A stretch of DNA of 64,000 nt, taken from positions 3,606,001 through 3,670,000 of the forward strand of contig NZ_CP034015.1 of assembly GCF_003855395.1 (NCBI RefSeq), in the 5' to 3' direction. The notes beneath the pieces are model-generated. The model saw nothing but the letters and a program-made list of their open reading frames with translations. It searched no databases and was not told the origin of the DNA. Position 1 is the first letter of the stretch, and the number at the start of each line of letters is the position of its first letter. Below, piece after piece: positions 1 through 64,000 of this stretch. This DNA comes from Shewanella livingstonensis (GTDB taxonomy: Bacteria; Pseudomonadota; Gammaproteobacteria; Enterobacterales; Shewanellaceae). The translations under genes were made by a program, and so were the position numbers.

Positions 1-204
1 TGGACACCATGTGGCCCAAAAATGTAACACAACCGGTTTACCGGCATAATCATGAAGAGTAAAAGATTGGCCATCAGCAGTTTTTAACTCAAAATCAGCA
101 GCAACAGACTCATCCACTTTCGCTACAGCATTCGCTGCGCCGAAAGGCATAAAAGACAACAATAACAATACACATACATTCACTACAGGCCAGACTGATT
201 TCAT
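1..204 (-). CDS. TlpA-like thioredoxin-fold protein (partial, 3' end outside window)
   Basis: Only the first 68 codons are inside the window. They encode a signal peptide (basic start, hydrophobic LLLLSF core, probable cleavage after GAANA) followed by the opening of a TlpA/ResA-type thioredoxin fold: [32 protein letters not shown]. The WCP at the window edge is the start of the WCxxC redox motif. Such proteins are exported thiol-disulfide reductases, often serving cytochrome c maturation or periplasmic disulfide reduction. The second cysteine and the rest of the domain cannot be seen, so the exact role is open. The ATG at 204 is the natural start. Confidence 0.8.
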
Positions 205-552
205 AATGTGTCCTTTTGATAGATTATTCTTTTGACTGTTCAACTTAATAGACCGGACAATGCAGATTATATATTCATGAGGATGTCAAAAAACGGATTC
301 ACTCAGCTTTGTTGATCTTTCCAAGCCTGAAGAAGGTATTAATCCAGATATTAGGACTCATACATTGAACAGTAAATAAATCGGTACATTTAATACATCA
401 AAATAAGTTTACGCTTACGTAAAAATAATACTGAGTTTTTACTCGAAATTGGTTATGTTAGGTAAACTAACATAATCTGATTGGACCAGTGGCAAGATTA
501 TATCTTGTTGCTGCGACCAAACTTGAATACCCCATAACCAAGGAATGACCTT
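205..552. other. Intergenic region between divergent genes
   Basis: This 348-bp AT-rich stretch separates the TlpA-like gene (leftward) from the acyl-CoA dehydrogenase (rightward) and must hold both promoters. A 16-bp palindrome at 408-423 is the only structured site noticed. Reading frames here look like shadows. Confidence 0.6.
408..423. promoter_or_regulatory. Candidate operator palindrome upstream of acyl-CoA dehydrogenase
   Basis: TTTACG-CTTA-CGTAAA is a perfect 6-bp inverted repeat with a 4-bp spacer, about 130 bp upstream of the acyl-CoA dehydrogenase. The shape suits a dimeric repressor of fatty-acid or branched-chain amino-acid catabolism (a LiuR-type MerR-family regulator is one possibility). 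The regulator is inference. Confidence 0.35.
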
Positions 553-2343
553 ATGCCTATTTATCAAGCTCCCCTTCGTGATTATCAATTCATTCTGTCT
601 GAGCTGCTTAATGTCTATAAACAAACTGATTTACGCGGTTTTGATGAGCTAGATGCAGATCTCACTGATGCGATTTTACAAGGTGTCGCCGATTTCACTA
701 CCGACATCATGTTGCCACTCAATGCTAGTGGTGACTTGGAAGGCTGTAAACTGGTGGATGGCAAGGTCATTACTCCTACTGGCTTTAAGCAAGCTTATAA
801 GCAATATGTTGACGATGGTTGGGCCACATTAACGTGCGATCCTGAATTTGGCGGCCAAGGCCTACCAGAAGTTATTGGCACCTTTGCCACCGAAATGAAA
901 ACTGCGACCAATATGGCTTTTGCCATGTATCCAGGGTTAACCCATGGTGCTTATTCGGCGATTCATGTGCACGGTAGTGATGCATTAAAGCAAAAATATT
1001 TAGCCAAATTGGTCAGTGGTGAGTGGACTGGTACCATGAACTTAACTGAGTCTCATGCCGGTACAGATTTAGCCTTATTACGCACTAAAGCGGTTCCTGC
1101 GGGTGATGAGTTATTTGCCATTAGCGGTGAGAAAATCTTTATCTCATCGGGCGATCACGATCTTGCCGACAATATTATTCATTTAGTATTAGCTCGCCTA
1201 CCCGATGCGCCAGAAGGTGTGAAAGGTATTTCATTATTTGCCGTGCCGAAATTTTTAGTTAATGCTGATGGTAGCCTAGGCAAAGCGAACACCCTGAGTG
1301 CGACAGGTCTTGAACATAAGATGGGTATTCACGGTAACTCTACATGTGTAATGCATTTTGACGGTGCAATAGGCGAATTGGTTGGCGCCGCGCATCAAGG
1401 CTTAAAAGCCATGTTTACCATGATGAACCAAGCGCGTTTAGGTGTCGGAATTCAAGGTTTAGGCGTATCCGATATTGCGTATCAAAATGCCTTGGTTTAT
1501 GCCAAAGATCGTATACAAGGACGTGCATTAAGTGGCGTTAAGCAACCTGAACAAGCCGCTGACTCATTATTAGTCCATGGTGATATACGACGTATGTTGT
1601 TATCACAAAAGTCGTTCAATGAAGGTACACGTGCGTTAATGGGCCAACAAGCATTATGGCTTGACCAAGTAGAACGTCATACCGACCCAGAAAAAGCCAA
1701 ACAAGCTAATGCTCTTGCGGCATTGTTTACACCAATTGTTAAAGGCTTTGTTACTGACCAAGGCTTTAAAGCGTGTGTCGATGCACAGCAGGTTTATGGC
1801 GGTCATGGTTATATTAACGAATGGGGAATGGAGCAGTATGTGCGTGATATTCGTATCGCGATGATTTATGAAGGCACCAATGGGGTACAAGCTCTTGACT
1901 TAGTTGGCCGTAAATTACTAAGCGACAAAGGCGCAGCCTTAACGTTATGGTCTGGCATGGTAAAACAGCTAATTCAAGAAAATACTAGCAATGATGCGAT
2001 GAAGCCTTATATTGCGGGGTTAATGGACGCGGCAGGCGATCTTGAAAAAGCCACTGGCTTTATCGTTCAATCCGCCAGTAAAAATCCAGATCTTATAGGC
2101 GCAGCATCAATGCCGTATATGCAACTCTTTGGTATTACCGCACTCGCTTGGATGTGGACTCGCGTTGCAGCAACCTCATTGGCAGCATTAGAAGCCGGTA
2201 CTGAAGAAGCCGAGTTTTATCAAGCTAAGCTTAATACTGCAAAATTCTTCATGAGCTATTGGGGCAGCCAAACTCGCAGCCTACGCAAACAAATTGAATC
2301 TAGCAGTGTTGATATTGTTAATTTCGCCGCAGCCGACTTTTAA
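553..2343 (+). CDS. Acyl-CoA dehydrogenase family protein (DmdC/FadE-like, 596 aa)
   Basis: A flavin-dependent dehydrogenase that introduces the alpha-beta double bond in acyl-CoA thioesters and passes electrons to electron-transfer flavoprotein. It has the long ~600-residue architecture with an extra N-terminal helical segment (MPIYQAPLRDYQFIL), the central FAD/acyl-CoA part (EWTGTMNLTESHAGTDLALLRTKA), and the C-terminal motif MIYEGTNGVQALDLVGRK near residues 438-455. Glu440 in YEGTNG fits the catalytic base of the family. A C-terminal extension follows, as in 3-methylmercaptopropionyl-CoA dehydrogenase-like members. Substrate chain length cannot be told from sequence. The gene stands alone and ends at a strong terminator; etfBA lies about 3 kb away on the other strand. 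Confidence 0.88.
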   Translation: MPIYQAPLRDYQFILSELLNVYKQTDLRGFDELDADLTDAILQGVADFTTDIMLPLNASGDLEGCKLVDGKVITPTGFKQAYKQYVDDGWATLTCDPEFGGQGLPEVIGTFATEMKTATNMAFAMYPGLTHGAYSAIHVHGSDALKQKYLAKLVSGEWTGTMNLTESHAGTDLALLRTKAVPAGDELFAISGEKIFISSGDHDLADNIIHLVLARLPDAPEGVKGISLFAVPKFLVNADGSLGKANTLSATGLEHKMGIHGNSTCVMHFDGAIGELVGAAHQGLKAMFTMMNQARLGVGIQGLGVSDIAYQNALVYAKDRIQGRALSGVKQPEQAADSLLVHGDIRRMLLSQKSFNEGTRALMGQQALWLDQVERHTDPEKAKQANALAALFTPIVKGFVTDQGFKACVDAQQVYGGHGYINEWGMEQYVRDIRIAMIYEGTNGVQALDLVGRKLLSDKGAALTLWSGMVKQLIQENTSNDAMKPYIAGLMDAAGDLEKATGFIVQSASKNPDLIGAASMPYMQLFGITALAWMWTRVAATSLAALEAGTEEAEFYQAKLNTAKFFMSYWGSQTRSLRKQIESSSVDIVNFAAADF

Positions 2344-2380
2344 TCTCAACATGAGTGAATAAAGAGCGATAAAAATTGTT

Positions 2381-2418
2381 AAAAAGCCGCTTCAAGTAAT
2401 ATTGAAGCGGCTTTTTTT
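2381..2418 (+). terminator. Rho-independent terminator, probably bidirectional
   Basis: AAAAAGCCGCTTCAA pairs with TTGAAGCGGCTTTTTTT around a short loop. It lies after the acyl-CoA dehydrogenase and also faces the end of tdk on the opposite strand, where a shorter T run is present. Confidence 0.9.
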
Positions 2419-2487
2419 ATTCTATCACTTTATTATATTGTGACTGTTGTCACCGTCATTAACCTAACTCAAATGTGTGTTTGGTAA

Positions 2488-3069
2488 CTATTGATCCCAC
2501 AAAAATTCGCGAAAATGCTTACGGCAAACCGACTCGTAACTTTCATTACCACCAATCTCTACTTGTTCACCTTCACGCATAGGATTGCCGTCATGGTCAA
2601 GGCGCACGACCATGTTAGCTTTACGGCCGCAATGACAAATGGTTTTCAATTCAACCAGCTTGTCTGCCCAGGCTAATAAGTAATGACTACCGGTAAACAA
2701 CTCACCCTGAAAATCATTACGTAGGCCATAGCACAATACGGGGATATCGAGGTTATCGACAACATGCGTTATTTGCCTAACTTGCTCTTTACTTAAAAAC
2801 TGGCATTCATCAATCAATACACAATGAATTTTTTGTTGATCATTAGACGTCGAAATTAGCTCAATTAAATTGTCAGTACTACCAAACACCTGTGCATCGG
2901 TTTCAATACCAATACGTGATGACACTTTGCCGACACCATAACGATTATCTATCGATGCTGTCATCACTAAAGTATGCATACCGCGCTCACGATAATTATA
3001 AGAAGACTGCAGTAATGAAGTTGATTTACCGGCATTCATCGCCGAATAATAAAAATACAGTTGCGCCAA
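2488..3069 (-). CDS. tdk: Thymidine kinase (class II)
   Basis: Phosphorylates thymidine to dTMP in the pyrimidine salvage pathway. The start [16 protein letters not shown] carries the P-loop (AMNAGKS, residues 10-16), and LIDECQFL holds the expected catalytic glutamate. The structural zinc ligands typical of type II kinases appear as CHCGRK near residue 146 and a C-terminal CRKH pair. Length (193 aa) is normal. The start is TTG at 3069, supported by AGGA about 10 nt upstream and by identity of the first residues with enterobacterial Tdk. It is a single-gene unit, facing the upstream acyl-CoA dehydrogenase. Confidence 0.96.
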
Positions 3070-3140
3070 AATGAAGCGTCCTAATGGTTAGCCAGATAAT
3101 GGCGCTCATATTACCTTTTTTAACATCGCAACAACAAACA

Positions 3141-3173
3141 AAAATGCCGTATTCGTTATGAATACGGCATTTC
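3141..3173 (-). terminator. Terminator of the NhaC-family gene
   Basis: ATGCCGTATTC and GAATACGGCAT form a perfect stem. On the minus strand the stem is followed by a T-rich tail, 53 bp after the nhaC-type stop codon. Confidence 0.85.
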
Positions 3174-3225
3174 TATTATGATTTAAACAAGGTATTTATC
3201 AAAAAATACACCATATTATTTAGGA

Positions 3226-4782
3226 TTACTTTTTAGCCAAAAAGTGCAATATGACCAGGCTAATGACAAACATCACGCTACAACAAATTAATCCGGCGAT
3301 TAATGAGCCGGTAAAGCCAAGCACAATATAACCAACAAAACTAATCAATGCCGCAATAAGTGCGTAGGGAAGCTGAGTCACCACATGGTCAATATGATGG
3401 CAGCTTGCCCCCGTTGATGACAAAATAGTGGTATCGGAAATAGGCGAACAATGATCACCAAATACCGCACCAGAAAGCACGGCTGCCAGCATAGGTAACA
3501 TCATACTACTATCACTGCCCATCGCCATGTCAGCTGCGATTGGCAACATAATACCAAAGGTGCCCCAGCTGGTTCCGGTTGAAAATGCAGTCACCCCAGC
3601 CAATAAAAACAACATCGCTGGCAACAAGGCAAACGGAATATTATCAGTCGCTAAGCTGGCCATATATTTACCGGTTTCAAGCTGGCCAATAACGCTTGAA
3701 ATCGTCCAAGCAAATAATAAAATATAGATGGCAGGTAACATTGAACGCGCCCCAACAGACATCCCTTTGAGCAGCATAGACAGCTCAACTTTTTGCTGAA
3801 AAGCTAATAATACGGTCGCAATAAAACCAACGACAGAACCAAAAAATAATGATGAGCTCACATCGGTATTTTCAAATGCCCCCAGTACACTAAACACTTG
3901 CTCTTTAGTCGCCAATGCATCTGCACCGCTAGAGACCATAAAATAAATAGTCGCAAAGACTAATATCGCAATAGGTAAAAATAAGCCAATCACTTTACCG
4001 GTATCTGCTTCAGGCAAATCGGTTACGGCTCCTGGTGGTTGGCCTTTTGATTCATCATATAAATCACCACGCAATGCATTTAACTCATGTCGACGCATTG
4101 GGCCAACATCTAAACTGAACGTCGCCACACACACCAATAATAATAACGAGAACACTGCATAAAAGTTCATTGGGATCATTTGGATAAAAACACTTAAATG
4201 TCCCGTATCAGCAAAACCATGTGCCGTTAAAATGCCGCCAATAAGCGCTATAATATAAGCTCCCCAGCTCGATACGGGAGAAATAACGCAAATAGGTGCG
4301 GCAGTAGAATCAAGAATATAAGCAAGTTTTGCGCGTGAAATATGGTATCTATCGGTAATTGGCCGTGAAATAGAGCCCACCACTAAACTGTTGAAGTAGT
4401 CATCAATAAATACTACACAACCTAAAAATATGGTCATTAACTTAGCATCGCGTTTATTACGGATGCGCAACTTGGCCCAATCAGCAAAAGCACGCGCAGA
4501 ACCACTAACGGTAATTAATGCGGTGATCATGCCCAGCACAATCAAAAAGCCTAAAATATATACGTTCCAACTATTTAATGCGGCGTCTTTCCAAACCAGC
4601 TGACTGGCTGTACTTAAGATATATTCACCACTGCCTACCAATGAAAAGTCGGTCAGTAACAAGGCACCAAAAACAATACCTAACCCTAAAGACAGTAATA
4701 CTTTACGGGTTAAAATGGCCAATGTAATAGCCACAAGCGGTGGCAACACAGAAAGTGCCGAATCGGCATAACTTATTATCAT
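3226..4782 (-). CDS. NhaC-family transporter, probable lysine transporter (LysW type)
   Basis: A 518-residue polytopic membrane protein of the NhaC Na+/H+ antiporter superfamily, with about a dozen hydrophobic segments and family motifs such as FIDDYFNSLVVGSISRP and GDHCSPISDTTILSSTGA. NhaC proteins exchange Na+ for H+ or carry amino acids. Here the 5' leader is a lysine riboswitch. Comparative studies have linked riboswitch-controlled NhaC proteins of gammaproteobacteria to lysine uptake (LysW). Lysine transport is therefore the better prediction, but the substrate is inferred from regulation, not from residues. The ATG at 4782 has only a weak GAAGAA ribosome-binding site, in keeping with control by the leader. 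Confidence 0.85.
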   Translation of the reverse strand: MIISYADSALSVLPPLVAITLAILTRKVLLSLGLGIVFGALLLTDFSLVGSGEYILSTASQLVWKDAALNSWNVYILGFLIVLGMITALITVSGSARAFADWAKLRIRNKRDAKLMTIFLGCVVFIDDYFNSLVVGSISRPITDRYHISRAKLAYILDSTAAPICVISPVSSWGAYIIALIGGILTAHGFADTGHLSVFIQMIPMNFYAVFSLLLLVCVATFSLDVGPMRRHELNALRGDLYDESKGQPPGAVTDLPEADTGKVIGLFLPIAILVFATIYFMVSSGADALATKEQVFSVLGAFENTDVSSSLFFGSVVGFIATVLLAFQQKVELSMLLKGMSVGARSMLPAIYILLFAWTISSVIGQLETGKYMASLATDNIPFALLPAMLFLLAGVTAFSTGTSWGTFGIMLPIAADMAMGSDSSMMLPMLAAVLSGAVFGDHCSPISDTTILSSTGASCHHIDHVVTQLPYALIAALISFVGYIVLGFTGSLIAGLICCSVMFVISLVILHFLAKK

Positions 4783-4870
4783 AATTTAATTATTTCTTCG
4801 TTGGATACGAATAGAGAAAAACTAGAAATAAGACTCACCATACACAGAAAGTATATGGGTTAACTTACCT

Positions 4871-5080
4871 AGTAGCACTCCACAGTAATACCCATTTAAT
4901 ATGAATATCATTCTTTTTATCATGTGATAAAAACACTATGACAGTACAGCCCCTTTCGAGAACTGGCCCAACAAATGAGAGCGATTGGCTCAGTTGTTTC
5001 GGCATTGCACCCTTTGGGGCTGAATTATTGGCATCACCCAATTCAACCTGACTATTATGCAATGCACCTCTACTTTCGTT
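4871..5080 (-). promoter_or_regulatory. Lysine riboswitch (L box) upstream of nhaC-type gene
   Basis: On the minus strand the segment opens with AGTAGAGGTGCATTGC, continues through CAAAGGGTGCAATGCCGAAA and TCTCGAAAGGGGCTG, and closes with GTGGAGTGCTACT, whose CTACT (4871-4875) pairs back to AGTAG (5070-5074) as helix P1. The AGAGG, AGGGTGCAATGCCGA and closing GTGGAG blocks match the L-box consensus as known from E. coli lysC and related leaders. A hairpin (CCATATAC/GTGTATGG) follows between P1 and the start codon, without an obvious U-tract, so transcriptional versus translational control is unresolved. A long minus-strand reading frame across this RNA is accidental. Confidence 0.92.
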
Positions 5081-5332
5081 ATTTGTAATCATACATAGTC
5101 CATTACAAACAGCGCGGACATACAATCATAAACAACAGGTTCAATACCAGTAAAAAAGCACTAAACTGCGGCACAAATAACAATAACATTAACTATAACC
5201 ACAATTACATAGCATTAGTTTAACGTTTTTAATTCAAATACACACTATCGTCCTGAACACAAAACACGCAACTGGCTAACAACATTGGCATACTTGCTCA
5301 TAAAACATTCGTCTATTAAAAAAAGTCAATAA

Positions 5333-5368
5333 AAAAGGTTTCTACTTGATGAAGTAGAAACCTTTTAA
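5333..5368 (-). terminator. Terminator after etfA
   Basis: AAAAGGTTTCTACT/AGTAGAAACCTTTT makes a long stem with a TGATGA-type loop. On the minus strand it ends in a T run, about 75 bp past the etfA stop. Confidence 0.9.
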
Positions 5369-5440
5369 AATCAACAACAGGCAAACCAAACTATCCATTA
5401 ACCAAGCTGAACATTCAATATTAAACTTATGAATGTGTTA

Positions 5441-6364
5441 TTAAACTAGATTATTTAACGCAGGAATCGCTTCAAATAAGTCTGCCACTAAACCGTAATC
5501 TGCAACTTGGAAAATAGGTGCTTCTGGGTCTTTATTGATTGCAACGATGACCTTAGAGTCTTTCATACCGGCAAGATGCTGAATCGCACCAGAAATGCCC
5601 ACGGCAATGTACAAGTCGGGAGCAACAATCTTACCTGTCTGGCCAACTTGCAAGTCGTTAGGTACAAAACCAGCATCGACAGCAGCGCGAGAAGCACCTA
5701 CTGCGGCGCCGAGTTTATCGGCTAGTTGCTCTAAAATAGCAAAGTTTTCACCGCTACCCATGCCGCGACCACCGGAAACAATAATGCCAGCATTACCTAG
5801 CTCAGGACGGGCTGATTCTGTTAACGATTGAGATAAAAACTCGGTACGAGCATCAATAACATGACTTAAGTTCACCGCTTCTGCACTGCCCGTTGATGCT
5901 ACAGCATCAAACGCACTAGAGCGCACAGTCATGATTTTCTTAGCATCTAAGCTTTGCACTGTCGCAAGTGCATTACCCGCATAAATAGGGCGTACAAAAG
6001 TGTCACTGCTTACAACTTCAATCACTTCAGATATCTGCGACACGTCTAATAATGCTGCTACGCGAGGTAAGGTATCTTTACCTATACTGGTTGCGGCTGC
6101 TAAAATGTGTTCGTAATCAGCGGCTATTTCAACAACTAGTTTTGATACGTTTTCAGCTAATTGAGCGCTATATTGAGCGGCATCTGCCACTAATACTTTA
6201 CTCACACCCGCTAAACTTTGTGCGGCACTCACCGCGGCAGAACAATCAGCACCAACAACCAGTACGTGAATATCACCACCAATGGCCGTTGCAGCGCTAA
6301 CCACTTTTGCCGTATCAGATTTTAAGCTGACGTTATCGTGTTCTGCTAATACTAAAATGGTCAT
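5441..6364 (-). CDS. etfA: Electron transfer flavoprotein, alpha subunit
   Basis: Forms a heterodimer with EtfB, binds FAD, and carries electrons from acyl-CoA dehydrogenases to ETF:quinone oxidoreductase. The C-terminal FAD-binding region is intact: [11 protein letters not shown], then [43 protein letters not shown]. Length (307 aa) is standard. It follows etfB with one base between stop and start codons, so the pair is translationally linked. The nearby acyl-CoA dehydrogenase is a likely electron donor. Confidence 0.97.
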
Positions 6365-6365
6365 A

Positions 6366-7115
6366 TTAGATCACCTTCGCTTCATTTTTTAACTTATCAA
6401 CTAACTCTTCAACAGAAGACACCATAATACCCGCTTTACGCTCAACTGGAGGTGTGACGCTAAGTACTGTTTGATGCGCTCTTAAGCTCACACCAAGATC
6501 AGCTACAGCTATAATGTCTAATGGCTTGCGTTTAGCTTTCATAATATTAGGTAATGAGGCATAGCGAGGTTCGTTCAAACGTAAGTCTACCGTCACAATC
6601 GCAGGCAAAGGCATTTTCAACGTTTGTAGTCCGCCATCGATTTCACGCGTTACCGTAATCATATCACCGTCAATTTTGACTTCTGATGCAAATGTCGCTT
6701 GTGGCATATCGGTTAATGCAGCTAACATTTGTCCCGTTTGATTGTTATCGCCATCAATAGACTGCTTACCAAAAATGATCAATTGCGCTTGTTCTTTCTC
6801 TTGCACTGCTTTTAGCAGCTTAGCAATTGATAATGGTACTAATTCTTCATCAGTTTCAATATGAATAGCTCTATCAGCACCCAGAGCCATAGCAGTTCTT
6901 AGCTGCTCTTGCACTGCTTTTGCACCGACACTCACCACGATAACTTCAGTGGCTATACCAGCTTCTTTCAAGCGGACAGCTTCTTCAACGGCAATTTCGC
7001 AAAATGGGTTTAACGCCATTTTAAGGTTGGTCGTATCAACATTTGTGTTGTCAGCTTTTACCCTGACTTTCACATTGGCATCGACTACGCGTTTAACAGG
7101 CACCAATACTTTCAT
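6366..7115 (-). CDS. etfB: Electron transfer flavoprotein, beta subunit
   Basis: The 249-residue AMP-binding subunit of ETF. Recognisable are the start [19 protein letters not shown], the [15 protein letters not shown] helix, [20 protein letters not shown], and [24 protein letters not shown] near the end, which is the ETF-beta signature. AAGGAAACCCT precedes the ATG as ribosome-binding site. First gene of the etfBA operon, transcribed away from the H-NS family gene. Confidence 0.97.
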
Positions 7116-7550
7116 AGGGTTTCCTTCCTACACCTTAAATGTATATGGACAACACATTGGCGTTTGCCAATGCAAGATGGGTTAACTTTACGTCCTGCTA
7201 ACGTTAACGTCAATCAAAGTCAAACGACTGTTTACATATTTTTTGTTCTTGTGGTGGCAATCAAACTAAACAAGCTATGGATCCTTAATTATTTAATGGC
7301 AGTGATTAATTAAAATTTATTTAATTAATCACTGATTTAATTTGATTCCATGTCAAATAGTTTCTATTATTACAACTATATTCAGTATTGATTAAGTTGC
7401 ATTGGTAATAATCAGTGAATTAATATTATTTATATTAATCATATAGACTTAAATAAACCACATGCAGTACTGAAACTTACACGGAACGTTGGTAACTTTA
7501 TCTCTTATAACTTTTTATTTTATAAATAAATCATTAGGAAACTACACAAC
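7116..7550. other. AT-rich divergent intergenic region (etfB / hns)
   Basis: This 435-bp region is very AT-rich and carries the promoters of etfBA and the H-NS family gene. It contains a perfect 14-bp inverted repeat (7301-7333) and several further TTAAT-rich tracts, the kind of DNA H-NS proteins bind, so H-NS autoregulation is plausible. Confidence 0.5.
7301..7333. promoter_or_regulatory. 14-bp inverted repeat, candidate operator
   Basis: AGTGATTAATTAAA at 7301-7314 and TTTAATTAATCACT at 7320-7333 are perfect reverse complements with a 5-bp spacer. It lies between divergent etfB and hns and has no T-tract, so an operator is more likely than a terminator. The regulator is unknown. Confidence 0.4.
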
Positions 7551-7961
7551 ATGAGTGACTTTTTAGACATACTAACCCACGGCCGTCGTTTCAAAGCTGC
7601 AGTAAAAGAATTGTCTCTTGATGATTTACGCGAAACCGCGGCTAAATTAGAAAAAATCATTACCGAACGTCAAGAAGAAGAGAAATTAGAACTTGAAGCC
7701 AATGCTGAGCGTAATGCACGTATTGCTGAAATTCTTGCTCAAATAGAAAATAGCGGCTTATCAATTGAAGATTTAGGTGAAGTGACTTCTTCAGCTAAAA
7801 CGTCAACAAAAAAGCGTGCTCCACGTCCACCAAAATATCAAATCACCATTGACGGTGAATTAATTCAATGGACTGGTCAAGGTCGTATGCCTACCGTATT
7901 CAAGCAACAAATTGATAGCGGAAAAAATATGAGCGAATTTTTAATTCCAGGCATGGAATAA
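7551..7961 (+). CDS. hns: H-NS family nucleoid-associated protein
   Basis: A 136-residue DNA-bridging, silencing protein. The N-terminal half (MSDFLDILTHGRRFKAAVKELSLDDLRETAAKLEKIITERQEEE) is the coiled-coil oligomerisation domain. A KTSTKKRAPRPPK linker leads to the C-terminal DNA-binding domain with QWTGQGRMP, close to the canonical TWTGQGRTP AT-hook-like loop. Length equals that of E. coli H-NS. AGGA lies about 10 nt before the ATG. Whether it is the main H-NS or a StpA-like paralogue cannot be judged from one locus. Two hairpins follow the gene. Confidence 0.93.
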   Translation: MSDFLDILTHGRRFKAAVKELSLDDLRETAAKLEKIITERQEEEKLELEANAERNARIAEILAQIENSGLSIEDLGEVTSSAKTSTKKRAPRPPKYQITIDGELIQWTGQGRMPTVFKQQIDSGKNMSEFLIPGME

Positions 7962-7971
7962 TTATTATGGC

Positions 7972-7999
7972 TAACAGTTAACCATAAGGTTAGCTGTTA
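7972..7999 (+). other. Hairpin just after hns stop codon
   Basis: TAACAGTTAACC and GGTTAGCTGTTA form a 12-bp stem with one G-U pair and an ATAA loop. It lacks a U-tract and sits directly upstream of the real terminator, so it may be a 3' stability element. Confidence 0.5.
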
Positions 8000-8006
8000 A
8001 AATAAA

Positions 8007-8038
8007 AAAAGAGCTTACTTCGGTAAGCTCTTTTTTTT
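8007..8038 (+). terminator. Terminator after hns
   Basis: AAAAGAGCTTAC-TTCG-GTAAGCTCTTTTTTTT: a stable UUCG-capped stem followed by eight T. Confidence 0.95.
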
Positions 8039-8124
8039 ATGATATTTGATCGCTTTATCATCGCAATGAGACAAGGTAAACTAGCTGTTGTTGATTCATT
8101 CCCCATTAATAAAAGGTTACGGCT

Positions 8125-8520
8125 ATGACTTTTCCTCTTAAATATGCATTTATTGCTTCTGGCATAGCACTACTATTGAGCGCTTGTGCAAGTGATTACA
8201 CCTTCAAAAGTAATTTAGACAGTAAAGCAATCAATGATTATTTTAAGGTCGGTGATGTACAACTATATGAAGGCAGTGAGCAGCCTAAAGGCAAATTTGA
8301 ACTATTAGGGCTAGTTGAAGGTGAAGCCTGCCAAGAAACCAAACAAGATGCACCACCGCAAATGGCCGTTGCACGAACTAATGCCAGAAGAGCTGCAGCA
8401 GACTTAGGCGCTAATGGTTTTGTCGTTAAAAGCTGCTTTATGATTACGGAAGCGGACAATAGTTGTTTTAGTCGTGCACTTTGCGTAGGCCAAGCAATTA
8501 AAACGCCAACAGAAAAGTAA
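8125..8520 (+). CDS. rcsF: RcsF-like outer-membrane stress-sensing lipoprotein
   Basis: A 131-residue lipoprotein. The signal peptide ends in the lipobox LLSAC, giving lipidated Cys21. The mature part matches RcsF: GLVEGEACQETKQDAPPQMAVARTNARRAAADLGANGFVVKSC, then SCFSRALCVGQAI. The four mature cysteines correspond to those forming the two disulfides in E. coli RcsF. In enterobacteria RcsF senses envelope damage and activates the Rcs phosphorelay. No rcs partner is visible here, so the downstream route is unknown. The order rcsF-trmO-proS is the same as in E. coli, which strengthens the call. Confidence 0.92.
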   Translation: MTFPLKYAFIASGIALLLSACASDYTFKSNLDSKAINDYFKVGDVQLYEGSEQPKGKFELLGLVEGEACQETKQDAPPQMAVARTNARRAAADLGANGFVVKSCFMITEADNSCFSRALCVGQAIKTPTEK

Positions 8521-8548
8521 TAATATAATATATTACCTACTTATAGAT

Positions 8549-8573
8549 GATGAGTGTTCATATAACACTCATC
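8549..8573 (+). other. Hairpin between rcsF and trmO
   Basis: GATGAGTGTT/AACACTCATC, a perfect 10-bp stem with a 5-nt loop, followed by AT-rich sequence without a clean T run. It may be a weak terminator for rcsF or an mRNA end-stabilising structure. Confidence 0.45.
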
Positions 8574-8628
8574 AATATTGTTTATATTTGATTTACGATT
8601 CTCTTTCTCCGCTTAATTCAGGTATCGC

Positions 8629-9417
8629 ATGAAACACGGCAACGATCAACATAGCCAAACAGATCCCATCAATAACCAATCTCACGTGCCGTTTAGCAGC
8701 CAATTAAATGCGGTTGCAATATGCAGGACACCTTATAAACAGAAGTTTGGTATTCCACGTCAACCTGGCTTAGTTAATGCTGTCGGTTATATTGAATTTG
8801 AACCAGCGTTTAATCACCTTGATGCAGTAAGAGGCATAGAACAATATTCTCACTTATGGTTATTATTCTGCTTTCATGAGAATGTAGCTCAAGGTTGGAA
8901 AACAACGGTTCGCCCTCCTCGACTTGGCGGTAATGAAAAGCTGGGGGTATTTGCCACACGCTCCACATTTCGTCCCAATGGTATTGGCCAATCAGTAGTG
9001 AAACTGCATGGGGTAGTTCAACGTAAAGGTAAAGTGTGCTTAGTGATATCAGGCATGGATTTATTAGACGGTACGCCGATTGTCGATATTAAACCCTATA
9101 TTCCTTTTTCTGATGCCATATTGGATGCTAAAGGTGGGATTGCCCAAGACGCCCCTGAGTTAATGCCATTGATATATACCCCATTAGCGACCGAACAAAT
9201 TAATCATTATTGCCAACAAGAACAATACCAAGATCTTGCTGAACTTATAACCGGTGTATTAGCGCAAGACCCTCGGCCCGCCTATAAAAAAGCCAAAGAC
9301 GATGCCAAATTATACCAAGTCGCATTGTATGATTTAGATATATTTTGGCATGTTACCGCACAAGGTATCGAAGTATTAGAGCTTAAAGCAACCACAGTGA
9401 GATTGTTGAAGGATTAA
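8629..9417 (+). CDS. trmO: tRNA m6t6A37 methyltransferase TrmO (TsaA/YaeB)
   Basis: N6-methylates threonylcarbamoyladenosine 37 in threonine tRNAs using S-adenosylmethionine. The UPF0066/TsaA beta-barrel is clear: [15 protein letters not shown], then [33 protein letters not shown] and [21 protein letters not shown]. The C-terminal substrate-binding domain contains DPRPAYK, also typical. Length (262 aa) is slightly above the E. coli protein because of an N-terminal stretch ([18 protein letters not shown]), so translation could begin further in. AGG 6 nt before this ATG supports the start given. Confidence 0.94.
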
Positions 9418-9421
9418 CCCC

Positions 9422-10033
9422 ATGACAGAGATTGATTATCAAGCTCAACATAAAAAACGCTTATCGTGGATGCCATGGTTGTATTTCTCACTTAAACCTA
9501 AACATTTAGCGTGGGCAAAACCCTGGCAAGATGCTATTCAACAGTTGTTAAGTCAGCTCGAAACCATTCATATTGGTGAACACTGTTTTATTGCCCCACA
9601 AGCGCAGCTTTTTGCTGAACCCGGTAGAGACATCAGTATGGGTAACCAATGCATGATCGGCGCAGATGTGTTTATGCATGGACCAATCACCCTAGGTAAT
9701 GAAGTGGCCATCAACCATGGCTGCAGCTTAGATGGCGGCCGTAACGGTATCAAAATAGGCGCCCAAACACGCATAGCCAATAACGTCACCATTTATGCCT
9801 TTAACCATGGCATGTCGCCTGACACACCTATTTATAAACAACCCGCGACATCAAAAGGTGTCGTGATTGGCCAAGACGTATGGATTGGCGCTCAAGCAGG
9901 TATTGTTGATGGCGTGACCATTGGAGATCATGCGGTTGTTGGCATGGGCAGCATTGTCACCAAAGATGTAGCAGACTATGCCATCGTTGCCGGCAATCCG
10001 GCGCGAGTCATTGGCGATAGACGTAACAAATAA
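9422..10033 (+). CDS. Hexapeptide-repeat acyltransferase (maltose/galactoside O-acetyltransferase-like)
   Basis: A 203-residue left-handed beta-helix acyltransferase. The hexapeptide repeats run through [36 protein letters not shown] and [37 protein letters not shown]. The ending [14 protein letters not shown] is the typical C-terminus of xenobiotic, maltose and serine O-acetyltransferase relatives. The acceptor is unknown. It begins 5 bp after the trmO stop and may be co-transcribed with it. Confidence 0.82.
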
Positions 10034-10210
10034 ACTCTAGTTGAGATAACGCTAAGGGGAATCAATAAAAATGAGATTATATTAAGTCTACTATATCAAA
10101 CTTAGCATTTAAGCATCTAAAGCCTGGTTTTGAGTCGAATTAGCAGGTGACATCATTAATGCAGGTGCTAAAATGACCCTAATTCATAGCAACTATTTTG
10201 GACATTGGTA

Positions 10211-11926
10211 ATGCGAGTTAGTAAGTACCTGCTTTCAACACAAAAAGAAACCCCTGCAAATGCAGAAGTGATTAGTCATCAGTTAATGTTACGTGCCGGT
10301 ATGATCCGTCGTAATGCTTCAGGTCTCTACAGCTGGTTACCGTCAGGTTTACGTGTATTACGTAAAGTTGAAGCCATTGTGCGTGAGGAAATGAACAAAA
10401 CAGGCGCTATTGAAATTCTTATGCCGCTAGTCCAGCCTGCTGACTTATGGGTTGAAACAGGCCGCTGGGACAAATTTGGTCCTGAGTTATTGCGCTTCCA
10501 AGACCGCAATAATCGTGATTTTGTATTGGGGCCAACCCATGAAGAAGTGATCACCGATTTAGTCCGTAAAGAATTAAGCTCTTACAAGCAACTGCCGTTG
10601 ACACTTTACCAAGTACAAACTAAATTCCGTGACGAAGTTCGTCCACGTTTTGGTGTTATGCGCGCGCGTGAATTCTTGATGAAAGATGCTTATTCTTTCC
10701 ATTTAGATCAAGAGACCATGGACAGTACTTACCATGCAATGCACACTGCATACAGCAATATTCTGACCCGCATGGGCTTATCATTCCGCCCTGTGCTCGC
10801 TGACACGGGATCTATTGGCGGTAGCATGTCGCATGAATTCCATGTACTGGCTAACAGTGGTGAAGATTTAATCGCTTATTCAACAGGCAGTGACTATGCC
10901 GCCAACATTGAAAAAGCTGAATCACCAATGCCAAGCCAAACACGAGCAGAGCCAACACAAGCAATGACGTTAGTGGATACGCCTAACGCTAAAACAATTG
11001 CTGAATTGGTTGAACAGTTTGGTTTAGCAATAACCCAAACAGTAAAAACGTTAATTGTTAAAGGCGCTACAGAAGAAACACCTTTAGTGGCATTAGTTAT
11101 CCGTGGTGACCATGAGCTTAACGAAATCAAAGCCGACAAGCTTGAATTGGTTGCCTCACCGTTTGAGTTTGCTTCTGAAGCTGAAATTCGTGCAGCGGTG
11201 GGTGCAGGACCGGGTTCTATTGGGCCTATTGGCTTAACGATGCCAATCATTGTTGACTATAGTGTCACTGTAATGAGTGATTTTGCCGCGGGTGCTAACA
11301 CTGAAGACAAACATAACTTTGGTATCAACTGGGAGCGTGATTTACCTTTAGCAACCGCCGCTGACATTCGTAATGTGGTTGAAGGTGAACCAACACCGGA
11401 CGGCCTTGGCACTTATGCTATGGCTCGCGGAATTGAAGTTGGTCATATTTTTCAGTTAGGTACCAGTTACTCTACATCAATGAATGCCACCGTATTAGAC
11501 GAAAACGGTAAAGCACAATTGTTATTGATGGGATGTTACGGTGTCGGTGTGAGCCGTATTGTAGCGGCAGCCATTGAGCAAAATAACGATGACCGCGGCA
11601 TTATTTGGCCTGAAGCCATTGCACCATTCACGGTAGGTATCTTACCAATGAATATGCATAAGTCGCATCGCGTTGCTGATATTGCCGAAAAACTTTACCA
11701 AGACTTAGCGGATGCGGGTATTGAAGTATTAATGGATGACCGTAAAGAGCGTCCTGGTGTTATGTTTGCAGACATGGAACTGATTGGCTTACCGCATGTA
11801 GTGGTGATTGGCGATCGCAATATTGATGCTGGCGTATTTGAATATAAAAACCGTCGTACCGGTGAGAAACAAGACATTCCATTTGATGAAATCGTGCCAT
11901 TTTTAGTTAAGGCAGCAAAGGGTTAG
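10211..11926 (+). CDS. proS: Prolyl-tRNA synthetase (bacterial ProS with editing domain)
   Basis: Charges tRNA-Pro with proline. Class II motifs are visible: the N-terminal [49 protein letters not shown], motif 2 ([26 protein letters not shown]), an insertion with the YbaK-like cis-editing domain (about residues 225-390), and motif 3 ([30 protein letters not shown]). The frame can be extended to a TTG at 10205, but the ATG at 10211 matches the conserved start MRxSxYLLST. At 571 aa it has the usual length. It is the last gene of the rcsF-trmO-proS neighbourhood. Confidence 0.97.
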
Positions 11927-11972
11927 TTAATCGCACTACGATTATAATATCTTAAAATATAATATCTTAAAA

Positions 11973-11997
11973 TCGCACCTATTTAGGTGCGTTTTTT
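11973..11997 (+). terminator. Terminator after proS (possibly bidirectional)
   Basis: CGCACCT-ATTT-AGGTGCG followed by TTTTTT. The opposite strand faces the histidine kinase gene and has a weaker T run. A short direct repeat (ATAATATCTTAAA, twice) lies immediately upstream. Confidence 0.85.
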
Positions 11998-12014
11998 ATT
12001 GAGGTGAACAATCT

Positions 12015-13379
12015 TTACTCGATGCTTTTGATATAAATATCAACTTCAAAACCTTGATTAAGCCCTGAAACAATTTCAATCCGACCACCCAATTTCTGCG
12101 TCACCAAGTTATGTACAATAGACATGCCTAAACCCGTACCACCAATATTGCGTGCTGTAGTAAAAAAGGGTTCAAATATCTTACTTTTAACGTTTTCACT
12201 TAATCCTATCCCATTGTCTTTATAAAACATTTTAATTTCATCAGCGCATATTTCGGCGCCTAATAAAATCCTTTTTTGGCCAATAAAGTCACTGGGGAAA
12301 GCATGTCTAAAGCAATTAGAAACAAGATTAGTAAAAATTTGTGCAATCGCACCAGGATAAGAATGAATATACAGTTCAGGGCTTATTTGAATATCCAGTT
12401 GAATACCTTGTTTACGCGTCAATGGTCTTAATGGCGATGAGATTTGGGCTAAATACTCGGTTAAATTGACGTATTCTTTTTCGAGGATCAATTGATCTGC
12501 GGCGGTGCGTTTAAAGTTATGCACCAGCTCTGCTGCTCGCGATAAATTACGTTCAATAAGATACAGTCCATCGGTTAATGTCTCGATAAACTCTTCAAAG
12601 TCTTGTTGAGAAAGATCGCTTGCAACAAAGCGTTTTTTAATTTTATTAAGCTCATCTATACAATGACTTGTAGACGTAACAGAGATACCGAGTGGAGTAT
12701 TAACTTCATGCGCGACGCCCGCAACAAGATTACCCAACGCAGCTAGCTTTTCATTTTCAATTAACATCGCTTGAGTTGACTGTAAATCGTTAATCGCTTT
12801 TTTCAGTTCTGCAGTTCTGTTATCCACTTCAGACTCTAACGCAGTATTAATCGTTTCCAGTTTTATTTGATAAGCTTTGACTTTTTTAGCATTGACCGCC
12901 CGTCCGTACAAATCAGCTAAAGAACTCACAAATGCTTGCTCGTCGTGGCTCCAATGCCTCTGCCCTCCTTTATATTCACAGCAGATAATCCCAATCATCT
13001 TACCGGCATGCCTAATAGGGCTATCCAGCATGGCGGTTATTGCATTAGGACGTAAATAAATATCGGCGAACTCACATGTCGCAGCATCGGTAATAGCATC
13101 ACTAGCAGCAATAATTCTTTCGGTATCAAGGGCATTAAAATAACTAGGGAACTGAGAACGGGTTAAAGTAATATTATTTAGCTTAGTTTGATTATCAATT
13201 AATATGAAACAATCAATTGACTGATTATCTTCAGTTAATAACCAAATACCGGCTCTACCAATATTAAGGCCACGACATACAGATTTAATGATCAATTTAG
13301 ATGCTAGATCTAAATCACCTAAATCAATTAATTCAGATTGGCTAACTTCTAACAACACACGTTCAAGAATTGGATTCAT
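12015..13379 (-). CDS. GAF-domain sensor histidine kinase
   Basis: A 454-residue cytoplasmic kinase with no membrane segment. An N-terminal GAF-like domain (about residues 10-165) is followed by a coiled coil (KLETINTALESEVDNRTAELKKAINDLQSTQAML). The dimerisation/phosphoacceptor helix contains GNLVAGVAHEVNTPLG, with His224. The ATPase domain shows FTNLVSNCFRHAF (N box), DNGIGL (G1) and GGTGLGMSIVHNLV (G2). The gene lies 31 bp after the HD-GYP response regulator, so the two probably form one signalling pair. The signal sensed is not apparent. Confidence 0.9.
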   Translation of the reverse strand: MNPILERVLLEVSQSELIDLGDLDLASKLIIKSVCRGLNIGRAGIWLLTEDNQSIDCFILIDNQTKLNNITLTRSQFPSYFNALDTERIIAASDAITDAATCEFADIYLRPNAITAMLDSPIRHAGKMIGIICCEYKGGQRHWSHDEQAFVSSLADLYGRAVNAKKVKAYQIKLETINTALESEVDNRTAELKKAINDLQSTQAMLIENEKLAALGNLVAGVAHEVNTPLGISVTSTSHCIDELNKIKKRFVASDLSQQDFEEFIETLTDGLYLIERNLSRAAELVHNFKRTAADQLILEKEYVNLTEYLAQISSPLRPLTRKQGIQLDIQISPELYIHSYPGAIAQIFTNLVSNCFRHAFPSDFIGQKRILLGAEICADEIKMFYKDNGIGLSENVKSKIFEPFFTTARNIGGTGLGMSIVHNLVTQKLGGRIEIVSGLNQGFEVDIYIKSIE

Positions 13380-13410
13380 ATTGGATAATTTTCATTTATT
13401 AATCGATCGA

Positions 13411-14949
13411 TTAATCTGGCATTTGCTGCTGAATCGCTACAAATTGACTCAATAATACCAAACTGGCAGTACACATTTCAGGGTCAAATTGTTTACCTGA
13501 CTGCTCGATTAAATAGTCTTTTACGTTTTCCTCAGTCCAAGCCTCTTTGTAACTGCGTTTTGAAAGCAAGGCATCAATCACATCGACGATGGCCATTATA
13601 CGACCTTCAACCGGTATTGCATTCCCCACTAATCCACGAGGATAGCCATTACCGTCCCAACGTTCATGATGAGTGTAAGCTATACGCCCACCCATTTTGG
13701 CAATAATACGATTCGATGCCGCAAGTAAGTTGTAACCTTTTTCAGCATGGGTTTTCATGATCTCCCATTCTTCAGCGGTCAATTTTCCTGGTTTGTGTAA
13801 AATACTTTCTGGAATACCAATTTTACCCACATCATGCAAAGGGGCGGCATAACGCATCGTTTCAACAAAATCATCACTCATACCAATATATGCAGCCAAC
13901 ATTTCACTCATAACAGCCACTCGCCTAACATGAGCACCGGTTTCTTTACTGCGTTGCTCAATTGCATCGCCAATAATGAGAATCAGCTCACGCTGAGTTT
14001 GTTGGACATTTTCTTTGCTGGAAAGGTTTTCAAAGGTCAAACTGACATTCGCAGCAAATAACTCGAGAATCCTCACTTGCAGTGTTGTTAATGCAGTATC
14101 GTGCTGAAGATATAAAATACTGGTGACGTCTCGGCCAAACTTATAAAAGCCTACATAAATATTGTCGTGAACTATCGACTTACCAAGGCTAATAGCTTCA
14201 ATAATATACTCTTTAACTTCACCCGGTAATGATTCGACATTGTCAATTTCACGATAACTGACCATATCGCCAGTGGCAGCCAGTAAATTCATGTGAGTAT
14301 CTTGGTATAGATCTTCACGAAAACTAGTTAAATAGAGTGCAGAATTATTTAGATTCAGTAACTGTAATGTTTGCTCAAGTACGGCGCTACCAAAATTATG
14401 CAGTGTATTGCTTAATAATACTGAAGAAGAGGCTTCAATCACTTTCTCCATACCGCGTTGGCTTTGTTCAATGGTTTTAATGTCACGATATGAGCGCAAA
14501 GAAGTATAAACACATGATTTTAGCTTAGTGGCAGTTAATTCCGTTTTAGCCTTGTAATCATTAATATCAAACTCTCTAATCACCCTTTCTTCCGGAGCAC
14601 AACCAGGCTGCCCCGTTCTAAGAATAATCCGTGTGCTGTGATTGTGTAATTCATTACGAATACGTTCAACTAAATCAAGACCAGCTTGATCGTTTTCCAT
14701 TACCACATCAATGAATGCAAGCGCGATGTCTGGCTCGTCACGTAATAAGGCAAACCCTTCTTCAGCACTAAAACTGGAATAGAAAGCGAGCTTTTTACCG
14801 TCAAGTTCGAAATGGCTCAATGCAAATTTGGTTACATCATGGATACCTAACTCGTCATCAATAATGGCAATTTTCCATGGCGCAAGTAGTGTTACTTTAC
14901 TTGCAGCATCATCAAGCGGTATTGCCGATTTTTTTTTAAAAAAAGCCAC
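13411..14949 (-). CDS. Response regulator with DUF3369 and HD-GYP phosphodiesterase domains
   Basis: A 512-residue protein likely to degrade cyclic di-GMP when phosphorylated. The N-terminal receiver domain has IIDDE and phospho-acceptor Asp81 (AFIDVV). A DUF3369 sensor-like region follows (about 150-320). The C-terminal HD-GYP domain is complete: HVRRVAVMSEML, PLHDVGKIGIPESILHKPGKL (His372-Asp373), KTHAEKGYNLL, HHERWDGNGYPRGL (with GYP) and DVIDALLSKRSYK. The start is GTG with AAGGA 6 nt upstream. It is the first gene of a two-gene unit with the GAF histidine kinase. Confidence 0.93.
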   Translation of the reverse strand: MAFFKKKSAIPLDDAASKVTLLAPWKIAIIDDELGIHDVTKFALSHFELDGKKLAFYSSFSAEEGFALLRDEPDIALAFIDVVMENDQAGLDLVERIRNELHNHSTRIILRTGQPGCAPEERVIREFDINDYKAKTELTATKLKSCVYTSLRSYRDIKTIEQSQRGMEKVIEASSSVLLSNTLHNFGSAVLEQTLQLLNLNNSALYLTSFREDLYQDTHMNLLAATGDMVSYREIDNVESLPGEVKEYIIEAISLGKSIVHDNIYVGFYKFGRDVTSILYLQHDTALTTLQVRILELFAANVSLTFENLSSKENVQQTQRELILIIGDAIEQRSKETGAHVRRVAVMSEMLAAYIGMSDDFVETMRYAAPLHDVGKIGIPESILHKPGKLTAEEWEIMKTHAEKGYNLLAASNRIIAKMGGRIAYTHHERWDGNGYPRGLVGNAIPVEGRIMAIVDVIDALLSKRSYKEAWTEENVKDYLIEQSGKQFDPEMCTASLVLLSQFVAIQQQMPD

Positions 14950-15304
14950 ATGTCATCCTTAAAGTTGAATATAAACCGAATAATGTAGATAAAAACATGG
15001 TAATCGAAAAATAAATATACAACCTATGATGACCTTATTGATTAGTTATCGCACTTTGAATCATTAAAAACTATACGAATAAAATAACACTGTAGATCTC
15101 ATCATTACTTTAGATATCTTGCTGTGCAATGGCACTCATGGTCAACTTTTATTTATTCATTTTGATAGGTTAGCATCAACAGTAGACAGCACTAAATTGA
15201 TGCATAGGCAATAAATAGCATAGTCGACTTATTGGTAACTGGTGTATAACTTAAAAAGAATCCATACTAGAATTAAGCATAATTAACAGATCAAAGGATA
15301 GAGA
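14950..15304. other. Intergenic region, divergent promoters
   Basis: This 355-bp AT-rich stretch lies between the HD-GYP gene (leftward) and the patatin-like gene (rightward). No repeat, terminator or recognisable operator was found. Confidence 0.4.
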
Positions 15305-16438
15305 TTGTCAGTATCAACAGCATTGGTTTTAGGTGGTGGTGGCGCCAGAGCCGCTTATCAAATAGGCGTATTAAAAGCACTAGTGCAATTTTATCCCCGC
15401 AACCATAATGTCCCATTTGATATTATTTGTGGAACATCTGCAGGCGCTATTAACGCAGTATCGCTGGCAACCCACGCATCTTGCTTTCATTTAGCCATAA
15501 AAAAACTTGATTGGGTGTGGCGTCATTTTGAAACCCATAAAGTCTACCGCGCTTCCATACCTCAAGTGTTGAGACATTTAGGACGAATGGCAATTAAGGG
15601 CTTACAAGATGACAGAGTGAGCACTGATGCTGCCAGCCTTCTTGATAATCAGCCCTTACGAGAGTTGCTAAATAATCTTATTGATTTTAAAAGAATTGAC
15701 CGCAATATCGGTAATAATGCACTTAAAGCAATCAGTATCGACGCCTCGTGCTACAACAATTCACGCTCATATAGTTTTTATCAAGGCAATGAACATATTG
15801 AAGATTGGCAACGAGCAAGACGAGTCGGTATACGTAGTTTATTAAATACCGAACACTTACTCGCAAGCTCCGCTATTCCAATGGTGTTTCCATCGATCAA
15901 GCTTAATCAAGCTTATTATGGTGATGGTTCTGTACATCAATTGTCGCCATTATCCAGTCCGATCCATCTTGGTGCTAATAAAATATTTGTGATTAACTTA
16001 GACAGTCCACACAAACAGTTCCCCATCGAATTTGAATATCACCCTAAAACGGCAACTATTGCAGGCCATTTATTAGACACTATTTTCTCGGACACATTAA
16101 ACAGTGATTTAGAACGTTTGCAAAGGATCAATGACACCTTATCAAGGATATCTGCAACAGACCAAGAAACATTAAACTTGCGACATATAGAAACATTAGT
16201 GATTAAACCCAGCCAAGATTTAAGCCGAATTGCTGAAAGATTTTATGATGACATGCCATTTGCAATCAAAACCTTATTGAAATTTTTTGGCATTAATCGA
16301 CAATCAGACTCGAGTATTGTGTCATATCTATTATTCCAAAAAAGCTACACGACGACCTTAATTGATTTAGGTTACCAAGATGCAATGGACAGAATTGACG
16401 AAATAAAACAATTTTTTGATATCCCGACTAAAGTTTAA
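15305..16438 (+). CDS. Patatin-like phospholipase family protein
   Basis: A 377-residue predicted lipid acyl hydrolase. It shows the patatin oxyanion-hole block GGGGARAAYQIGVLKAL (residues 10-26), the nucleophile elbow GTSAG with Ser45, and the dyad aspartate in YYGDGSVHQLSP (Asp207). The usual DG[AG] is DGS here, a mild deviation. The C-terminal 150 residues resemble the DUF3336-free bacterial patatins with no second domain I can name. No signal peptide is present, so it is cytoplasmic or an effector. The start is TTG, 4 nt after AAAGGATAGAGA. Confidence 0.87.
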   Translation: MSVSTALVLGGGGARAAYQIGVLKALVQFYPRNHNVPFDIICGTSAGAINAVSLATHASCFHLAIKKLDWVWRHFETHKVYRASIPQVLRHLGRMAIKGLQDDRVSTDAASLLDNQPLRELLNNLIDFKRIDRNIGNNALKAISIDASCYNNSRSYSFYQGNEHIEDWQRARRVGIRSLLNTEHLLASSAIPMVFPSIKLNQAYYGDGSVHQLSPLSSPIHLGANKIFVINLDSPHKQFPIEFEYHPKTATIAGHLLDTIFSDTLNSDLERLQRINDTLSRISATDQETLNLRHIETLVIKPSQDLSRIAERFYDDMPFAIKTLLKFFGINRQSDSSIVSYLLFQKSYTTTLIDLGYQDAMDRIDEIKQFFDIPTKV

Positions 16439-16699
16439 CCGTTGAGGCTCAAAATCTATGATATACCTATATTATTACATCAGGGTGGTTGATGATAAAA
16501 GTACAAGTATATTATCGTTATCTATACTGAAGTAACCCTCACCATATCTCGTTAACGTAAGTCAGATAACAGAATCTATATAGTCACACTTATTATTAAT
16601 GGTGCCTATTATTGATTTTTTATTATTGAATAGAGACTTATAACACCACAACTGCCGAGCATTACATGCGCGACAATTTTGTATCTAAAAGGATTTTAG

Positions 16700-17131
16700 A
16701 TGAAAATTTTATGGTTAGTTCTCGTATTCATAATTGTTGGCTGCGACAAACACGACAGCCCCAACATTGATATAGCAACCAGCAGTAAAACAACTTTGCA
16801 ATGGCAAGGTGTATATCATGCCGTTTTTCCGTGCCCGAGTTGTGATGGAATGGATACGACCCTCGAACTCATCCCACCTAATAAATACACTATCCATACC
16901 ATCCGCTTAGGCAGCGACCCAAGCCCTTATCGAGGTAGTGGCAGCTTTAAATGGGATCAAACGGGTAATATTATTATTTTAGATCGTGGCCATATTTATC
17001 ACGTTTATACAGACCATTTATATTTATTAGATGTGAAATTTCAGCGAATTAAAGGTCCTGACGCACAAAAATATAGGGTTGATAAAATTGAAGGTTTAGG
17101 TCAGCAAGCAACGATACCAACGGCTAAATAA
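16700..17131 (+). CDS. NlpE-like lipoprotein (N-terminal domain only)
   Basis: A 143-residue lipoprotein with lipobox IIVGC (Cys15). The mature region [35 protein letters not shown] matches the NlpE N-terminal domain: WxGxYxGxxPCxxCxGI, CxxC motif, then a beta-barrel. E. coli NlpE takes part in surface sensing and copper resistance through Cpx, but has a second OB-fold domain that is absent here, so this is a short NlpE_N homologue. The gene is isolated. AAAAGGA precedes the ATG. Confidence 0.8.
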
Positions 17132-17163
17132 CCCCAATAACAAACCTGCTTAAAGATAGTTTG

Positions 17164-17478
17164 ATGAGAAAAGGCATTTTATTAGCAGGAGGTTCAGGCA
17201 CTCAGCTATACCCTATCACCCAGGTGGTTTGTAAACAGCTATTGCCCATTTACGACAAACCGATGGTTTATTATCCACTAAGCGCTCTAATACAAGTAGG
17301 TATTACTGACATCTTAGTCATTTTTACTCCTACATATCTGCCTCTTTTTAAGTCACTATTGCTGTCACTATTGATGCCACTATTGCACAACGTTCATCAA
17401 TTACAACACGCATTGCAATCATTAAGTAGCACCTCTTGCACAACCCCATTTGGTTACCATGTTGCTAAGTCTCAATGA
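17164..17478 (+). pseudogene. rmlA/rfbA remnant (glucose-1-phosphate thymidylyltransferase, truncated)
   Basis: The first ~60 codons ([55 protein letters not shown]) are plainly the start of RmlA, which makes dTDP-glucose for dTDP-rhamnose. After that the frame runs into a low-complexity stretch with three 12-bp repeats (17353-17388) and stops at ~104 codons against the usual ~290. The key GGSGTRL arginine has become glutamine. The domain that binds sugar and closes the active site is missing, so this cannot be functional. Its TGA overlaps the ATG of the rmlD remnant (ATGA). Confidence 0.85.
17353..17388 (+). repeat. Three 12-bp tandem repeats in the rmlA remnant
   Basis: Three consecutive units of the form (T/C)CACTATTGxxx. 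They lie where RmlA homology stops, which suggests repeat expansion or a deletion scar. Confidence 0.7.
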
Positions 17479-18379
17479 AAATTTTAACCTTCGGTCAAAC
17501 AGGCCAATTAGCACGAGCTTTAAAACGAACACTTCCTAACACGGTGGAACTAATACAGCTCAACCATCAACAAGTTGATATCACACAGTCACAACAAATT
17601 ATCGATGCATTGGCTTATTATCGGCCAGATATTATTATTAACTGCGCCGCATTTACCAATGTTGAAGAAGCCGAGGTAAACCCTGAATCCGCGATAAAAA
17701 CCAATGTGTTAGCCGTTGAATATATGGCTAAAGCGGCGATTACTTATGGCATCAAGCTAATTCAATTATCGACAGATTATGTGTTCGATGGGCGATCTTC
17801 AATACCTTACACTGTGGTTCAAAAACCATTGGCACTCAATGCTTATGGACAATCAAAATTACTCGCAGAAGAAACACTACTGAGTTATCAATCACCCCTA
17901 TTTGTATTGTACGAACATCTTGGCTTTATCATCACAGTGGCAATAATTTTGTCACAACGATGCTGAAGTTAATGTCACTGTCTCATGATCAGGCTTCGAT
18001 AGGTTCAAGCGAAAACAACCCTATTAATATTGTAAATGACCAAATCGGTAGTCCGACAATGATTGACGATCTTGCACGTTTTTTGTGGAAACTGTGTTCA
18101 CAAAAACAATGGGTGCCTATTTACCATTGGAGTGATGCAGGAATATGCACTTGGTATGAGTTTGCACAAGCCATAAAACAACATGGCATTGCAGCAGGGT
18201 TATTACATCAACCGATTTATTTACGCCCAACAACCTCAAAACAATATGCATCAAGGGTCACTAGGCCACCATTTAGTGCATTAGACAGCCATTTATCACA
18301 AACTATTGCTACACAAAAAACCTGGCAACAACAATTAACCTTATGCCTGAATGAGCTGGCACAGAGTAAAAATGGCTAA
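17475..18379 (+). pseudogene. rmlD/rfbD with a frameshift (dTDP-4-dehydrorhamnose reductase)
   Basis: Two overlapping frames together give a full-length RmlD. The first (17475-17966) holds the Rossmann start ILTFGQTGQLARAL, NCAAFTNVEEAE, LSTDYVFDG and the catalytic YGQSK. The second holds RTSWLYHHSGNNFVTTMLKLMSL, NDQIGSPT, STWYEFA-like CTWYEFAQAI and the C-terminal RPPFSALDS. The frames join if two bases (TA at 17910-17911) are removed, restoring FVLRTSW. A +2 insertion, or equivalently a one-base loss, has therefore inactivated the gene. The catalytic core is otherwise well kept, so decay looks recent unless it is a sequencing error. Confidence 0.88.
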
Positions 18380-18531
18380 TTTACTGACAAATATTCAATT
18401 GTCATATCAATGTCATTTTTACATGCAATAATTTTTACCATCAAGGATTAAATATTTCGCTTTAGCTTACTATTAACTTTAGGTAAAAAGAAGCTGTACC
18501 AACACAGGTACCGCTATCTGGAATGTTGAAA

Positions 18532-18693
18532 ATGTCACACTCATTTGAATTTGATGAAGATGATGCGCCATGGGGCGATAACATCAAGGGAAAACCAAAG
18601 TCGAAAAAAGTAAAACAACGCCGCCGTGATACTAAGCGACGTTTTTTTGACGATAATGCAGAAATGGAGTTCGCACCTGCTAAGTGGAAATAA
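18532..18693 (+). CDS. Small acidic/basic protein of 53 aa, unknown function
   Basis: An unlisted short gene reading MSHSFEFDEDDAPWGDN, then a strongly basic middle (KGKPKSKKVKQRRRDTKRR) and FFDDNAEMEFAPAKWK. GGA 8 nt before the ATG at 18532 makes it the likely start, with an earlier in-frame ATG at 18523 too close to the same site. A strong terminator follows at 18721. The clean charge partition (acidic N-terminus, basic core, aromatic C-terminus) and the flanking signals argue for a real gene. The basic tract suggests nucleic-acid or ribosome binding, which is inference. I cannot assign a family. Confidence 0.6.
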   Translation: MSHSFEFDEDDAPWGDNIKGKPKSKKVKQRRRDTKRRFFDDNAEMEFAPAKWK

Positions 18694-18720
18694 TTTAACA
18701 GGATTGTCTCATCAAGTTTA

Positions 18721-18750
18721 AAAAGCAAGTTGCCTGCAACTTGCTTTTTT
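18721..18750 (+). terminator. Terminator after the 53-aa gene, probably bidirectional
   Basis: AAAAGCAAGTTG-CCTG-CAACTTGCTTTT with six T. The reverse strand also ends in a T run and could terminate mgtE. Confidence 0.92.
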
Positions 18751-18858
18751 GTTGACAAAAAAATAGCCTCGAGCAATTCAAGACTATTTAAGCAAACTGA
18801 TTTATTGCAGATATTCGATCGATATAACGTGACCAATGAGTGGTTAAAGCATTTCTGT

Positions 18859-20256
18859 TTATAGATACAATATGGTAGCTAATCCTAGGAAGGTGAAAAA
18901 ACCTACCACATCGGTAACAGTGGTGAGAATAACCGACCCAGATAACGCGGCATCTTGATTAAAACGTTGTAAAATCATTGGTACCATAACGCCAGCAATA
19001 GCGGCAACAGCCATATTAATTAAGATGGCACAACCAATAACAATGCCCATTATTGTATCGTTAAACCACCATCCAGCAATAATACCGATGACGACGGACC
19101 ACAACATACCATTAAGCGCACCAATACCGAGTTCGTTCTTCATCAACGACATAACGTTACCAGCAGAAATCTGCCCCATGGCCATCCCACGGATCATTAA
19201 TGTTAACGATTGGCTACCAGCAATACCGCCCATTGAAGCCACTATTGGCATCAATACCGCTAACGCAACGACTTGCGACAACACATTTTCAAATAATCCT
19301 ATGGTAGCAGAAGCTAAAAATGCTGTAAGCAAGTTAATCCCAAGCCACACCGCACGACGTTTTGCACCCACTACAATCGGGGCAAATAAATCATCGTGTT
19401 CATCCATACCGGCGGTTGCCATTAATTGTGCTTCGTAATGTTCACGCACTAAGGCTGTAGCCGTTCGCAGTGTCATTCGACCAATTAATATACCGTCTTC
19501 ATCGACAACCGGTAATTCAAGTTCGCGGCTATGTTCAATGGCTTCAGCTGCTTCGATCAAAGATGAATCTGCAGAGATAACTCGGCTATCTTCCCATTTT
19601 AGTACTTGCAGTTGAGTATCAAGATCTGCTGTTTTGAAAACATCATAACGACGCACAGTACCGAGATATTTATCATTACTATCGACCAAAAATAAATGGT
19701 CATTACAATCTAAATCTATTCGACGAAAAAAACGTTGTCCTTGGGCGACAGTAGAAGTCAGACTCAATGCCAGCATCTGGTGATCAGCATAACGACCGAT
19801 TTCATTTTCAGAATATTGATCATACAGTTCGAAGTGCTTACGCTGACGCTCACCCATCTGTGCTAATGCACGATCGGTAATATTGTCCGGTAACGAATCA
19901 CTCCACTCAATAAGATCTTCAGGACTTAATTGAGAAAAGAGTAAATCTAGCTCCTCATCGGGCATTTTCTTTACAATGCCTAAACGAGGATCGGCGCGCA
20001 TCAAGTTTAAAACATCAACACGCTCTCCAACATCAACTTGCTGCCAACGTTCATAGCGCTCATCAAGCGGTAACGATTCTAATAGTAAAGCAATGGTACC
20101 TGGTTCAGCTTCAGTCAAGATTTCACTGAACATTTCAGCCTGTTCATCACCTTCGGCCTCAGTTAACAAATGTACCACTTGGCTAACATCTGCTTGTGGT
20201 TGCGAACTGGTGTCGATTTCATCTTCAGAGTTAAGTTCGTTCTTTACATCATTCAT
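18859..20256 (-). CDS. mgtE: Magnesium transporter MgtE
   Basis: A Mg2+ channel of the inner membrane, gated by cytoplasmic Mg2+. Domain order over 465 residues: MgtE_N superhelical domain (about 40-140, EPGTIALLLESLPLDERYERW), two CBS domains (about 150-270, including LVDSNDKYLGTVRRYDVF and LPVVDEDGILIGRMTLRTA), then five membrane helices with the pore signature MPIVASMGGIAGSQSLTLMIRGMA. The protein is complete and of normal length. AAGGACGGG precedes the ATG. It is divergent from the glutathione peroxidase gene. Confidence 0.95.
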   Translation of the reverse strand: MNDVKNELNSEDEIDTSSQPQADVSQVVHLLTEAEGDEQAEMFSEILTEAEPGTIALLLESLPLDERYERWQQVDVGERVDVLNLMRADPRLGIVKKMPDEELDLLFSQLSPEDLIEWSDSLPDNITDRALAQMGERQRKHFELYDQYSENEIGRYADHQMLALSLTSTVAQGQRFFRRIDLDCNDHLFLVDSNDKYLGTVRRYDVFKTADLDTQLQVLKWEDSRVISADSSLIEAAEAIEHSRELELPVVDEDGILIGRMTLRTATALVREHYEAQLMATAGMDEHDDLFAPIVVGAKRRAVWLGINLLTAFLASATIGLFENVLSQVVALAVLMPIVASMGGIAGSQSLTLMIRGMAMGQISAGNVMSLMKNELGIGALNGMLWSVVIGIIAGWWFNDTIMGIVIGCAILINMAVAAIAGVMVPMILQRFNQDAALSGSVILTTVTDVVGFFTFLGLATILYL

Positions 20257-20407
20257 AAGCCCGTCCTTAATTCTTAGTAAGAAAATATGCGCAAACTATA
20301 TTGAAATTAGTATTGATAAGCAAACAGATAAATTAAGTTGCTCACAACTTAATTGCCAACTAACCATGTTTATAATATAGTTTACCTTTAATTTAAAGGA
20401 GCATTAC

Positions 20408-20893
20408 ATGACCGCAACAATTTACCCTATTATCGTAAAAGACATTCAAGGCAATGATGTTGTTATGGAGCACTTTAAAGATAAGGTTTTGCTCATTGTT
20501 AACACTGCCAGTAAATGCGGATTTACGCCACAATACAAAGCCCTTGAAGTGTTATATCAGCAATATAAAGATCGCGGTTTAGTTATTTTAGGCTTTCCCT
20601 GTAACCAATTCGGTAAGCAAGAACAAGGCAATGAAGATGACATCAGCCAATTCTGCGAGCTCAACTTTGGCGTAACTTTCCCACTTTTTAGCAAAATTGA
20701 AGTTAATGGCAGTAATAGTCACCCTTTATATCAATTTCTCAAAAAGTCTGCCAAAGGCCTTTTAGGCAGTGAATCGATAAAATGGAACTTCACTAAGTTT
20801 TTAGTCGATAAGCAAGGAAACGTGATTGAACGATATGCACCAACCACCAAACCAGAAGATCTTAACGCTACTATCAAAAAACTGCTTGGTTAA
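20408..20893 (+). CDS. Glutathione peroxidase family protein (cysteine type)
   Basis: Reduces hydrogen peroxide or lipid hydroperoxides, in bacteria often with thioredoxin as reductant. The 161-residue fold shows the active-site block [46 protein letters not shown], with peroxidatic Cys37 in place of selenocysteine. The catalytic tetrad tryptophan/asparagine motif is [27 protein letters not shown]. It resembles E. coli BtuE. AAAGGAG lies 7 nt before the ATG. A terminator follows. Confidence 0.94.
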
Positions 20894-20944
20894 ACCTAAT
20901 CCGGATCAGTAATCGAATAACGATATTCTATGCGAGTTTGTTTT

Positions 20945-20976
20945 GGCGATTAATGTCATGTTAATCGCCTTTCGTT
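20945..20976 (+). terminator. Terminator after glutathione peroxidase
   Basis: GGCGATTAA/TTAATCGCC with a 7-nt loop, followed by TTTCGTTT. Confidence 0.8.
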
Positions 20977-21202
20977 TACTTACGGACTAAGGTCACTCGC
21001 TAATCACTATCTCGTCAACATGATATTTTATCTGCTTAACCGTATATTTGAATAATAGACATACCGCAAAAAACATTGAACCTTAAGCTTTTGATAATCA
21101 AACAATAAAAATTTTATTCCATTCTTTTGAAAAAATAGTTCATTTATATTGAACTTTTAAACCATCAGGTACTCAAACTTAGTAACAGTGATATTCACTT
21201 TT

Positions 21203-21285
21203 GTTCTTCATCTCCCAGGGACTTCTAGCGCGGTCCCCTTGATCGCTAAGTCGATCGATAGGCAATCATTTGATTGCCTTTTTTT
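21203..21285 (+). ncRNA. Divergent relative of the tandem RNA element
   Basis: It shares the plan of the array copies. The 5' end is GTTCTTCATCTCCC (compare GTTCATCATCATCCC). A hairpin GGGAC...GTCCC exposes CTAGCGC in its loop, exactly the loop heptamer of the array copies. A linker containing CTAAGTCGATCGAT follows, then a terminator GGCAATCA-TT-TGATTGCC with seven T. An upstream box TGAACTTTTA is also shared. Stem sequences differ while loop and layout are kept, as expected of a conserved RNA. Confidence 0.55.
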
Positions 21286-21491
21286 ATGCCTCTTGATTGC
21301 ACCGCTATTCTAGAGTTTTTTAAATTATCTCGATAAGTACAGTCACTACCTTGTCCTATCCATGGTGCGTAACTTCTACTAGAAATAATAATCGGCTCTT
21401 TTGTTGTACTGACAGATATAGACCCGTTACTAACGCCTATATCAGTTTTGCCAGCACCATAACTTAATGCTACTGGCTTAAAATAATCCAT
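21246..21491 (-). CDS. Hypothetical 81-aa reading frame, possible gene remnant
   Basis: The frame reads MDYFKPVALSYGAGKTDIGV, continues through SISVSTTKEPIIISSRSYAPWIGQGSDCTYRDN and ends KKGNQMIAYRST. Amino-acid composition looks protein-like, but there is no good ribosome-binding site, no recognised family, and the 3' end runs backwards through the terminator of the RNA element at 21203-21285. It may be a fragment of a lost gene or chance. Confidence 0.25.
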   Translation of the reverse strand: MDYFKPVALSYGAGKTDIGVSNGSISVSTTKEPIIISSRSYAPWIGQGSDCTYRDNLKNSRIAVQSRGIKKGNQMIAYRST

Positions 21492-21922
21492 TTCTATCTA
21501 AGTAGCCCATTTATTATCCCAAGTTAAGGTTAAGCTAAACTGAGGCTAAGCCGTTAGTGCATATGATTATTCACCGACTTAAAGTAAGCTAAAATATAAT
21601 AAAAAACGGTTAATATTAAAAAAAATCAGCTAAACGATGCACTGCTATCGCGGTTAACACTTACCATTATTGAACCACTTTCCACCACAGCAACGGAACT
21701 AGCTTTAGTAATCAACTATTTTTAAATTTACTGTCGTATTTAATGAACTTTTACACATAGCCCTAGTCAGAATATAAGTAACAAGTAAGACAGAGTAACT
21801 ATCACAAAGGATAGAGTAACTATGTAAACACACTAAACGTCCTCCTCCAACGTTTCAGTTTGTCTTCAAAGGTTTTATTAGTTACTTTTGAATTTACTTA
21901 TTGCTACAGTTTTATGTGTATT

Positions 21923-22023
21923 GTTCATCATCATCCCTATTAGGGGAGTATTAACACGCTAGCGCACCGTTAATGTCCTCGTAAAGAACGACTTAGGCAA
22001 CCACATTGGTTGCCATTTTTTTT
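21923..22023 (+). ncRNA. Tandem structured RNA element, copy 1
   Basis: A ~100-nt unit: 5' GTTCATCATCATCCC, a long hairpin closed by GGGGAGTATTAAC/GTTAATGTCCTC with CTAGCGC in the loop, a linker GTAAAGAACGACTTA, and an intrinsic terminator GGCAACCA-CAT-TGGTTGCC plus eight T. It shares TTATTGCTACA(CC)GTTTTATG just upstream with the other copies (a possible promoter), but the region further up is diverged. The T-tract shows transcription on the plus strand. Confidence 0.7.
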
Positions 22024-22211
22024 GCTTTTTTATTTTCTTATGACTTACATTGTGACTTGCTGTTGTAATGCATAGATCAACGCCCCTAATTTATGATCAA
22101 TTTTCTATCAACATCTCCCTGCCATAATCGACAGCTTAGTTAATTCAGGTTAAGAAAACGTTTACGAGTAAGGCTGTTTCAACTCAAAAACGTCACTACT
22201 TTTGATGAAAA

Positions 22212-22244
22212 TATCAGCAACTCGCTTAAGAGCGAGTTGCTGAT
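22212..22244. other. Perfect hairpin between copies 1 and 2
   Basis: ATCAGCAACTCGCT and AGCGAGTTGCTGAT are perfect reverse complements around TAAG. There is no T-tract in either direction. The matching place before copy 3 holds a different palindrome (CCAAGAAAATAAATT/ AATTTATTTTCTTGG, 22874-22909). Confidence 0.6.
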
Positions 22245-22276
22245 AAAAAATTATTTCAAAATAATTCATTTTCTGA

Positions 22277-22563
22277 TGAACTTTTATAATAATGCTCGGT
22301 CCTATTAATTGTACGGATAAGATTTAGTTTGAAGGAAGTAAGTGCAGCATGATGAGTTAACCTTCTCCCCCGGCGTTAACTGATGATACTGCCAAGTGAT
22401 TTGCTCTACTTACCTTAAGCTTCAGTCAGGATTAAGTTATTGCTACACCGTTTTATGTTCATTGTTCATCATCATCCCTATTTGGGGAGTATTAACACGC
22501 TAGCGCACCGTTAATGTCCTCGTAAAGAACGACTTAGGCAACCACATTGGTTGCCATTTTTTT
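22277..22563 (+). repeat. Long repeat unit enclosing RNA element copy 2
   Basis: A ~287-bp block starting TGAACTTTTATAATAATGCTC. Its first half contains an imperfect 17-bp inverted repeat (CAGCATGATGAGTTAAC and GTTAACTGATGATACTG, 14 of 17 paired). Its second half is RNA element copy 2. The same block recurs at 22908 and 23543 with about 90% identity by eye. A TATAAT box near the start could be a promoter for a ~265-nt transcript ending at the shared terminator. Confidence 0.7.
22464..22563 (+). ncRNA. Tandem structured RNA element, copy 2
   Basis: Nearly identical to copy 1 from GTTCATCATCATCCC to the terminator (GGCAACCA/TGGTTGCC, seven T). If transcribed separately, TATGTT at 22454-22459 would be a suitable -10, with TTAAGT 16 bp further up as a weak -35. 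Confidence 0.72.
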
Positions 22564-22907
22564 AGATTTTTTTTGGTTTATGCTGTAAAGTGTCTTGATA
22601 ATTAGATTTAAATATTGAGTGGCTAAATGTCTTAATACTTTGAGTACTTTGAATTTAAATAGTGAGTCCCGCAGTTAACTCAAATGATAAACGCATAAAT
22701 TAACTGTTCCAAATTATCAGCAATACCTACCTCAATTGCAAACCACCGCAGAAAAAATACTGTTGATGATAAACTCAAAAAACTCATATAACGTCTAACA
22801 ACAGTACTGTTCTCGCTCAAATGACTTAATGAATTGTCAAAAATTACCAATCGATAGTGTCCTACATTTTCACCAAGAAAATAAATTCAAAATAATTTAT
22901 TTTCTTG

Positions 22908-23190
22908 GTGAACTTTCCTAATAATGCTCGGTCTTATTAATTGTACGGATAAGATGTAGTTTGAAGTCAGTACAGCATGATGAGTTAACCTTCTCCCTCG
23001 ATGTTAACTGATGATACTGCCAAGTGATTTACTCACTTACCTCAAGCTTCAGTCAGGATTAAGTTATTGCTACACCGTTTTATATTTATTGTTCATCATC
23101 ATCCCTATTTGGGAGTATTAACACGCTAGCGCACCGTTAATGCCTCTCGTAAAGAACGACTTAGGCAACCACATTGGTTGCCATTTTTTT
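22908..23190 (+). repeat. Long repeat unit enclosing RNA element copy 3
   Basis: Second full copy of the long block, 632 bp downstream of the first (measured at AATGCTCGGT). The upstream TATAAT is altered here to CCTAAT, and the whole box is preceded by a large AT-rich palindrome (22874-22909). Confidence 0.7.
23091..23190 (+). ncRNA. Tandem structured RNA element, copy 3
   Basis: Same layout. The central stem differs: GGGAG now pairs with CTCTC instead of GGGGA with TCCTC, so pairing is kept although both arms changed. The CTAGCGC loop, GTAAAGAACGACTTA linker and terminator are unchanged. Confidence 0.72.
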
Positions 23191-23542
23191 GGATTTTTTA
23201 TGGCTTATGTTGCGATATGGGTTATGACTTGCCATTGTATTACATCAATCAACACCCAAAATTTACTAGCTCTTTTTTAGCAATTTCTAACGTGGCCGCA
23301 ATCATAATCAGCGGTTTGAATGATTCACGTTGAGAAAAAGGTTAGCGAGTAAGGCTAAGCTGTTAATTAAAAACTTAATTTCTCACATTTAACAGTCCAT
23401 ATTCAATCATCCTCTAATTAGAATGACAGTTAATCGCAAGGTTGTTTCAACTTAAAAACGTCACTACTTTTGATGAAATATCCGCTACTCGCTAAAAATA
23501 ATTGCCTCATAAATAAATTATTTCAAAATAAATTATTTTTTG

Positions 23543-23825
23543 GTGAACTTTTATAATAATGCTCGGTCCTATTAATTGTACGGATAGGATGTAGTTTGAA
23601 GTCAGTGCAGCTTGATGAGTTAACCTTCTCCCCCGATGTTAACTGATGATACTGCCAAGTGATTTACTCTACTTACCTCATGCTTCAGTCAAGATTAAGT
23701 TATTGCTACACCGTTTTATGTTCATTGTTCATCATCATCCCTATTGGGGGAAATTAACACGCTAGCGCACCGTTAATTTCCCCGTAAAGAACGACTTAGG
23801 CAGCCAATGTGGCTGCCATTTTTTT
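23543..23825 (+). repeat. Long repeat unit enclosing RNA element copy 4
   Basis: Third full copy of the long block, 636 bp downstream of the second. It has an intact TATAAT and ends 43 bp before the stop codon of the converging M1 aminopeptidase gene. Confidence 0.7.
23727..23825 (+). ncRNA. Tandem structured RNA element, copy 4
   Basis: The most informative copy. The central stem is GGGGAAATTAAC/GTTAATTTCCCC (perfect), where the others have GGGGAGTATTAAC/GTTAATGTCCTC. The terminator is GGCAGCCA/TGGCTGCC instead of GGCAACCA/TGGTTGCC. Both are compensatory changes. Loop and linker are unchanged. Confidence 0.75.
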
Positions 23826-23867
23826 ATTATTTTTTTGATATTGAATACCCAATAAAATGCAGCTAAT

Positions 23868-25652
23868 TTACGAAAGGTTAAATAAGTTATCCAGCTGTAC
23901 TTGCAAAGAAGGATGATAACCGGGACGAGCTTTTGCATAAATAGCAACTAGCTCTTGTTGATAACCGGCTATTTGTAATTCAACAAACAATGGCCTAACA
24001 AATTTCCCCCGGCCTATGCGGCATAAATAGGCACTTAGCGCAGGTAATACGGGATCAAAATGATTACGGATAGCAACTCGGTACCAATCACAGGCTATTT
24101 CGGCATTCAAACTATCAGTTAATCTAAAGGTATTATCTAAGTCTAATAATGTGGCTTGGCTGACGACTAATGGTAATTGGGTTAAAAAATATTGCCAATG
24201 GTGAACTCGCCATTGGCTCACCACTAAATCACTTGCCGAAGCACCTTTGACGATAGCTTCCACAGCTAAATCAACTTTATCCAAGCTGCTTGATATCGGG
24301 CCCTTAAACCATAGCGGTAAGCCCTGGCCATATACCCACTCATTAAGTTCAGATAATGTTAGTTTATCGTGATGTTCCACCAGCAATGTTTGTTTCGCGT
24401 AATCAATAAATATTTCGGTAGTAATGGCGCTAAACGCAAAATAGTCAACATACTGAAATAGAAACCGATCGAATGCAGGTCGACCTAATCGGCTCTCAAG
24501 TTCATGCACAAACATTGATGCTTTATCGTAGGTAAATCGATTAAAGGCTAGATTAGGATCACTATCTTGCACGTTGGCAGGTAAGGTTTGGCTCGTTAAA
24601 GGGGTCGACTTGATTTCCTCTTGTAAACGGCCATATTCAATAACCCATTCAAGCTCTGCCTGCTCTTTACCATAAACGGCTTCAACAATACGATTAGTAA
24701 AATAAGTAGTAAATCCTTCATTGAGCCATAAGTCTCGCCAAGTGGCGTTGCTAACTAAATTACCGGTCCATGAATGGGCTAACTCATGAGCAACAGTAGA
24801 AACAAGGCTTTTATCACCGGCGATTAACGTCGGAGTCATAAACGCTAACATAGGATTTTCCATACCACCAAAAGGAAAACTCGGTGGCAATACAATCATA
24901 TCAAATCGACCCCAAGCATAAGGTCCTAGTATAGACTCAGCTATTTGGATCATCGACTCAGTGTCTTCAAATTCTTTAACCGCCGCAGCAAGCATGCCGG
25001 GTTCAGTGTAGATGCCACTTCGAGGTCCAGTTGCTTGAAAACTTAACTCTCCAACCGCTATCGCTAATAAATGTGTTGGAATAGGTTTGTTCATACAGAA
25101 TGTAAACACGCCATCATCGGGCATATCAGGGATGTTTTCGGCACTCATTACCGCACGCAACCCTTGTGGCACTGTGATTGTCGCGTTAAAGGTTATTCGT
25201 GCTTTAGGGCTATCTTGTAGGGGTATCCAGCTACGAGCGTTGATAGGTTGCGATTGGCTAAATAGATAAGGTAATTTTTTACCTAAGGTTTGCTCTGGCG
25301 TAAGCCATTGAAGCCCTTGAGCGGCTGTTGATGTGCGATAATGAATCACTATCTCATTGATTTCTTCGCCAACATTAATAACCAACTTTTGGCCTAAAAT
25401 CGCATTCACATCACTCATTTTATACAACAACTGATTAGCGTGATTGTCAGTGATGACTTCTATGTTCAGATCGCGGCAATCCAACACTAATTCGTGCGTT
25501 GATACTGTTCGAGTAAATTGTAATCGTGCAACACCGATGAGTTGTTGTAAGTTAAAATCAACCACAAGATTGAGCTCAAGATGATGTACGCATAAAGCAT
25601 CCGTGTTGGCACTTGAATGGTAATCGTGTTGTACGTTCCATTTTGCAGTCAC
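23868..25652 (-). CDS. M1 family aminopeptidase (leukotriene A4 hydrolase / ColAP-like)
   Basis: A zinc aminopeptidase of 594 residues. The exopeptidase motif GGMEN (FPFGGMENPMLAFM) precedes the gluzincin site HELAHSWTGNLVSNATWRDLWLNEGF: zinc ligands His289, His293 and Glu312, catalytic Glu290. The C-terminal Leuk-A4-hydro_C helical domain (about residues 440-594) places it with LTA4H-like bacterial enzymes such as the Colwellia aminopeptidase. No signal peptide, so presumably cytosolic. The start is GTG at 25652 with AAGGA upstream. It is convergent with RNA element copy 4. Confidence 0.93.
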   Translation of the reverse strand: MTAKWNVQHDYHSSANTDALCVHHLELNLVVDFNLQQLIGVARLQFTRTVSTHELVLDCRDLNIEVITDNHANQLLYKMSDVNAILGQKLVINVGEEINEIVIHYRTSTAAQGLQWLTPEQTLGKKLPYLFSQSQPINARSWIPLQDSPKARITFNATITVPQGLRAVMSAENIPDMPDDGVFTFCMNKPIPTHLLAIAVGELSFQATGPRSGIYTEPGMLAAAVKEFEDTESMIQIAESILGPYAWGRFDMIVLPPSFPFGGMENPMLAFMTPTLIAGDKSLVSTVAHELAHSWTGNLVSNATWRDLWLNEGFTTYFTNRIVEAVYGKEQAELEWVIEYGRLQEEIKSTPLTSQTLPANVQDSDPNLAFNRFTYDKASMFVHELESRLGRPAFDRFLFQYVDYFAFSAITTEIFIDYAKQTLLVEHHDKLTLSELNEWVYGQGLPLWFKGPISSSLDKVDLAVEAIVKGASASDLVVSQWRVHHWQYFLTQLPLVVSQATLLDLDNTFRLTDSLNAEIACDWYRVAIRNHFDPVLPALSAYLCRIGRGKFVRPLFVELQIAGYQQELVAIYAKARPGYHPSLQVQLDNLFNLS

Positions 25653-26090
25653 AAAAAATCCTTACCTAGCAGAGAAAACATTAAATCTAGCAAAGATAAT
25701 AGCATCCACAAACATGTGCTACAAAGTACACCAACGACTATCTCGTCATTTCAAAACTAATCTCATTTTTCAATTTTAGTCACATAGGGCGACTAACTTA
25801 AATCTTGCTTCAGATCACTTCAGCTCTTCATTTCCTGCTGTTACGACCTAATGTTGATGACTTCTTAAAGCGAGCACGACCTTTTTAACTAGCCTCTGGC
25901 ATTACCCCATATCAAATTGATAATTAGACAGTTATTCGTCGCTATTTATTATTAAATTTTCTAGTCGATTTTATTTTTATATAAAAAAGTATTTTTTTAG
26001 CTTTACAGGGAACTAACTCAAAAGCGACGAGTCTTATTATATGAACCGAATTTGCATTACTTAATTATTTTTACCGAGTTGCTAGTTTTT

Positions 26091-26186
26091 GTTCATCATC
26101 ATTCTCCTATTCGATAGTTATAAAAATCTATCAACAGTATTGCCCTTAGCAATAGCAGCAACCTCTTAGTTAGGTTGCTTTTTTTT
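26091..26186 (+). ncRNA. Outlying relative of the tandem RNA element, next to pstS
   Basis: It begins GTTCATCATCAT, the same 12 bases as the array copies. A hairpin GATAG.../CTATC, a second small hairpin (TATTGC/GCAATA) and a terminator GCAACCT/AGGTTGC with eight T follow. The CTAGCGC loop is not present, so it is a more distant relative. It runs towards the 3' end of pstS. Confidence 0.5.
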
Positions 26187-26212
26187 ATCTTTTTTTCAGC
26201 ATTAGAAAACAA

Positions 26213-26236
26213 AAAAGGCCTCAAAGAGGCCTTTTA
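26213..26236 (-). terminator. Terminator after pstS
   Basis: AAAAGGCCTC/GAGGCCTTTT stem. On the minus strand it runs into TTTTTTG after the pstS stop. Confidence 0.9.
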
Positions 26237-26258
26237 AACTTTACGGTAAGTGGGCTAA

Positions 26259-27230
26259 TTAAAGCTTAATCCCCACTTTATCTAAATCTTTTGTAATCAC
26301 AGATGCTGGTAATGGAACATAACCATCTTTCTCAACAATTTGCTGACCTTGCTTAGACAATACGAAGCGTAAGAACTCACGATCCATTGGTGATAAGTCT
26401 TTGTTAGGGTGCTTGTTAACATAAACATATAAGTAACGTGATAATGGGTAAGTACCGTCTGCTGCATTTGCTGCTGTTGCTTCGATAAACTTATCACCTT
26501 TCTTAGAGATAGCGACTGCTTTTACGCCCGCTGTTTTGTAACCAATACCTGAGTAACCTATAGCATTTAATGACTGTGATACAGACTGTACTACTGATGC
26601 AGAACCAGGCTGTTCGTTCACGTTTGGACGGAAGTCACCTTTACATAACGCTTTTTCTTTAAAGTAACCGTAAGTACCCGATACTGAGTTACGACCATAA
26701 AGCTGAATATCTTTAGCAGCCCAATTACCATCTAAACCAGCATCACCCCAACGGTTAACTTCTTTACCGCCACACTTGTGTGTAGAAGAAAAGATAGCAT
26801 CAATTTGTTCAATGCTTAAGCCTGTAATAGGGTTATCTTTATGCACAAATACTGCTAACGCATCAATAGCAACACGAACAGCTGTCGGCTTGTAGCCAAA
26901 ATGTTTTTCAAATGCTTCAACTTCATTAGGCTTCATCTTGCGGCTCATTGGGCCGAACTGAGAAGTACCTTCTGTTAACGCTGGTGGCGCAGTAGAAGAA
27001 CCTGCTGCCTGAATTTGGATATTAACGTTTGGGTAAACATGTTTGAACTCTTCAGCCCATAACGTCATCATATTTGCTAAAGTATCAGAACCAACAGAAG
27101 ACAAGTTACCAGAAACACCACTTGTTTTTTCATATGATGGTAAAGTTGGATCAATAGCAGCCATAGATGCTGCTGAGAATACGCCAGCGGCTGTAAGAGT
27201 AATCGCGCCGACAAGTTTTTTCAGTTTCAT
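26259..27230 (-). CDS. pstS: Phosphate ABC transporter substrate-binding protein PstS
   Basis: A 323-residue periplasmic phosphate-binding protein. The signal peptide ([25 protein letters not shown]) cleaves near residue 25. The mature protein shows [51 protein letters not shown] and the phosphate-binding loop [17 protein letters not shown], typical of the PstS family. No pstCAB genes follow, as in other Shewanella loci where this gene sits apart, next to phoBR. Four PhoB half-sites lie upstream. GGAG 8 nt before the ATG is the ribosome-binding site. Confidence 0.93.
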
Positions 27231-27291
27231 TGTAATGCTCCAGAATTAAGCGTACTAAGTTTTTAAAACGTAGTCAGTATCGACCTCATTG

Positions 27292-27330
27292 ATGACAAGT
27301 CTATGACGTTGATGTGACAGTTAGATGACA
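27292..27330 (-). promoter_or_regulatory. Tandem Pho boxes upstream of pstS
   Basis: On the minus strand TGTCAT-CTAAC-TGTCAC-ATCAA-CGTCAT-AGACT-TGTCAT gives four PhoB half-sites spaced exactly 11 bp apart. A GATACT -10-like hexamer follows 10 bp further on, the normal placing in PhoB-activated promoters. Strong phosphate-starvation induction of pstS is expected. Confidence 0.9.
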
Positions 27331-27746
27331 TAGGAAGAAAAAGTATTTTATTTGTAACTTAAAAATTTAAAAATAAAATTATCAAGCACTTATATCAGCA
27401 TGGGTTTTTATATTTAATCACCAAAATCAGTAAATCATAATTTGATAGAGATAAATATTGCCCGAAATGATGCTAACAAGGCAGAATTGTTACACTTAAC
27501 ATCCCATGTCTTTATTGTACTAAAGCTCACAAGATAACTACTCGCATATACTTAGGTGCCAAATAACGCTTATCAATAAACTCGGTCTGCTTTCATATCG
27601 CCATCGATATTAAACATTCACTTATTTTGCTAACAACCCGTCTTCATGTATTAAAGCGTTATCAACAGTGTACTTGCAGCCTGTTAATACAACGGACATA
27701 ACCAGGTATGTTGATAACTAATCTTGGATTATGAAAATGAACATAC

Positions 27747-27789
27747 AAACCTAGGCTAATGATGAGGCAATAGGCATTAGCCTAGGTTT
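27747..27789. other. 15-bp inverted repeat
   Basis: AAACCTAGGCTAATG (27747-27761) and CATTAGCCTAGGTTT (27775-27789) are perfect reverse complements with a 13-nt loop. There is no proper T-tract. It lies about 100 bp before the phoR terminator and is not explained by either gene. Confidence 0.6.
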
Positions 27790-27883
27790 GATTAGGCATT
27801 AGTGATATTGAAATATTTTTACACTTACTGAGTTAACTCATCCCACACTCTCAGAGCAAGTGCATTTAACCAATATCAACCAT

Positions 27884-27910
27884 AAAAAAAACAGCATAAA
27901 TGCTGCTTTT
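27884..27910 (-). terminator. Terminator after phoR
   Basis: AGCAGCAT/ATGCTGTT stem with eight T on the minus strand, 20 bp past the phoR stop. Confidence 0.88.
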
Positions 27911-27929
27911 ATTCTCTGGTGAGCAGTCA

Positions 27930-29225
27930 CTATTGCCGCACGAGTAAATGCGATGGAACGATAAAGCTAAAGATACTGCCTTTGCCATACTCACTCGTTA
28001 CCTTAAGCTCACTGTGATGATGGTTTAAAGCATGTTTTACTATCGCTAACCCTAAACCACTGCCGCCAGTTTTACTTGAACGCGCATTATCGACTCGATA
28101 AAAACGTTCAGTTAAGCGGTTGATATGTTGTGGTGCGATACCCACCCCAGTATCGGTCACCGAAAACAACGCTCCGGTTGCAACACTTTGCCAATTAACC
28201 GAAATCGTTCCACCTGGAGTGGTATAACGTATTGCATTTGAAATCAAGTTGGAGCAGGCACTGCGTAACTGCAGTTCATTGCCATGGGTATTCAAACCCG
28301 GTTCGCAGTTAAACACTAATGTATAGTCGGTGCCAGCAAGTGCTTTGGCTTCTTCTTTAAGAATATCGATCATTAACGCCATATTCACTGTTTGCGATAA
28401 ATCAATATCGACAGCATCCTCAATGCGCGACAGGGCTAACAATTGCTCAACCATCGACTGCATTCGAGTCGTCTGTTGCTGCATCAATGACAATGGCTTA
28501 TGGTTTGGTGAATCTGCGTCTTCCATGGTTTGCATAATTTCTAAATAACCCTGCAATACCGTTAGCGGCGTTTTAAGTTCATGAGAAACGTTAGCGACGA
28601 AATCTTTACGCATACCTTCTAATTGATGAATGCGGGTGACATCGCGAGCGATTAACAGTAATTGACGATCACCATAACTCATGACTCGAATTTCAAGTAA
28701 ACGCTTATCAGAAACGGGGGAAGGGATTTCTAGTGGTTCGTTATATTTAGCTTTTTTTAAATAGATTGAAAAATCTGGGTGACGGATTAGATTATCAATT
28801 CTCTGGCCATTATCCTGGGGCCAAACAAAGCCTAATATTAACTGAGCAAGTTTATTACACCATAATATATTGTGCTCAGCATCAAGCACTACTGCCGCAT
28901 CGGGTAGTGCCTCTGCGCCTTGACGAAAACGGGCTAATAAAGTAGCTAATTGGCCTACTCTTCGACGATTTTTCCCCTGCAGACGATATATGCCATTAAA
29001 CACTCCTTCCCAACTGCCACGCCCTTGCGGAGGGGTAAGTTTTTTATCTTTCCATAACCAGAAGTTTAAACGAGTAATTTGGCGATAATGCCACACAAGT
29101 AATGCAATTGTTCCAAATAACATAACGATAACGACTTGATTGAACAAAGCGCCAATAAGCATAAATAAAACAAGCAATAAAGCTAACCGGAAAAATAAAC
29201 GATATCCAGAATACGAGATAAACAT
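27930..29225 (-). CDS. phoR: Phosphate regulon sensor histidine kinase PhoR
   Basis: The inner-membrane kinase that phosphorylates PhoB under phosphate limitation. The 431 residues comprise two N-terminal membrane segments (FRLALLLVLFMLIGALFNQVVIVMLFGTIALLVW), a charged linker, a PAS domain (about 95-190, ALPDAAVVLDAEHNILWCNKLAQLILGF), the phosphoacceptor motif FVANVSHELKTPLTVLQGYLE, and an ATPase domain with NLISNAIRYT, DTGVGIAP and GGSGLGLAIVKHAL. It follows phoB with a 173-bp gap that holds a terminator-like hairpin, unusual for this operon. Confidence 0.95.
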   Translation of the reverse strand: MFISYSGYRLFFRLALLLVLFMLIGALFNQVVIVMLFGTIALLVWHYRQITRLNFWLWKDKKLTPPQGRGSWEGVFNGIYRLQGKNRRRVGQLATLLARFRQGAEALPDAAVVLDAEHNILWCNKLAQLILGFVWPQDNGQRIDNLIRHPDFSIYLKKAKYNEPLEIPSPVSDKRLLEIRVMSYGDRQLLLIARDVTRIHQLEGMRKDFVANVSHELKTPLTVLQGYLEIMQTMEDADSPNHKPLSLMQQQTTRMQSMVEQLLALSRIEDAVDIDLSQTVNMALMIDILKEEAKALAGTDYTLVFNCEPGLNTHGNELQLRSACSNLISNAIRYTTPGGTISVNWQSVATGALFSVTDTGVGIAPQHINRLTERFYRVDNARSSKTGGSGLGLAIVKHALNHHHSELKVTSEYGKGSIFSFIVPSHLLVRQ

Positions 29226-29349
29226 AGGCTACCTAAATTCGAAAGTAACGCTGCCAACACATTCAGTGTGGTTACTGATTATTAGGACTAACGAGGAACC
29301 ACAAGATAGCCTAAAAAGACTATTGTGGCTAGGCGGTAAAAAAGAGTTT

Positions 29350-29378
29350 TTAAAAACTCTGCCTATCGTGGCAGAGCC
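29350..29378 (-). terminator. Terminator-like hairpin between phoB and phoR
   Basis: CTCTGCC (29357-29363) pairs with GGCAGAG (29370-29376). On the minus strand the stem is followed by TTTTTAAAAA. It should stop part of the transcription leaving phoB and so lower PhoR relative to PhoB. Confidence 0.7.
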
Positions 29379-29398
29379 TTTAGCACCGCCAATACACA

Positions 29399-30088
29399 TT
29401 ACATTCTAGTTGAGAATCGGTAACCTGCACCACGAACTGTTTGGATCAATTTATCATGTCCACCCTCTTCTACCGCTTTGCGTAAGCGTCTAATGTGTAC
29501 ATCTACAGTTCGGTCTTCAACATACACATTGGTACCCCAAACGTTATCGAGTAACTGCTCTCGGCTATATACACGCTCAGGATGGGTCATAAAGAAATGC
29601 AACAAGCGAAACTCTGTCGGTCCCATGTCGAGCACTGCATCACCAACGGTTACTCTATGACTCACAGGATCAAGTTGTAATCCCTGCACATCAATGGTTT
29701 CTTCTAAGCGAGTAGGTGCACTTCTGCGCAACACAGCTTTAATTCGTGCGACGAGTTCTTTAGGTGAAAAAGGTTTCGTTATGTAGTCATCAGCTCCTAC
29801 TTCGAGGCCTTTAACTTTATCTTCCTCTTCACCTCGAGCTGTCAGCATTATAATCGGGATCTGACGAGTAAATTCATCTTGCTTTAACCGTTTAGCTAAT
29901 TGAATGCCACTACCACCAGGGAACATCCAATCCAATAAAATTAAATCTGGATATGGCTCTTTAAGCAACTCAATCGCCGAATCAAAATCTTCAGCAGCAG
30001 CTGTCGTAAAACCATGTTGATCCATCACAAATGTCAGCATCTCACGGATTGCTGATTCATCTTCTACTATTAATATCCTAGCTGTCAT
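29399..30088 (-). CDS. phoB: Phosphate regulon response regulator PhoB
   Basis: An OmpR-class response regulator of 229 residues that activates phosphate-starvation genes from Pho boxes. The receiver domain has ILIVEDE, phosphoacceptor Asp53 ([13 protein letters not shown]), MLTARGEE and the lysine in [13 protein letters not shown]. The winged-helix domain ends with [37 protein letters not shown]. It shares the locus with pstS and a porin, and a Pho-box-like sequence lies about 40 bp upstream, in keeping with autoregulation. Confidence 0.96.
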
Positions 30089-30125
30089 ATTGGGTTTCTA
30101 CGTTAATTTGCCACGAGACTATTAT

Positions 30126-30143
30126 TGGACACTTTTGTTACAG
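30126..30143 (-). promoter_or_regulatory. Pho-box-like site upstream of phoB
   Basis: CTGTAACAAAAGTGTCCA on the minus strand matches the consensus CTGTCATAAAACTGTCAT at 13 of 18 positions. No good -10 lies at the ideal distance, so this is a moderate candidate for autoregulation. Confidence 0.45.
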
Positions 30144-30224
30144 ATTTATGATCTAACGGCTAATTCTGCCATTAAATACGCCTTTTTGTCATAAAAAATT
30201 CATTACCGTTACTACAATGTAACA

Positions 30225-30250
30225 AAAAAGGGCCTAAGCCCTTTTTTAAT
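30225..30250 (-). terminator. Terminator after the porin gene (symmetrical)
   Basis: AAAAAAGGGC-CTAA-GCCCTTTTTT reads as a terminator on both strands. The porin stop lies 35 bp upstream on the minus strand. Confidence 0.88.
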
Positions 30251-30284
30251 TGATTGAAGATTTAACCATCAAATGATGACTGGT

Positions 30285-31229
30285 TTAGAACTTATGTTCG
30301 ATACCAATACCAACATAGCTATCATCTTGGTCATTTGAATCAAACGAGTTGGCCGTGTAAAAAGCAAATAGTTTAGTGGGTTTACCTAGTTTATAGTCAG
30401 CACCTACAGACCATGAATCGCCTTTGTTTTCCATGTCGACATACTGAGCTTTTAGCGTTACATCATTGATGTCGTAAGCGGTACTGAATAAGAAACCGTT
30501 ATCTGTTACACCGCTATCTAGCGCTTCTTGTTGCTGGTACATACCACCAATCACTAAGCCAGCAACTTTACCTTGAACCGTTGCTCGTGCAGTGTCATAA
30601 CCTTTTACTTTTGAATCATAAGCAATCGCTGCATATATTGGTGTACTTTTAAGACCTGCATCACCGTACATTACAGCCATGCTCACACCATCTTCACCAC
30701 TAGAATTGTCACCAACAACTTGGTCTGAATCGCCTGATGCAACATAAGTGACACCCGCTTGAAAATCACCAAACATAGGTGTGTAGTATGTCGCAGTTTG
30801 CGCCATACGGTTTTCACCTTTGAACATGTTTTTTACGTCACCAGATAAATCGTTAAACTGATCAACTTTGCCTTGAGATACTTTAAGGATAGTGTCGTTA
30901 CGACCGACAGAAACGGCACCGAAGTTACCTTTTAAACCAACAAATTGGTTACGAGCTAAAAAGTTTTCTTTGTCATCATCACCAGTATTAACTTCGTATT
31001 CGATGGTGTAGAAAGCTTCTAATGATTTGCTTAACTCAAACTCACCGGTTACACCAAAACGTGATGCATTACTTTGAATGGTTGTTTCAGTTTCATCATT
31101 AACATCATTAGACTGTGCTGTAACATTTAATTTTCCATAAACTTGTAGAGGATCTGCCGCATAAGCACTTGATACTAAAGAGGCTGCCATTGCAGAGGCT
31201 AGTAGAGTTTTACAAAAAACATTCATCAT
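30285..31229 (-). CDS. Outer-membrane general porin
   Basis: A 314-residue Gram-negative porin. The signal peptide CKTLLASAMAASLVSSAYAA is followed by DPLQVYGKLNVTAQSND, the standard first strand. Alternating beta-strand pattern, FVGLKGNFGAVSVGRND and the C-terminal YVGIGIEHKF (aromatic last residue for Bam-dependent insertion) complete it. Two adjacent ATGs (31229, 31226) share AGGA, and the second is slightly better spaced. Its place beside phoBR and pstS suggests a phosphate-induced porin of PhoE type, but no clear Pho box was found. TGTCCAATAAT, also seen upstream of phoB, occurs at about 31375. Confidence 0.88.
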   Translation of the reverse strand: MMNVFCKTLLASAMAASLVSSAYAADPLQVYGKLNVTAQSNDVNDETETTIQSNASRFGVTGEFELSKSLEAFYTIEYEVNTGDDDKENFLARNQFVGLKGNFGAVSVGRNDTILKVSQGKVDQFNDLSGDVKNMFKGENRMAQTATYYTPMFGDFQAGVTYVASGDSDQVVGDNSSGEDGVSMAVMYGDAGLKSTPIYAAIAYDSKVKGYDTARATVQGKVAGLVIGGMYQQQEALDSGVTDNGFLFSTAYDINDVTLKAQYVDMENKGDSWSVGADYKLGKPTKLFAFYTANSFDSNDQDDSYVGIGIEHKF

Positions 31230-31554
31230 TTCATCCTTTCGACGTATATTTCGTCATGGTTATTCTGGGTTAGTTGTATCGGAACGAGCAGAATTTTGCC
31301 TTGCGAATGTTTCAGAAATATTGCACTGCGTGATTAAAAAAGAATATTTACCATACCAAGCTACATTATTGGACAGTAAATCTAGCTACAGCAGTGGTTT
31401 CCGGTAAGGTTGGAGAAATGTGACAATTTGATGAATTCTAACCCTAGCGACTATAGCGGTCGCATTATTAGTGTTTTTTTGTAGGTTTACCGCTTTGCAT
31501 CTATCCCGTAAACTGCAGTAACTTATTTTTCCTGTTAATTAATGAGAGCCTTCT
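31230..31554. other. Intergenic region between porin and rdgC
   Basis: This 325-bp divergent promoter region is AT-rich. A half Pho box (TTACTGTCCA on the minus strand) is the only site noticed. Confidence 0.4.
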
Positions 31555-32466
31555 ATGTGGTTTAAAAATCTCACCCTGTACCGTTTCAATAAACCGTTTA
31601 CAACAGATACCGAAACGTTAGAAAATGCCTTAGCTGATTTCACTTTCTCTCCTTGTTCAAGCCAAGACATAAGCAAGTTTGGTTTTTCTAATGCCCTGGG
31701 CAAAAAAGGCCAAGCATTAGTCCATAGCGCCGAAAACCGCCATCTAATTTGCGTCACGAAAGAAGAAAAAATTCTCCCAGGCCAAGTAATCAAAGAAGCC
31801 TTAGATGAAAAAGTGGCTGAGATTGAAAATCTGGAAAACCGCAAAGTCACTAAAAAAGAAAAAGACACTATTAAAGACGAAATTACTACCACCTTATTGC
31901 CACGGGCATTTTCTCGACGTAGCCAAACTCATGCACTCATCATGCCTGAGCTAGAAATGATTTTAGTTGATAGTTCTAGTGCGACTAAAGCAGAAGAGTT
32001 GCTAGCACTGCTTCGTAAAGCTATAGGTAGCTTACCGGTTATTCCGCTGAGCTATGCGACACCTATAGAGTCAACCTTAACGCAATGGCTACAAGCGGGT
32101 GAAGCGCCAGCACCATTTGAAATGCAAGATGAAGCCGAACTCAAATCTGACTCAGACGAAGGTGGAATCGTTCGCTTTAAGCAACAAGTTCTCCAAGAAG
32201 ACGAAGTACTTGCCCACATAGCCACAGGCAAGCAAGTGCACAAATTAGCCTTACATTTTGGCCAATCTATTGCCTTTTTAATGCAGTCTGATGCCAGTAT
32301 TAAACGCCTTAAGTTTGCTGAAGAGTTTCGAGCAGGCAATGATGACGTGGGTACAGAAGATCCATTAGCGCGTTTAGACGCTGACTTTTCTTTGATGGGC
32401 GGCGAATTAGTGGCTTTTATCAATGCAGTTAATCAAGCTTTTGGTCCTTTAGAACAGAGCGTCTAA
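31555..32466 (+). CDS. rdgC: Recombination-associated protein RdgC
   Basis: A ring-shaped, non-specific DNA-binding protein associated with the nucleoid that modulates RecA. The 303-residue sequence starts [16 protein letters not shown], continues with [24 protein letters not shown], and contains [51 protein letters not shown], all typical of RdgC. Length is standard. GAGAG precedes the ATG. A GST-like gene follows after 17 bp in the same orientation. Confidence 0.96.
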
Positions 32467-32483
32467 CACCACAAGGGTAATCC

Positions 32484-33038
32484 ATGAAACTTTACGGTAG
32501 CTTTACGTCTCCTTTTGTTCGTCATTGCCGAATAGCCTTATTAGAATCAACATTAGATTATCAATTTATTGAAACAGATCAGGATAGTAGCGCAAAGTTA
32601 TCGCCAACTAAACGGGTACCGTTTTTGCACGATGGAGCGTTATCATTAACGGATTCCAGCGCAATATTACGCTATATACGTCATAAGTCGGCAAAAACGT
32701 ATCTTGATACTGTGATAGAACTTGATCAGTTTTGCATGATCAATACTGCGCTAGACAGTTCAATTAATTTGTTTTTCTTGTCTCGTGATGGTGTTGATAT
32801 TGAGCGGTTTGATTACACAATAAGACAAGCACAGCGAATTAAAGCAACCTTAGCAGAGTTTGAACAATTCGAGCTACCGCAGCACGGGCCGTTTAATGAT
32901 GTACAGTTGAGATTAGGCTGTTATTTAAGTTGGGCGGTTTTTCGCCAACGGATTAATATCGAAGACTACCCAAAACTGAAACTGTTTTTAGCTGTAATAG
33001 AAAAAGAGCCATTTTTTATTGAAACGGCTCCAACTTAA
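32484..33038 (+). CDS. Glutathione S-transferase family protein
   Basis: A 184-residue protein with an N-terminal thioredoxin-like GST domain: MKLYGSFTSPFVRHCRIALLESTLDYQFIETD, then PTKRVPFLHDGALSLTDSSAILRYI. The VPFL cis-proline and the SDSSAI-like TDSSAI glutathione-binding turn are present. The helical C-terminal domain is short, so the protein is at the lower end of the family range. Substrate is unknown. It is close enough to rdgC to be co-transcribed, and a terminator follows. Confidence 0.85.
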   Translation: MKLYGSFTSPFVRHCRIALLESTLDYQFIETDQDSSAKLSPTKRVPFLHDGALSLTDSSAILRYIRHKSAKTYLDTVIELDQFCMINTALDSSINLFFLSRDGVDIERFDYTIRQAQRIKATLAEFEQFELPQHGPFNDVQLRLGCYLSWAVFRQRINIEDYPKLKLFLAVIEKEPFFIETAPT

Positions 33039-33048
33039 TTAAGCTCAT

Positions 33049-33076
33049 AAAAATGCCCTGTTATCAGGGCATTTTA
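33049..33076 (+). terminator. Terminator after the GST gene
   Basis: AAAATGCCCTG-TTAT-CAGGGCATTTTATTG. A second inverted pair (GAGCC/GGCTC) lies inside the end of the coding sequence. Confidence 0.85.
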
Positions 33077-33164
33077 TTGTCAATTAGTCCTAATATGCCA
33101 ATATATGTATCTCAATGCATGTAAATGAATACATAAGTATCAATCCATAAGGCATATCGCTGAC

Positions 33165-34991
33165 TTAGTCAGTAGATTTAATCCAACCACCTTTATCATC
33201 AAACGGCCAATCAACACCCAACCACGCCTTATAAAATGCTTTCTGAGCGTCGGTAACCTCATCTACAGATGTAATAGATAAGTCACCTTTAGGTTGCTCC
33301 GTTAATTGTAGGCTTACGTCTTTTAAACGTTCATCACTGAATATACTCAGCTTAATCGTATCACCAACAGCAAAATCATTAAGGCGCTTAGTCAGTCCAT
33401 CCGCCGTCACTTTTAATCCATTAACCGCCACAATTTCATCGCCAGCAGCAATACCAGCATTCCAGGCAGGACCATTTCTAAGCACACTAGCAATGGTTAA
33501 ATCGTTATATAAGCCAGACAACATCATTCCAGCATCGACTTCGGTTTTAGGAGATTGACCATAAGTCGTGATCAAACCAGCATGTGCCAACAAGTCATCA
33601 AAAGGTAAACTAAATGGCTGGTTTACATATTCAGTCCACCACGATTGGTAGTCTTTACCAGAAAGGTTTTTTAAAATAGATTGCACGTCCGCGACGTTAT
33701 AACTTAATGGAATTTTGTATTGTTGATAAAGCGCTTTATGGACATCTCTATATGAATGAGCAAGTTGCGTATCGCTTAACAAACTAAAATCAAGTGCCAT
33801 TGAAGCCAGGTAACCTTCAGAGTAAATATTCACACTGTGATTAACCGCATAATCGCCCCAAGTACTGCTCCATTGGCCTAAACTGGCTTCTGCAACAGAT
33901 TGAATTTCACGACCAGGATTTTGTTGATTCAATACAATTCGCTGACTTAAATCGTCAAAAAACTCTTTGGCAGTTATCACTCCAGCACGTAACAATAATT
34001 GATTTTGAAAATAACTGGTTGAGCCTTCGGCCATCCACAGTAAATCACTCATATTTTCAGATTGATAATCGTAAGGGACTAATCCTTGAGGGCGGTATGA
34101 TTTTACATTCCAACTATGGATAAACTCATGCGAAGCAGTACTGATAAAACGTAAATAGTCTTCACGCTCACGAAAATTAAATCGCGGTAATTGAATCACA
34201 GTAGAATTAAGATGTTCTGTAGCGCCGCGAGCTCCACTAGTAGCATGCACCATATAGACATAGCGTTCAAAAGGATAACCGTCCCAAATCTCTGAGGCTT
34301 GGCCGCTTATTTTACGTAAATCGGTAAGAATTTGAGTCGTGTCATAATTACCCTCACCCCAAAATACCACCTCATATTGACGATCATCAGCCTCAAAACT
34401 AAAATGCTGGCTTATTCCCGTTTCAATTGGCGAGTCAACTAATACATCATAATTGGCGGCTTTGAACGAATGGGACTTGCGGCCTTTGTCCATACCAGAA
34501 TAACTTTCCCAGCCTTTAGGCACAGTCATATTAACCGTAACAGGTTGCTGACGAAAAGCAGCGCTATACATAAATACGCCACTGGCATCTAAAAATGCAT
34601 GACTACTGTCAATATGACGTAAACGCTCACCAAGTTCATTAGCATGTAGTTGGTAAGTCACCTTAACTGATGTAGGTTGGATTAAGGCTATTTGCCATTC
34701 GCCGCTGGCAGTTCGCTTCCAGGGTAACGATCGGCCTTTACTGTCAGTCGCATTAAACAATCTTATGCCATCGGCAATGGGTAATACTTGATATCTACCC
34801 GTCCGCCATACGGGTAGATTAACGGTTAATACCTGCGCGTCAGTTTGAGGAAATGACACACTCACCTGAGCTAAATGGTGCGCGGGCTGATTAATATCAA
34901 TATGGTAATCGACATCAGCAAGGGCTGGCATAGCCCAACTCATCGAAAAAATGGCACTGCTGGTTAAAATAGCAAGAGAAGTAGGTTTCAC
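33165..34991 (-). CDS. M61 family peptidase with PDZ domain, exported
   Basis: A 608-residue predicted metalloaminopeptidase of the glycyl-aminopeptidase (M61) family. The GTG at 34991 is chosen because AAGGAA lies 7 nt upstream and the next residues form a signal peptide (KPTSLAILTSSAIFSMSWAMPALA). The catalytic region reads STASHEFIHSWNVKSYRPQGL, with zinc-binding His288 and His292 and catalytic Glu289, then LLWMAEGSTSYFQNQL with the third ligand. A C-terminal PDZ domain contains LRNGPAWNAGIAAGDEIVAVNGLKV. It acts in the periplasm or outside. It is divergent from the TPR/GGDEF-like gene. Confidence 0.9.
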   Translation of the reverse strand: MKPTSLAILTSSAIFSMSWAMPALADVDYHIDINQPAHHLAQVSVSFPQTDAQVLTVNLPVWRTGRYQVLPIADGIRLFNATDSKGRSLPWKRTASGEWQIALIQPTSVKVTYQLHANELGERLRHIDSSHAFLDASGVFMYSAAFRQQPVTVNMTVPKGWESYSGMDKGRKSHSFKAANYDVLVDSPIETGISQHFSFEADDRQYEVVFWGEGNYDTTQILTDLRKISGQASEIWDGYPFERYVYMVHATSGARGATEHLNSTVIQLPRFNFREREDYLRFISTASHEFIHSWNVKSYRPQGLVPYDYQSENMSDLLWMAEGSTSYFQNQLLLRAGVITAKEFFDDLSQRIVLNQQNPGREIQSVAEASLGQWSSTWGDYAVNHSVNIYSEGYLASMALDFSLLSDTQLAHSYRDVHKALYQQYKIPLSYNVADVQSILKNLSGKDYQSWWTEYVNQPFSLPFDDLLAHAGLITTYGQSPKTEVDAGMMLSGLYNDLTIASVLRNGPAWNAGIAAGDEIVAVNGLKVTADGLTKRLNDFAVGDTIKLSIFSDERLKDVSLQLTEQPKGDLSITSVDEVTDAQKAFYKAWLGVDWPFDDKGGWIKSTD

Positions 34992-35192
34992 TCTAGGTTC
35001 CTTCTGGTATGATTCTATTGTTTTTATTTTAAATTCCGAACAATTATAACGATCTAGACTCATTAACACAGTGGCAATGTGTCACTTAGCGAAAAACACC
35101 CAGTATCCACACTGACTAACATAAATTTATTTACCCATACAACGCGAAAATAAAGTCCACGTTGACTAACACTATAAAAGGTATCTCTTACT

Positions 35193-37349
35193 ATGCTTCG
35201 ATGTTTTTCTCTTGTCATATTATGTTCGATACTATTAAGTTCCGTGGTGTGTGCAAGAGATATTGAACAGCTAGAAACATTGTTCAAAGAAAATCCACAG
35301 AAGCTTTATAGCAGGTTAATGAAGACCACTGAATTTCCTTTACAGTTCTCAAATAACGTGGAATTTGAACAAGCTGCAGGAGAGTTAGGCTACCCACCAA
35401 ATGAGCTTCATCGTGATTTAGAGTTATTAGCTCGGCTTAATTTGGAAGCCAAACTAACATCGCAAACTAAGTATCAAGATGCCAAACTGCTCATAACCCA
35501 ATTAAATGCTATCGCATCAACAACACTTGAACAAGCGGTTGTGATAATGCTTAAAGCACGAATTAAGGGACGTCAACACCAAGAATATAATCAGGTTATC
35601 GTTGAATATAATGATGCGTTAAATATGGTTAATACCGATGTCAGCCTAGAAGGCACGCTGTTTAAAGCTACCCTTCACGAACAATTAAGCATGTTACATG
35701 TGTTATTACTTCAACCCACCCCAGCGCTGTCTCATTTAAATCGTTACCGCGAAATCGCTTATCAGTTACACAATAATTATTTTATATCGGATGCAGAATC
35801 GCAATTAGGTCGTTATTACAACCTCAATGGTGATCAAGCAAAATCATTACAGCATTATAGTGAAGCATTTCGTTTAGCCAACAACATAGACTACCCAGGA
35901 ATTAAAGCTCATACACAGCTTAATCTCGCCCGGACCTACCGTGATTTAGAGCAATGGGGGGATGCACTAAAATATGCCCATAATGCTGCAGAGATATTTC
36001 AGACAATAGGTCAAGATGTCTACTTATCTGAAACATTGACCGTCATGGCAATGATTTACGCTGGCCAAGGTCAATGGAACAAAACCATCGATTATTATTT
36101 AAATGTCCAGCAAGTCAATGAACGGATGGACAACAAAATAGCAATAGGGCTCACATACCATAATTTAGGTGAAGCTTATTTCAAATTGAATAATATCCAA
36201 GCTGCATTGAATGTAATGCAACGTGCTAATGATATATTTAGAGAACGTAAAGTAGAACATTACTTAGTTCATAACGAACTACTGTTTGCTGAAATAACGG
36301 CTAGCGAAGGCATGTGGGATAAGACTATTGAACATGCAAAAAAAGCTATTAAGCTAGCTAAAAAGAAACAGTTAACAGAAGTACAAACTGAGGCGTTAGG
36401 CTACTTATCCACCGCTTATCGCAAAATCAACAATCTTAATGCGGCACTTGAGACTGTCGATGCCATAGTTGAATTAATCAATAATTCACAAGATAAAACC
36501 GATCAAACTAATGATTTTTCAGAACTCACTGAACAAAAATTAAAATTCGAACTGGGTCTATTACATAATAAACTGGAACAGAAAACGGCTAAAAATAAAT
36601 ACAATCAGTTTATCATTTTAGTGTTAATTATTATTTTTAGTATTGCGATAATATTATTGATTTTTATCTACAGAAAATTTCAACAGCGAAATATTTTGTA
36701 CCTCAATGCGCAACGTCTAAATACCATAGACCCTATGACACAAGCTCAAGGTTACCGCGCATTTATTCAGCGGATCAACACACTAAAAAATAATGAACCT
36801 AAAACGTTAGCATTAGTGAATATCAATGAATTAAATAATATTGATATTCAACTTGGACTTACTGAGTCAGTTACATTAATGCAACATTTCAATGACCAAT
36901 TTAGTCAGCACCTAGACACTGAAGTTTTTACAATACGTTCAGGGGTGATTGGGTGTTATTTTGATAAACACTATGACGCAGATATCATTTTAAATGCGGT
37001 AATAGAGAGCCTTAAACAATTAAAAGCGACGCAATTTACGATTCCAAACTTTGCCCTAAAATCAGCAGAACTGCATGCCAGTATTGGTCATATAAGTTTA
37101 CCTTTACTTGCTAACCCCGATGTTAGTATTAGTGCCGAATTAAAATTTGAAACATTGCAATATGCCCTTGCCGCAGCAATGGAAATAACAGAACAACCGG
37201 CTTATGTTTCACTTCGACCACTTAACTTTGCGCCTGCAGCTATTTTTATGCGACCACTTTATTTAAATCTAACTCAGGCACTTAGTCGAGGCATTATTCG
37301 TGCAGAAAGTAATCGCAATACCCATGATATCAACTGGCCGAAGAACTAA
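35193..37349 (+). CDS. Exported TPR protein with a degenerate GGDEF-like C-terminus
   Basis: A 718-residue protein: signal peptide (CFSLVILCSILLSSVVCA), a long run of tetratricopeptide-like helices (about 60-460, for example YNLNGDQAKSLQHYSEAFRLAN and TYHNLGEAYFKLNNIQAALNVMQRA), one membrane helix (about 470-495, FIILVLIIIFSIAIILLIFIYRKF), then a cytoplasmic domain. That domain starts DPMTQAQGYRAFIQRI, like the DPLTGLxNRRAF entry of GGDEF domains, but the active-site position reads TIRSGVIGCYF, so GGDEF is lost. It is probably a sensory receptor without cyclase activity. A true diguanylate cyclase is encoded next. Confidence 0.75.
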   Translation: MLRCFSLVILCSILLSSVVCARDIEQLETLFKENPQKLYSRLMKTTEFPLQFSNNVEFEQAAGELGYPPNELHRDLELLARLNLEAKLTSQTKYQDAKLLITQLNAIASTTLEQAVVIMLKARIKGRQHQEYNQVIVEYNDALNMVNTDVSLEGTLFKATLHEQLSMLHVLLLQPTPALSHLNRYREIAYQLHNNYFISDAESQLGRYYNLNGDQAKSLQHYSEAFRLANNIDYPGIKAHTQLNLARTYRDLEQWGDALKYAHNAAEIFQTIGQDVYLSETLTVMAMIYAGQGQWNKTIDYYLNVQQVNERMDNKIAIGLTYHNLGEAYFKLNNIQAALNVMQRANDIFRERKVEHYLVHNELLFAEITASEGMWDKTIEHAKKAIKLAKKKQLTEVQTEALGYLSTAYRKINNLNAALETVDAIVELINNSQDKTDQTNDFSELTEQKLKFELGLLHNKLEQKTAKNKYNQFIILVLIIIFSIAIILLIFIYRKFQQRNILYLNAQRLNTIDPMTQAQGYRAFIQRINTLKNNEPKTLALVNINELNNIDIQLGLTESVTLMQHFNDQFSQHLDTEVFTIRSGVIGCYFDKHYDADIILNAVIESLKQLKATQFTIPNFALKSAELHASIGHISLPLLANPDVSISAELKFETLQYALAAAMEITEQPAYVSLRPLNFAPAAIFMRPLYLNLTQALSRGIIRAESNRNTHDINWPKN

Positions 37350-37551
37350 TCGTTTAATAAACTTGCAATTATAGTTGTTTATACTGTTTTGTACGGTAAT
37401 TGGATTTGCTGCACAACTTTATTGAGATAATATTACTATAATGTTAACTGGTTAAAGGTTAATGAATATAAATCCTAATTAATGTCGACATTATTGCTAC
37501 AATTACAGCAGTCGATGCTTTTAGATGATAAACGAGAGTAGGCACTGCAAC

Positions 37552-39108
37552 ATGAAAGAGTCAAATACAGCGATAACTCAAATTTCATTGATGAAGCAAA
37601 AGCTCCATGCAGCTAAACTTGCTCTTGAAGAGATAAATATCGATCGCAATGACAAATTGAAAACACTGATTCAATTTATCTCTCATCTTAGTCTTGCTTG
37701 CAAAGGACAAAATTTAGAGCTCGATAATAAACTGGCTAAATTGCGTCATCATATGCATGATTTTGAACAAATTGACGAAGCACTTCCAGAATTAGTCGAC
37801 ATTGAAAGGTTATTGAAATCCCAATATAGCCATACTATGACTCGCTTAGAGGACAGTCGAAATGGGCTCAATCGAGTGATCCGCCAGATCCAACGTATTA
37901 ATGCTGCACCTGATAAATTAAAAAAAGAAATCACCTATTTTAAACAAGAATTAAGCAAGCCATTTCACACGGTATGGGAATATATACCCAAAGTTGAAAA
38001 GCTGATTTTTTTCTATGAAGAAATTTTAAAACACGAATTTGCCGATGCTGATGATTATGAAATTTTACCGCAACATATTCAACTAGCCAAAGAACTTGCC
38101 GCAAAGATCGCCGAAATTGAATTTAGAAAAGATCAGCGAGACCAAATTTTAGTCATAAAAGAAGTATTGCTTGGTGATATCAGCTTAAGCAACTTGCTCG
38201 AATCTTACCAAGCCATATTAAGCTTATTATTAGAGAATATTGCTCGCGAAAAAAGCGCATCGCAAGACTTTTTATTTGCGCTTAATGATGCCCTGACAAT
38301 CGTTCGCGATGTCGTCAATAACACCTATAACAATAGCCAACGTGGTGAACAGCTCAAAGGGCAACTCAATAAAGAGATAAATTTACGCGTTAATACCGCT
38401 GACGAACTGGTTATTAGTGCCGATAATCTTAACCAATTAAAAGTTCAACTAACCGTACAGTTGTCTTCACTTCGTGATGTACTCTCTCGTAAAGAAGCGC
38501 TAGAACAACGCGAACAAACACTATTACGTAAGTCGATTGAGTCGATGCGTAAAGAGCTCAATTCGATGAGCCAAGAAGCCAATAACTACAAAGAAAAGCT
38601 ATTTGAGCATCAAAAACTCAATCTGCTTGATCCGCTCACTCAATTAGCCAATCGTACCGCGTTAGAAGACCGTATGGAGCAAGAATATCGCAACCATATT
38701 CGTTTTAAAACGCCGCTATGGATAGCCATTACCGACATAGACCATTTTAAAGGTATTAATGATAGTTTTGGCCACAGTACTGGCGATAAAACCCTACAAG
38801 TCATCGCTATGGCCTTAAAAAATTCATTACGTGACAGTGAGTTTGTTGCCCGCTATGGTGGCGAAGAATTTGTATTATTATTACCTGATATCACCGATGA
38901 ACATATCTCTCAATTATTAAACCGTGTGAGAGAGAAAATTAAAAATATTCCGTTTAAGTTTAAAAATCAGAGAATTACAGTTACATTATCTATAGGCGCT
39001 GCACAAGTGATGGAAAATGAAACGCTTGAAGAAGCGTTCGAAAGAGCCGATGCAGCATTATACCAAGCAAAAAACAACGGCAGAGACCGAGTCGTTATTG
39101 ATATCTAG
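37552..39108 (+). CDS. Diguanylate cyclase (cytoplasmic, GGEEF)
   Basis: Makes cyclic di-GMP. The first ~345 residues are helical and coiled-coil rich with no membrane segment and no domain I can name (a sensory or dimerisation region). The C-terminal GGDEF domain is intact: LDPLTQLANRTALEDRMEQEY, ITDIDHFKGINDSFGHSTGDKTL and RYGGEEFVLLLPD, with GGEEF at about residues 436-440. The product-inhibition site normally RxxD is RDSE, so inhibition may be weakened. The start at 37552 uses AGTAGG 9 nt upstream; an in-frame ATG at 37525 is less well placed. ppnN follows after 60 bp. Confidence 0.9.
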   Translation: MKESNTAITQISLMKQKLHAAKLALEEINIDRNDKLKTLIQFISHLSLACKGQNLELDNKLAKLRHHMHDFEQIDEALPELVDIERLLKSQYSHTMTRLEDSRNGLNRVIRQIQRINAAPDKLKKEITYFKQELSKPFHTVWEYIPKVEKLIFFYEEILKHEFADADDYEILPQHIQLAKELAAKIAEIEFRKDQRDQILVIKEVLLGDISLSNLLESYQAILSLLLENIAREKSASQDFLFALNDALTIVRDVVNNTYNNSQRGEQLKGQLNKEINLRVNTADELVISADNLNQLKVQLTVQLSSLRDVLSRKEALEQREQTLLRKSIESMRKELNSMSQEANNYKEKLFEHQKLNLLDPLTQLANRTALEDRMEQEYRNHIRFKTPLWIAITDIDHFKGINDSFGHSTGDKTLQVIAMALKNSLRDSEFVARYGGEEFVLLLPDITDEHISQLLNRVREKIKNIPFKFKNQRITVTLSIGAAQVMENETLEEAFERADAALYQAKNNGRDRVVIDI

Positions 39109-39121
39109 CCCATTCCAAGAT

Positions 39122-39164
39122 AATTCTTTGGACTCGGTATCAAAAATTCGAGTCCAAAGGAATT
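39122..39164 (+). promoter_or_regulatory. Hairpin burying the ppnN ribosome-binding site
   Basis: AATTCTTTGGACTCG (39122-39136) pairs with CGAGTCCAAAGGAATT (39149-39164), with a single bulge. The 3' arm contains AAAGGA, the Shine-Dalgarno of ppnN (ATG at 39169). Folding would hide the ribosome-binding site. There is no T-tract, so it is not a terminator for the cyclase gene. Confidence 0.7.
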
Positions 39165-39168
39165 GCTT

Positions 39169-40533
39169 ATGATCGTAAAAATTAGTCCCCGTGGTAGTTT
39201 AGATCAACTTTCTCAATTAGAAGTAGAACGTCTAAAACAAGGCGCAAAAAGCGACTTGTATCAATTATATAGAAATTGCTCACTAGCCGTATTAGCCTCA
39301 GGTCTTATCAGCGACAGCTCTGAAGCATTGTTTAGCCGCTATGAATCTTTTAGCATTAATATTTTACAGCGCGAAAGAGGCATACAAATTGAACTCATTA
39401 ATCCTCCTATCCAAGCTTTTGTCGACGGTGAAATTATCACCGGCATTCAAGAGCATTTGTTCGCAGTGCTTCGCGACATTATCTATATCAGCAATAAATA
39501 CGAAAATTTAAAACACATTGACTTAAGCAATGCAAAACACATTACTAACGTCGTATTTGATATTCTGCGCAATGCTCAGGCCATCTCTCCAATGAAAGAC
39601 CCTAATGTCGTAGTCTGTTGGGGTGGACACAGTATCAACGCGGTTGAATACCAATATACTCGAGATGTCGGTTATCAACTTGGCCTGCGTCGATTAGATA
39701 TTTGTACTGGCTGTGGACCTGGCGCAATGGAAGGACCAATGAAAGGCGCGGCAATTGCCCATGCCAAACAACGAGTACATAATGCCCGCTATATTGGTTT
39801 AACTGAACCCAGTATTATTGCCGCTGAACCACCCAATCAAATTGTTAATGAATTAGTTATTTTACCAGACATAGAAAAACGCTTAGAAGCCTTTGTTCGC
39901 TTGGGTCATGGGATTGTTATTTTCCCTGGCGGAGCTGGCACAGCAGAGGAGCTACTCTATTTTCTCGGTATCTTATTAAATAAGGACAATTGCGATGCAT
40001 CCTTTCCATTAGTATTAACCGGGCCGGCAGAAAGTGCTGACTACTTCACGGTAATTGATGAGTTTGTTGGGGCCACATTGGGCGCCGAAGCACAAAGTAA
40101 ATATCAAATCATTATTGACGATCCGGTAAAAGTAGCGCAAATAATGAAACAAGGTATGGAACAAGTAAAAACATACCGTAAACAAAAATGTGATGCTTAC
40201 CAATATCAATGGTCATTAAAAATTGAACCCGAATTTCAACTACCGTTTGAACCGACTCATGACGTGATGGCAAATTTAAACCTCTACTTTCAGGATAATA
40301 AAGCAGAGCTTGCCGCAAACTTACGTAAAGCATTTTCGGGCATTGTCGCCGGTAACGTAAAGGGCGATACGATTAAGTTAATCCAACAGTTTGGCCCCTT
40401 TAAGATTGAAGGTGATGCTAAATTGATGCTAATGATGGATAAGCTTTTAAACGCTTTTGTTAAACAACAACGAATGAAACTACCAGGAAGCGCTTACGTG
40501 CCCTGCTACAACATAATAAAAACACATGAATAA
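39169..40533 (+). CDS. ppnN: Pyrimidine/purine nucleotide 5'-monophosphate nucleosidase PpnN (YgdH)
   Basis: Cleaves nucleoside monophosphates to base and ribose 5-phosphate; the E. coli enzyme is activated by (p)ppGpp. The sequence follows YgdH closely: [80 protein letters not shown], then the LOG-family nucleotide site [21 protein letters not shown] and [16 protein letters not shown]. The ATG at 39169 matches the E. coli start and has AAAGGA 7 nt upstream, whereas the frame itself opens at a TTG two codons earlier. It overlaps xni by 8 bp. Confidence 0.95.
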
Positions 40534-41293
40534 ACTACTTATTATTGACGGACTCAATCTCGTGCGCCGCATTCATGCGGTGCTACCTGATGAAAACGAT
40601 ATTACCAGCGTACAAGAACGTGTTTTAGCAGCATCTAAAAAAATGCTATTACAACATCAACCAACTCATTGTATTGTCGTCTGGGACGGCAATGAGCCTT
40701 CTTGGCGTAAAACCCTGTATAGCGACTATAAAAAAGGCCGTAAACCGATGCCTGCGGCATTGAGTGATGGCCTGATTAATATCAAAAACACTCTCGCTGA
40801 ACATAACATCAACTCTTTCGACGCTCAGTCTGAAGCCGATGACGTTATCGCCACCATTGCGATGAAAATGATCAGTAACGATGGTGAGGTCATCATAGTG
40901 TCAACCGACAAAGGCTTTAGTCAGCTACCGACAAAAAAACTCACCTTGTGGGATCACTTTAATCAACAGGTGTTTGATGTTCAGCAATATGAGAAAAAAC
41001 TCGGTATAGCGCAATATCAAATGCTCGATTTTATTGCCCTTGCAGGTGACAGTGGCAATAAAATTCCAGGGATAATGGGTATTGGCCCAAAATCAGCTGC
41101 AGATTTACTCAATAAATTCAGAACTCTAGCAAATTTATATCGTTCTTTAGATAATCTTGGTGCCAAACAAGCCCTTAAATTAGCTGAAGGAAAAGAAATA
41201 GCTCGGATTAGCTATAAATTAGCGCAGTTACAATGCGATATTCCACTGAATATTAATTTGAAACAATTTAGAACCAATCCGACAACACACTAA
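40526..41293 (+). CDS. xni: Flap endonuclease Xni (ExoIX)
   Basis: A 255-residue homologue of the 5'-nuclease domain of DNA polymerase I, lacking the polymerase. Metal-binding acidic residues are visible in [45 protein letters not shown] and [13 protein letters not shown] helix-hairpin-helix-like DNA-binding segment reads [28 protein letters not shown]. Overlap with ppnN means translational coupling. In E. coli ygdH (ppnN) and ygdG (xni) are also neighbours. Confidence 0.95.
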
Positions 41294-41387
41294 TGCAGTA
41301 ATAAACGACTGTAATAATAAACGACTGTAATAAACAATAATAAATACATTCAGTCAACGGTATTGACCATAACGGATTAAACACAAT

Positions 41388-41786
41388 ATGAACTCAAAAG
41401 TGACTTATATCATCGGTGGAATATTCACGGCCTATTTACTGTTTGTTGCGGTAGTGATTTTTGTTTATGAACCCCAACCAGAAGACCGAGCCTGGGATGA
41501 CAGACAAGCATTCAACTTACAAAAAATGAGTGATATCCACTTTGGTCAAAACCTAGATGAAATCCGAACCTTATTAGGCAGCGCTGACTTTGTCGAAGCT
41601 AAAACGGGCCTTGATGGCCAATATCAAGTGCTATATTACCGTACTCATCATATAAAATCAGACGGAGTAACGACTAAAGAAGAATGTACACCATTGTTAT
41701 TCAGAGACAATTTACTTGTTGCATGGGGACAAGATACCCAACAGCAATACTTTGACGTGCCAATAACCCAGCAAGCACCGCAATAA
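41388..41786 (+). CDS. DUF3192 family protein
   Basis: A 132-residue protein with an N-terminal membrane helix or signal anchor (YIIGGIFTAYLLFVAVVIFVY) and a small soluble domain (FNLQKMSDIHFGQNLDEIRTLLGSADFVEAK, then VLYYRTHHIKSDGVTTKEECTPLLFRDNLLVAWG). This is the DUF3192 pattern known from Shewanella and Vibrio, related in layout to SmpA/BamE-like domains. Function is unknown. It lies alone between xni and a converging S9 peptidase gene. Confidence 0.75.
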   Translation: MNSKVTYIIGGIFTAYLLFVAVVIFVYEPQPEDRAWDDRQAFNLQKMSDIHFGQNLDEIRTLLGSADFVEAKTGLDGQYQVLYYRTHHIKSDGVTTKEECTPLLFRDNLLVAWGQDTQQQYFDVPITQQAPQ

Positions 41787-41814
41787 ATCTGTTTTCTACC
41801 ATCGGTATCATTAA

Positions 41815-41846
41815 CAAAAACGCCCTAGCAGTATCTGCATAGGGCG
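41815..41846 (-). terminator. Terminator after the S9 peptidase gene
   Basis: CGCCCTA...TAGGGCG with an inner GCAG/CTGC pair. On the minus strand it is followed by TTTTTGTT. Confidence 0.82.
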
Positions 41847-41885
41847 AAAACATTGTTAATTTAAACAATACAATAACTTGCGGCT

Positions 41886-44765
41886 TTAATCTGCTTTTTT
41901 ATACTCTTGATAAGCTTCACCTTGACGTAACCAGTCAGGGGCTGGTGCTCCTTTTAAATAATGGTCAAAATACTGCTTCATCTTAATGCTGTAATCGAGC
42001 TTATTGGGATACTTTTTCAAGTGGTGTGGCTCATCTTCATATTGTAAAAATACCACATCCTTTCCGGCTCGGCGCATTGCAAGGTATAACTCAACCCCTT
42101 GCTCCCAAGGCACAGCATCATCTTTATCACCAAACATGATCATCATTGGAGTTTGAATCCGGTCAACATAAAAAATAGGTGAGTTTTCAATGTATTTCTG
42201 GGGCGCATCAAATAAACTTTCACCTATTCGGCTTTGTCCAGTTTCATATTGAAACTGTCTTGCTAAGCCAGAGCCATGGCGAATGCCACTGTATGCACTG
42301 GTCATATTCGATACAGGTGCTCCAGTGACAACGGCTTTAAAGATATTGGTTTGAGTGACCGCATAAGCACTTTGATAACCGCCCCATGAATGTCCCTGAA
42401 TACCAACCGCATCTGGATCGCTCACGCCCATCTCAATTAGCTTTTGCACCCCAGCAGTCAATGCTTTTACTGATGAAATCCCCGGGTAACCAATTTCAAA
42501 GCGGATATCAGGTAAGAAAATAGCATAACCATTGTCGGCATACCAAGCAAAGTTAGGCCGATGATTGAGCTTCATATCAGGAAAAGCATGTAACCTATCA
42601 CTCATAAAACGATAAAAATACACTAGCGTTGGATACTGTTTGCCAGCTTGATAATTTGTAGGTTTAATTAACACTCCATCCATTTTAACGCCATCACCAT
42701 CACGCCAATGGACTAACTCTGCATTACCCCACTTAAAGGACTCACGTTGTTTATCAAGAGTTGTTAGCTGCTTTGCATTTTGCGGTGACGTATTATCGGC
42801 AATATACAAGTCTGGATATAAGTCATAACGTTGCTTTGAAAATACCACAGCCGCGTCTTTATTCGCCCGAGTAAGCAAGGTTAGTTTACTGTCGCTTTGG
42901 GTTAAGCGGCTAACGCCTGCTACGCCGATTTTAGCGCTAAAAAAACCATCGGCTTTTGATTGATGACTATAACCTTGCAGTAATACACTATCACCTTTAC
43001 TCACTACTGCTGGCAATGGTTTTTCGTGGGCCAAACCGACTATTCTAAATTGAGTTTGCTGTTTTCGCCCTTGGCCCTTGGTCAACATAAAGCCTTGCTT
43101 AGATACGGTATTAAACTGCCATACATCATATTTATCATATACTGTTATCGCACTATCATCAGCTAACCAAGGTCCAAAACCGTAACCGGGTGCCGCACTA
43201 GGATAATCATGATCTTCATCAGCAAAAGGTGTGGCAATATTGGCGGTTAGGTTAACCCTGCGCTGTGATGTAACATCAAATATAAATACATTACCTTGTC
43301 GATAATACGCTAAGTACTTCGCATTTGGTGACAAGGTCGGCATCGCATCACTCGGTTGCTGAGTTAATACTCGGGTTTTACTGCCGCTATTAACATCCAC
43401 TAAATACACATCGCGATAAAAGCCTGCCCAAGTGACCATTTTTTGATAAGGCAGATCTGAACTGGCTAATAAGAAACGGGCTTGTTCGCCATAAGTAACA
43501 TCTGGTACAACTTGGTCTGCTAATTGAACTAACTTATTTGAATCTAGGTGTAAAACCGCTAAATAGGTACGTTTTAATTCTTGCTCATATTCTTTGACTT
43601 CTTGCGGCTTAATTTTGGCATCTTCACCATGCCAAATACGTAACTGCTTGTTAGCAGTAATCATCTCAGGATTAAAAACATCCTTTGGATTTAGATAAGC
43701 AGCTAATTCAGCTTGCTGCGCCACTTTTGGCACTCGGCCAACAAATAAACGCTGAGCATCTTTTGAAAACTGTAAGCTAGAATATTGGTTATAAGTCCAT
43801 CCCTCAGACTGAGCAAACTGATGTTGTTTATCGTGTTGAACATCAAGTAACAATAGATTGTGCTCACGGCCATAGCGCATCGAACTTGCCAGGCCTTTTG
43901 TTACGGCAACATATTGACCATCATCACTCATCGCTAATGCTTCAATATGCTCTTCTTTACTACTATAAAGTTCACGCTGTGTTTGACTGTCTAATGTGAC
44001 CAACATCACTTGATGCAGTTGAGTCTCACTTTGATTGATCACTGCAGCCAAATGATGCCCTGCTTTATCAAATGTAAATTGAGTCACATTCGATAATAAT
44101 GTTTGCTGCTCTGTAGCCAGATTAATCAAGCGGATATCAACGCCTTTATCAGCCTTGTCAGTTTCAGCCTGTGGATTAGCTGCAGTATTAGCCGCAGTAT
44201 TAGCGCTATTTTCAGTGGTTATAGTTTCAGACTTTGTCGATTGAGGCTTTGTCAATTCAAGCTCAGTAGATTGAGATGCCGTCGTGTTAATATCAGTCGT
44301 TTTAGTATCAGCCGGTTCAGGTTGACTCGCTTCAAACTTGACGACTAAAAAGCGTCCATCATCACTAAATGAAGCGGAGTCAACTTTAGCAAATTGTTGC
44401 TGCTCACCATTTTCAGTATTGAGTAATACCACCTCATGAGGTAAGTCGTCTTTCTTTTTGGTTTCACGGTCAAATAAGCTTGCTTCAATTGTCGCTAATA
44501 CAAATTTACCATCAGCACTAACTTGAACATCGGTGCCATTGGCTATTTCATATTGTTTGCGATTATCACTAAAACGAATTAATGCACGACTATCGCCTCT
44601 ATCAGGAGTAGCCTGTACAGCAATCACCTTGCCATTATCAGAAATAACCGGCTGTTGTAAGGTTTCAAAATGCATAATGTCATCAATAGACAGTGCACGT
44701 TGCTCCGCCGCATGGGCACTAAATGACAGACAGACTGCCAATGGAATTAAATTAAATAATTTCAC
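41886..44765 (-). CDS. Exported S9 family (prolyl oligopeptidase-like) serine peptidase
   Basis: A 959-residue periplasmic peptidase. The signal peptide is KLFNLIPLAVCLSFSAHA. A beta-propeller of WD-like blades (about 30-640) precedes an alpha/beta-hydrolase domain with nucleophile GHSWGGYQSAY (Ser793), acid MIMFGDKDDAVPWEQG and histidine EDEPHHLKKYP, the usual Ser-Asp-His triad of S9 enzymes. A Thr/Ser/Ala/Gln-rich insert (around residues 140-200, PEPADTKTTDINTTASQSTE and onwards) interrupts the propeller and is made of short degenerate repeats. The start is GTG with AGGAAAACT upstream. Confidence 0.9.
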   Translation of the reverse strand: MKLFNLIPLAVCLSFSAHAAEQRALSIDDIMHFETLQQPVISDNGKVIAVQATPDRGDSRALIRFSDNRKQYEIANGTDVQVSADGKFVLATIEASLFDRETKKKDDLPHEVVLLNTENGEQQQFAKVDSASFSDDGRFLVVKFEASQPEPADTKTTDINTTASQSTELELTKPQSTKSETITTENSANTAANTAANPQAETDKADKGVDIRLINLATEQQTLLSNVTQFTFDKAGHHLAAVINQSETQLHQVMLVTLDSQTQRELYSSKEEHIEALAMSDDGQYVAVTKGLASSMRYGREHNLLLLDVQHDKQHQFAQSEGWTYNQYSSLQFSKDAQRLFVGRVPKVAQQAELAAYLNPKDVFNPEMITANKQLRIWHGEDAKIKPQEVKEYEQELKRTYLAVLHLDSNKLVQLADQVVPDVTYGEQARFLLASSDLPYQKMVTWAGFYRDVYLVDVNSGSKTRVLTQQPSDAMPTLSPNAKYLAYYRQGNVFIFDVTSQRRVNLTANIATPFADEDHDYPSAAPGYGFGPWLADDSAITVYDKYDVWQFNTVSKQGFMLTKGQGRKQQTQFRIVGLAHEKPLPAVVSKGDSVLLQGYSHQSKADGFFSAKIGVAGVSRLTQSDSKLTLLTRANKDAAVVFSKQRYDLYPDLYIADNTSPQNAKQLTTLDKQRESFKWGNAELVHWRDGDGVKMDGVLIKPTNYQAGKQYPTLVYFYRFMSDRLHAFPDMKLNHRPNFAWYADNGYAIFLPDIRFEIGYPGISSVKALTAGVQKLIEMGVSDPDAVGIQGHSWGGYQSAYAVTQTNIFKAVVTGAPVSNMTSAYSGIRHGSGLARQFQYETGQSRIGESLFDAPQKYIENSPIFYVDRIQTPMMIMFGDKDDAVPWEQGVELYLAMRRAGKDVVFLQYEDEPHHLKKYPNKLDYSIKMKQYFDHYLKGAPAPDWLRQGEAYQEYKKAD

Positions 44766-45244
44766 AGTTTTCCTCTAATGGTTCCGGTCATAAATAGCTG
44801 GAACAAATCAACGCAATAAATCACAGTAATAGCTTTTCGTAATAAGCTATCGAAATGGATAATCTGCAATCTTAGCGAAGTAACAATAGACTTAACGAGC
44901 CTAGTGTAGATTTAACACAATATATTCGACCAAAGTCGTCTATATAAAAAATACTCACCGAATAAGCTAATGCTCGCCAATAAAACATTGAACCGCCGAT
45001 GAGTCTTCAACCTTAAGATGCTTTACAAGTAAACGATTTGTAACAAAGGTTCATAGTAAAACAATCAAATTAGAATTGACTTAAAAATAACGGAAATAAT
45101 GTGATAATACTCACTATTTTCTGTAAATAAACGTTAAAAGTCGTTAAAATACGCCGCAGAAAAACGACGATTTTTATCGTCATCTAGCCGTGTCATGCAT
45201 GCGGTCTATCAATTGCAGTAACCACTACCGTGGAAGGACTATTC
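44766..45244. other. Divergent intergenic region (S9 peptidase / isocitrate dehydrogenase)
   Basis: This 479-bp AT-rich region carries both promoters. A small hairpin GACGAT-TTTT-ATCGTC at 45166-45181 precedes the icd gene. Nothing else is recognised. Confidence 0.4.
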
Positions 45245-46255
45245 ATGCCAAAACGTACAATAACCGTGATCCCAGGTGATGGGATTGGCCCAAGCATTAT
45301 CGATTCAGCATTAAAAATCCTCGACAAAGCAGGATGTAACTTTGAATATGAATTTGCAGATGCAGGGTTAACGGCGTTAGAAAAGCACGGTGAATTAGTA
45401 CCCCAACGTACTTTAGACCTTATCGAAAAAAATCGTATTACCCTTAAAGGGCCGTTAACCACTCCAGTAGGTGAAGGCTTTACTTCTATCAATGTGAGCT
45501 TACGTAAAAAATTTGCGCTGTATGCCAACGTTCGCCCGGTGATTTCATTTAAGGGAACCCAAGCGCGTTACGAGAACATTGATATTATTACCGTGCGTGA
45601 AAACACTGAAGGTATGTACTCAGGTTTAGGTCAAAAAATCTCTGACGATGGTCAAACTGCAGAAGCGACCAGTATTATTACTCGTCAAGGCGCAGAGCAA
45701 ATCACCACGTTCGCATTTGAGCTTGCACGTAAAGAAAATCGTAAAAAAGTGACTATCGTTCATAAAGCTAACATCATGAAATCAACTTCAGGTTTATTCT
45801 TGAAAGTGGCACGTGAAGTAAGCTTACGTTACCCAGACATTACCACCGAAGAAATGATTGTTGATGCCACGTGCATGAAACTGGTTATGAATCCTGAAAA
45901 CTTTGATGTTATCGTGACGACTAACCTATTTGGTGACATTCTATCTGACTTATGTGCAGGTCTTGTGGGCGGTTTAGGCATGGCACCAGGTGCTAACATT
46001 GGTCGTGATGCTGCTATTTTTGAAGCCGTACATGGCAGTGCACCTGATATTGCAGGTAAAAACTTAGCTAACCCAACCTCGGTTATTTTAGCGTCGATTC
46101 AAATGCTGGAATACCTAGGCATGTCTGATAAAGCTGAGATGATCCGTAGCGCAGTATCGGCGGTTATTGAAGAAGGCGACCGTACTACCCGCGATTTAGG
46201 CGGCACTCACGGCACAACTGACTTTACTCAAGCAGTATTAGATCGTTTAGGATAG
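45245..46255 (+). CDS. NAD-type isocitrate dehydrogenase
   Basis: A 336-residue member of the isocitrate/isopropylmalate dehydrogenase family, converting isocitrate to 2-oxoglutarate in the TCA cycle. The compact length and ENTEGMYSGLGQ, VHKANIMKSTSGLF, VTTNLFGDILSDLCAGLVGGLGMAPGANIG and FEAVHGSAPDIAGKNLANPTSVILA put it with NAD-dependent homoisocitrate/isocitrate enzymes, not the ~416-aa NADP enzyme of E. coli. Shewanella is known to carry this form. The ATG at 45245 has GGAAGGA 6 nt upstream; the frame can be opened at a GTG five codons earlier. Confidence 0.88.
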   Translation: MPKRTITVIPGDGIGPSIIDSALKILDKAGCNFEYEFADAGLTALEKHGELVPQRTLDLIEKNRITLKGPLTTPVGEGFTSINVSLRKKFALYANVRPVISFKGTQARYENIDIITVRENTEGMYSGLGQKISDDGQTAEATSIITRQGAEQITTFAFELARKENRKKVTIVHKANIMKSTSGLFLKVAREVSLRYPDITTEEMIVDATCMKLVMNPENFDVIVTTNLFGDILSDLCAGLVGGLGMAPGANIGRDAAIFEAVHGSAPDIAGKNLANPTSVILASIQMLEYLGMSDKAEMIRSAVSAVIEEGDRTTRDLGGTHGTTDFTQAVLDRLG

Positions 46256-46343
46256 TGCTGATATAAGCATATTCTTAATCGTTTAAGATAAAGTAAGTGG
46301 CTTAATGTTGGTAATAACCAATCAATACAATAAGCCATTGACT

Positions 46344-46382
46344 AAAAAGCCCCTTATACAGCAGTGTATAAGGGGCTTTTTG
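46344..46382 (+). terminator. Bidirectional terminator between icd and rlmM
   Basis: AAAAAGCCCCTTATACA-GCAG-TGTATAAGGGGCTTTTT: a perfect 17-bp stem with A/T tracts on both sides, serving the two converging genes. Confidence 0.95.
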
Positions 46383-46401
46383 TTAGCAGTACTATTGTAT
46401 T

Positions 46402-47490
46402 TTATGCGTAGCTCACGCCCTTTTCAGGGAAAATCCATAAATGCACAGTCACTTCATCACGATCATGATAAAGGTGTTTACACTGCATTTTAAAATCAAT
46501 TTCATTTTCAGTTAAAATGGCTCCAATGGTTTCTAAGATTACGCTGACTTCTTTGTAACGGCTCTTCATGGGCAATTTAAGATTAAAAATAGCTTCTTTA
46601 AACCAGCCATTAATAGCCCATGCTTCCATCAGCTCAGCTACACGAGCAGGCTTTTCAACCATGTCACACACCAACCAATAAATATTCTTACGTGGCGGCT
46701 CAAAACGGAAACCATCGGCACGAAAATGCTTCACTTGGCCAGTTTCCATTAATTTAGGATCCATAGGACCGTTATCAACGGCAGCAACCATCATCCCACG
46801 GCGCACTAACTGATAAGTCCAACCGCCCGGACAAGCGCCTAAGTCAACCGCATTTAGGCCACTACGACAACGTGTTTCTTGCTCTTCTTTGGTTAAAAAA
46901 GCCCCAAATGCTTCATCCAGTTTAAGGCTTGAGCGACTAGGCGCATCTGCAGCCATTCTTAATCGAGGGATACCCATAAAATGAGGCGAGCTATTATGGT
47001 TTAACGAATAACCAGTGTACGCTTTACCAGGTCCAATAAAGCACACATGAATAATAGGACGACGATCATTTTCAGCATTGAGCAATGCACCGCTCTTTTT
47101 TAGCCCTTGGCGTAACGGCACGGTCAATTTACGACAAAACGCTGATAATTCTTTTGCTTCATTGGTGTCAGGTGTTTCAACGCGCAGCTCACCACACTTT
47201 GACAGTTCGGCAAGTGAAGCAACAATAGGCCCTACGCGATCTTGTTCTGGTAAATCAATCAGTAACTCACCAGCAGCAAACATTTGCCGCGCAAAAACTA
47301 ATGAACTCAGTGCTAATTCCTTGGCTAACGTATCGGCACCATTATCATCAAAACATTGATAGATAACATAAGCATCGTTGAGATTCGTTTTAACAAAACC
47401 ACCGACATTTAACTCACCGGCACGTTGTTGAATTTCTGCCGCACAGTCTTTTTCATAGCCTGAGCGACAAAATAGGAATAGGTTTTTCAT
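46402..47490 (-). CDS. rlmM: 23S rRNA 2'-O-ribose C2498 methyltransferase RlmM
   Basis: Methylates the 2'-OH of C2498 in 23S rRNA. The N-terminus MKNLFLFCRSGYEKDCAAEIQQRA is a THUMP-like RNA-binding domain. The Rossmann methyltransferase domain has AVDLGACPGGWTYQLVRRGM (SAM motif) and VCDMVEKP, with KLPMK-type catalytic lysine in FNLKLPMKSRYKEV. The ATG at 47490 agrees with the E. coli start (MNKVVLLCRPGFEK); an extension 21 codons upstream is spurious. Its neighbours ygdD and gcvA are also neighbours in E. coli. Confidence 0.95.
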   Translation of the reverse strand: MKNLFLFCRSGYEKDCAAEIQQRAGELNVGGFVKTNLNDAYVIYQCFDDNGADTLAKELALSSLVFARQMFAAGELLIDLPEQDRVGPIVASLAELSKCGELRVETPDTNEAKELSAFCRKLTVPLRQGLKKSGALLNAENDRRPIIHVCFIGPGKAYTGYSLNHNSSPHFMGIPRLRMAADAPSRSSLKLDEAFGAFLTKEEQETRCRSGLNAVDLGACPGGWTYQLVRRGMMVAAVDNGPMDPKLMETGQVKHFRADGFRFEPPRKNIYWLVCDMVEKPARVAELMEAWAINGWFKEAIFNLKLPMKSRYKEVSVILETIGAILTENEIDFKMQCKHLYHDRDEVTVHLWIFPEKGVSYA

Positions 47491-47586
47491 TTGGAGCCTT
47501 AGCGTAAGGATATTCGCATCATAGCGAGACAATAATTTGGCTATTATACCCAAAAATGCTCAAGGTGGGAGAATTTAGCCAAGCCA

Positions 47587-47967
47587 TTATTCTGGTAATT
47601 TTGCATGCCAAATTGCTGCGCCAAATAACAACCAGCCGATTAAGAAGCATAAGCCACCCATTGGGGTGATTGGGCCAATCCATTTAGCGCCAGTAAAGGC
47701 ATAAAGATATAACGAACCAGAAAATAATATGATCCCAGCGATAAAGCTATAAGCTGCCCAATTAATCAATTTTGACGGGATCCAATGTGCAGAAAATGCT
47801 AACGCAATCAATCCAAAGGTATGATAAAACTGGTAATCAACTCCTAGCTTAAAAATGCTCACCAATTCTGGTGGCGCGATAGTTTTAAGCCCATGTGCTG
47901 CAAAAGCACCCAGCGCGACGGCTAAAAAACCACTTAGTGTGGCAAATAATAACAAACCTTTTTTCAT
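47587..47967 (-). CDS. ygdD: DUF423 inner-membrane protein (YgdD)
   Basis: A 126-residue protein with four predicted membrane helices (LLLFATLSGFLAVALGAFAAHGL, FYHTFGLIALAFSAHW, NWAAYSFIAGIILFSGSLYLYAF, PMGGLCFLIGWLLFGAAIW). The AFAAHGLK and FxSGSLYxYxxTGxKWxGPITPxGG-like patterns are typical of DUF423. Function is unknown. AAGG lies 10 nt upstream of the ATG. It precedes rlmM by about 100 bp. Confidence 0.9.
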   Translation of the reverse strand: MKKGLLLFATLSGFLAVALGAFAAHGLKTIAPPELVSIFKLGVDYQFYHTFGLIALAFSAHWIPSKLINWAAYSFIAGIILFSGSLYLYAFTGAKWIGPITPMGGLCFLIGWLLFGAAIWHAKLPE

Positions 47968-48149
47968 CTTAATTAACCTTGTGCAGTAAAGACAGTCGAT
48001 ACACCATAATATTGATGCCAGCTCATTATCGTGACTTAAACCATTATCATTGATATTAAGTTAGTGCTAATTTTTGATATTCGTGCAGATATGCATCTTG
48101 ATATGGCATTCACCAGTGCAAAATAGACGTAAACCATGTCACTAAAGCG

Positions 48150-48833
48150 CTAACCTACTCGGGCAATAAACTGACTAATATTCTCGATGGCATGATCAAG
48201 ATTGCCCTCAAGGGTATAACCAGAAGATTTTCGCGGTTGCAAACTATGGTCACCATCACCAATCCAACATACTTCGACCTGTTCACCTAAAGTCCATGTC
48301 GATACTTGCTGAAGATCACCAAACTTATCCCGTTCACCTTGAACAATGAGCATTGGATGACAATTGTGCTGAATAGGCGCAAGTCGCGGTTCGCCCCCTT
48401 TTAGAGGAATAAACGGATAACCCAAACACACTATTGCAGCAATTTTACTCATTACATCGTCAAGGTTGGGCTGTTGAAGCTGATGATCAGTACTGGTCAA
48501 TATCGCCGACATACGGCCACCCATAGACTTGCCCATGAGGATTATTCGCTGACAATTGATCAACCCAAGTGTTATTTTTTGTTGAATATCCATCAACACC
48601 TGCTCATAGTGCGCCAGCAATTTAGGTGCTCGATCAGGCGGACGACGTTTACCATCTTGCATATTGGCCTGCATATACAAGAAGTTAAATCGGTATACTT
48701 GGTAACCTTGAGCGATTAACTTATCAGTCATCGAAGTCATATATTGATGATGCATATTCGCGCCAGCACCATGGGCAAAAACAATTAACGTGTCGCTTTT
48801 AGGACCTTGCAAAAGAAAATCATCAGCTAACAT
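48150..48833 (-). CDS. Alpha/beta-hydrolase family protein
   Basis: A ~228-residue hydrolase. DTLIVFAHGAGANMHHQYMTSMTDKL carries the oxyanion region HGAG. The nucleophile elbow is LMGKSMGGRMSAIL, and IVQGERDKFG and GDGDHSL supply acid and histidine. It resembles the KANL3/Tex30-type small hydrolases (COG3571); substrate is unknown. The frame opens at 48920, inside gcvA, but the ATG at 48833 (MLADDFLLQGP) lies 8 bp after the gcvA stop and fits the domain boundary, so it is preferred with moderate certainty. Confidence 0.8.
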   Translation of the reverse strand: MLADDFLLQGPKSDTLIVFAHGAGANMHHQYMTSMTDKLIAQGYQVYRFNFLYMQANMQDGKRRPPDRAPKLLAHYEQVLMDIQQKITLGLINCQRIILMGKSMGGRMSAILTSTDHQLQQPNLDDVMSKIAAIVCLGYPFIPLKGGEPRLAPIQHNCHPMLIVQGERDKFGDLQQVSTWTLGEQVEVCWIGDGDHSLQPRKSSGYTLEGNLDHAIENISQFIARVG

Positions 48834-48840
48834 TGGCGTA

Positions 48841-49752
48841 TTATCCGGTAAGTAACTCACTACGCGACTCCTCTGCAAACATGTCGACCATCCACTCTCT
48901 AAAAGCTGAAATTTTGCCAATTTCAGAATGGTTCTGTTGGCACACTAAGTAGTATGCATCCTTACTCACTAACACCTCAGAAAACGGACACACTAAGCGC
49001 CCTGCTTTAATATCAGGCCTAGCAAGTACGCTATAACCCAATGCGACACCTTGTCCATGAGCCGCTGCTTGTAACACTAATGAAGAATGGCTAAATATCG
49101 GTCCTTGATTAACATTGATGTCGGTAACGCCACATTGCCTAAACCATGCCTGCCAATCTTGGCGATTAGAATCATGTAACAGGGTATGAAACTTTAGGTC
49201 ACTCGGGAGCGTTAATGGTTTAGGACCATTGAGTAATAATGGTGAACATACCGGAATAAGCACTTCATTACGCAGTTTATCAGCGCGTAGGCCTGGCCAA
49301 TTACCCTGACCATAATAAATAGCAACATCGACATCATCGGTTAACGAACTGGCATCACTGTCTACGGCTTTAATCCGCACATCAATATCAGGATTTTTTT
49401 CACTAAACTTAGCTAAACGCGGCACGAGCCATTGAATGGCAAAACTAGGAGACATGCTGACCGTTAACGACCCTACCGCACTTCGGGCAAGCAAACGATT
49501 AGTCGCCTCAGCTAACTCAATAAAAATGTCTTTTATATCCAGAAAATAGCTTTGACCTTCTTCTGTTAACAATAATGATCTATTTTTACGTCTAAATAGC
49601 TTTAGCCCTAAAAAATCTTCTAATGCTTTAATCTGATGACTCACCGCAGCCTGAGTGACAAACAACTCTTCTGCAGCGCGGGTAAAGCTCAAATGTCTTG
49701 CTGCTGCTTCAAATGCTTTAACTGCATTCAAAGGCGGTAATCGTCTAGACAT
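48841..49752 (-). CDS. gcvA: LysR-type regulator GcvA
   Basis: Regulator of the glycine cleavage operon. The winged helix-turn-helix MSRRLPPLNAVKAFEAAARHLSFTRAAEELFVTQAAVSHQIKALEDFLGLKLFRRKNRSLLLTEEGQ is almost that of E. coli GcvA. The effector domain also follows it (VPRLAKFSEKNPDIDVRI, DDVDVAIYYGQGNWPGLR, QGPIFSHSSLVLQAAAHGQGVALG). The ATG at 49752 is the conserved start; an extension to a TTG at 49776 is unlikely. The hydrolase gene follows directly, then ygdD and rlmM. Confidence 0.94.
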   Translation of the reverse strand: MSRRLPPLNAVKAFEAAARHLSFTRAAEELFVTQAAVSHQIKALEDFLGLKLFRRKNRSLLLTEEGQSYFLDIKDIFIELAEATNRLLARSAVGSLTVSMSPSFAIQWLVPRLAKFSEKNPDIDVRIKAVDSDASSLTDDVDVAIYYGQGNWPGLRADKLRNEVLIPVCSPLLLNGPKPLTLPSDLKFHTLLHDSNRQDWQAWFRQCGVTDINVNQGPIFSHSSLVLQAAAHGQGVALGYSVLARPDIKAGRLVCPFSEVLVSKDAYYLVCQQNHSEIGKISAFREWMVDMFAEESRSELLTG

Positions 49753-49929
49753 AGTGATCAATCTCTCGTTTTTCAATTAGTTTTTCTAATGATTATGGGT
49801 ATTTTGTCGTTTGTAAAGAACACAGTATTTGGTTAAATTAGCATCATTGAAAATACAGTTGGACAATCTCTACGACGTAAATGGGATAGTCCGGCAAATG
49901 TGAGTAATTAGCCTGGAGGCTTACCTCTT

Positions 49930-50145
49930 ATGTTTAACCTAAACACACTGTTTGCAGTGGCTATTACATCCGTAATCGGATTATCAACAGCACAAGCAAC
50001 TGAGCGAGAACCTATCGATTTGGCCGATTTACATGCTGAATTATCACAAAGTATTACAGCCATGCAAATCGATATTAACAACGATGTTAACAGCATTTTA
50101 GTTGCAGACAATGAACAACCACAAAAAACTTCAGAAGTGGCTTAA
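49930..50145 (+). CDS. Small exported protein, 71 aa, unknown function
   Basis: A short protein with a clear signal peptide (FNLNTLFAVAITSVIGLSTAQA, cleavage before TERE), giving a ~48-residue acidic, helix-prone mature part (EPIDLADLHAELSQSITAMQIDINNDVNSILVADNEQ). GGAGG lies 11 nt before the ATG, inside a small GCCTGGAGGC palindrome. A perfect terminator follows. The signals argue for a real gene; no family is recognised. Confidence 0.7.
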   Translation: MFNLNTLFAVAITSVIGLSTAQATEREPIDLADLHAELSQSITAMQIDINNDVNSILVADNEQPQKTSEVA

Positions 50146-50187
50146 GCAAACTAATAGTATTGCGATTTAGCACGTTACATAGACATT

Positions 50188-50216
50188 AAAAAACCGCATT
50201 AAATGCGGTTTTTTAT
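50188..50216 (+). terminator. Terminator after the small exported protein gene
   Basis: AAAAAACCGCATT-AAATGCGGTTTTTT, a near-perfect palindrome, probably usable from both sides (thiI converges). Confidence 0.92.
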
Positions 50217-50355
50217 TGTCTTTTTTATTGTCTATAATCCGTCTAACTTATTCTGCGCTACCTTTTAAGCTCATCATCACAACACAATGATGTAGACAAC
50301 TAGCACCAAAAAAATGTAAACCACAACATCGCAAATACAATGTCGAGTGAGTAGC

Positions 50356-51810
50356 TTAAGGACGGTACACTTTAACGTTAGTATAGCCTTGCTCTACAAG
50401 ATATAAAGCTTGCAGCTTACTCATCACACCACGGTCACAATACAATAAATACGTTTTAGACTTATCTAAATCAGCAAACTGGGTAGCTAATTTAAAGAAA
50501 GGAATCGCCTTAACCATCACATTATCAATCGACAGTGGGCTTCGCTCTTCTTCTTCAGGAGCACGAACATCAATGATGATTTCACCAGAAGCGACATCTT
50601 TAACCGTTTCAGTCTCAGTCACTTGTTGGTTCATTTCGGCTGCAATATCACGAATATCCATCACCACGGCAGACTCAATGACCCGGTCGATTAAATCCTC
50701 AGAAAATTTAAGCTCTTGTGCTTCAACTTTTGATAATATCGCTTTAACCGTCGGTTTTTGTGAAATAACACCACAATACTCAGGAATAGACTTAGCAAAA
50801 TCTTCAGTACCAATAATACGACTCTGATTAATAATGTCTTGTTTATCCATTGCGATAAGCGGGCGTAAAATCAATAAATCAGTACAACGATCAATAACAT
50901 TCAAATTAGTCAGTGTTTGGCTAGAGACTTGGCCTAAGCTTTCTCCGGTAACTAATGCTTGAATACCGAACTTGTCAGCTATACGAGTTGCGGCTCGCAT
51001 CATTACACGCTTAAGTACCACGCCCATTAGACCGTTATCTATACGTTCAAGGATCTCTTCAACTACAGGTTCAAAGGGGACTGAAATAAAGCGTACTTTG
51101 TGCGACTCACCATACTTTTGCCATAAATGATAAGCCACTTGCTTCACGCCAATTTCGTGCTGAGCACCACCTAAATTAAAGAAACAATAATGGGTACGAG
51201 CGCCTTTCTTAATAAACTGAAAACTCGACACCCCAGAATCAAAGCCACCCGATATAAGCGACAATACATCTTCTTGTGTCGCCATAGGGAAACCACCTAA
51301 ACCTTGAATACGGCGCTCTACCATATAAAGCTTATCTTGATTGATTTCAAGATTAACGGTTACGTCAGGGTCTTTAAGCTTTACCCCTAGCGCCTCAGTA
51401 TGTTGATTTAATCCACCGCCCACATAGCGTTCAACTTCAATTGAATTAAAATCATGATTACCAGAACGTTTTACCCGTACACAGAACGTTTTACCGGCAA
51501 TTTCATCACGGTACTTTGGTAAAACCTGCTGATAAATATGATCAATCGAATCAAAACTGTACTCACTCACTTGAACAACGTGAGCAATACCTGGGATACA
51601 AGCGAGTCTTTCTGCGAAGGTATCACACAACTCCGGCTTATCCGTCGGTACCTTTACTAAAATACGATCGTATAAACGTAGAACTTTAACACCGTCATCC
51701 ACGTTCTTAAGTACATTACGAATATTGGTTTCGAGCATTTTAGTAAAGCGCACTCTTACCGACTTGCTCTTCATCATGATTTCAGGGTACAGCTTTACAA
51801 TAAACTTCAT
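50356..51810 (-). CDS. thiI: tRNA 4-thiouridine synthetase ThiI (with rhodanese domain)
   Basis: Transfers sulfur to U8 of tRNAs and, in gammaproteobacteria, to ThiS for thiamine synthesis. The 484 residues comprise an NFLD/THUMP region ([26 protein letters not shown] and [28 protein letters not shown]), the ATP pyrophosphatase domain with [16 protein letters not shown], and a C-terminal rhodanese domain whose persulfide cysteine is Cys458 ([17 protein letters not shown]). The start at 51810 matches the E. coli protein; the longer frame opening at 51948 adds an unrelated N-terminus. Confidence 0.96.
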
Positions 51811-52061
51811 CAGGGTTCCACAGGTATCACCACCAAATAGCACTACACTCGGTTTTGCTAAATAGAAACGACAGTAATACCTTGATAATAAATTAAAAAA
51901 CAGCACAGCTCTATTTGCTAGATGTGTATACAATCCAGTTAATAGCATAACGTATGCAATAGTTCGCCGATTATACCAAATGATGCCTATTAACCAAACA
52001 CATTCACTTTTTTATCTGTTATTTGTTCGTAAAAGCGCTGTAAGGCACATTTATAAAACAA

Positions 52062-52098
52062 AAAAACGCAATCTCTGTAACTTACAGAAATTGCGCTT
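52062..52098 (-). terminator. Terminator after pomB
   Basis: GCAATTTCTGTAA/TTACAGAGATTGC on the minus strand with one mismatch, then TTTTTTTG. Confidence 0.88.
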
Positions 52099-52114
52099 AT
52101 CTTTTAATGGCAAA

Positions 52115-53041
52115 CTATTGAGTTACAATTATTTCATTAGACTCTTTAGCCTTACCTTGCTCGATAGAGATTTCAACACGACGATTCCGCGCCCTATTCT
52201 CATTTGAATCATTGGCAACTAATGGCCTATTAGAGGCCTCACCAACCACTTTCATTCTTGATTCATCAAAACCAGCCACTCTTCTTAATTCATGGGCGAC
52301 CGAAACAGCACGCTGACTTGATAATTCCCAGTTTGAACTGTAAAGCTCATTACTAATATCTGCACCATCAGTGTGGCCTGACACCGTAATAATGCCAGGA
52401 ACATCTTTTAATAACTCACCAATTGAACGTATGATAGGTTTAAACCTAGGTTGTAAAAAACCAGAACCAGAAGCAAACGAACCCTTCTCACGAATACGAA
52501 TAATAATTTGCTGGCCCAATGACTCAATTTCAATAGCACCGTCAACGATTTCTTCATTGAGCTTTTCAGCCATTTTTTTAACTTGGTCGTTAATATTTTC
52601 CTGTGAAGATGCGGCATCCTTTTTAACGGCTTCCGCTTCTTGCTGCGCTGTGGCAGCGGCATTACCACCACGTTGTTCACCACTTTGCTTCTGGGTGCCA
52701 CCAGCACTGTCTTCTTCACCAGCCTGATATTCAATGGTCGGTTGAGTCATTTCATTAGTCTGTTGATTAATGATTTCAATTGGGGTGGGATCCGGTCGAC
52801 CAGGGCGAAATTCAAGCGCAATAACAGATGTTCCCTTAGGGATATCTTTCACTTCAACTTTGTTTTGTACCCCAAATGCATACTTCATTGAGCCGGCAAT
52901 TTGTTTAAACTTCATCACGTCCATTTCAGAGAACGCTAACAACAACACAAAGAAACACATTAGCAACGACATTAAGTCTGCAAATGTGGCCAGCCACATA
53001 GGAGCGCCAGCGGGTGGACAATCACACTTGGCCTTAGCCAT
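52115..53041 (-). CDS. pomB: Flagellar stator subunit PomB/MotB
   Basis: Forms with PomA the ion-driven stator of the flagellar motor. Over 308 residues: a short cytoplasmic N-terminus, one membrane helix MWLATFADLMSLLMCFFVLLLAF with ion-binding Asp22, a Glu/Gln/Ala-rich linker, and the OmpA-type peptidoglycan-binding domain (ITVSGHTDGADISNELYSSNWELSSQRAVSVAHEL, NRARNRRVEI). The short N-terminus with paired cysteines (KCDCPP) is the sodium-type pattern seen in PomB. It starts 3 bp after the pomA stop. Confidence 0.93.
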   Translation of the reverse strand: MAKAKCDCPPAGAPMWLATFADLMSLLMCFFVLLLAFSEMDVMKFKQIAGSMKYAFGVQNKVEVKDIPKGTSVIALEFRPGRPDPTPIEIINQQTNEMTQPTIEYQAGEEDSAGGTQKQSGEQRGGNAAATAQQEAEAVKKDAASSQENINDQVKKMAEKLNEEIVDGAIEIESLGQQIIIRIREKGSFASGSGFLQPRFKPIIRSIGELLKDVPGIITVSGHTDGADISNELYSSNWELSSQRAVSVAHELRRVAGFDESRMKVVGEASNRPLVANDSNENRARNRRVEISIEQGKAKESNEIIVTQ

Positions 53042-53044
53042 GAG

Positions 53045-53812
53045 TTACTCTCCGTCCGTTGTATCAATTTTTCGCAGACTTTCAGCCAAATAATTCTTCA
53101 AAAAGCCTTCAATAACTCGCGGGTTCTGCCCATCTTGGATGGCTAAAACCGCATCCATAATTAAATTACGATTCAGTAACTCTTCATTCATTCGTAATGA
53201 TAGTTTATCCGCCATCGGGATGGCGATCATGTTGGCAATCACCGCGCCATAGAGAGTCGTTAACAATGCCACTGCCATTGAGGGACCAATGGATTTGGGA
53301 TCATCCATGTTAGATAGCATCGCCACTAAACCAACCAAAGTACCAATCATGCCCATTGCAGGGGCCACATCACCCATGGCTTTAAAAATACCTACCCCTG
53401 TTTTGTGACGTTCTTCAGTTAATGCAATGTCTTTTTCTAATGCGTTACGCACGACATCACCATCATGACCATCAACCAACATATCAACCGCTTTTTGCAT
53501 AAAGGTGTTGGTAATAACCGCTTCTTCCAAGGCTAAGAAACCGCCTTTACGGGCAGCATCAGCCATGGTGACAGCTTGTTCGATTAAATCTTCAGGTTTA
53601 TCTAATTTAAACATGAAGGCTTTCATACCAATCTTTATCGAACCTAAAAATTGTTTTAGGTTAAACTTCATCATCACCACAAATAAAGAACCGGCTACAA
53701 CAATCAAAATTGACGGTACATCGATGAATAATCCGATGCCACCACTGGTCACCATCGCACCAATAATAAATGCAAAAGCACCGATAATACCTATCAGGGT
53801 AGCTAAATCCAC
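53045..53812 (-). CDS. pomA: Flagellar stator subunit PomA/MotA
   Basis: A 255-residue four-helix stator protein, with MDLATLIGIIGAFAFIIGAMVTSGGIGLFIDVPSILIVVAGSLFVV at the N-terminus and the conserved stretch FKAMGDVAPAMGMIGTLVGLVAMLSNMDDPKSIGPSMAVALLTTLYGAVIAN. These are Vibrio PomA-type features, so sodium coupling is likely. The start is GTG with AGAGGTT directly upstream. First gene of the pomAB operon. Confidence 0.94.
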   Translation of the reverse strand: MDLATLIGIIGAFAFIIGAMVTSGGIGLFIDVPSILIVVAGSLFVVMMKFNLKQFLGSIKIGMKAFMFKLDKPEDLIEQAVTMADAARKGGFLALEEAVITNTFMQKAVDMLVDGHDGDVVRNALEKDIALTEERHKTGVGIFKAMGDVAPAMGMIGTLVGLVAMLSNMDDPKSIGPSMAVALLTTLYGAVIANMIAIPMADKLSLRMNEELLNRNLIMDAVLAIQDGQNPRVIEGFLKNYLAESLRKIDTTDGE

Positions 53813-54162
53813 AACCTCTCCTCAATCGCAGTCATTGCGCTGCCTATTTATGCTGCTTTATCGTGCTATTAGCGCACGTTCTTTAATCCGAACAACTCAA
53901 CTACATGTTGTGTAAACTATATTGCCCATGGTTTTATATTACAGCAACCATTTCAATACTATGTTTCAATACTATTTTACGCTATCAATGCTAAATCATG
54001 ACTTATTATCGGACAAACTCGGCTCAAGTTTAGCGTTTTTTACACATTCTAAACAAAATTCAATAACAAAGCGTGTTGTTGAGCAAATAACCAGCGACTG
54101 TATTTGACCGATACGCTGGGCTGATATACCTTGTCACACGCTGAATGAAAGGAATATTAATC
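53813..54162. other. Divergent intergenic region (pomA / xseB)
   Basis: This ~350-bp AT-rich region has no recognisable site. A short plus-strand frame (53922-54107) has no ribosome-binding site and no protein-like features. Confidence 0.4.
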
Positions 54163-54399
54163 GTGGCTAAAAAACCAGAAAACCTCAGTTTTGAACAATC
54201 ATTAACTGAACTTGAAACCATTGTTGCTCATTTGGAGCAAGGTGAAGTATCGCTGGATGATGCGCTGAAACAATTTGAGCGTGGTATTAAACTAGTCCGC
54301 CAAAGCCAAGCCAAGCTTGAACAAGCACAGCAAAAAGTGTCTATTTTATTAAATGAAGATGATGCTGAATTAACCTCGTTCACCGTTGAAAGTGAATAA
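54163..54399 (+). CDS. xseB: Exodeoxyribonuclease VII small subunit
   Basis: The ~78-residue small subunit of exonuclease VII, which degrades single-stranded DNA with XseA. AKKPENLSFEQSLTELETIVAHLEQGEVSLDDALKQFERGIKLVRQSQAKLEQAQQKVSILL is the family coiled-coil pattern. The GTG at 54163 is preferred: AAAGGA lies 9 nt upstream, and the next residues equal the conserved start M(A/P)KK. The ATG at 54145 would include that ribosome-binding site in the coding region. First gene of xseB-ispA-dxs, as in many gammaproteobacteria. Confidence 0.95.
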   Translation: MAKKPENLSFEQSLTELETIVAHLEQGEVSLDDALKQFERGIKLVRQSQAKLEQAQQKVSILLNEDDAELTSFTVESE

Positions 54400-54437
54400 T
54401 CGTCAAATAGTGTGTATTAAATAATAGGTCTTGATAC

Positions 54438-55319
54438 GTGTTAGCTGAAGCGATAACAACATACCAAAAGCGCGTTAATGCTATTCTTAACGAGCATTTA
54501 ACCCAACTTGATGATGCTGCCCCAGATTTAAAAGCAGCGATGCTGCATGGTGCATTATTAGGTGGCAAACGCATTAGGCCTTTTTTGGTCTACAGTGTAG
54601 GTGATATGCTTGGTGTCAATATCAATGCACTTGATAAAGCTGCCGCAGCCATTGAATGCATCCATGCTTACTCGTTAATACACGATGATTTACCCGCTAT
54701 GGACAACGATGCACTTAGACGTGGTAAGCCTACTGTTCATATAGCATTTAATGAAGCAACAGCCATACTTGCTGGGGACGCACTCCAAACGTTGGCATTT
54801 GAAATAATCACAGCTCCCTGTCAGGACTTACATCCAAAGCAACAATTAGCTATGGTTAGAATATTAGCAAAAGCGTCTGGGTACCAAGGCATGTGCGGTG
54901 GCCAAGCAATTGATCTCAGTGCTACCGATCACAGTATTGATATAGACAGATTAACCGAATTACATAATAAAAAAACCGGCGCGTTAATCAGTTGCGCAGT
55001 CGAGCTAGCGTTAATTGCTGCAGATGTACCCGATGATCACTATCAACTGATGATGAAATATGCCCATACACTCGGATTAGCTTTTCAAGTACAAGATGAT
55101 ATTTTAGACATCATCGCAAGCACCGAAGAGTTGGGGAAACCCCAAGGCAGTGACCAACAATCGAATAAAAGCACTTTCCCTAAACTATTGGGTCTAGATG
55201 GTGCTAAAGCCTGTGCAGAACAACTAATACAAGACGCACTATCAGCGCTGACTAAATTACCATACAATAGCCAGTTAATTGCAGACTTCGCCCACTACAT
55301 TATTGAGCGAAGATTATAA
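54438..55319 (+). CDS. ispA: Farnesyl diphosphate synthase (geranyltranstransferase)
   Basis: Joins isopentenyl diphosphate with DMAPP and then GPP to make farnesyl diphosphate for quinones and undecaprenyl lipids. Of 293 residues, the first aspartate-rich motif is HDDLPAMD (Asp83, Asp84, Asp89) and the second is [10 protein letters not shown], with [11 protein letters not shown] upstream and [11 protein letters not shown] downstream. The start is GTG at 54438 with AGG about 10 nt upstream. Followed by dxs after 22 bp. Confidence 0.96.
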
Positions 55320-55341
55320 TAAAGAGTCAGACAATCTCGCT

Positions 55342-57207
55342 ATGAGCTTCGATATTTCTAAATTTCCAGTACTAGCGAAAGCTAATACACCAGAAGAATT
55401 AAGGAAGTTACCTCAAGGTTTACTTCCTCAAGTATCTGATGAACTCAGACAATTCTTACTTCAGTCTGTTGCTATTTCTAGCGGACATTTTGCTTCTGGC
55501 TTAGGCACAGTAGAATTAACTGTGGCACTTCATTATGTCTACAATACTCCATTTGACCGCTTAGTATGGGACGTAGGCCATCAAGCTTATCCGCATAAAA
55601 TTCTGACTAATCGTCGTGATCAAATGCACACTATTCGACAAAAAAATGGTTTGCACCCTTTCCCATGGCGTGAAGAAAGTCCATACGACACCTTTAGTGT
55701 TGGTCATTCAGGCACTTCTGTTAGTGCGGCATTAGGTATGGCGATTGCAGCAGAAAAAGAAGCCGCTGGCCGTAAAGTCGTTGCAGTGATTGGTGATGGC
55801 GCAATGACAGGCGGTATGGTATTTGAAGCCCTCAATCATGCTGGCGATCTGCATAACGACATGCTTGTGGTACTTAATGATAATGAGATGTCGATTTCTG
55901 AAAATGTTGGTGCCCTTAATAATCATTTAGCACAGCTGATGTCAGGTCGTTTTTACACCACTATTAGAGAAAACAGTAAAAAAGTGCTTAAAGGTATGCC
56001 TACCATTAAAGAAATGGCCAAGCGCACCGAAGAACACCTTAAAGGCATGGTCGTGCCAGCAACACTGTTTGAAGAGTTAGGGTTTAATTATATTGGCCCA
56101 ATCGATGGTCATGATGTCGATTCGCTCGTTGAAACCATGCGTAATATGCGCAACCTTAAAGGCCCACAAATACTGCATATCATGACCAAAAAAGGTCGTG
56201 GTTATGAACCTGCCGAAAAAGATCCTATTGGCTGGCACGCAGTGCCTAAGTTTGATCCTAGCCAATTTAAAAAACCAGCGACTAAGCCTGGCTTGCCTAC
56301 TTTTTCACAAGTATTTGGTAAATGGTTATGCGACATGGCAGCAACAGACGACAAGTTAGTTGCGATTACGCCGGCTATGCGTGAAGGCTCTGGCATGGTT
56401 GAGTTTTCACAACAATTCCCTAGTCAATATTTTGATGCCGCCATTGCAGAACAGCATGCCGTCACCTTAGCGGCAGGATTTGCCTGCGAAGGTCTAAAAC
56501 CTGTTGTCGCCATTTACTCAACCTTTTTACAGCGCGGGTACGATCAGCTTATCCACGATGTTGCCTTGCAACGTCTACCGGTATTATTTGCCATTGATCG
56601 CGGTGGTATTGTTGGCGCAGATGGCCCAACTCATCAAGGGGCATTCGACTTAAGCTTTATGCGTTGTATTCCTAATATGATCATTATGGCGCCATCCGAT
56701 GAAAATGAATGTCGCCAAATGTTGTACACCGGATATTGTTACCAAGATGGCCCGACGGCAGTCCGTTATCCTCGAGGGTTTGCTACTGGTGCTGCACAAG
56801 TCGATGCCATGACCTTAATACCAATAGGTAAAGGGGTGTTAACCCGCCAAGGTCAAAAAATTGCTATCGTTAATTTTGGCACCACACTTGAGGCCGCTAC
56901 TGATGCTGCTGAAAAACTGGATGCTACAGTGGCCGATATGCGCTTTGTTAAACCACTTGATTTAAGCTTGCTTGAACAACTGGCAAACAGTCATGATGTG
57001 ATTATTACCGTAGAAGAAAACGCGATTATGGGTGGTGCAGGTTCAGGGGTGATTGAAGCATTACACAAAATGCGTATCGTTAAACCTGTACTACAAATAG
57101 GCTTACCTGATGAGTTTATTAAACACGGTGCACCTGATGAGATTATCGCAGAGCTGCAACTTGATGCTCCTGGTATTTTAGCGCAAATCCAAGCGTTTAT
57201 GGCTTAA
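55342..57207 (+). CDS. dxs: 1-deoxy-D-xylulose-5-phosphate synthase
   Basis: The thiamine-diphosphate enzyme that opens the MEP isoprenoid pathway by condensing pyruvate and glyceraldehyde 3-phosphate. Of 621 residues: [43 protein letters not shown], the ThDP/Mg motif GDGAMTGG...NDN, the transketolase-type [12 protein letters not shown] with the catalytic glutamate, and [15 protein letters not shown]. The ATG at 55342 matches the E. coli start MSFDI; the frame can be extended 21 codons into ispA but should not be. Last gene of xseB-ispA-dxs, where ispA and dxs serve one pathway. Confidence 0.97.
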
Positions 57208-57267
57208 TAGCTATACCTTCACGACCATTACATTCGTTATCATTGTGAAGACTTGCCGATAATACCA

Positions 57268-57302
57268 ATAAAAAAGGACTGAATATTCAGTCCTTTTTTT
57301 AT
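57268..57302 (+). terminator. Bidirectional terminator between dxs and grpE
   Basis: AAAAAGGACTGAA-TATTCAGTCCTTTTTTT, a near-perfect palindrome with A and T tracts, shared by two converging genes. Confidence 0.95.
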
Positions 57303-57371
57303 ATCTCTTACACTAGTGTATCGCTCTAGTACTAATATTTCTCGTATCTAGACACAATATTGGCTTAAATA

Positions 57372-57977
57372 CTAAGCTTCAACATCCACACTTGCACCGC
57401 CTTGGGATACCATCACCATAGCAGGACGCAGTAAACGATCATTCAATAAATACCCTTTCTGCATTACCATCATTACAGTGTTGGCAGGAAATTCAGCACT
57501 TGGCTGCATACCAATAGCTTGATGATGATCAGGGTTAAATGCTTCACCTTGTGGATTAACTTGCACCACACCAAACTTTTCAACCGAGTTTAAAAAGCCT
57601 TTCATGGTCAGCTCAACGCCTTCATAAATCGCTTTGGTCGCTTCATTTTCAGGAGCAGTACCTTGTAAGGCGCGCTCCATATTGTCGATCACAGGCAATA
57701 GTTCGTTAGCAAACTTTTCCAAAGCAAACTTACGTGCTTGCTCGACATCTTTTGCCGAACGAGTACGGATATTCTGTGTTTCAGCAGCCGCGCGCATTTC
57801 AACATCTTTACGCTCAGCTAAGGCTGCTTCAGACTCTGCCAGTAGCTGCTCTAACTCTTCAATACGAAAATTTGCTTGGGTTAATTCATCCATCAAACTT
57901 ACTTCATCAGCAGCGACTTCAGGAGTTACCACTTCTTCCACTTGATCTTGCGATGTATTGTTCGATTCGTTGCTCAT
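57372..57977 (-). CDS. grpE: Nucleotide exchange factor GrpE
   Basis: Releases ADP from DnaK in the Hsp70 cycle. The 201-residue protein has an acidic disordered N-terminus, a long coiled coil ([46 protein letters not shown]) and the C-terminal beta-wing ([46 protein letters not shown]). The ATG at 57977 has TGGAGTG 6 nt upstream, and the 20-codon extension upstream of it is not conserved. A near-consensus heat-shock promoter lies about 110 bp upstream. Confidence 0.96.
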
Positions 57978-58088
57978 GTTCACTCCAGCACAAAAATGCG
58001 TTATTGGGTATTCGACTACAATAAATAAAGTGCCCATTTACTGAAAATTAACAGCAAATCTCACACTTCTAATAAGTTTGAGTATATT

Positions 58089-58114
58089 ATGGGGATCAAT
58101 TCTTATGTTTCAAG
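58089..58114 (-). promoter_or_regulatory. Sigma-32 heat-shock promoter of grpE
   Basis: On the minus strand CTTGAA (58114-58109) and CCCCAT (58094-58089) are separated by 14 bp, essentially the sigma-32 consensus. It predicts a transcript with a ~100-nt leader before the grpE start. It lies in the short space shared with divergent nadK and would overlap the coding sequence if nadK started at 58089. Confidence 0.9.
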
Positions 58115-58139
58115 GCCTAAAGGCATAACAAACTCGAAT

Positions 58140-59018
58140 ATGACTAAATTGTTTCAGACAATCGGACTCATCGGCAAACCACATCATCAAGGGACTAACC
58201 TTACGTTAACCCGGTTACATCATTGGTTGAGCATGCAGGGCTTTAAGGTTATCGTTGAAGGACGAGTATCTGCAGAGCTAGGCCCTGATGTTTGTTCAAT
58301 GGACCTACTTGAAATGGGTGAGCATTGTGACTTAGCCATCGTGGTTGGTGGTGACGGTAATATGCTCGGCGCGGCACGAATATTGGCTCGTTTCAATGTT
58401 GCTGTAATAGGCGTAAATCGTGGTAATTTAGGCTTTTTAACCGACTTACCTCCCGATAACTTCGAAGAAGCCTTGTCTAAAGTATTGGGAGGAGAATTTG
58501 AAACTGAACACCGCTTTTTACTTGAGGCAGAAGTTCACCGCCATGGCAAAATAACCTCTAGCAACACCGCAGTGAATGAAGCAGTGCTTCACCCTGGCAA
58601 AATTGCTCATATGATCCAATTTGAGGTTTATATTGATGAGCAATTTATGTACAGCCAACGCGCTGATGGAATGATTGTCTCAACGCCTACTGGATCAACT
58701 GCTTACGCATTATCTGCTGGGGGATCAATTCTAACTCCGAATCTTCAAGCGCTTATTTTAGTGCCTATGTTTCCGCATACATTGTCATGCCGCCCGATTG
58801 TTGTCGATGCATGTAGCACCATTAAATTAGTGGTATCACCTGATAACGGTGAAAACCTCGAAGTAAGCTGTGATGGCCATGTGCATTTAGCCGTATTACC
58901 TGGTGATGAGATATTTATTCGTCGCTCAAATGAACGCCTAAGGCTTATCCATCCTAAAGGTCATAATTACTTCCATGTGCTGCGCAACAAGTTAGGTTGG
59001 GGAAGCAAACTTTTCTAA
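58140..59018 (+). CDS. nadK: NAD kinase
   Basis: Phosphorylates NAD to NADP. Of 292 residues: [26 protein letters not shown], the GGDGN motif in [84 protein letters not shown], and [16 protein letters not shown]. The ATG at 58140 is placed by comparison with the E. coli protein; an upstream ATG at 58089 would run through the grpE promoter. Order grpE/nadK divergent is common in gammaproteobacteria. Confidence 0.96.
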
Positions 59019-59237
59019 CATTTTGAACTCGATCACAACACTATCTTCTTTCTAGTGAGCCTCTTCACATTAACAAATGCTAATTAATTATATTGTAAAG
59101 CCAATCGATAACTCGTTTGGTTTTACAGTATATGACCTTTAACGTCCCTAAAAAGCGTGATCTCAAACACGCACTAAAAACCTCACACCTGACTCGCCTC
59201 ACAGTTCTGTCGGCTACTACACTTTCTGGTGTATTAG

Positions 59238-59251
59238 ATGATCTCGATCAA
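59238..59251. promoter_or_regulatory. FNR/EtrA-like site upstream of lldP
   Basis: ATGAT-CTCG-ATCAA matches the FNR box TTGAT-N4-ATCAA in 9 of 10 positions. It is about 100 bp before the lactate permease start. Control by EtrA or Crp would fit respiratory lactate use, but is unproven. Confidence 0.45.
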
Positions 59252-59287
59252 CACTTTTAACACTTAAATAACGTCTATTACGCCCTA

Positions 59288-59304
59288 GTTAGCGAAACGC
59301 TAAC
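59288..59304. promoter_or_regulatory. Perfect palindrome upstream of lldP, candidate operator
   Basis: GTTAGCG-AAA-CGCTAAC, a 7-bp inverted repeat with a 3-bp spacer, 45 bp before the lldP start codon. Placement suits a repressor of the lactate genes; the regulator is unknown. Confidence 0.45.
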
Positions 59305-59349
59305 AAATAATAACAATTTAGTACCCACAATTAGTGATCAGAGGTATGA

Positions 59350-61002
59350 ATGACAATATTACAGTTACTCGCAAGCTTAACGCCCATTATCAGCGTAATG
59401 GTATTTTTAGTTCTAATGCGCTTACCGGCATCCAAAGCGATGCCGATATCAATGGTTGTCACTGGCCTTGCTGCCCTATTTATTTGGCAAATGGATACGC
59501 AACTCCTTGCAGCATCCGTAGTCGAAGGACTTCTATCAGCATTAACACCGCTAACCATTATTTTTGGCGCGGTGTTTTTATTAAATACGCTTAAATATTC
59601 TGGCGCCATGGACACCATTCGCGCTGGTTTTACTAACATCAGTGCCGATGCCCGTGTTCAAGTAATCATTATTTGTTGGTTATTTGGCTCGTTTATTGAA
59701 GGTTCAGCAGGCTTTGGTACTCCAGCAGCAATTGGTGCACCGCTACTGGTATTATTAGGTGTACCACCCATTGCAGCAGCAGTAGTAGCGCTAATTGGTG
59801 ACTCAACAGCAGTATCGTTTGGGGCGATCGGCTTACCAGTATTATTTGGCATGGAACAAGGTCTAACCGAAGGTGGCGTTAACATGGCAGCAGCTCAAAT
59901 TGCTGAACATGGTGGCACATTTGCGGGTTATGCTCAGTTTATTGCTAAACACATGATCACCATTGACTTAATTACAGGTTCATTAATCCCGTTAGTCATG
60001 GTGTGTGTATTAACTGGCTTTTTTGGGCGCAACAAATCGATTAAAGAAGGCTTACAAATTTGGAAATTCGCCTTGTTTGCAGGTTTTGCCTTTACTGTAC
60101 CAGCATGGTTAATTAACTATTTTGCGGGCCCTGAGTTTCCATCGGTTATTGGTTCACTTGTGGGTATGGCACTGGTCATCCCTGTCGCGAGAAAAGGCTG
60201 GTTATTACCATCACAACCTTGGTGTGACTTCAGCGAAAATGACCACAAAACAGATGAAGAATTGGCACTAAACCCAACACCGGTTAAGTTTTCACAAATT
60301 GCAGCTTGGTCGCCATACATCATTATGGCAGCATTGTTAGTCCTATCTCGTGTTGTGGGTCCATTTAAGAGTTGGTTAACCAGCTTCAACATCAGTTGGA
60401 CTGGTTTATTAGGCACAGAGTTGAAAGCCGGTTTTGCTACGCTTTATGCTCCTGGGGTTTTCTTCGTGGTCGTGTGTTTAATTGGTTTTGTGTTATTTAA
60501 AATGAAACCTACTGCCATGAAACAATCATTCACCATGTCTTGTAAATCAATGTTACCAACCATTATTTCATTAGGTGCGTCAGTACCTATGGTAAAAATA
60601 TTCTTAAACTCTGGTGACAATAGCGCGGGTCTGGCTTCAATGCCGGTGGCATTAGCTGACTTATTAGCCAACAGCATGGGTTCCGTTTGGGCTTGGGTTT
60701 CGCCTATCGTGGGTATTTTTGGTGCCTTCTTGTCTGGTTCAGCAACGTTCTCAAACATGATGTTCTCTGGCCTACAGTATTCCGTTGCCGACAATATCGG
60801 CATGAATCACGCCATCGCACTGGCGCTTCAAGGTATTGGGGCAAATGCGGGCAACATGATGTGTGTCATGAACGTTGTTGCTGCGGCAACTGTGGTGGGA
60901 ATGGCAGGACGTGAGTCTGAAATTATTCGTAAAACAATGCCTATCGCGCTGGGTTATGCCTTAGTGGCAGGTACGATTGCTGTTATCTGGGGTGGATTTT
61001 AA
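59350..61002 (+). CDS. lldP: L-lactate permease
   Basis: A 550-residue inner-membrane lactate/proton symporter of the LctP family with about 12-14 membrane segments. Family motifs include SFIEGSAGFGTPAAIGAPLLVLLGVPPIAAAVVALIGDSTAVSFGAIGLPV and FLSGSATFSNMMFSGLQY. Immediately downstream is a Dld-II type lactate dehydrogenase, so the pair takes up and oxidises lactate. AGAGG precedes the ATG. A 9-bp hairpin without a T-tract lies in the 90-bp gap after the gene. Confidence 0.95.
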   Translation: MTILQLLASLTPIISVMVFLVLMRLPASKAMPISMVVTGLAALFIWQMDTQLLAASVVEGLLSALTPLTIIFGAVFLLNTLKYSGAMDTIRAGFTNISADARVQVIIICWLFGSFIEGSAGFGTPAAIGAPLLVLLGVPPIAAAVVALIGDSTAVSFGAIGLPVLFGMEQGLTEGGVNMAAAQIAEHGGTFAGYAQFIAKHMITIDLITGSLIPLVMVCVLTGFFGRNKSIKEGLQIWKFALFAGFAFTVPAWLINYFAGPEFPSVIGSLVGMALVIPVARKGWLLPSQPWCDFSENDHKTDEELALNPTPVKFSQIAAWSPYIIMAALLVLSRVVGPFKSWLTSFNISWTGLLGTELKAGFATLYAPGVFFVVVCLIGFVLFKMKPTAMKQSFTMSCKSMLPTIISLGASVPMVKIFLNSGDNSAGLASMPVALADLLANSMGSVWAWVSPIVGIFGAFLSGSATFSNMMFSGLQYSVADNIGMNHAIALALQGIGANAGNMMCVMNVVAAATVVGMAGRESEIIRKTMPIALGYALVAGTIAVIWGGF

Positions 61003-61041
61003 TTCACGATAAAGTGTCTTCTATTCTAATGATAACAATAC

Positions 61042-61067
61042 AACAGCAGGCACCAACTCCTGCTGTT
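61042..61067 (+). other. Hairpin between lldP and dld
   Basis: AACAGCAGG/CCTGCTGTT with an 8-nt loop and no T run. It may set relative expression by stabilising the upstream mRNA end. Confidence 0.5.
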
Positions 61068-61092
61068 CATTCAAGTATTAAGAGAGCATGTT

Positions 61093-63897
61093 ATGACTAT
61101 TAATTATCAAGTAGTGATGGATACGTTAACGTCACAACTGGGCAGTCACGCCGTATCCAATGATCCTGTACGTCGTTTTGCTTGGTCAACTGATGCCAGT
61201 TACTTTCGTATCGTACCTGAAATTGTGGTACACGCTGATACTCCAGAACAAGTTAAAATAACCCTTAATATCGCCAGAGCACATAATGTACCGGTGACTT
61301 TTCGTGCCGCTGGTACTAGTTTATCAGGCCAGGCAATTGGTGAAGGCATTTTACTTATTCTGGGCCATGATGGTTTTAGAAATATTGAAGTCAGTGAAGA
61401 TAGAAAATCGATCACCCTAGGCGCAGCGGTTATTGGTTCTGATGCGAACATGGCATTAAAACCTTTTAATAAAAAAATTGGTCCCGACCCTGCTACATTA
61501 GCCTCTGCTAAAATAGCCGGTATGGTGGCAAATAATGCCTCTGGGATGTGTTGCGGCACGGCACAAAACAGCTATCAAACCATTAAGTCAGCTAAATTAA
61601 TGTTCGCAGATGGTACTGAACTTGACACTGGCTGTACACATTCTAAAGCCGCGTTTAGTCAATCACATCCCGCCTTATTGACCGCACTAACTGATCTTGC
61701 ACAATTGACCCAGAATAACCCAACACTCTCCGCACGGATTAGTAAAAAATTCTCAATTAAGAACACGACAGGCTATAGCATCAATGCGTTGGTTGACTTC
61801 AGTGATCCATTTGATTTAATCAATCACTTAATTGTTGGCTCAGAAGGTACGCTTGCATTTGTGAATGAAGTGACTTATCACACGGTTGAAGAAGCACAAT
61901 TTAAAGCTTCTGCCATGGCAGTATTTTTCAATATGGAAGATGCCGCCAGAGCAGTACCACCGATTAAAGGTGATAGCGTCGCCGCTGCAGAATTGCTTGA
62001 CTGGGCCTCAATTAAATCGGTTACCGGTAAAACCGGTATGCCAAAATGGTTAAGTGATTTACCCGAAGGTTCAGCCATTTTATTGATTGAGTGTCGAGCT
62101 AACGATCCGCAAACCTTAGTAAAATACACGCAAGATGTGATTGAAAAAATAGCCCATATCGACACAGAACGTCCAACAGAATTCAGTAATGACCCTGCTG
62201 TATTTGGTCAGTATTGGGCAATGCGTTCCGGTTTGTTCCCCATTATTGGTGGCGCGCGCCCTAAAGGCACCTCAGTTATTATTGAGGATGTGGCTTTCGA
62301 ATTACAGCATTTAGCCAGTGCAGCAGCAGACTTAACTGCGTTATTCCATAAGCACGGTTACCCTGAAGGGGTGATTTATGGTCATGCGTTAGCGGGTAAC
62401 TTCCACTTTATTATCACGCCAACGTTTGCCTCACAAGATGATATCAATCGTTTCCATGGTTTTATGCAAGATGTAGCTGAAATGGTGATCAATAAGTACG
62501 ATGGATCAATGAAAGCTGAACATGGTACCGGTCGTGCGGTCGCCCCCTTTGTAGAAATGGAATGGGGAGCTGACGCTTACACGTTAATGAAGCAAATCAA
62601 ACAGATATTCGACCCAAGTAAATTATTGAATCCTGGGGTTATCCTTAACGATGATAACTTAGTACATGTCAAAAACATCAAACCTTGTCCGGTGGTTGAT
62701 GACTTTATTGATAATTGCATTGAATGTGGTTTTTGTGAAAAAACCTGCCCAACATCGGCGCTTAACTTCTCTCCGCGCCAACGTATTGCAGTATTGCGTG
62801 AAATTGAACGTTTAGAGCAGTCTGGTGATAAGAAAGCGGCTGCAGAAATGCGTGCCAGTGCCAAATATGATGTGGTTGATACTTGCGCAGCGTGTCAGTT
62901 ATGTACAATTGCCTGTCCGGTTGATAACAGTATGGGTCAATTGGTACGCAAATTACGCACCCCCTATATCACCACTACAGAGCAAAAAGTACTCGACTTC
63001 CAAGCCAAGCATTTTGGCGCTGTAAATCAAGTGATCAGCACTGGCTTTGATATTTTAGGTATTGTGCATAAAATAACTGGCGATGGTATCACCAACTCGT
63101 TGATGAAAGCCGGTCGTTTAATTTCCAAAGAAGTCCCTTATTGGAATCCAGACTTCCCTAAAGGTGGCAAAGTGGCTAAGCCATCAGCCCATAAACCGGG
63201 TCAACAAACCGTTTTATACTTCCCAGCTTGTGGTGGCAGAACCTTTGGCCCAACACCAAAAGATCCTGATAACCGCACCTTACCTGAAGTGGTTATCACT
63301 TTACTTGAACGCGCTGGCTACAATGTGATCATCCCAGAAAATACCCGCCATTTATGTTGCGGTCAGATGTGGGAATCAAAAGGTGACTTCAAAAACGCCG
63401 ATGCTAAGCGTGATGAACTTATTGACGCACTCAGTAAACAGTCTGAAAATGGCAAGGTGCCTATTATTGTTGATGCCTTGTCTTGTACTTATCGCACATT
63501 AACCGGTAACCCTAAGGTAAAAATAACCGATTTAGTCGAGTTTATGCACGACGAGATGTTACCAAACATGACGATTACTAAGAAATCGAACGTCACTTTA
63601 CACCAAGGCTGTAGTGCCCGTAAGATGAAATTGGAGCCTAAGCAGCAAGCTATTGCTGATGCATGTGCTAACCATGTGGTGTTACCTCAAGGGATTAGCT
63701 GTTGTGGCTACGCGGGTGAAAAAGGGCTTTATAAGCCTGAAATTAACGCCAGTGCACTGCGTAACATTAAAAAGCTCATCCCGGCAGAAACAAAAGAAGG
63801 TTACTACGCTAACAGAATGTGTGAAGTAGGCTTAACGCAACACAGTGGTATTTCTTATCGCCATTTAGCGTACTTACTCGAAGAGTGTACCCGTTAA
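61093..63897 (+). CDS. FAD- and Fe-S-dependent D-lactate dehydrogenase (Dld-II)
   Basis: A 934-residue respiratory oxidase that delivers electrons from D-lactate to quinone. Domain order: FAD-binding type 4 domain (about 1-250, VPVTFRAAGTSLSGQAIGEGILL, PDPATLASAKIAGMVANNASGMCCG), FAD-oxidase C-terminal domain (to about 530, YGHALAGNFHFIITP, EHGTGRAVAPF), two 4Fe-4S motifs (CIECGFCEKTCP from residue 542, CAACQLCTIACP), and paired cysteine-rich CCG domains (YFPACGGRTFG, HLCCGQMWES, HQGCSARKM, SCCGYAGEKG). This matches the Dld-II enzyme described in Shewanella next to lldP. lldEFG, expected next, is not in the window. Confidence 0.92.
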   Translation: MTINYQVVMDTLTSQLGSHAVSNDPVRRFAWSTDASYFRIVPEIVVHADTPEQVKITLNIARAHNVPVTFRAAGTSLSGQAIGEGILLILGHDGFRNIEVSEDRKSITLGAAVIGSDANMALKPFNKKIGPDPATLASAKIAGMVANNASGMCCGTAQNSYQTIKSAKLMFADGTELDTGCTHSKAAFSQSHPALLTALTDLAQLTQNNPTLSARISKKFSIKNTTGYSINALVDFSDPFDLINHLIVGSEGTLAFVNEVTYHTVEEAQFKASAMAVFFNMEDAARAVPPIKGDSVAAAELLDWASIKSVTGKTGMPKWLSDLPEGSAILLIECRANDPQTLVKYTQDVIEKIAHIDTERPTEFSNDPAVFGQYWAMRSGLFPIIGGARPKGTSVIIEDVAFELQHLASAAADLTALFHKHGYPEGVIYGHALAGNFHFIITPTFASQDDINRFHGFMQDVAEMVINKYDGSMKAEHGTGRAVAPFVEMEWGADAYTLMKQIKQIFDPSKLLNPGVILNDDNLVHVKNIKPCPVVDDFIDNCIECGFCEKTCPTSALNFSPRQRIAVLREIERLEQSGDKKAAAEMRASAKYDVVDTCAACQLCTIACPVDNSMGQLVRKLRTPYITTTEQKVLDFQAKHFGAVNQVISTGFDILGIVHKITGDGITNSLMKAGRLISKEVPYWNPDFPKGGKVAKPSAHKPGQQTVLYFPACGGRTFGPTPKDPDNRTLPEVVITLLERAGYNVIIPENTRHLCCGQMWESKGDFKNADAKRDELIDALSKQSENGKVPIIVDALSCTYRTLTGNPKVKITDLVEFMHDEMLPNMTITKKSNVTLHQGCSARKMKLEPKQQAIADACANHVVLPQGISCCGYAGEKGLYKPEINASALRNIKKLIPAETKEGYYANRMCEVGLTQHSGISYRHLAYLLEECTR

Positions 63898-64000
63898 GCT
63901 AGGGCCTGTTGATCGTTGCTGGTTAAATTTTGTTCGAGTTAAAAACCTTTTAATCGAGGTGAATGGATTGATGCCTAGTCATCTAAGCAAAATGCATTCA
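63898..64000. other. Unusual sequence after dld-II, possible mobile-element edge
   Basis: Starting CTAGGGCCTGTTGATCG right at the dld-II stop codon, this stretch contains an imperfect inverted pair (TCGAGTTAAAA/TTTTAATCGAG) and no RBS or gene start for the lldEFG genes expected here. It recalls the termini of Shewanella insertion sequences, but the other end is outside the window, so the call is tentative. Confidence 0.3.

Follow-up and report, generated by a model that had tools for sequence, protein, structure and literature searches.

In the window (the whole 64,000-nt stretch of Shewanella livingstonensis DNA analysed here), four elements that we call type B lie on the + strand between a glutathione peroxidase gene (gpx, 20408..20893, + strand, assigned by Pfam GSHPx and synteny) and an M1-family aminopeptidase gene (23869..25652, - strand, assigned by Pfam Peptidase_M1 and synteny). 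Each begins with GTTCATCATCATCCC, at 21923, 22464, 23091 and 23727, and continues into CTAGCGC and an intrinsic terminator, just as a first-pass annotation of this DNA had described. A repeat search of the window returned them as a 126-nt direct-repeat family of four copies with spacings of 541, 627 and 635, and this search and covariance model R2 place them at 21923..22023 (copy 1), 22464..22563 (copy 2), 23091..23190 (copy 3) and 23727..23825 (copy 4), all on the + strand. The first-pass annotation had counted a four-copy array; the four copies stand, while the family itself is larger, since types A and C add two members.

The type A element (21203..21286, + strand), a shorter and divergent relative of type B located directly 3' of gpx, consists of the seed GTTCTTCATCTCCC, a hairpin with a CTAGCGC loop, a second hairpin and a terminator, as read from alignment A1 and its covariation. 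Covariance model R1 matches it at 21196-21285 (E 6e-22), and we infer a transcript start near 21184. The type C element (26091..26186, + strand), between the M1 peptidase gene and pstS, has the same seed arm and a terminator, with a loop that in this genome is not CTAGCGC. The 5' arm is common to types A, B and C in the alignments. Within the window's own genome R1 gave 5 matches and R2 gave 4, so that, as in sibling sRNAs, at least two related sRNA genes are present in one genome.

The type B copies of the window fold better than their dinucleotide shuffles (z -2.8 to -4.8), with 3, 0, 0 and 0 of 200 shuffles folding at least as well as copies 1-4. Changes on both sides of predicted pairs also exceeded shuffled alignments, with the caveat that kinship alone can lift related sequences above shuffles without any structure: type A has such changes in 7 of 17 pairs, amounting to 40 cells against 12.8 in shuffles (reached in 0 of 500), and type B has 56 cells against 21.1 (0 of 500), spread over 7 of 17 pairs. 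Other measures were reached more often, with the number of further pair types attained by 86 of 500 shuffles for type A and by 122 of 500 for type B, and the 7-pair count of type B by 43 of 500. The type B alignment (A2) contains 58 of 110 distinct sequences; those omitted are mainly long forms that resist alignment, and the pair counts accordingly describe the shorter forms. The type C alignment (A3) comprises 8 sequences found by CTAGCGC plus the window's own type C, which lacks it.

These alignments bear on the earlier proposal that differences between copies are compensatory. At the terminator this was borne out, with the varying type B pair being A-U in 44 sequences, G-C in 12 and G-U in 2 (n = 58). 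In the central stem it was borne out mostly for the inner pairs, which are largely kept and show both-sided changes across the 58 sequences, and failed for the two outermost pairs tested, which do not form in 48 of 58 and 29 of 58 sequences. The linker, described as invariant and single-stranded, is invariant among the four window copies and varies across the genus (alignment A2), and folding predictions for the window copies pair its GAAC with the 5' GUUC.

A covariance-model search of other Shewanella genomes, which the first-pass annotation had suggested as a check, found the family conserved: R1 (type A) matched in 129 of 129 genus genomes, with a weakest best match of 52.8 bits (G099), and R2 (type B) in 113 of 129. 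Since R1 and R2 each also match, with lower scores, elements of the other types, an R1 or R2 match does not establish that a genome carries the corresponding type; the 16 genus genomes with no R2 match may reflect loss or divergence. By blastn, copy 1 found matches in 40 of the 129 genomes. In a draw of 295 genomes from the order, 21 genus members matched R1, while the other 274 genomes gave six matches at E 0.005-0.009, which we take to be chance, and R1 had no match in the single genome from another genus of the family among those listed. Further R1 matches of about 28-30 bits (G026 C1:972003, G035 C1:2917457 and G042 C7:251) may be more siblings or chance.

The location is conserved as well. 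Of 37 fetched relatives' loci, drawn from the blastn-positive genomes (40 of 129, the window's own included), 33 have the elements between gpx and the peptidase gene. Among the exceptions, L036 lacks the peptidase gene, L067 and L055 lack gpx and L065 lacks both, and we take L055 and L065 to be contig ends. Type B copy number ranged from 0 to 6 per locus (median 3), and these counts are lower bounds, as the element scan demanded an exact CTAGCGC and a T-run, and matches with no TTCATC motif were dropped. Identical type B copies occur inside one genome at L053, L035, L047, L049 and L050, such as the six copies of L053 at an exact 386-base spacing, and for 68 of 120 type B elements the closest relative lies in the same locus (by shared 6-mers, ties counted). 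Such identity and same-locus kinship point to concerted evolution or recent duplication of type B. Genus-wide conservation, both-sided stem changes and the absence of an Rfam match at the gathering threshold together uphold the earlier description of a multi-copy, terminator-ended sRNA family. That description had overlooked the sigma-E type promoters, types A and C, the long type B leaders and the logic of targeting.

A pattern search placed sigma-E type promoters (GAACTT-N16-TC, + strand) upstream of type A (21151..21174) and of type B copies 1 to 4 (21745..21768, 22278..22301, 22910..22933 and 23545..23568), and a weaker one (GAACTA-N16-TC, 26010..26033, + strand) was read by eye before type C. 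The 64-kb window contains 7 GAACTT-N16-TC sites where 1.89 are expected, a number reached in 0 of 100 shuffles, and five of these 7 precede the type A and four type B elements. Across the whole genome the longer form GAACTT-N16-TCNNA has 42 sites, 5 of them in the array, compared with 77 for the reversed control; taken by itself, the motif therefore shows no genome-wide excess. What is notable is that five sites fall within 2.4 kb, one before each of five sRNA elements. The motif is the one described for RpoE in S. oneidensis (GAACTT-N16/17-TC), where the rpoE start site was mapped at the same motif (PMC4336711), and the rpoE of the window's own genome (TIGR02939, 328 bits) has GAACTT-N16-TC upstream. 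Eight of the 42 genomic sites are one identical dispersed sequence, perhaps part of a mobile element with a sigma-E-like motif.

When the window was pooled with the 37 relatives' loci, type A promoters matched strictly in 28 of 36 cases and with at most one mismatch in 36 of 36 (reversed control 0 and 2), type B promoters in 51 and 122 of 122 (control 1 and 33), and type C promoters in 0 and 6 of 9 (control 0 and 1); the 71 of 122 type B promoters that require a mismatch thus lie at a level where the control also yields 33. Each sRNA gene of the array is apparently switched on by RpoE, in that each copy carries, by motif, the promoter type expected of sigma-E sRNAs that repress outer-membrane proteins (OMPs). 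The promoter starts 52-66 nt before the seed in type A (copies measured to the seed by scan) and mostly 140-190 nt before it in type B (range about 100 to 213), a distance that implies a long leader or processing for type B. In most of 16 aligned type B leaders, GTTAAC-like repeats bracket CTTCTCCCCC or a very similar sequence (e.g., window 22356-22380), a possible second C-rich pairing arm which is absent from window copy 1.

The loop and the linker had been put forward as candidates for target pairing, and neither fared well. The linker was set aside because it is not conserved in the genus, and the loop because its complement GCGCTAG has no conserved place near tsx, ompA or porin starts, occurring near 1 of 48 starts for tsx, 1 over 15 for ompA and 6 over 14 for porins, scattered. 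On these grounds the seed is likely to be the unpaired 5' arm, GUUCAUCAUC(AU)CCC, rather than the loop or linker.

The best-supported candidate target is tsx (Pfam Channel_Tsx, 282 bits), an outer-membrane channel gene whose closest named relatives are in Shewanella (85-89% protein identity). It is one of two joint top matches (10 nt) for type B and came out of 199 background ORFs selected irrespective of function; the other 10-nt match lies in a background ORF at window 53047-53821, at codon 49, perhaps not a start. We assembled 69 tsx loci from named genomes, 50 of them from Shewanella or Parashewanella, of which 48 include the start (L305 and L308 do not). The start block ATGGGGTTGAT(G/A)ATGAAA is present in 48 of these 48, as ATGGGGTTGATGATGAAA in 45 and ATGGGGTTGATAATGAAA in 3, and in 0 of 19 tsx loci from Vibrio, Salinivibrio, Moritella, Photobacterium, Aeromonas and Endozoicomonas. 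Its codons GGG and TTG do not vary among the 48 genes, synonymous sites included, against a median protein identity of 0.72 and an invariant codon in 0 of 35 other invariant amino-acid columns of at least fourfold degeneracy, where the commonest codon's share averages 0.685 and reaches 0.96 at most. Part of this conservation, that of GGGG and ATG, may reflect their roles as ribosome site and start codon.

Between AUGGGGUUGAUGAUGAA of tsx and UUCAUCAUCAUCCCUAU of type B, 16 of 17 positions can pair (one as G-U), at a predicted -22.9 kcal/mol; the relatives' type A reaches -15.9, type C -18.7 and the window's own type A a poor -11.9 kcal/mol. The distance from GGGG to the second ATG of ATGATG is that of a ribosome site, so the seed would cover the ribosome site of tsx together with its start codon. 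The nucleoside transporter gene upstream of tsx (L166:1851-3113) has the best type B duplex energy, -23.9 kcal/mol, of the 200 background ORFs.

Complementarity to other OMP starts was more variable. Start regions of genes for OmpA, porins, OmpW and TonB receptors were set against 200 ORFs drawn from the window and from stretches at even intervals. The four OMP searches spanned between 1 and 15 genomes each (15, 7, 8 and 1, not in the order of the genes just named), and the comparison draws on the matches for which DNA was available. In each of 15 genomes one ompA gene (PF01389) starts ATGATGAA, these genes having been selected by that start and in three genomes (G063, G088 and G102) not being the best-scoring PF01389 gene; other PF01389 genes do not have it. 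The longest perfect match between ompA and its own genome's sRNAs is 8 nt in 11 genomes, 11 nt in the window's genome and 12 nt in three. The 11-nt match in the window's genome is to type A, for which no background start of 199 exceeds 9 nt; for type C one background ORF reaches 11 nt. In match length to the seeds, background ORFs can thus equal tsx (type B) or exceed it (type C). A further candidate target is the porin gene next to phoB (30288..31229, - strand, Pfam Porin_4), whose start ATGATGAA matches the seed complement and recurs in 7 of 7 genes when six orthologues are read alongside it.

The OMPs of one genome showed no significant enrichment of in-frame ATGATGAA (2 of 35 vs. 4 of 200, p = 0.22); two of the four background ORFs concerned are tsx and the porin itself, and regrouping them would be post hoc. 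Duplex energy proved a weak target finder in one genome: for each seed, the nine best OMPs out of 35 ranked no higher than the 2-15% level among background starts, and some other starts had better energies. The exact sequence ATGATGAAC has 107 sites in the window's own genome, and one of the first 30 passed a start test demanding at least 50 open codons downstream and fewer than 60 upstream. Seed complementarity to OMP starts, as expected of sigma-E sRNAs that repress OMPs, is found with uneven strength: strong for tsx, moderate for ompA and weak in the one-genome energies and enrichment.

We consider it probable, at roughly three chances in four, that the array is a sigma-E-driven, multi-copy sRNA family which represses OMP translation, with its transcription, RpoE dependence, Hfq involvement and repression all predicted from sequence. 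The elements, their terminators, the promoter motifs, the conservation across the genus and the matching conserved tsx start are read directly from the DNA, and we take the family to be real and very probably driven by RpoE. The array would encode RpoE-dependent sRNAs, with a single type A gene followed by the four of type B and, further on, one of type C, and RpoE would transcribe them all whenever folding in the outer membrane is disturbed. The unpaired 5' arm that they have in common, UUCAUCAUC(AU)CCC, would then pair with the translation start of OMP mRNAs, UUCAUCAU with AUGAUGAA at the start codon and CCC with the GGGG ribosome-binding stretch, blocking translation, probably with Hfq. The array would thereby probably shut off OMP production, such as that of the nucleoside channel Tsx, and the likeliest targets would be tsx, ompA and the phoB-adjacent porin. 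A more elaborate form of this proposal, which we put forward tentatively as a possibility well short of even odds, is a tunable-gain sigma-E system in which type A is the genus-wide founder and the type B array, recombining and evolving concertedly, sets OMP shut-off by its copy number. Type B would here have two arms directed against ribosome sites, one being the C-rich CUUCUCCCCC motif of its long leader and the other the UUCAUCAUC-CCC seed. Targets would be shared out among the paralogues through altered seeds in individual copies; the window's type A, which matches its own ompA over 11 nt, would be an example.

The elements might instead be genuine sigma-E sRNAs whose main job is not repression of OMP mRNAs; the CUAGCGC loop would then act on other targets or bind a protein, and translation of tsx itself would account for the conservation of its start. 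At least 4 pairs enclose the loop in 146 of 149 distinct elements (105 of 149 in a flank-shuffled control), and at least 6 pairs do so in 144 (control 78), and a role elsewhere would fit the lack of a conserved loop complement at tsx, ompA and porin starts. We nevertheless regard this as unlikely, since the constancy of CTAGCGC arises partly by construction (the element scan selected for it) and the window's type C does without it, while it is the 5' arm that is common to the three types and matches a tsx block which the tsx genes of other genera lack. That the copies are terminator-bearing selfish or structural repeats with no regulatory function would accord with their tandem arrangement and with identical copies within some genomes. 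It is made very improbable by the recurrence of the elements at one locus in 33 of 37 fetched relatives, by the promoter motif that accompanies every copy, by compensatory changes and by conservation of the unpaired arm.

The relation to known sRNAs is closest for MicA. The first-pass annotation had stated that the sequence matches no family known to it, and this holds in that Rfam gave no match at the gathering threshold in the array, with MicA scoring below it: under relaxed limits the MicA model (RF00078) reached 24.8, 23.0 and 20.3 bits at three of the four copies, where the gathering cut-off is 41 (E 0.7-5.9 when 2.9 kb were searched), and its alignment covered the AUCAUCAUCC arm and the terminator. 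MicA lies between luxS and gshA, is sigma-E controlled and has OmpA and Tsx among its targets in enterics (PMC4618604), and the array shares with it a sigma-E type promoter (by motif), the AUCAUCAUCC arm and an intrinsic terminator. It differs from MicA in lying between gpx and the M1 peptidase gene, in its several copies, in a distinct central hairpin with a CUAGCGC loop and in type B promoters mostly 140-190 nt before the seed. One might thus regard the family as a distant true homologue of enterobacterial MicA, relocated and multiplied, and the MicA-model scores, MicA's own sigma-E control and its OmpA and Tsx targets would favor this; given scores far under the cut-off, different neighbours, and nothing better than E 0.0048 for R1 in the 274 genomes of the order outside the genus, we judge such descent improbable. 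The reading we prefer, of sigma-E-driven repressors of OMP translation, makes the family look like a Shewanella counterpart of E. coli MicA, similar in action and falling outside that family by score (best 24.8 vs. 41 bits) and by locus.

RybB and MicV carry out envelope-stress repression of outer-membrane proteins, and sRNAs acting in the sigma-E response are known best from enterobacteria and vibrios. VrrA, likewise sigma-E dependent, represses ompA (PMC2628432). The array would share this role with RybB, VrrA and MicV, and differs from them in being multi-copy and having no Rfam match at the gathering threshold. Sibling sRNAs such as Qrr, OmrA/OmrB, AbcR and the csRNAs also occur as related copies in one genome, in tandem in some cases (PMC4211561); the array differs in having one promoter motif per copy, with up to six type B copies plus type A and, in some, type C. 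No Rfam quorum-regulatory sRNA matched at the gathering threshold, nor up to E 10 over 21000-23900.

Shewanella is a model genus for metal respiration, with electron-transfer machinery in the outer membrane. If our reading is right, the array supplies this genus with the sRNA branch of its sigma-E envelope-stress response, its natural copy-number series (up to six type B copies) lends itself to asking why bacteria multiply sRNA genes, and the conserved tsx site offers a directly testable target. Among the literature matches listed, in a search that covered mainly papers free of subscription, no paper dealt with a sigma-E sRNA or a tandem sRNA array in Shewanella. The main text of the S. oneidensis RpoE study does not contain 'sRNA' or 'small RNA' (PMC4336711), and the text of the sibling-sRNA review has 0 occurrences each of RpoE, 'sigma E' and Shewanella (PMC4211561). 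An in-silico screen in S. piezotolerans lists 193 trans candidates (PMC5471319), among which single members of the array family may already figure, unnamed.

Elsewhere in the window, we observed a lysine riboswitch (Rfam RF00168, 103 bits) at 4865-5080 on the - strand, as well as a short ORF at 17161-17478 on the + strand whose start resembles glucose-1-phosphate thymidylyltransferase by eye before diverging, and which looks degraded.
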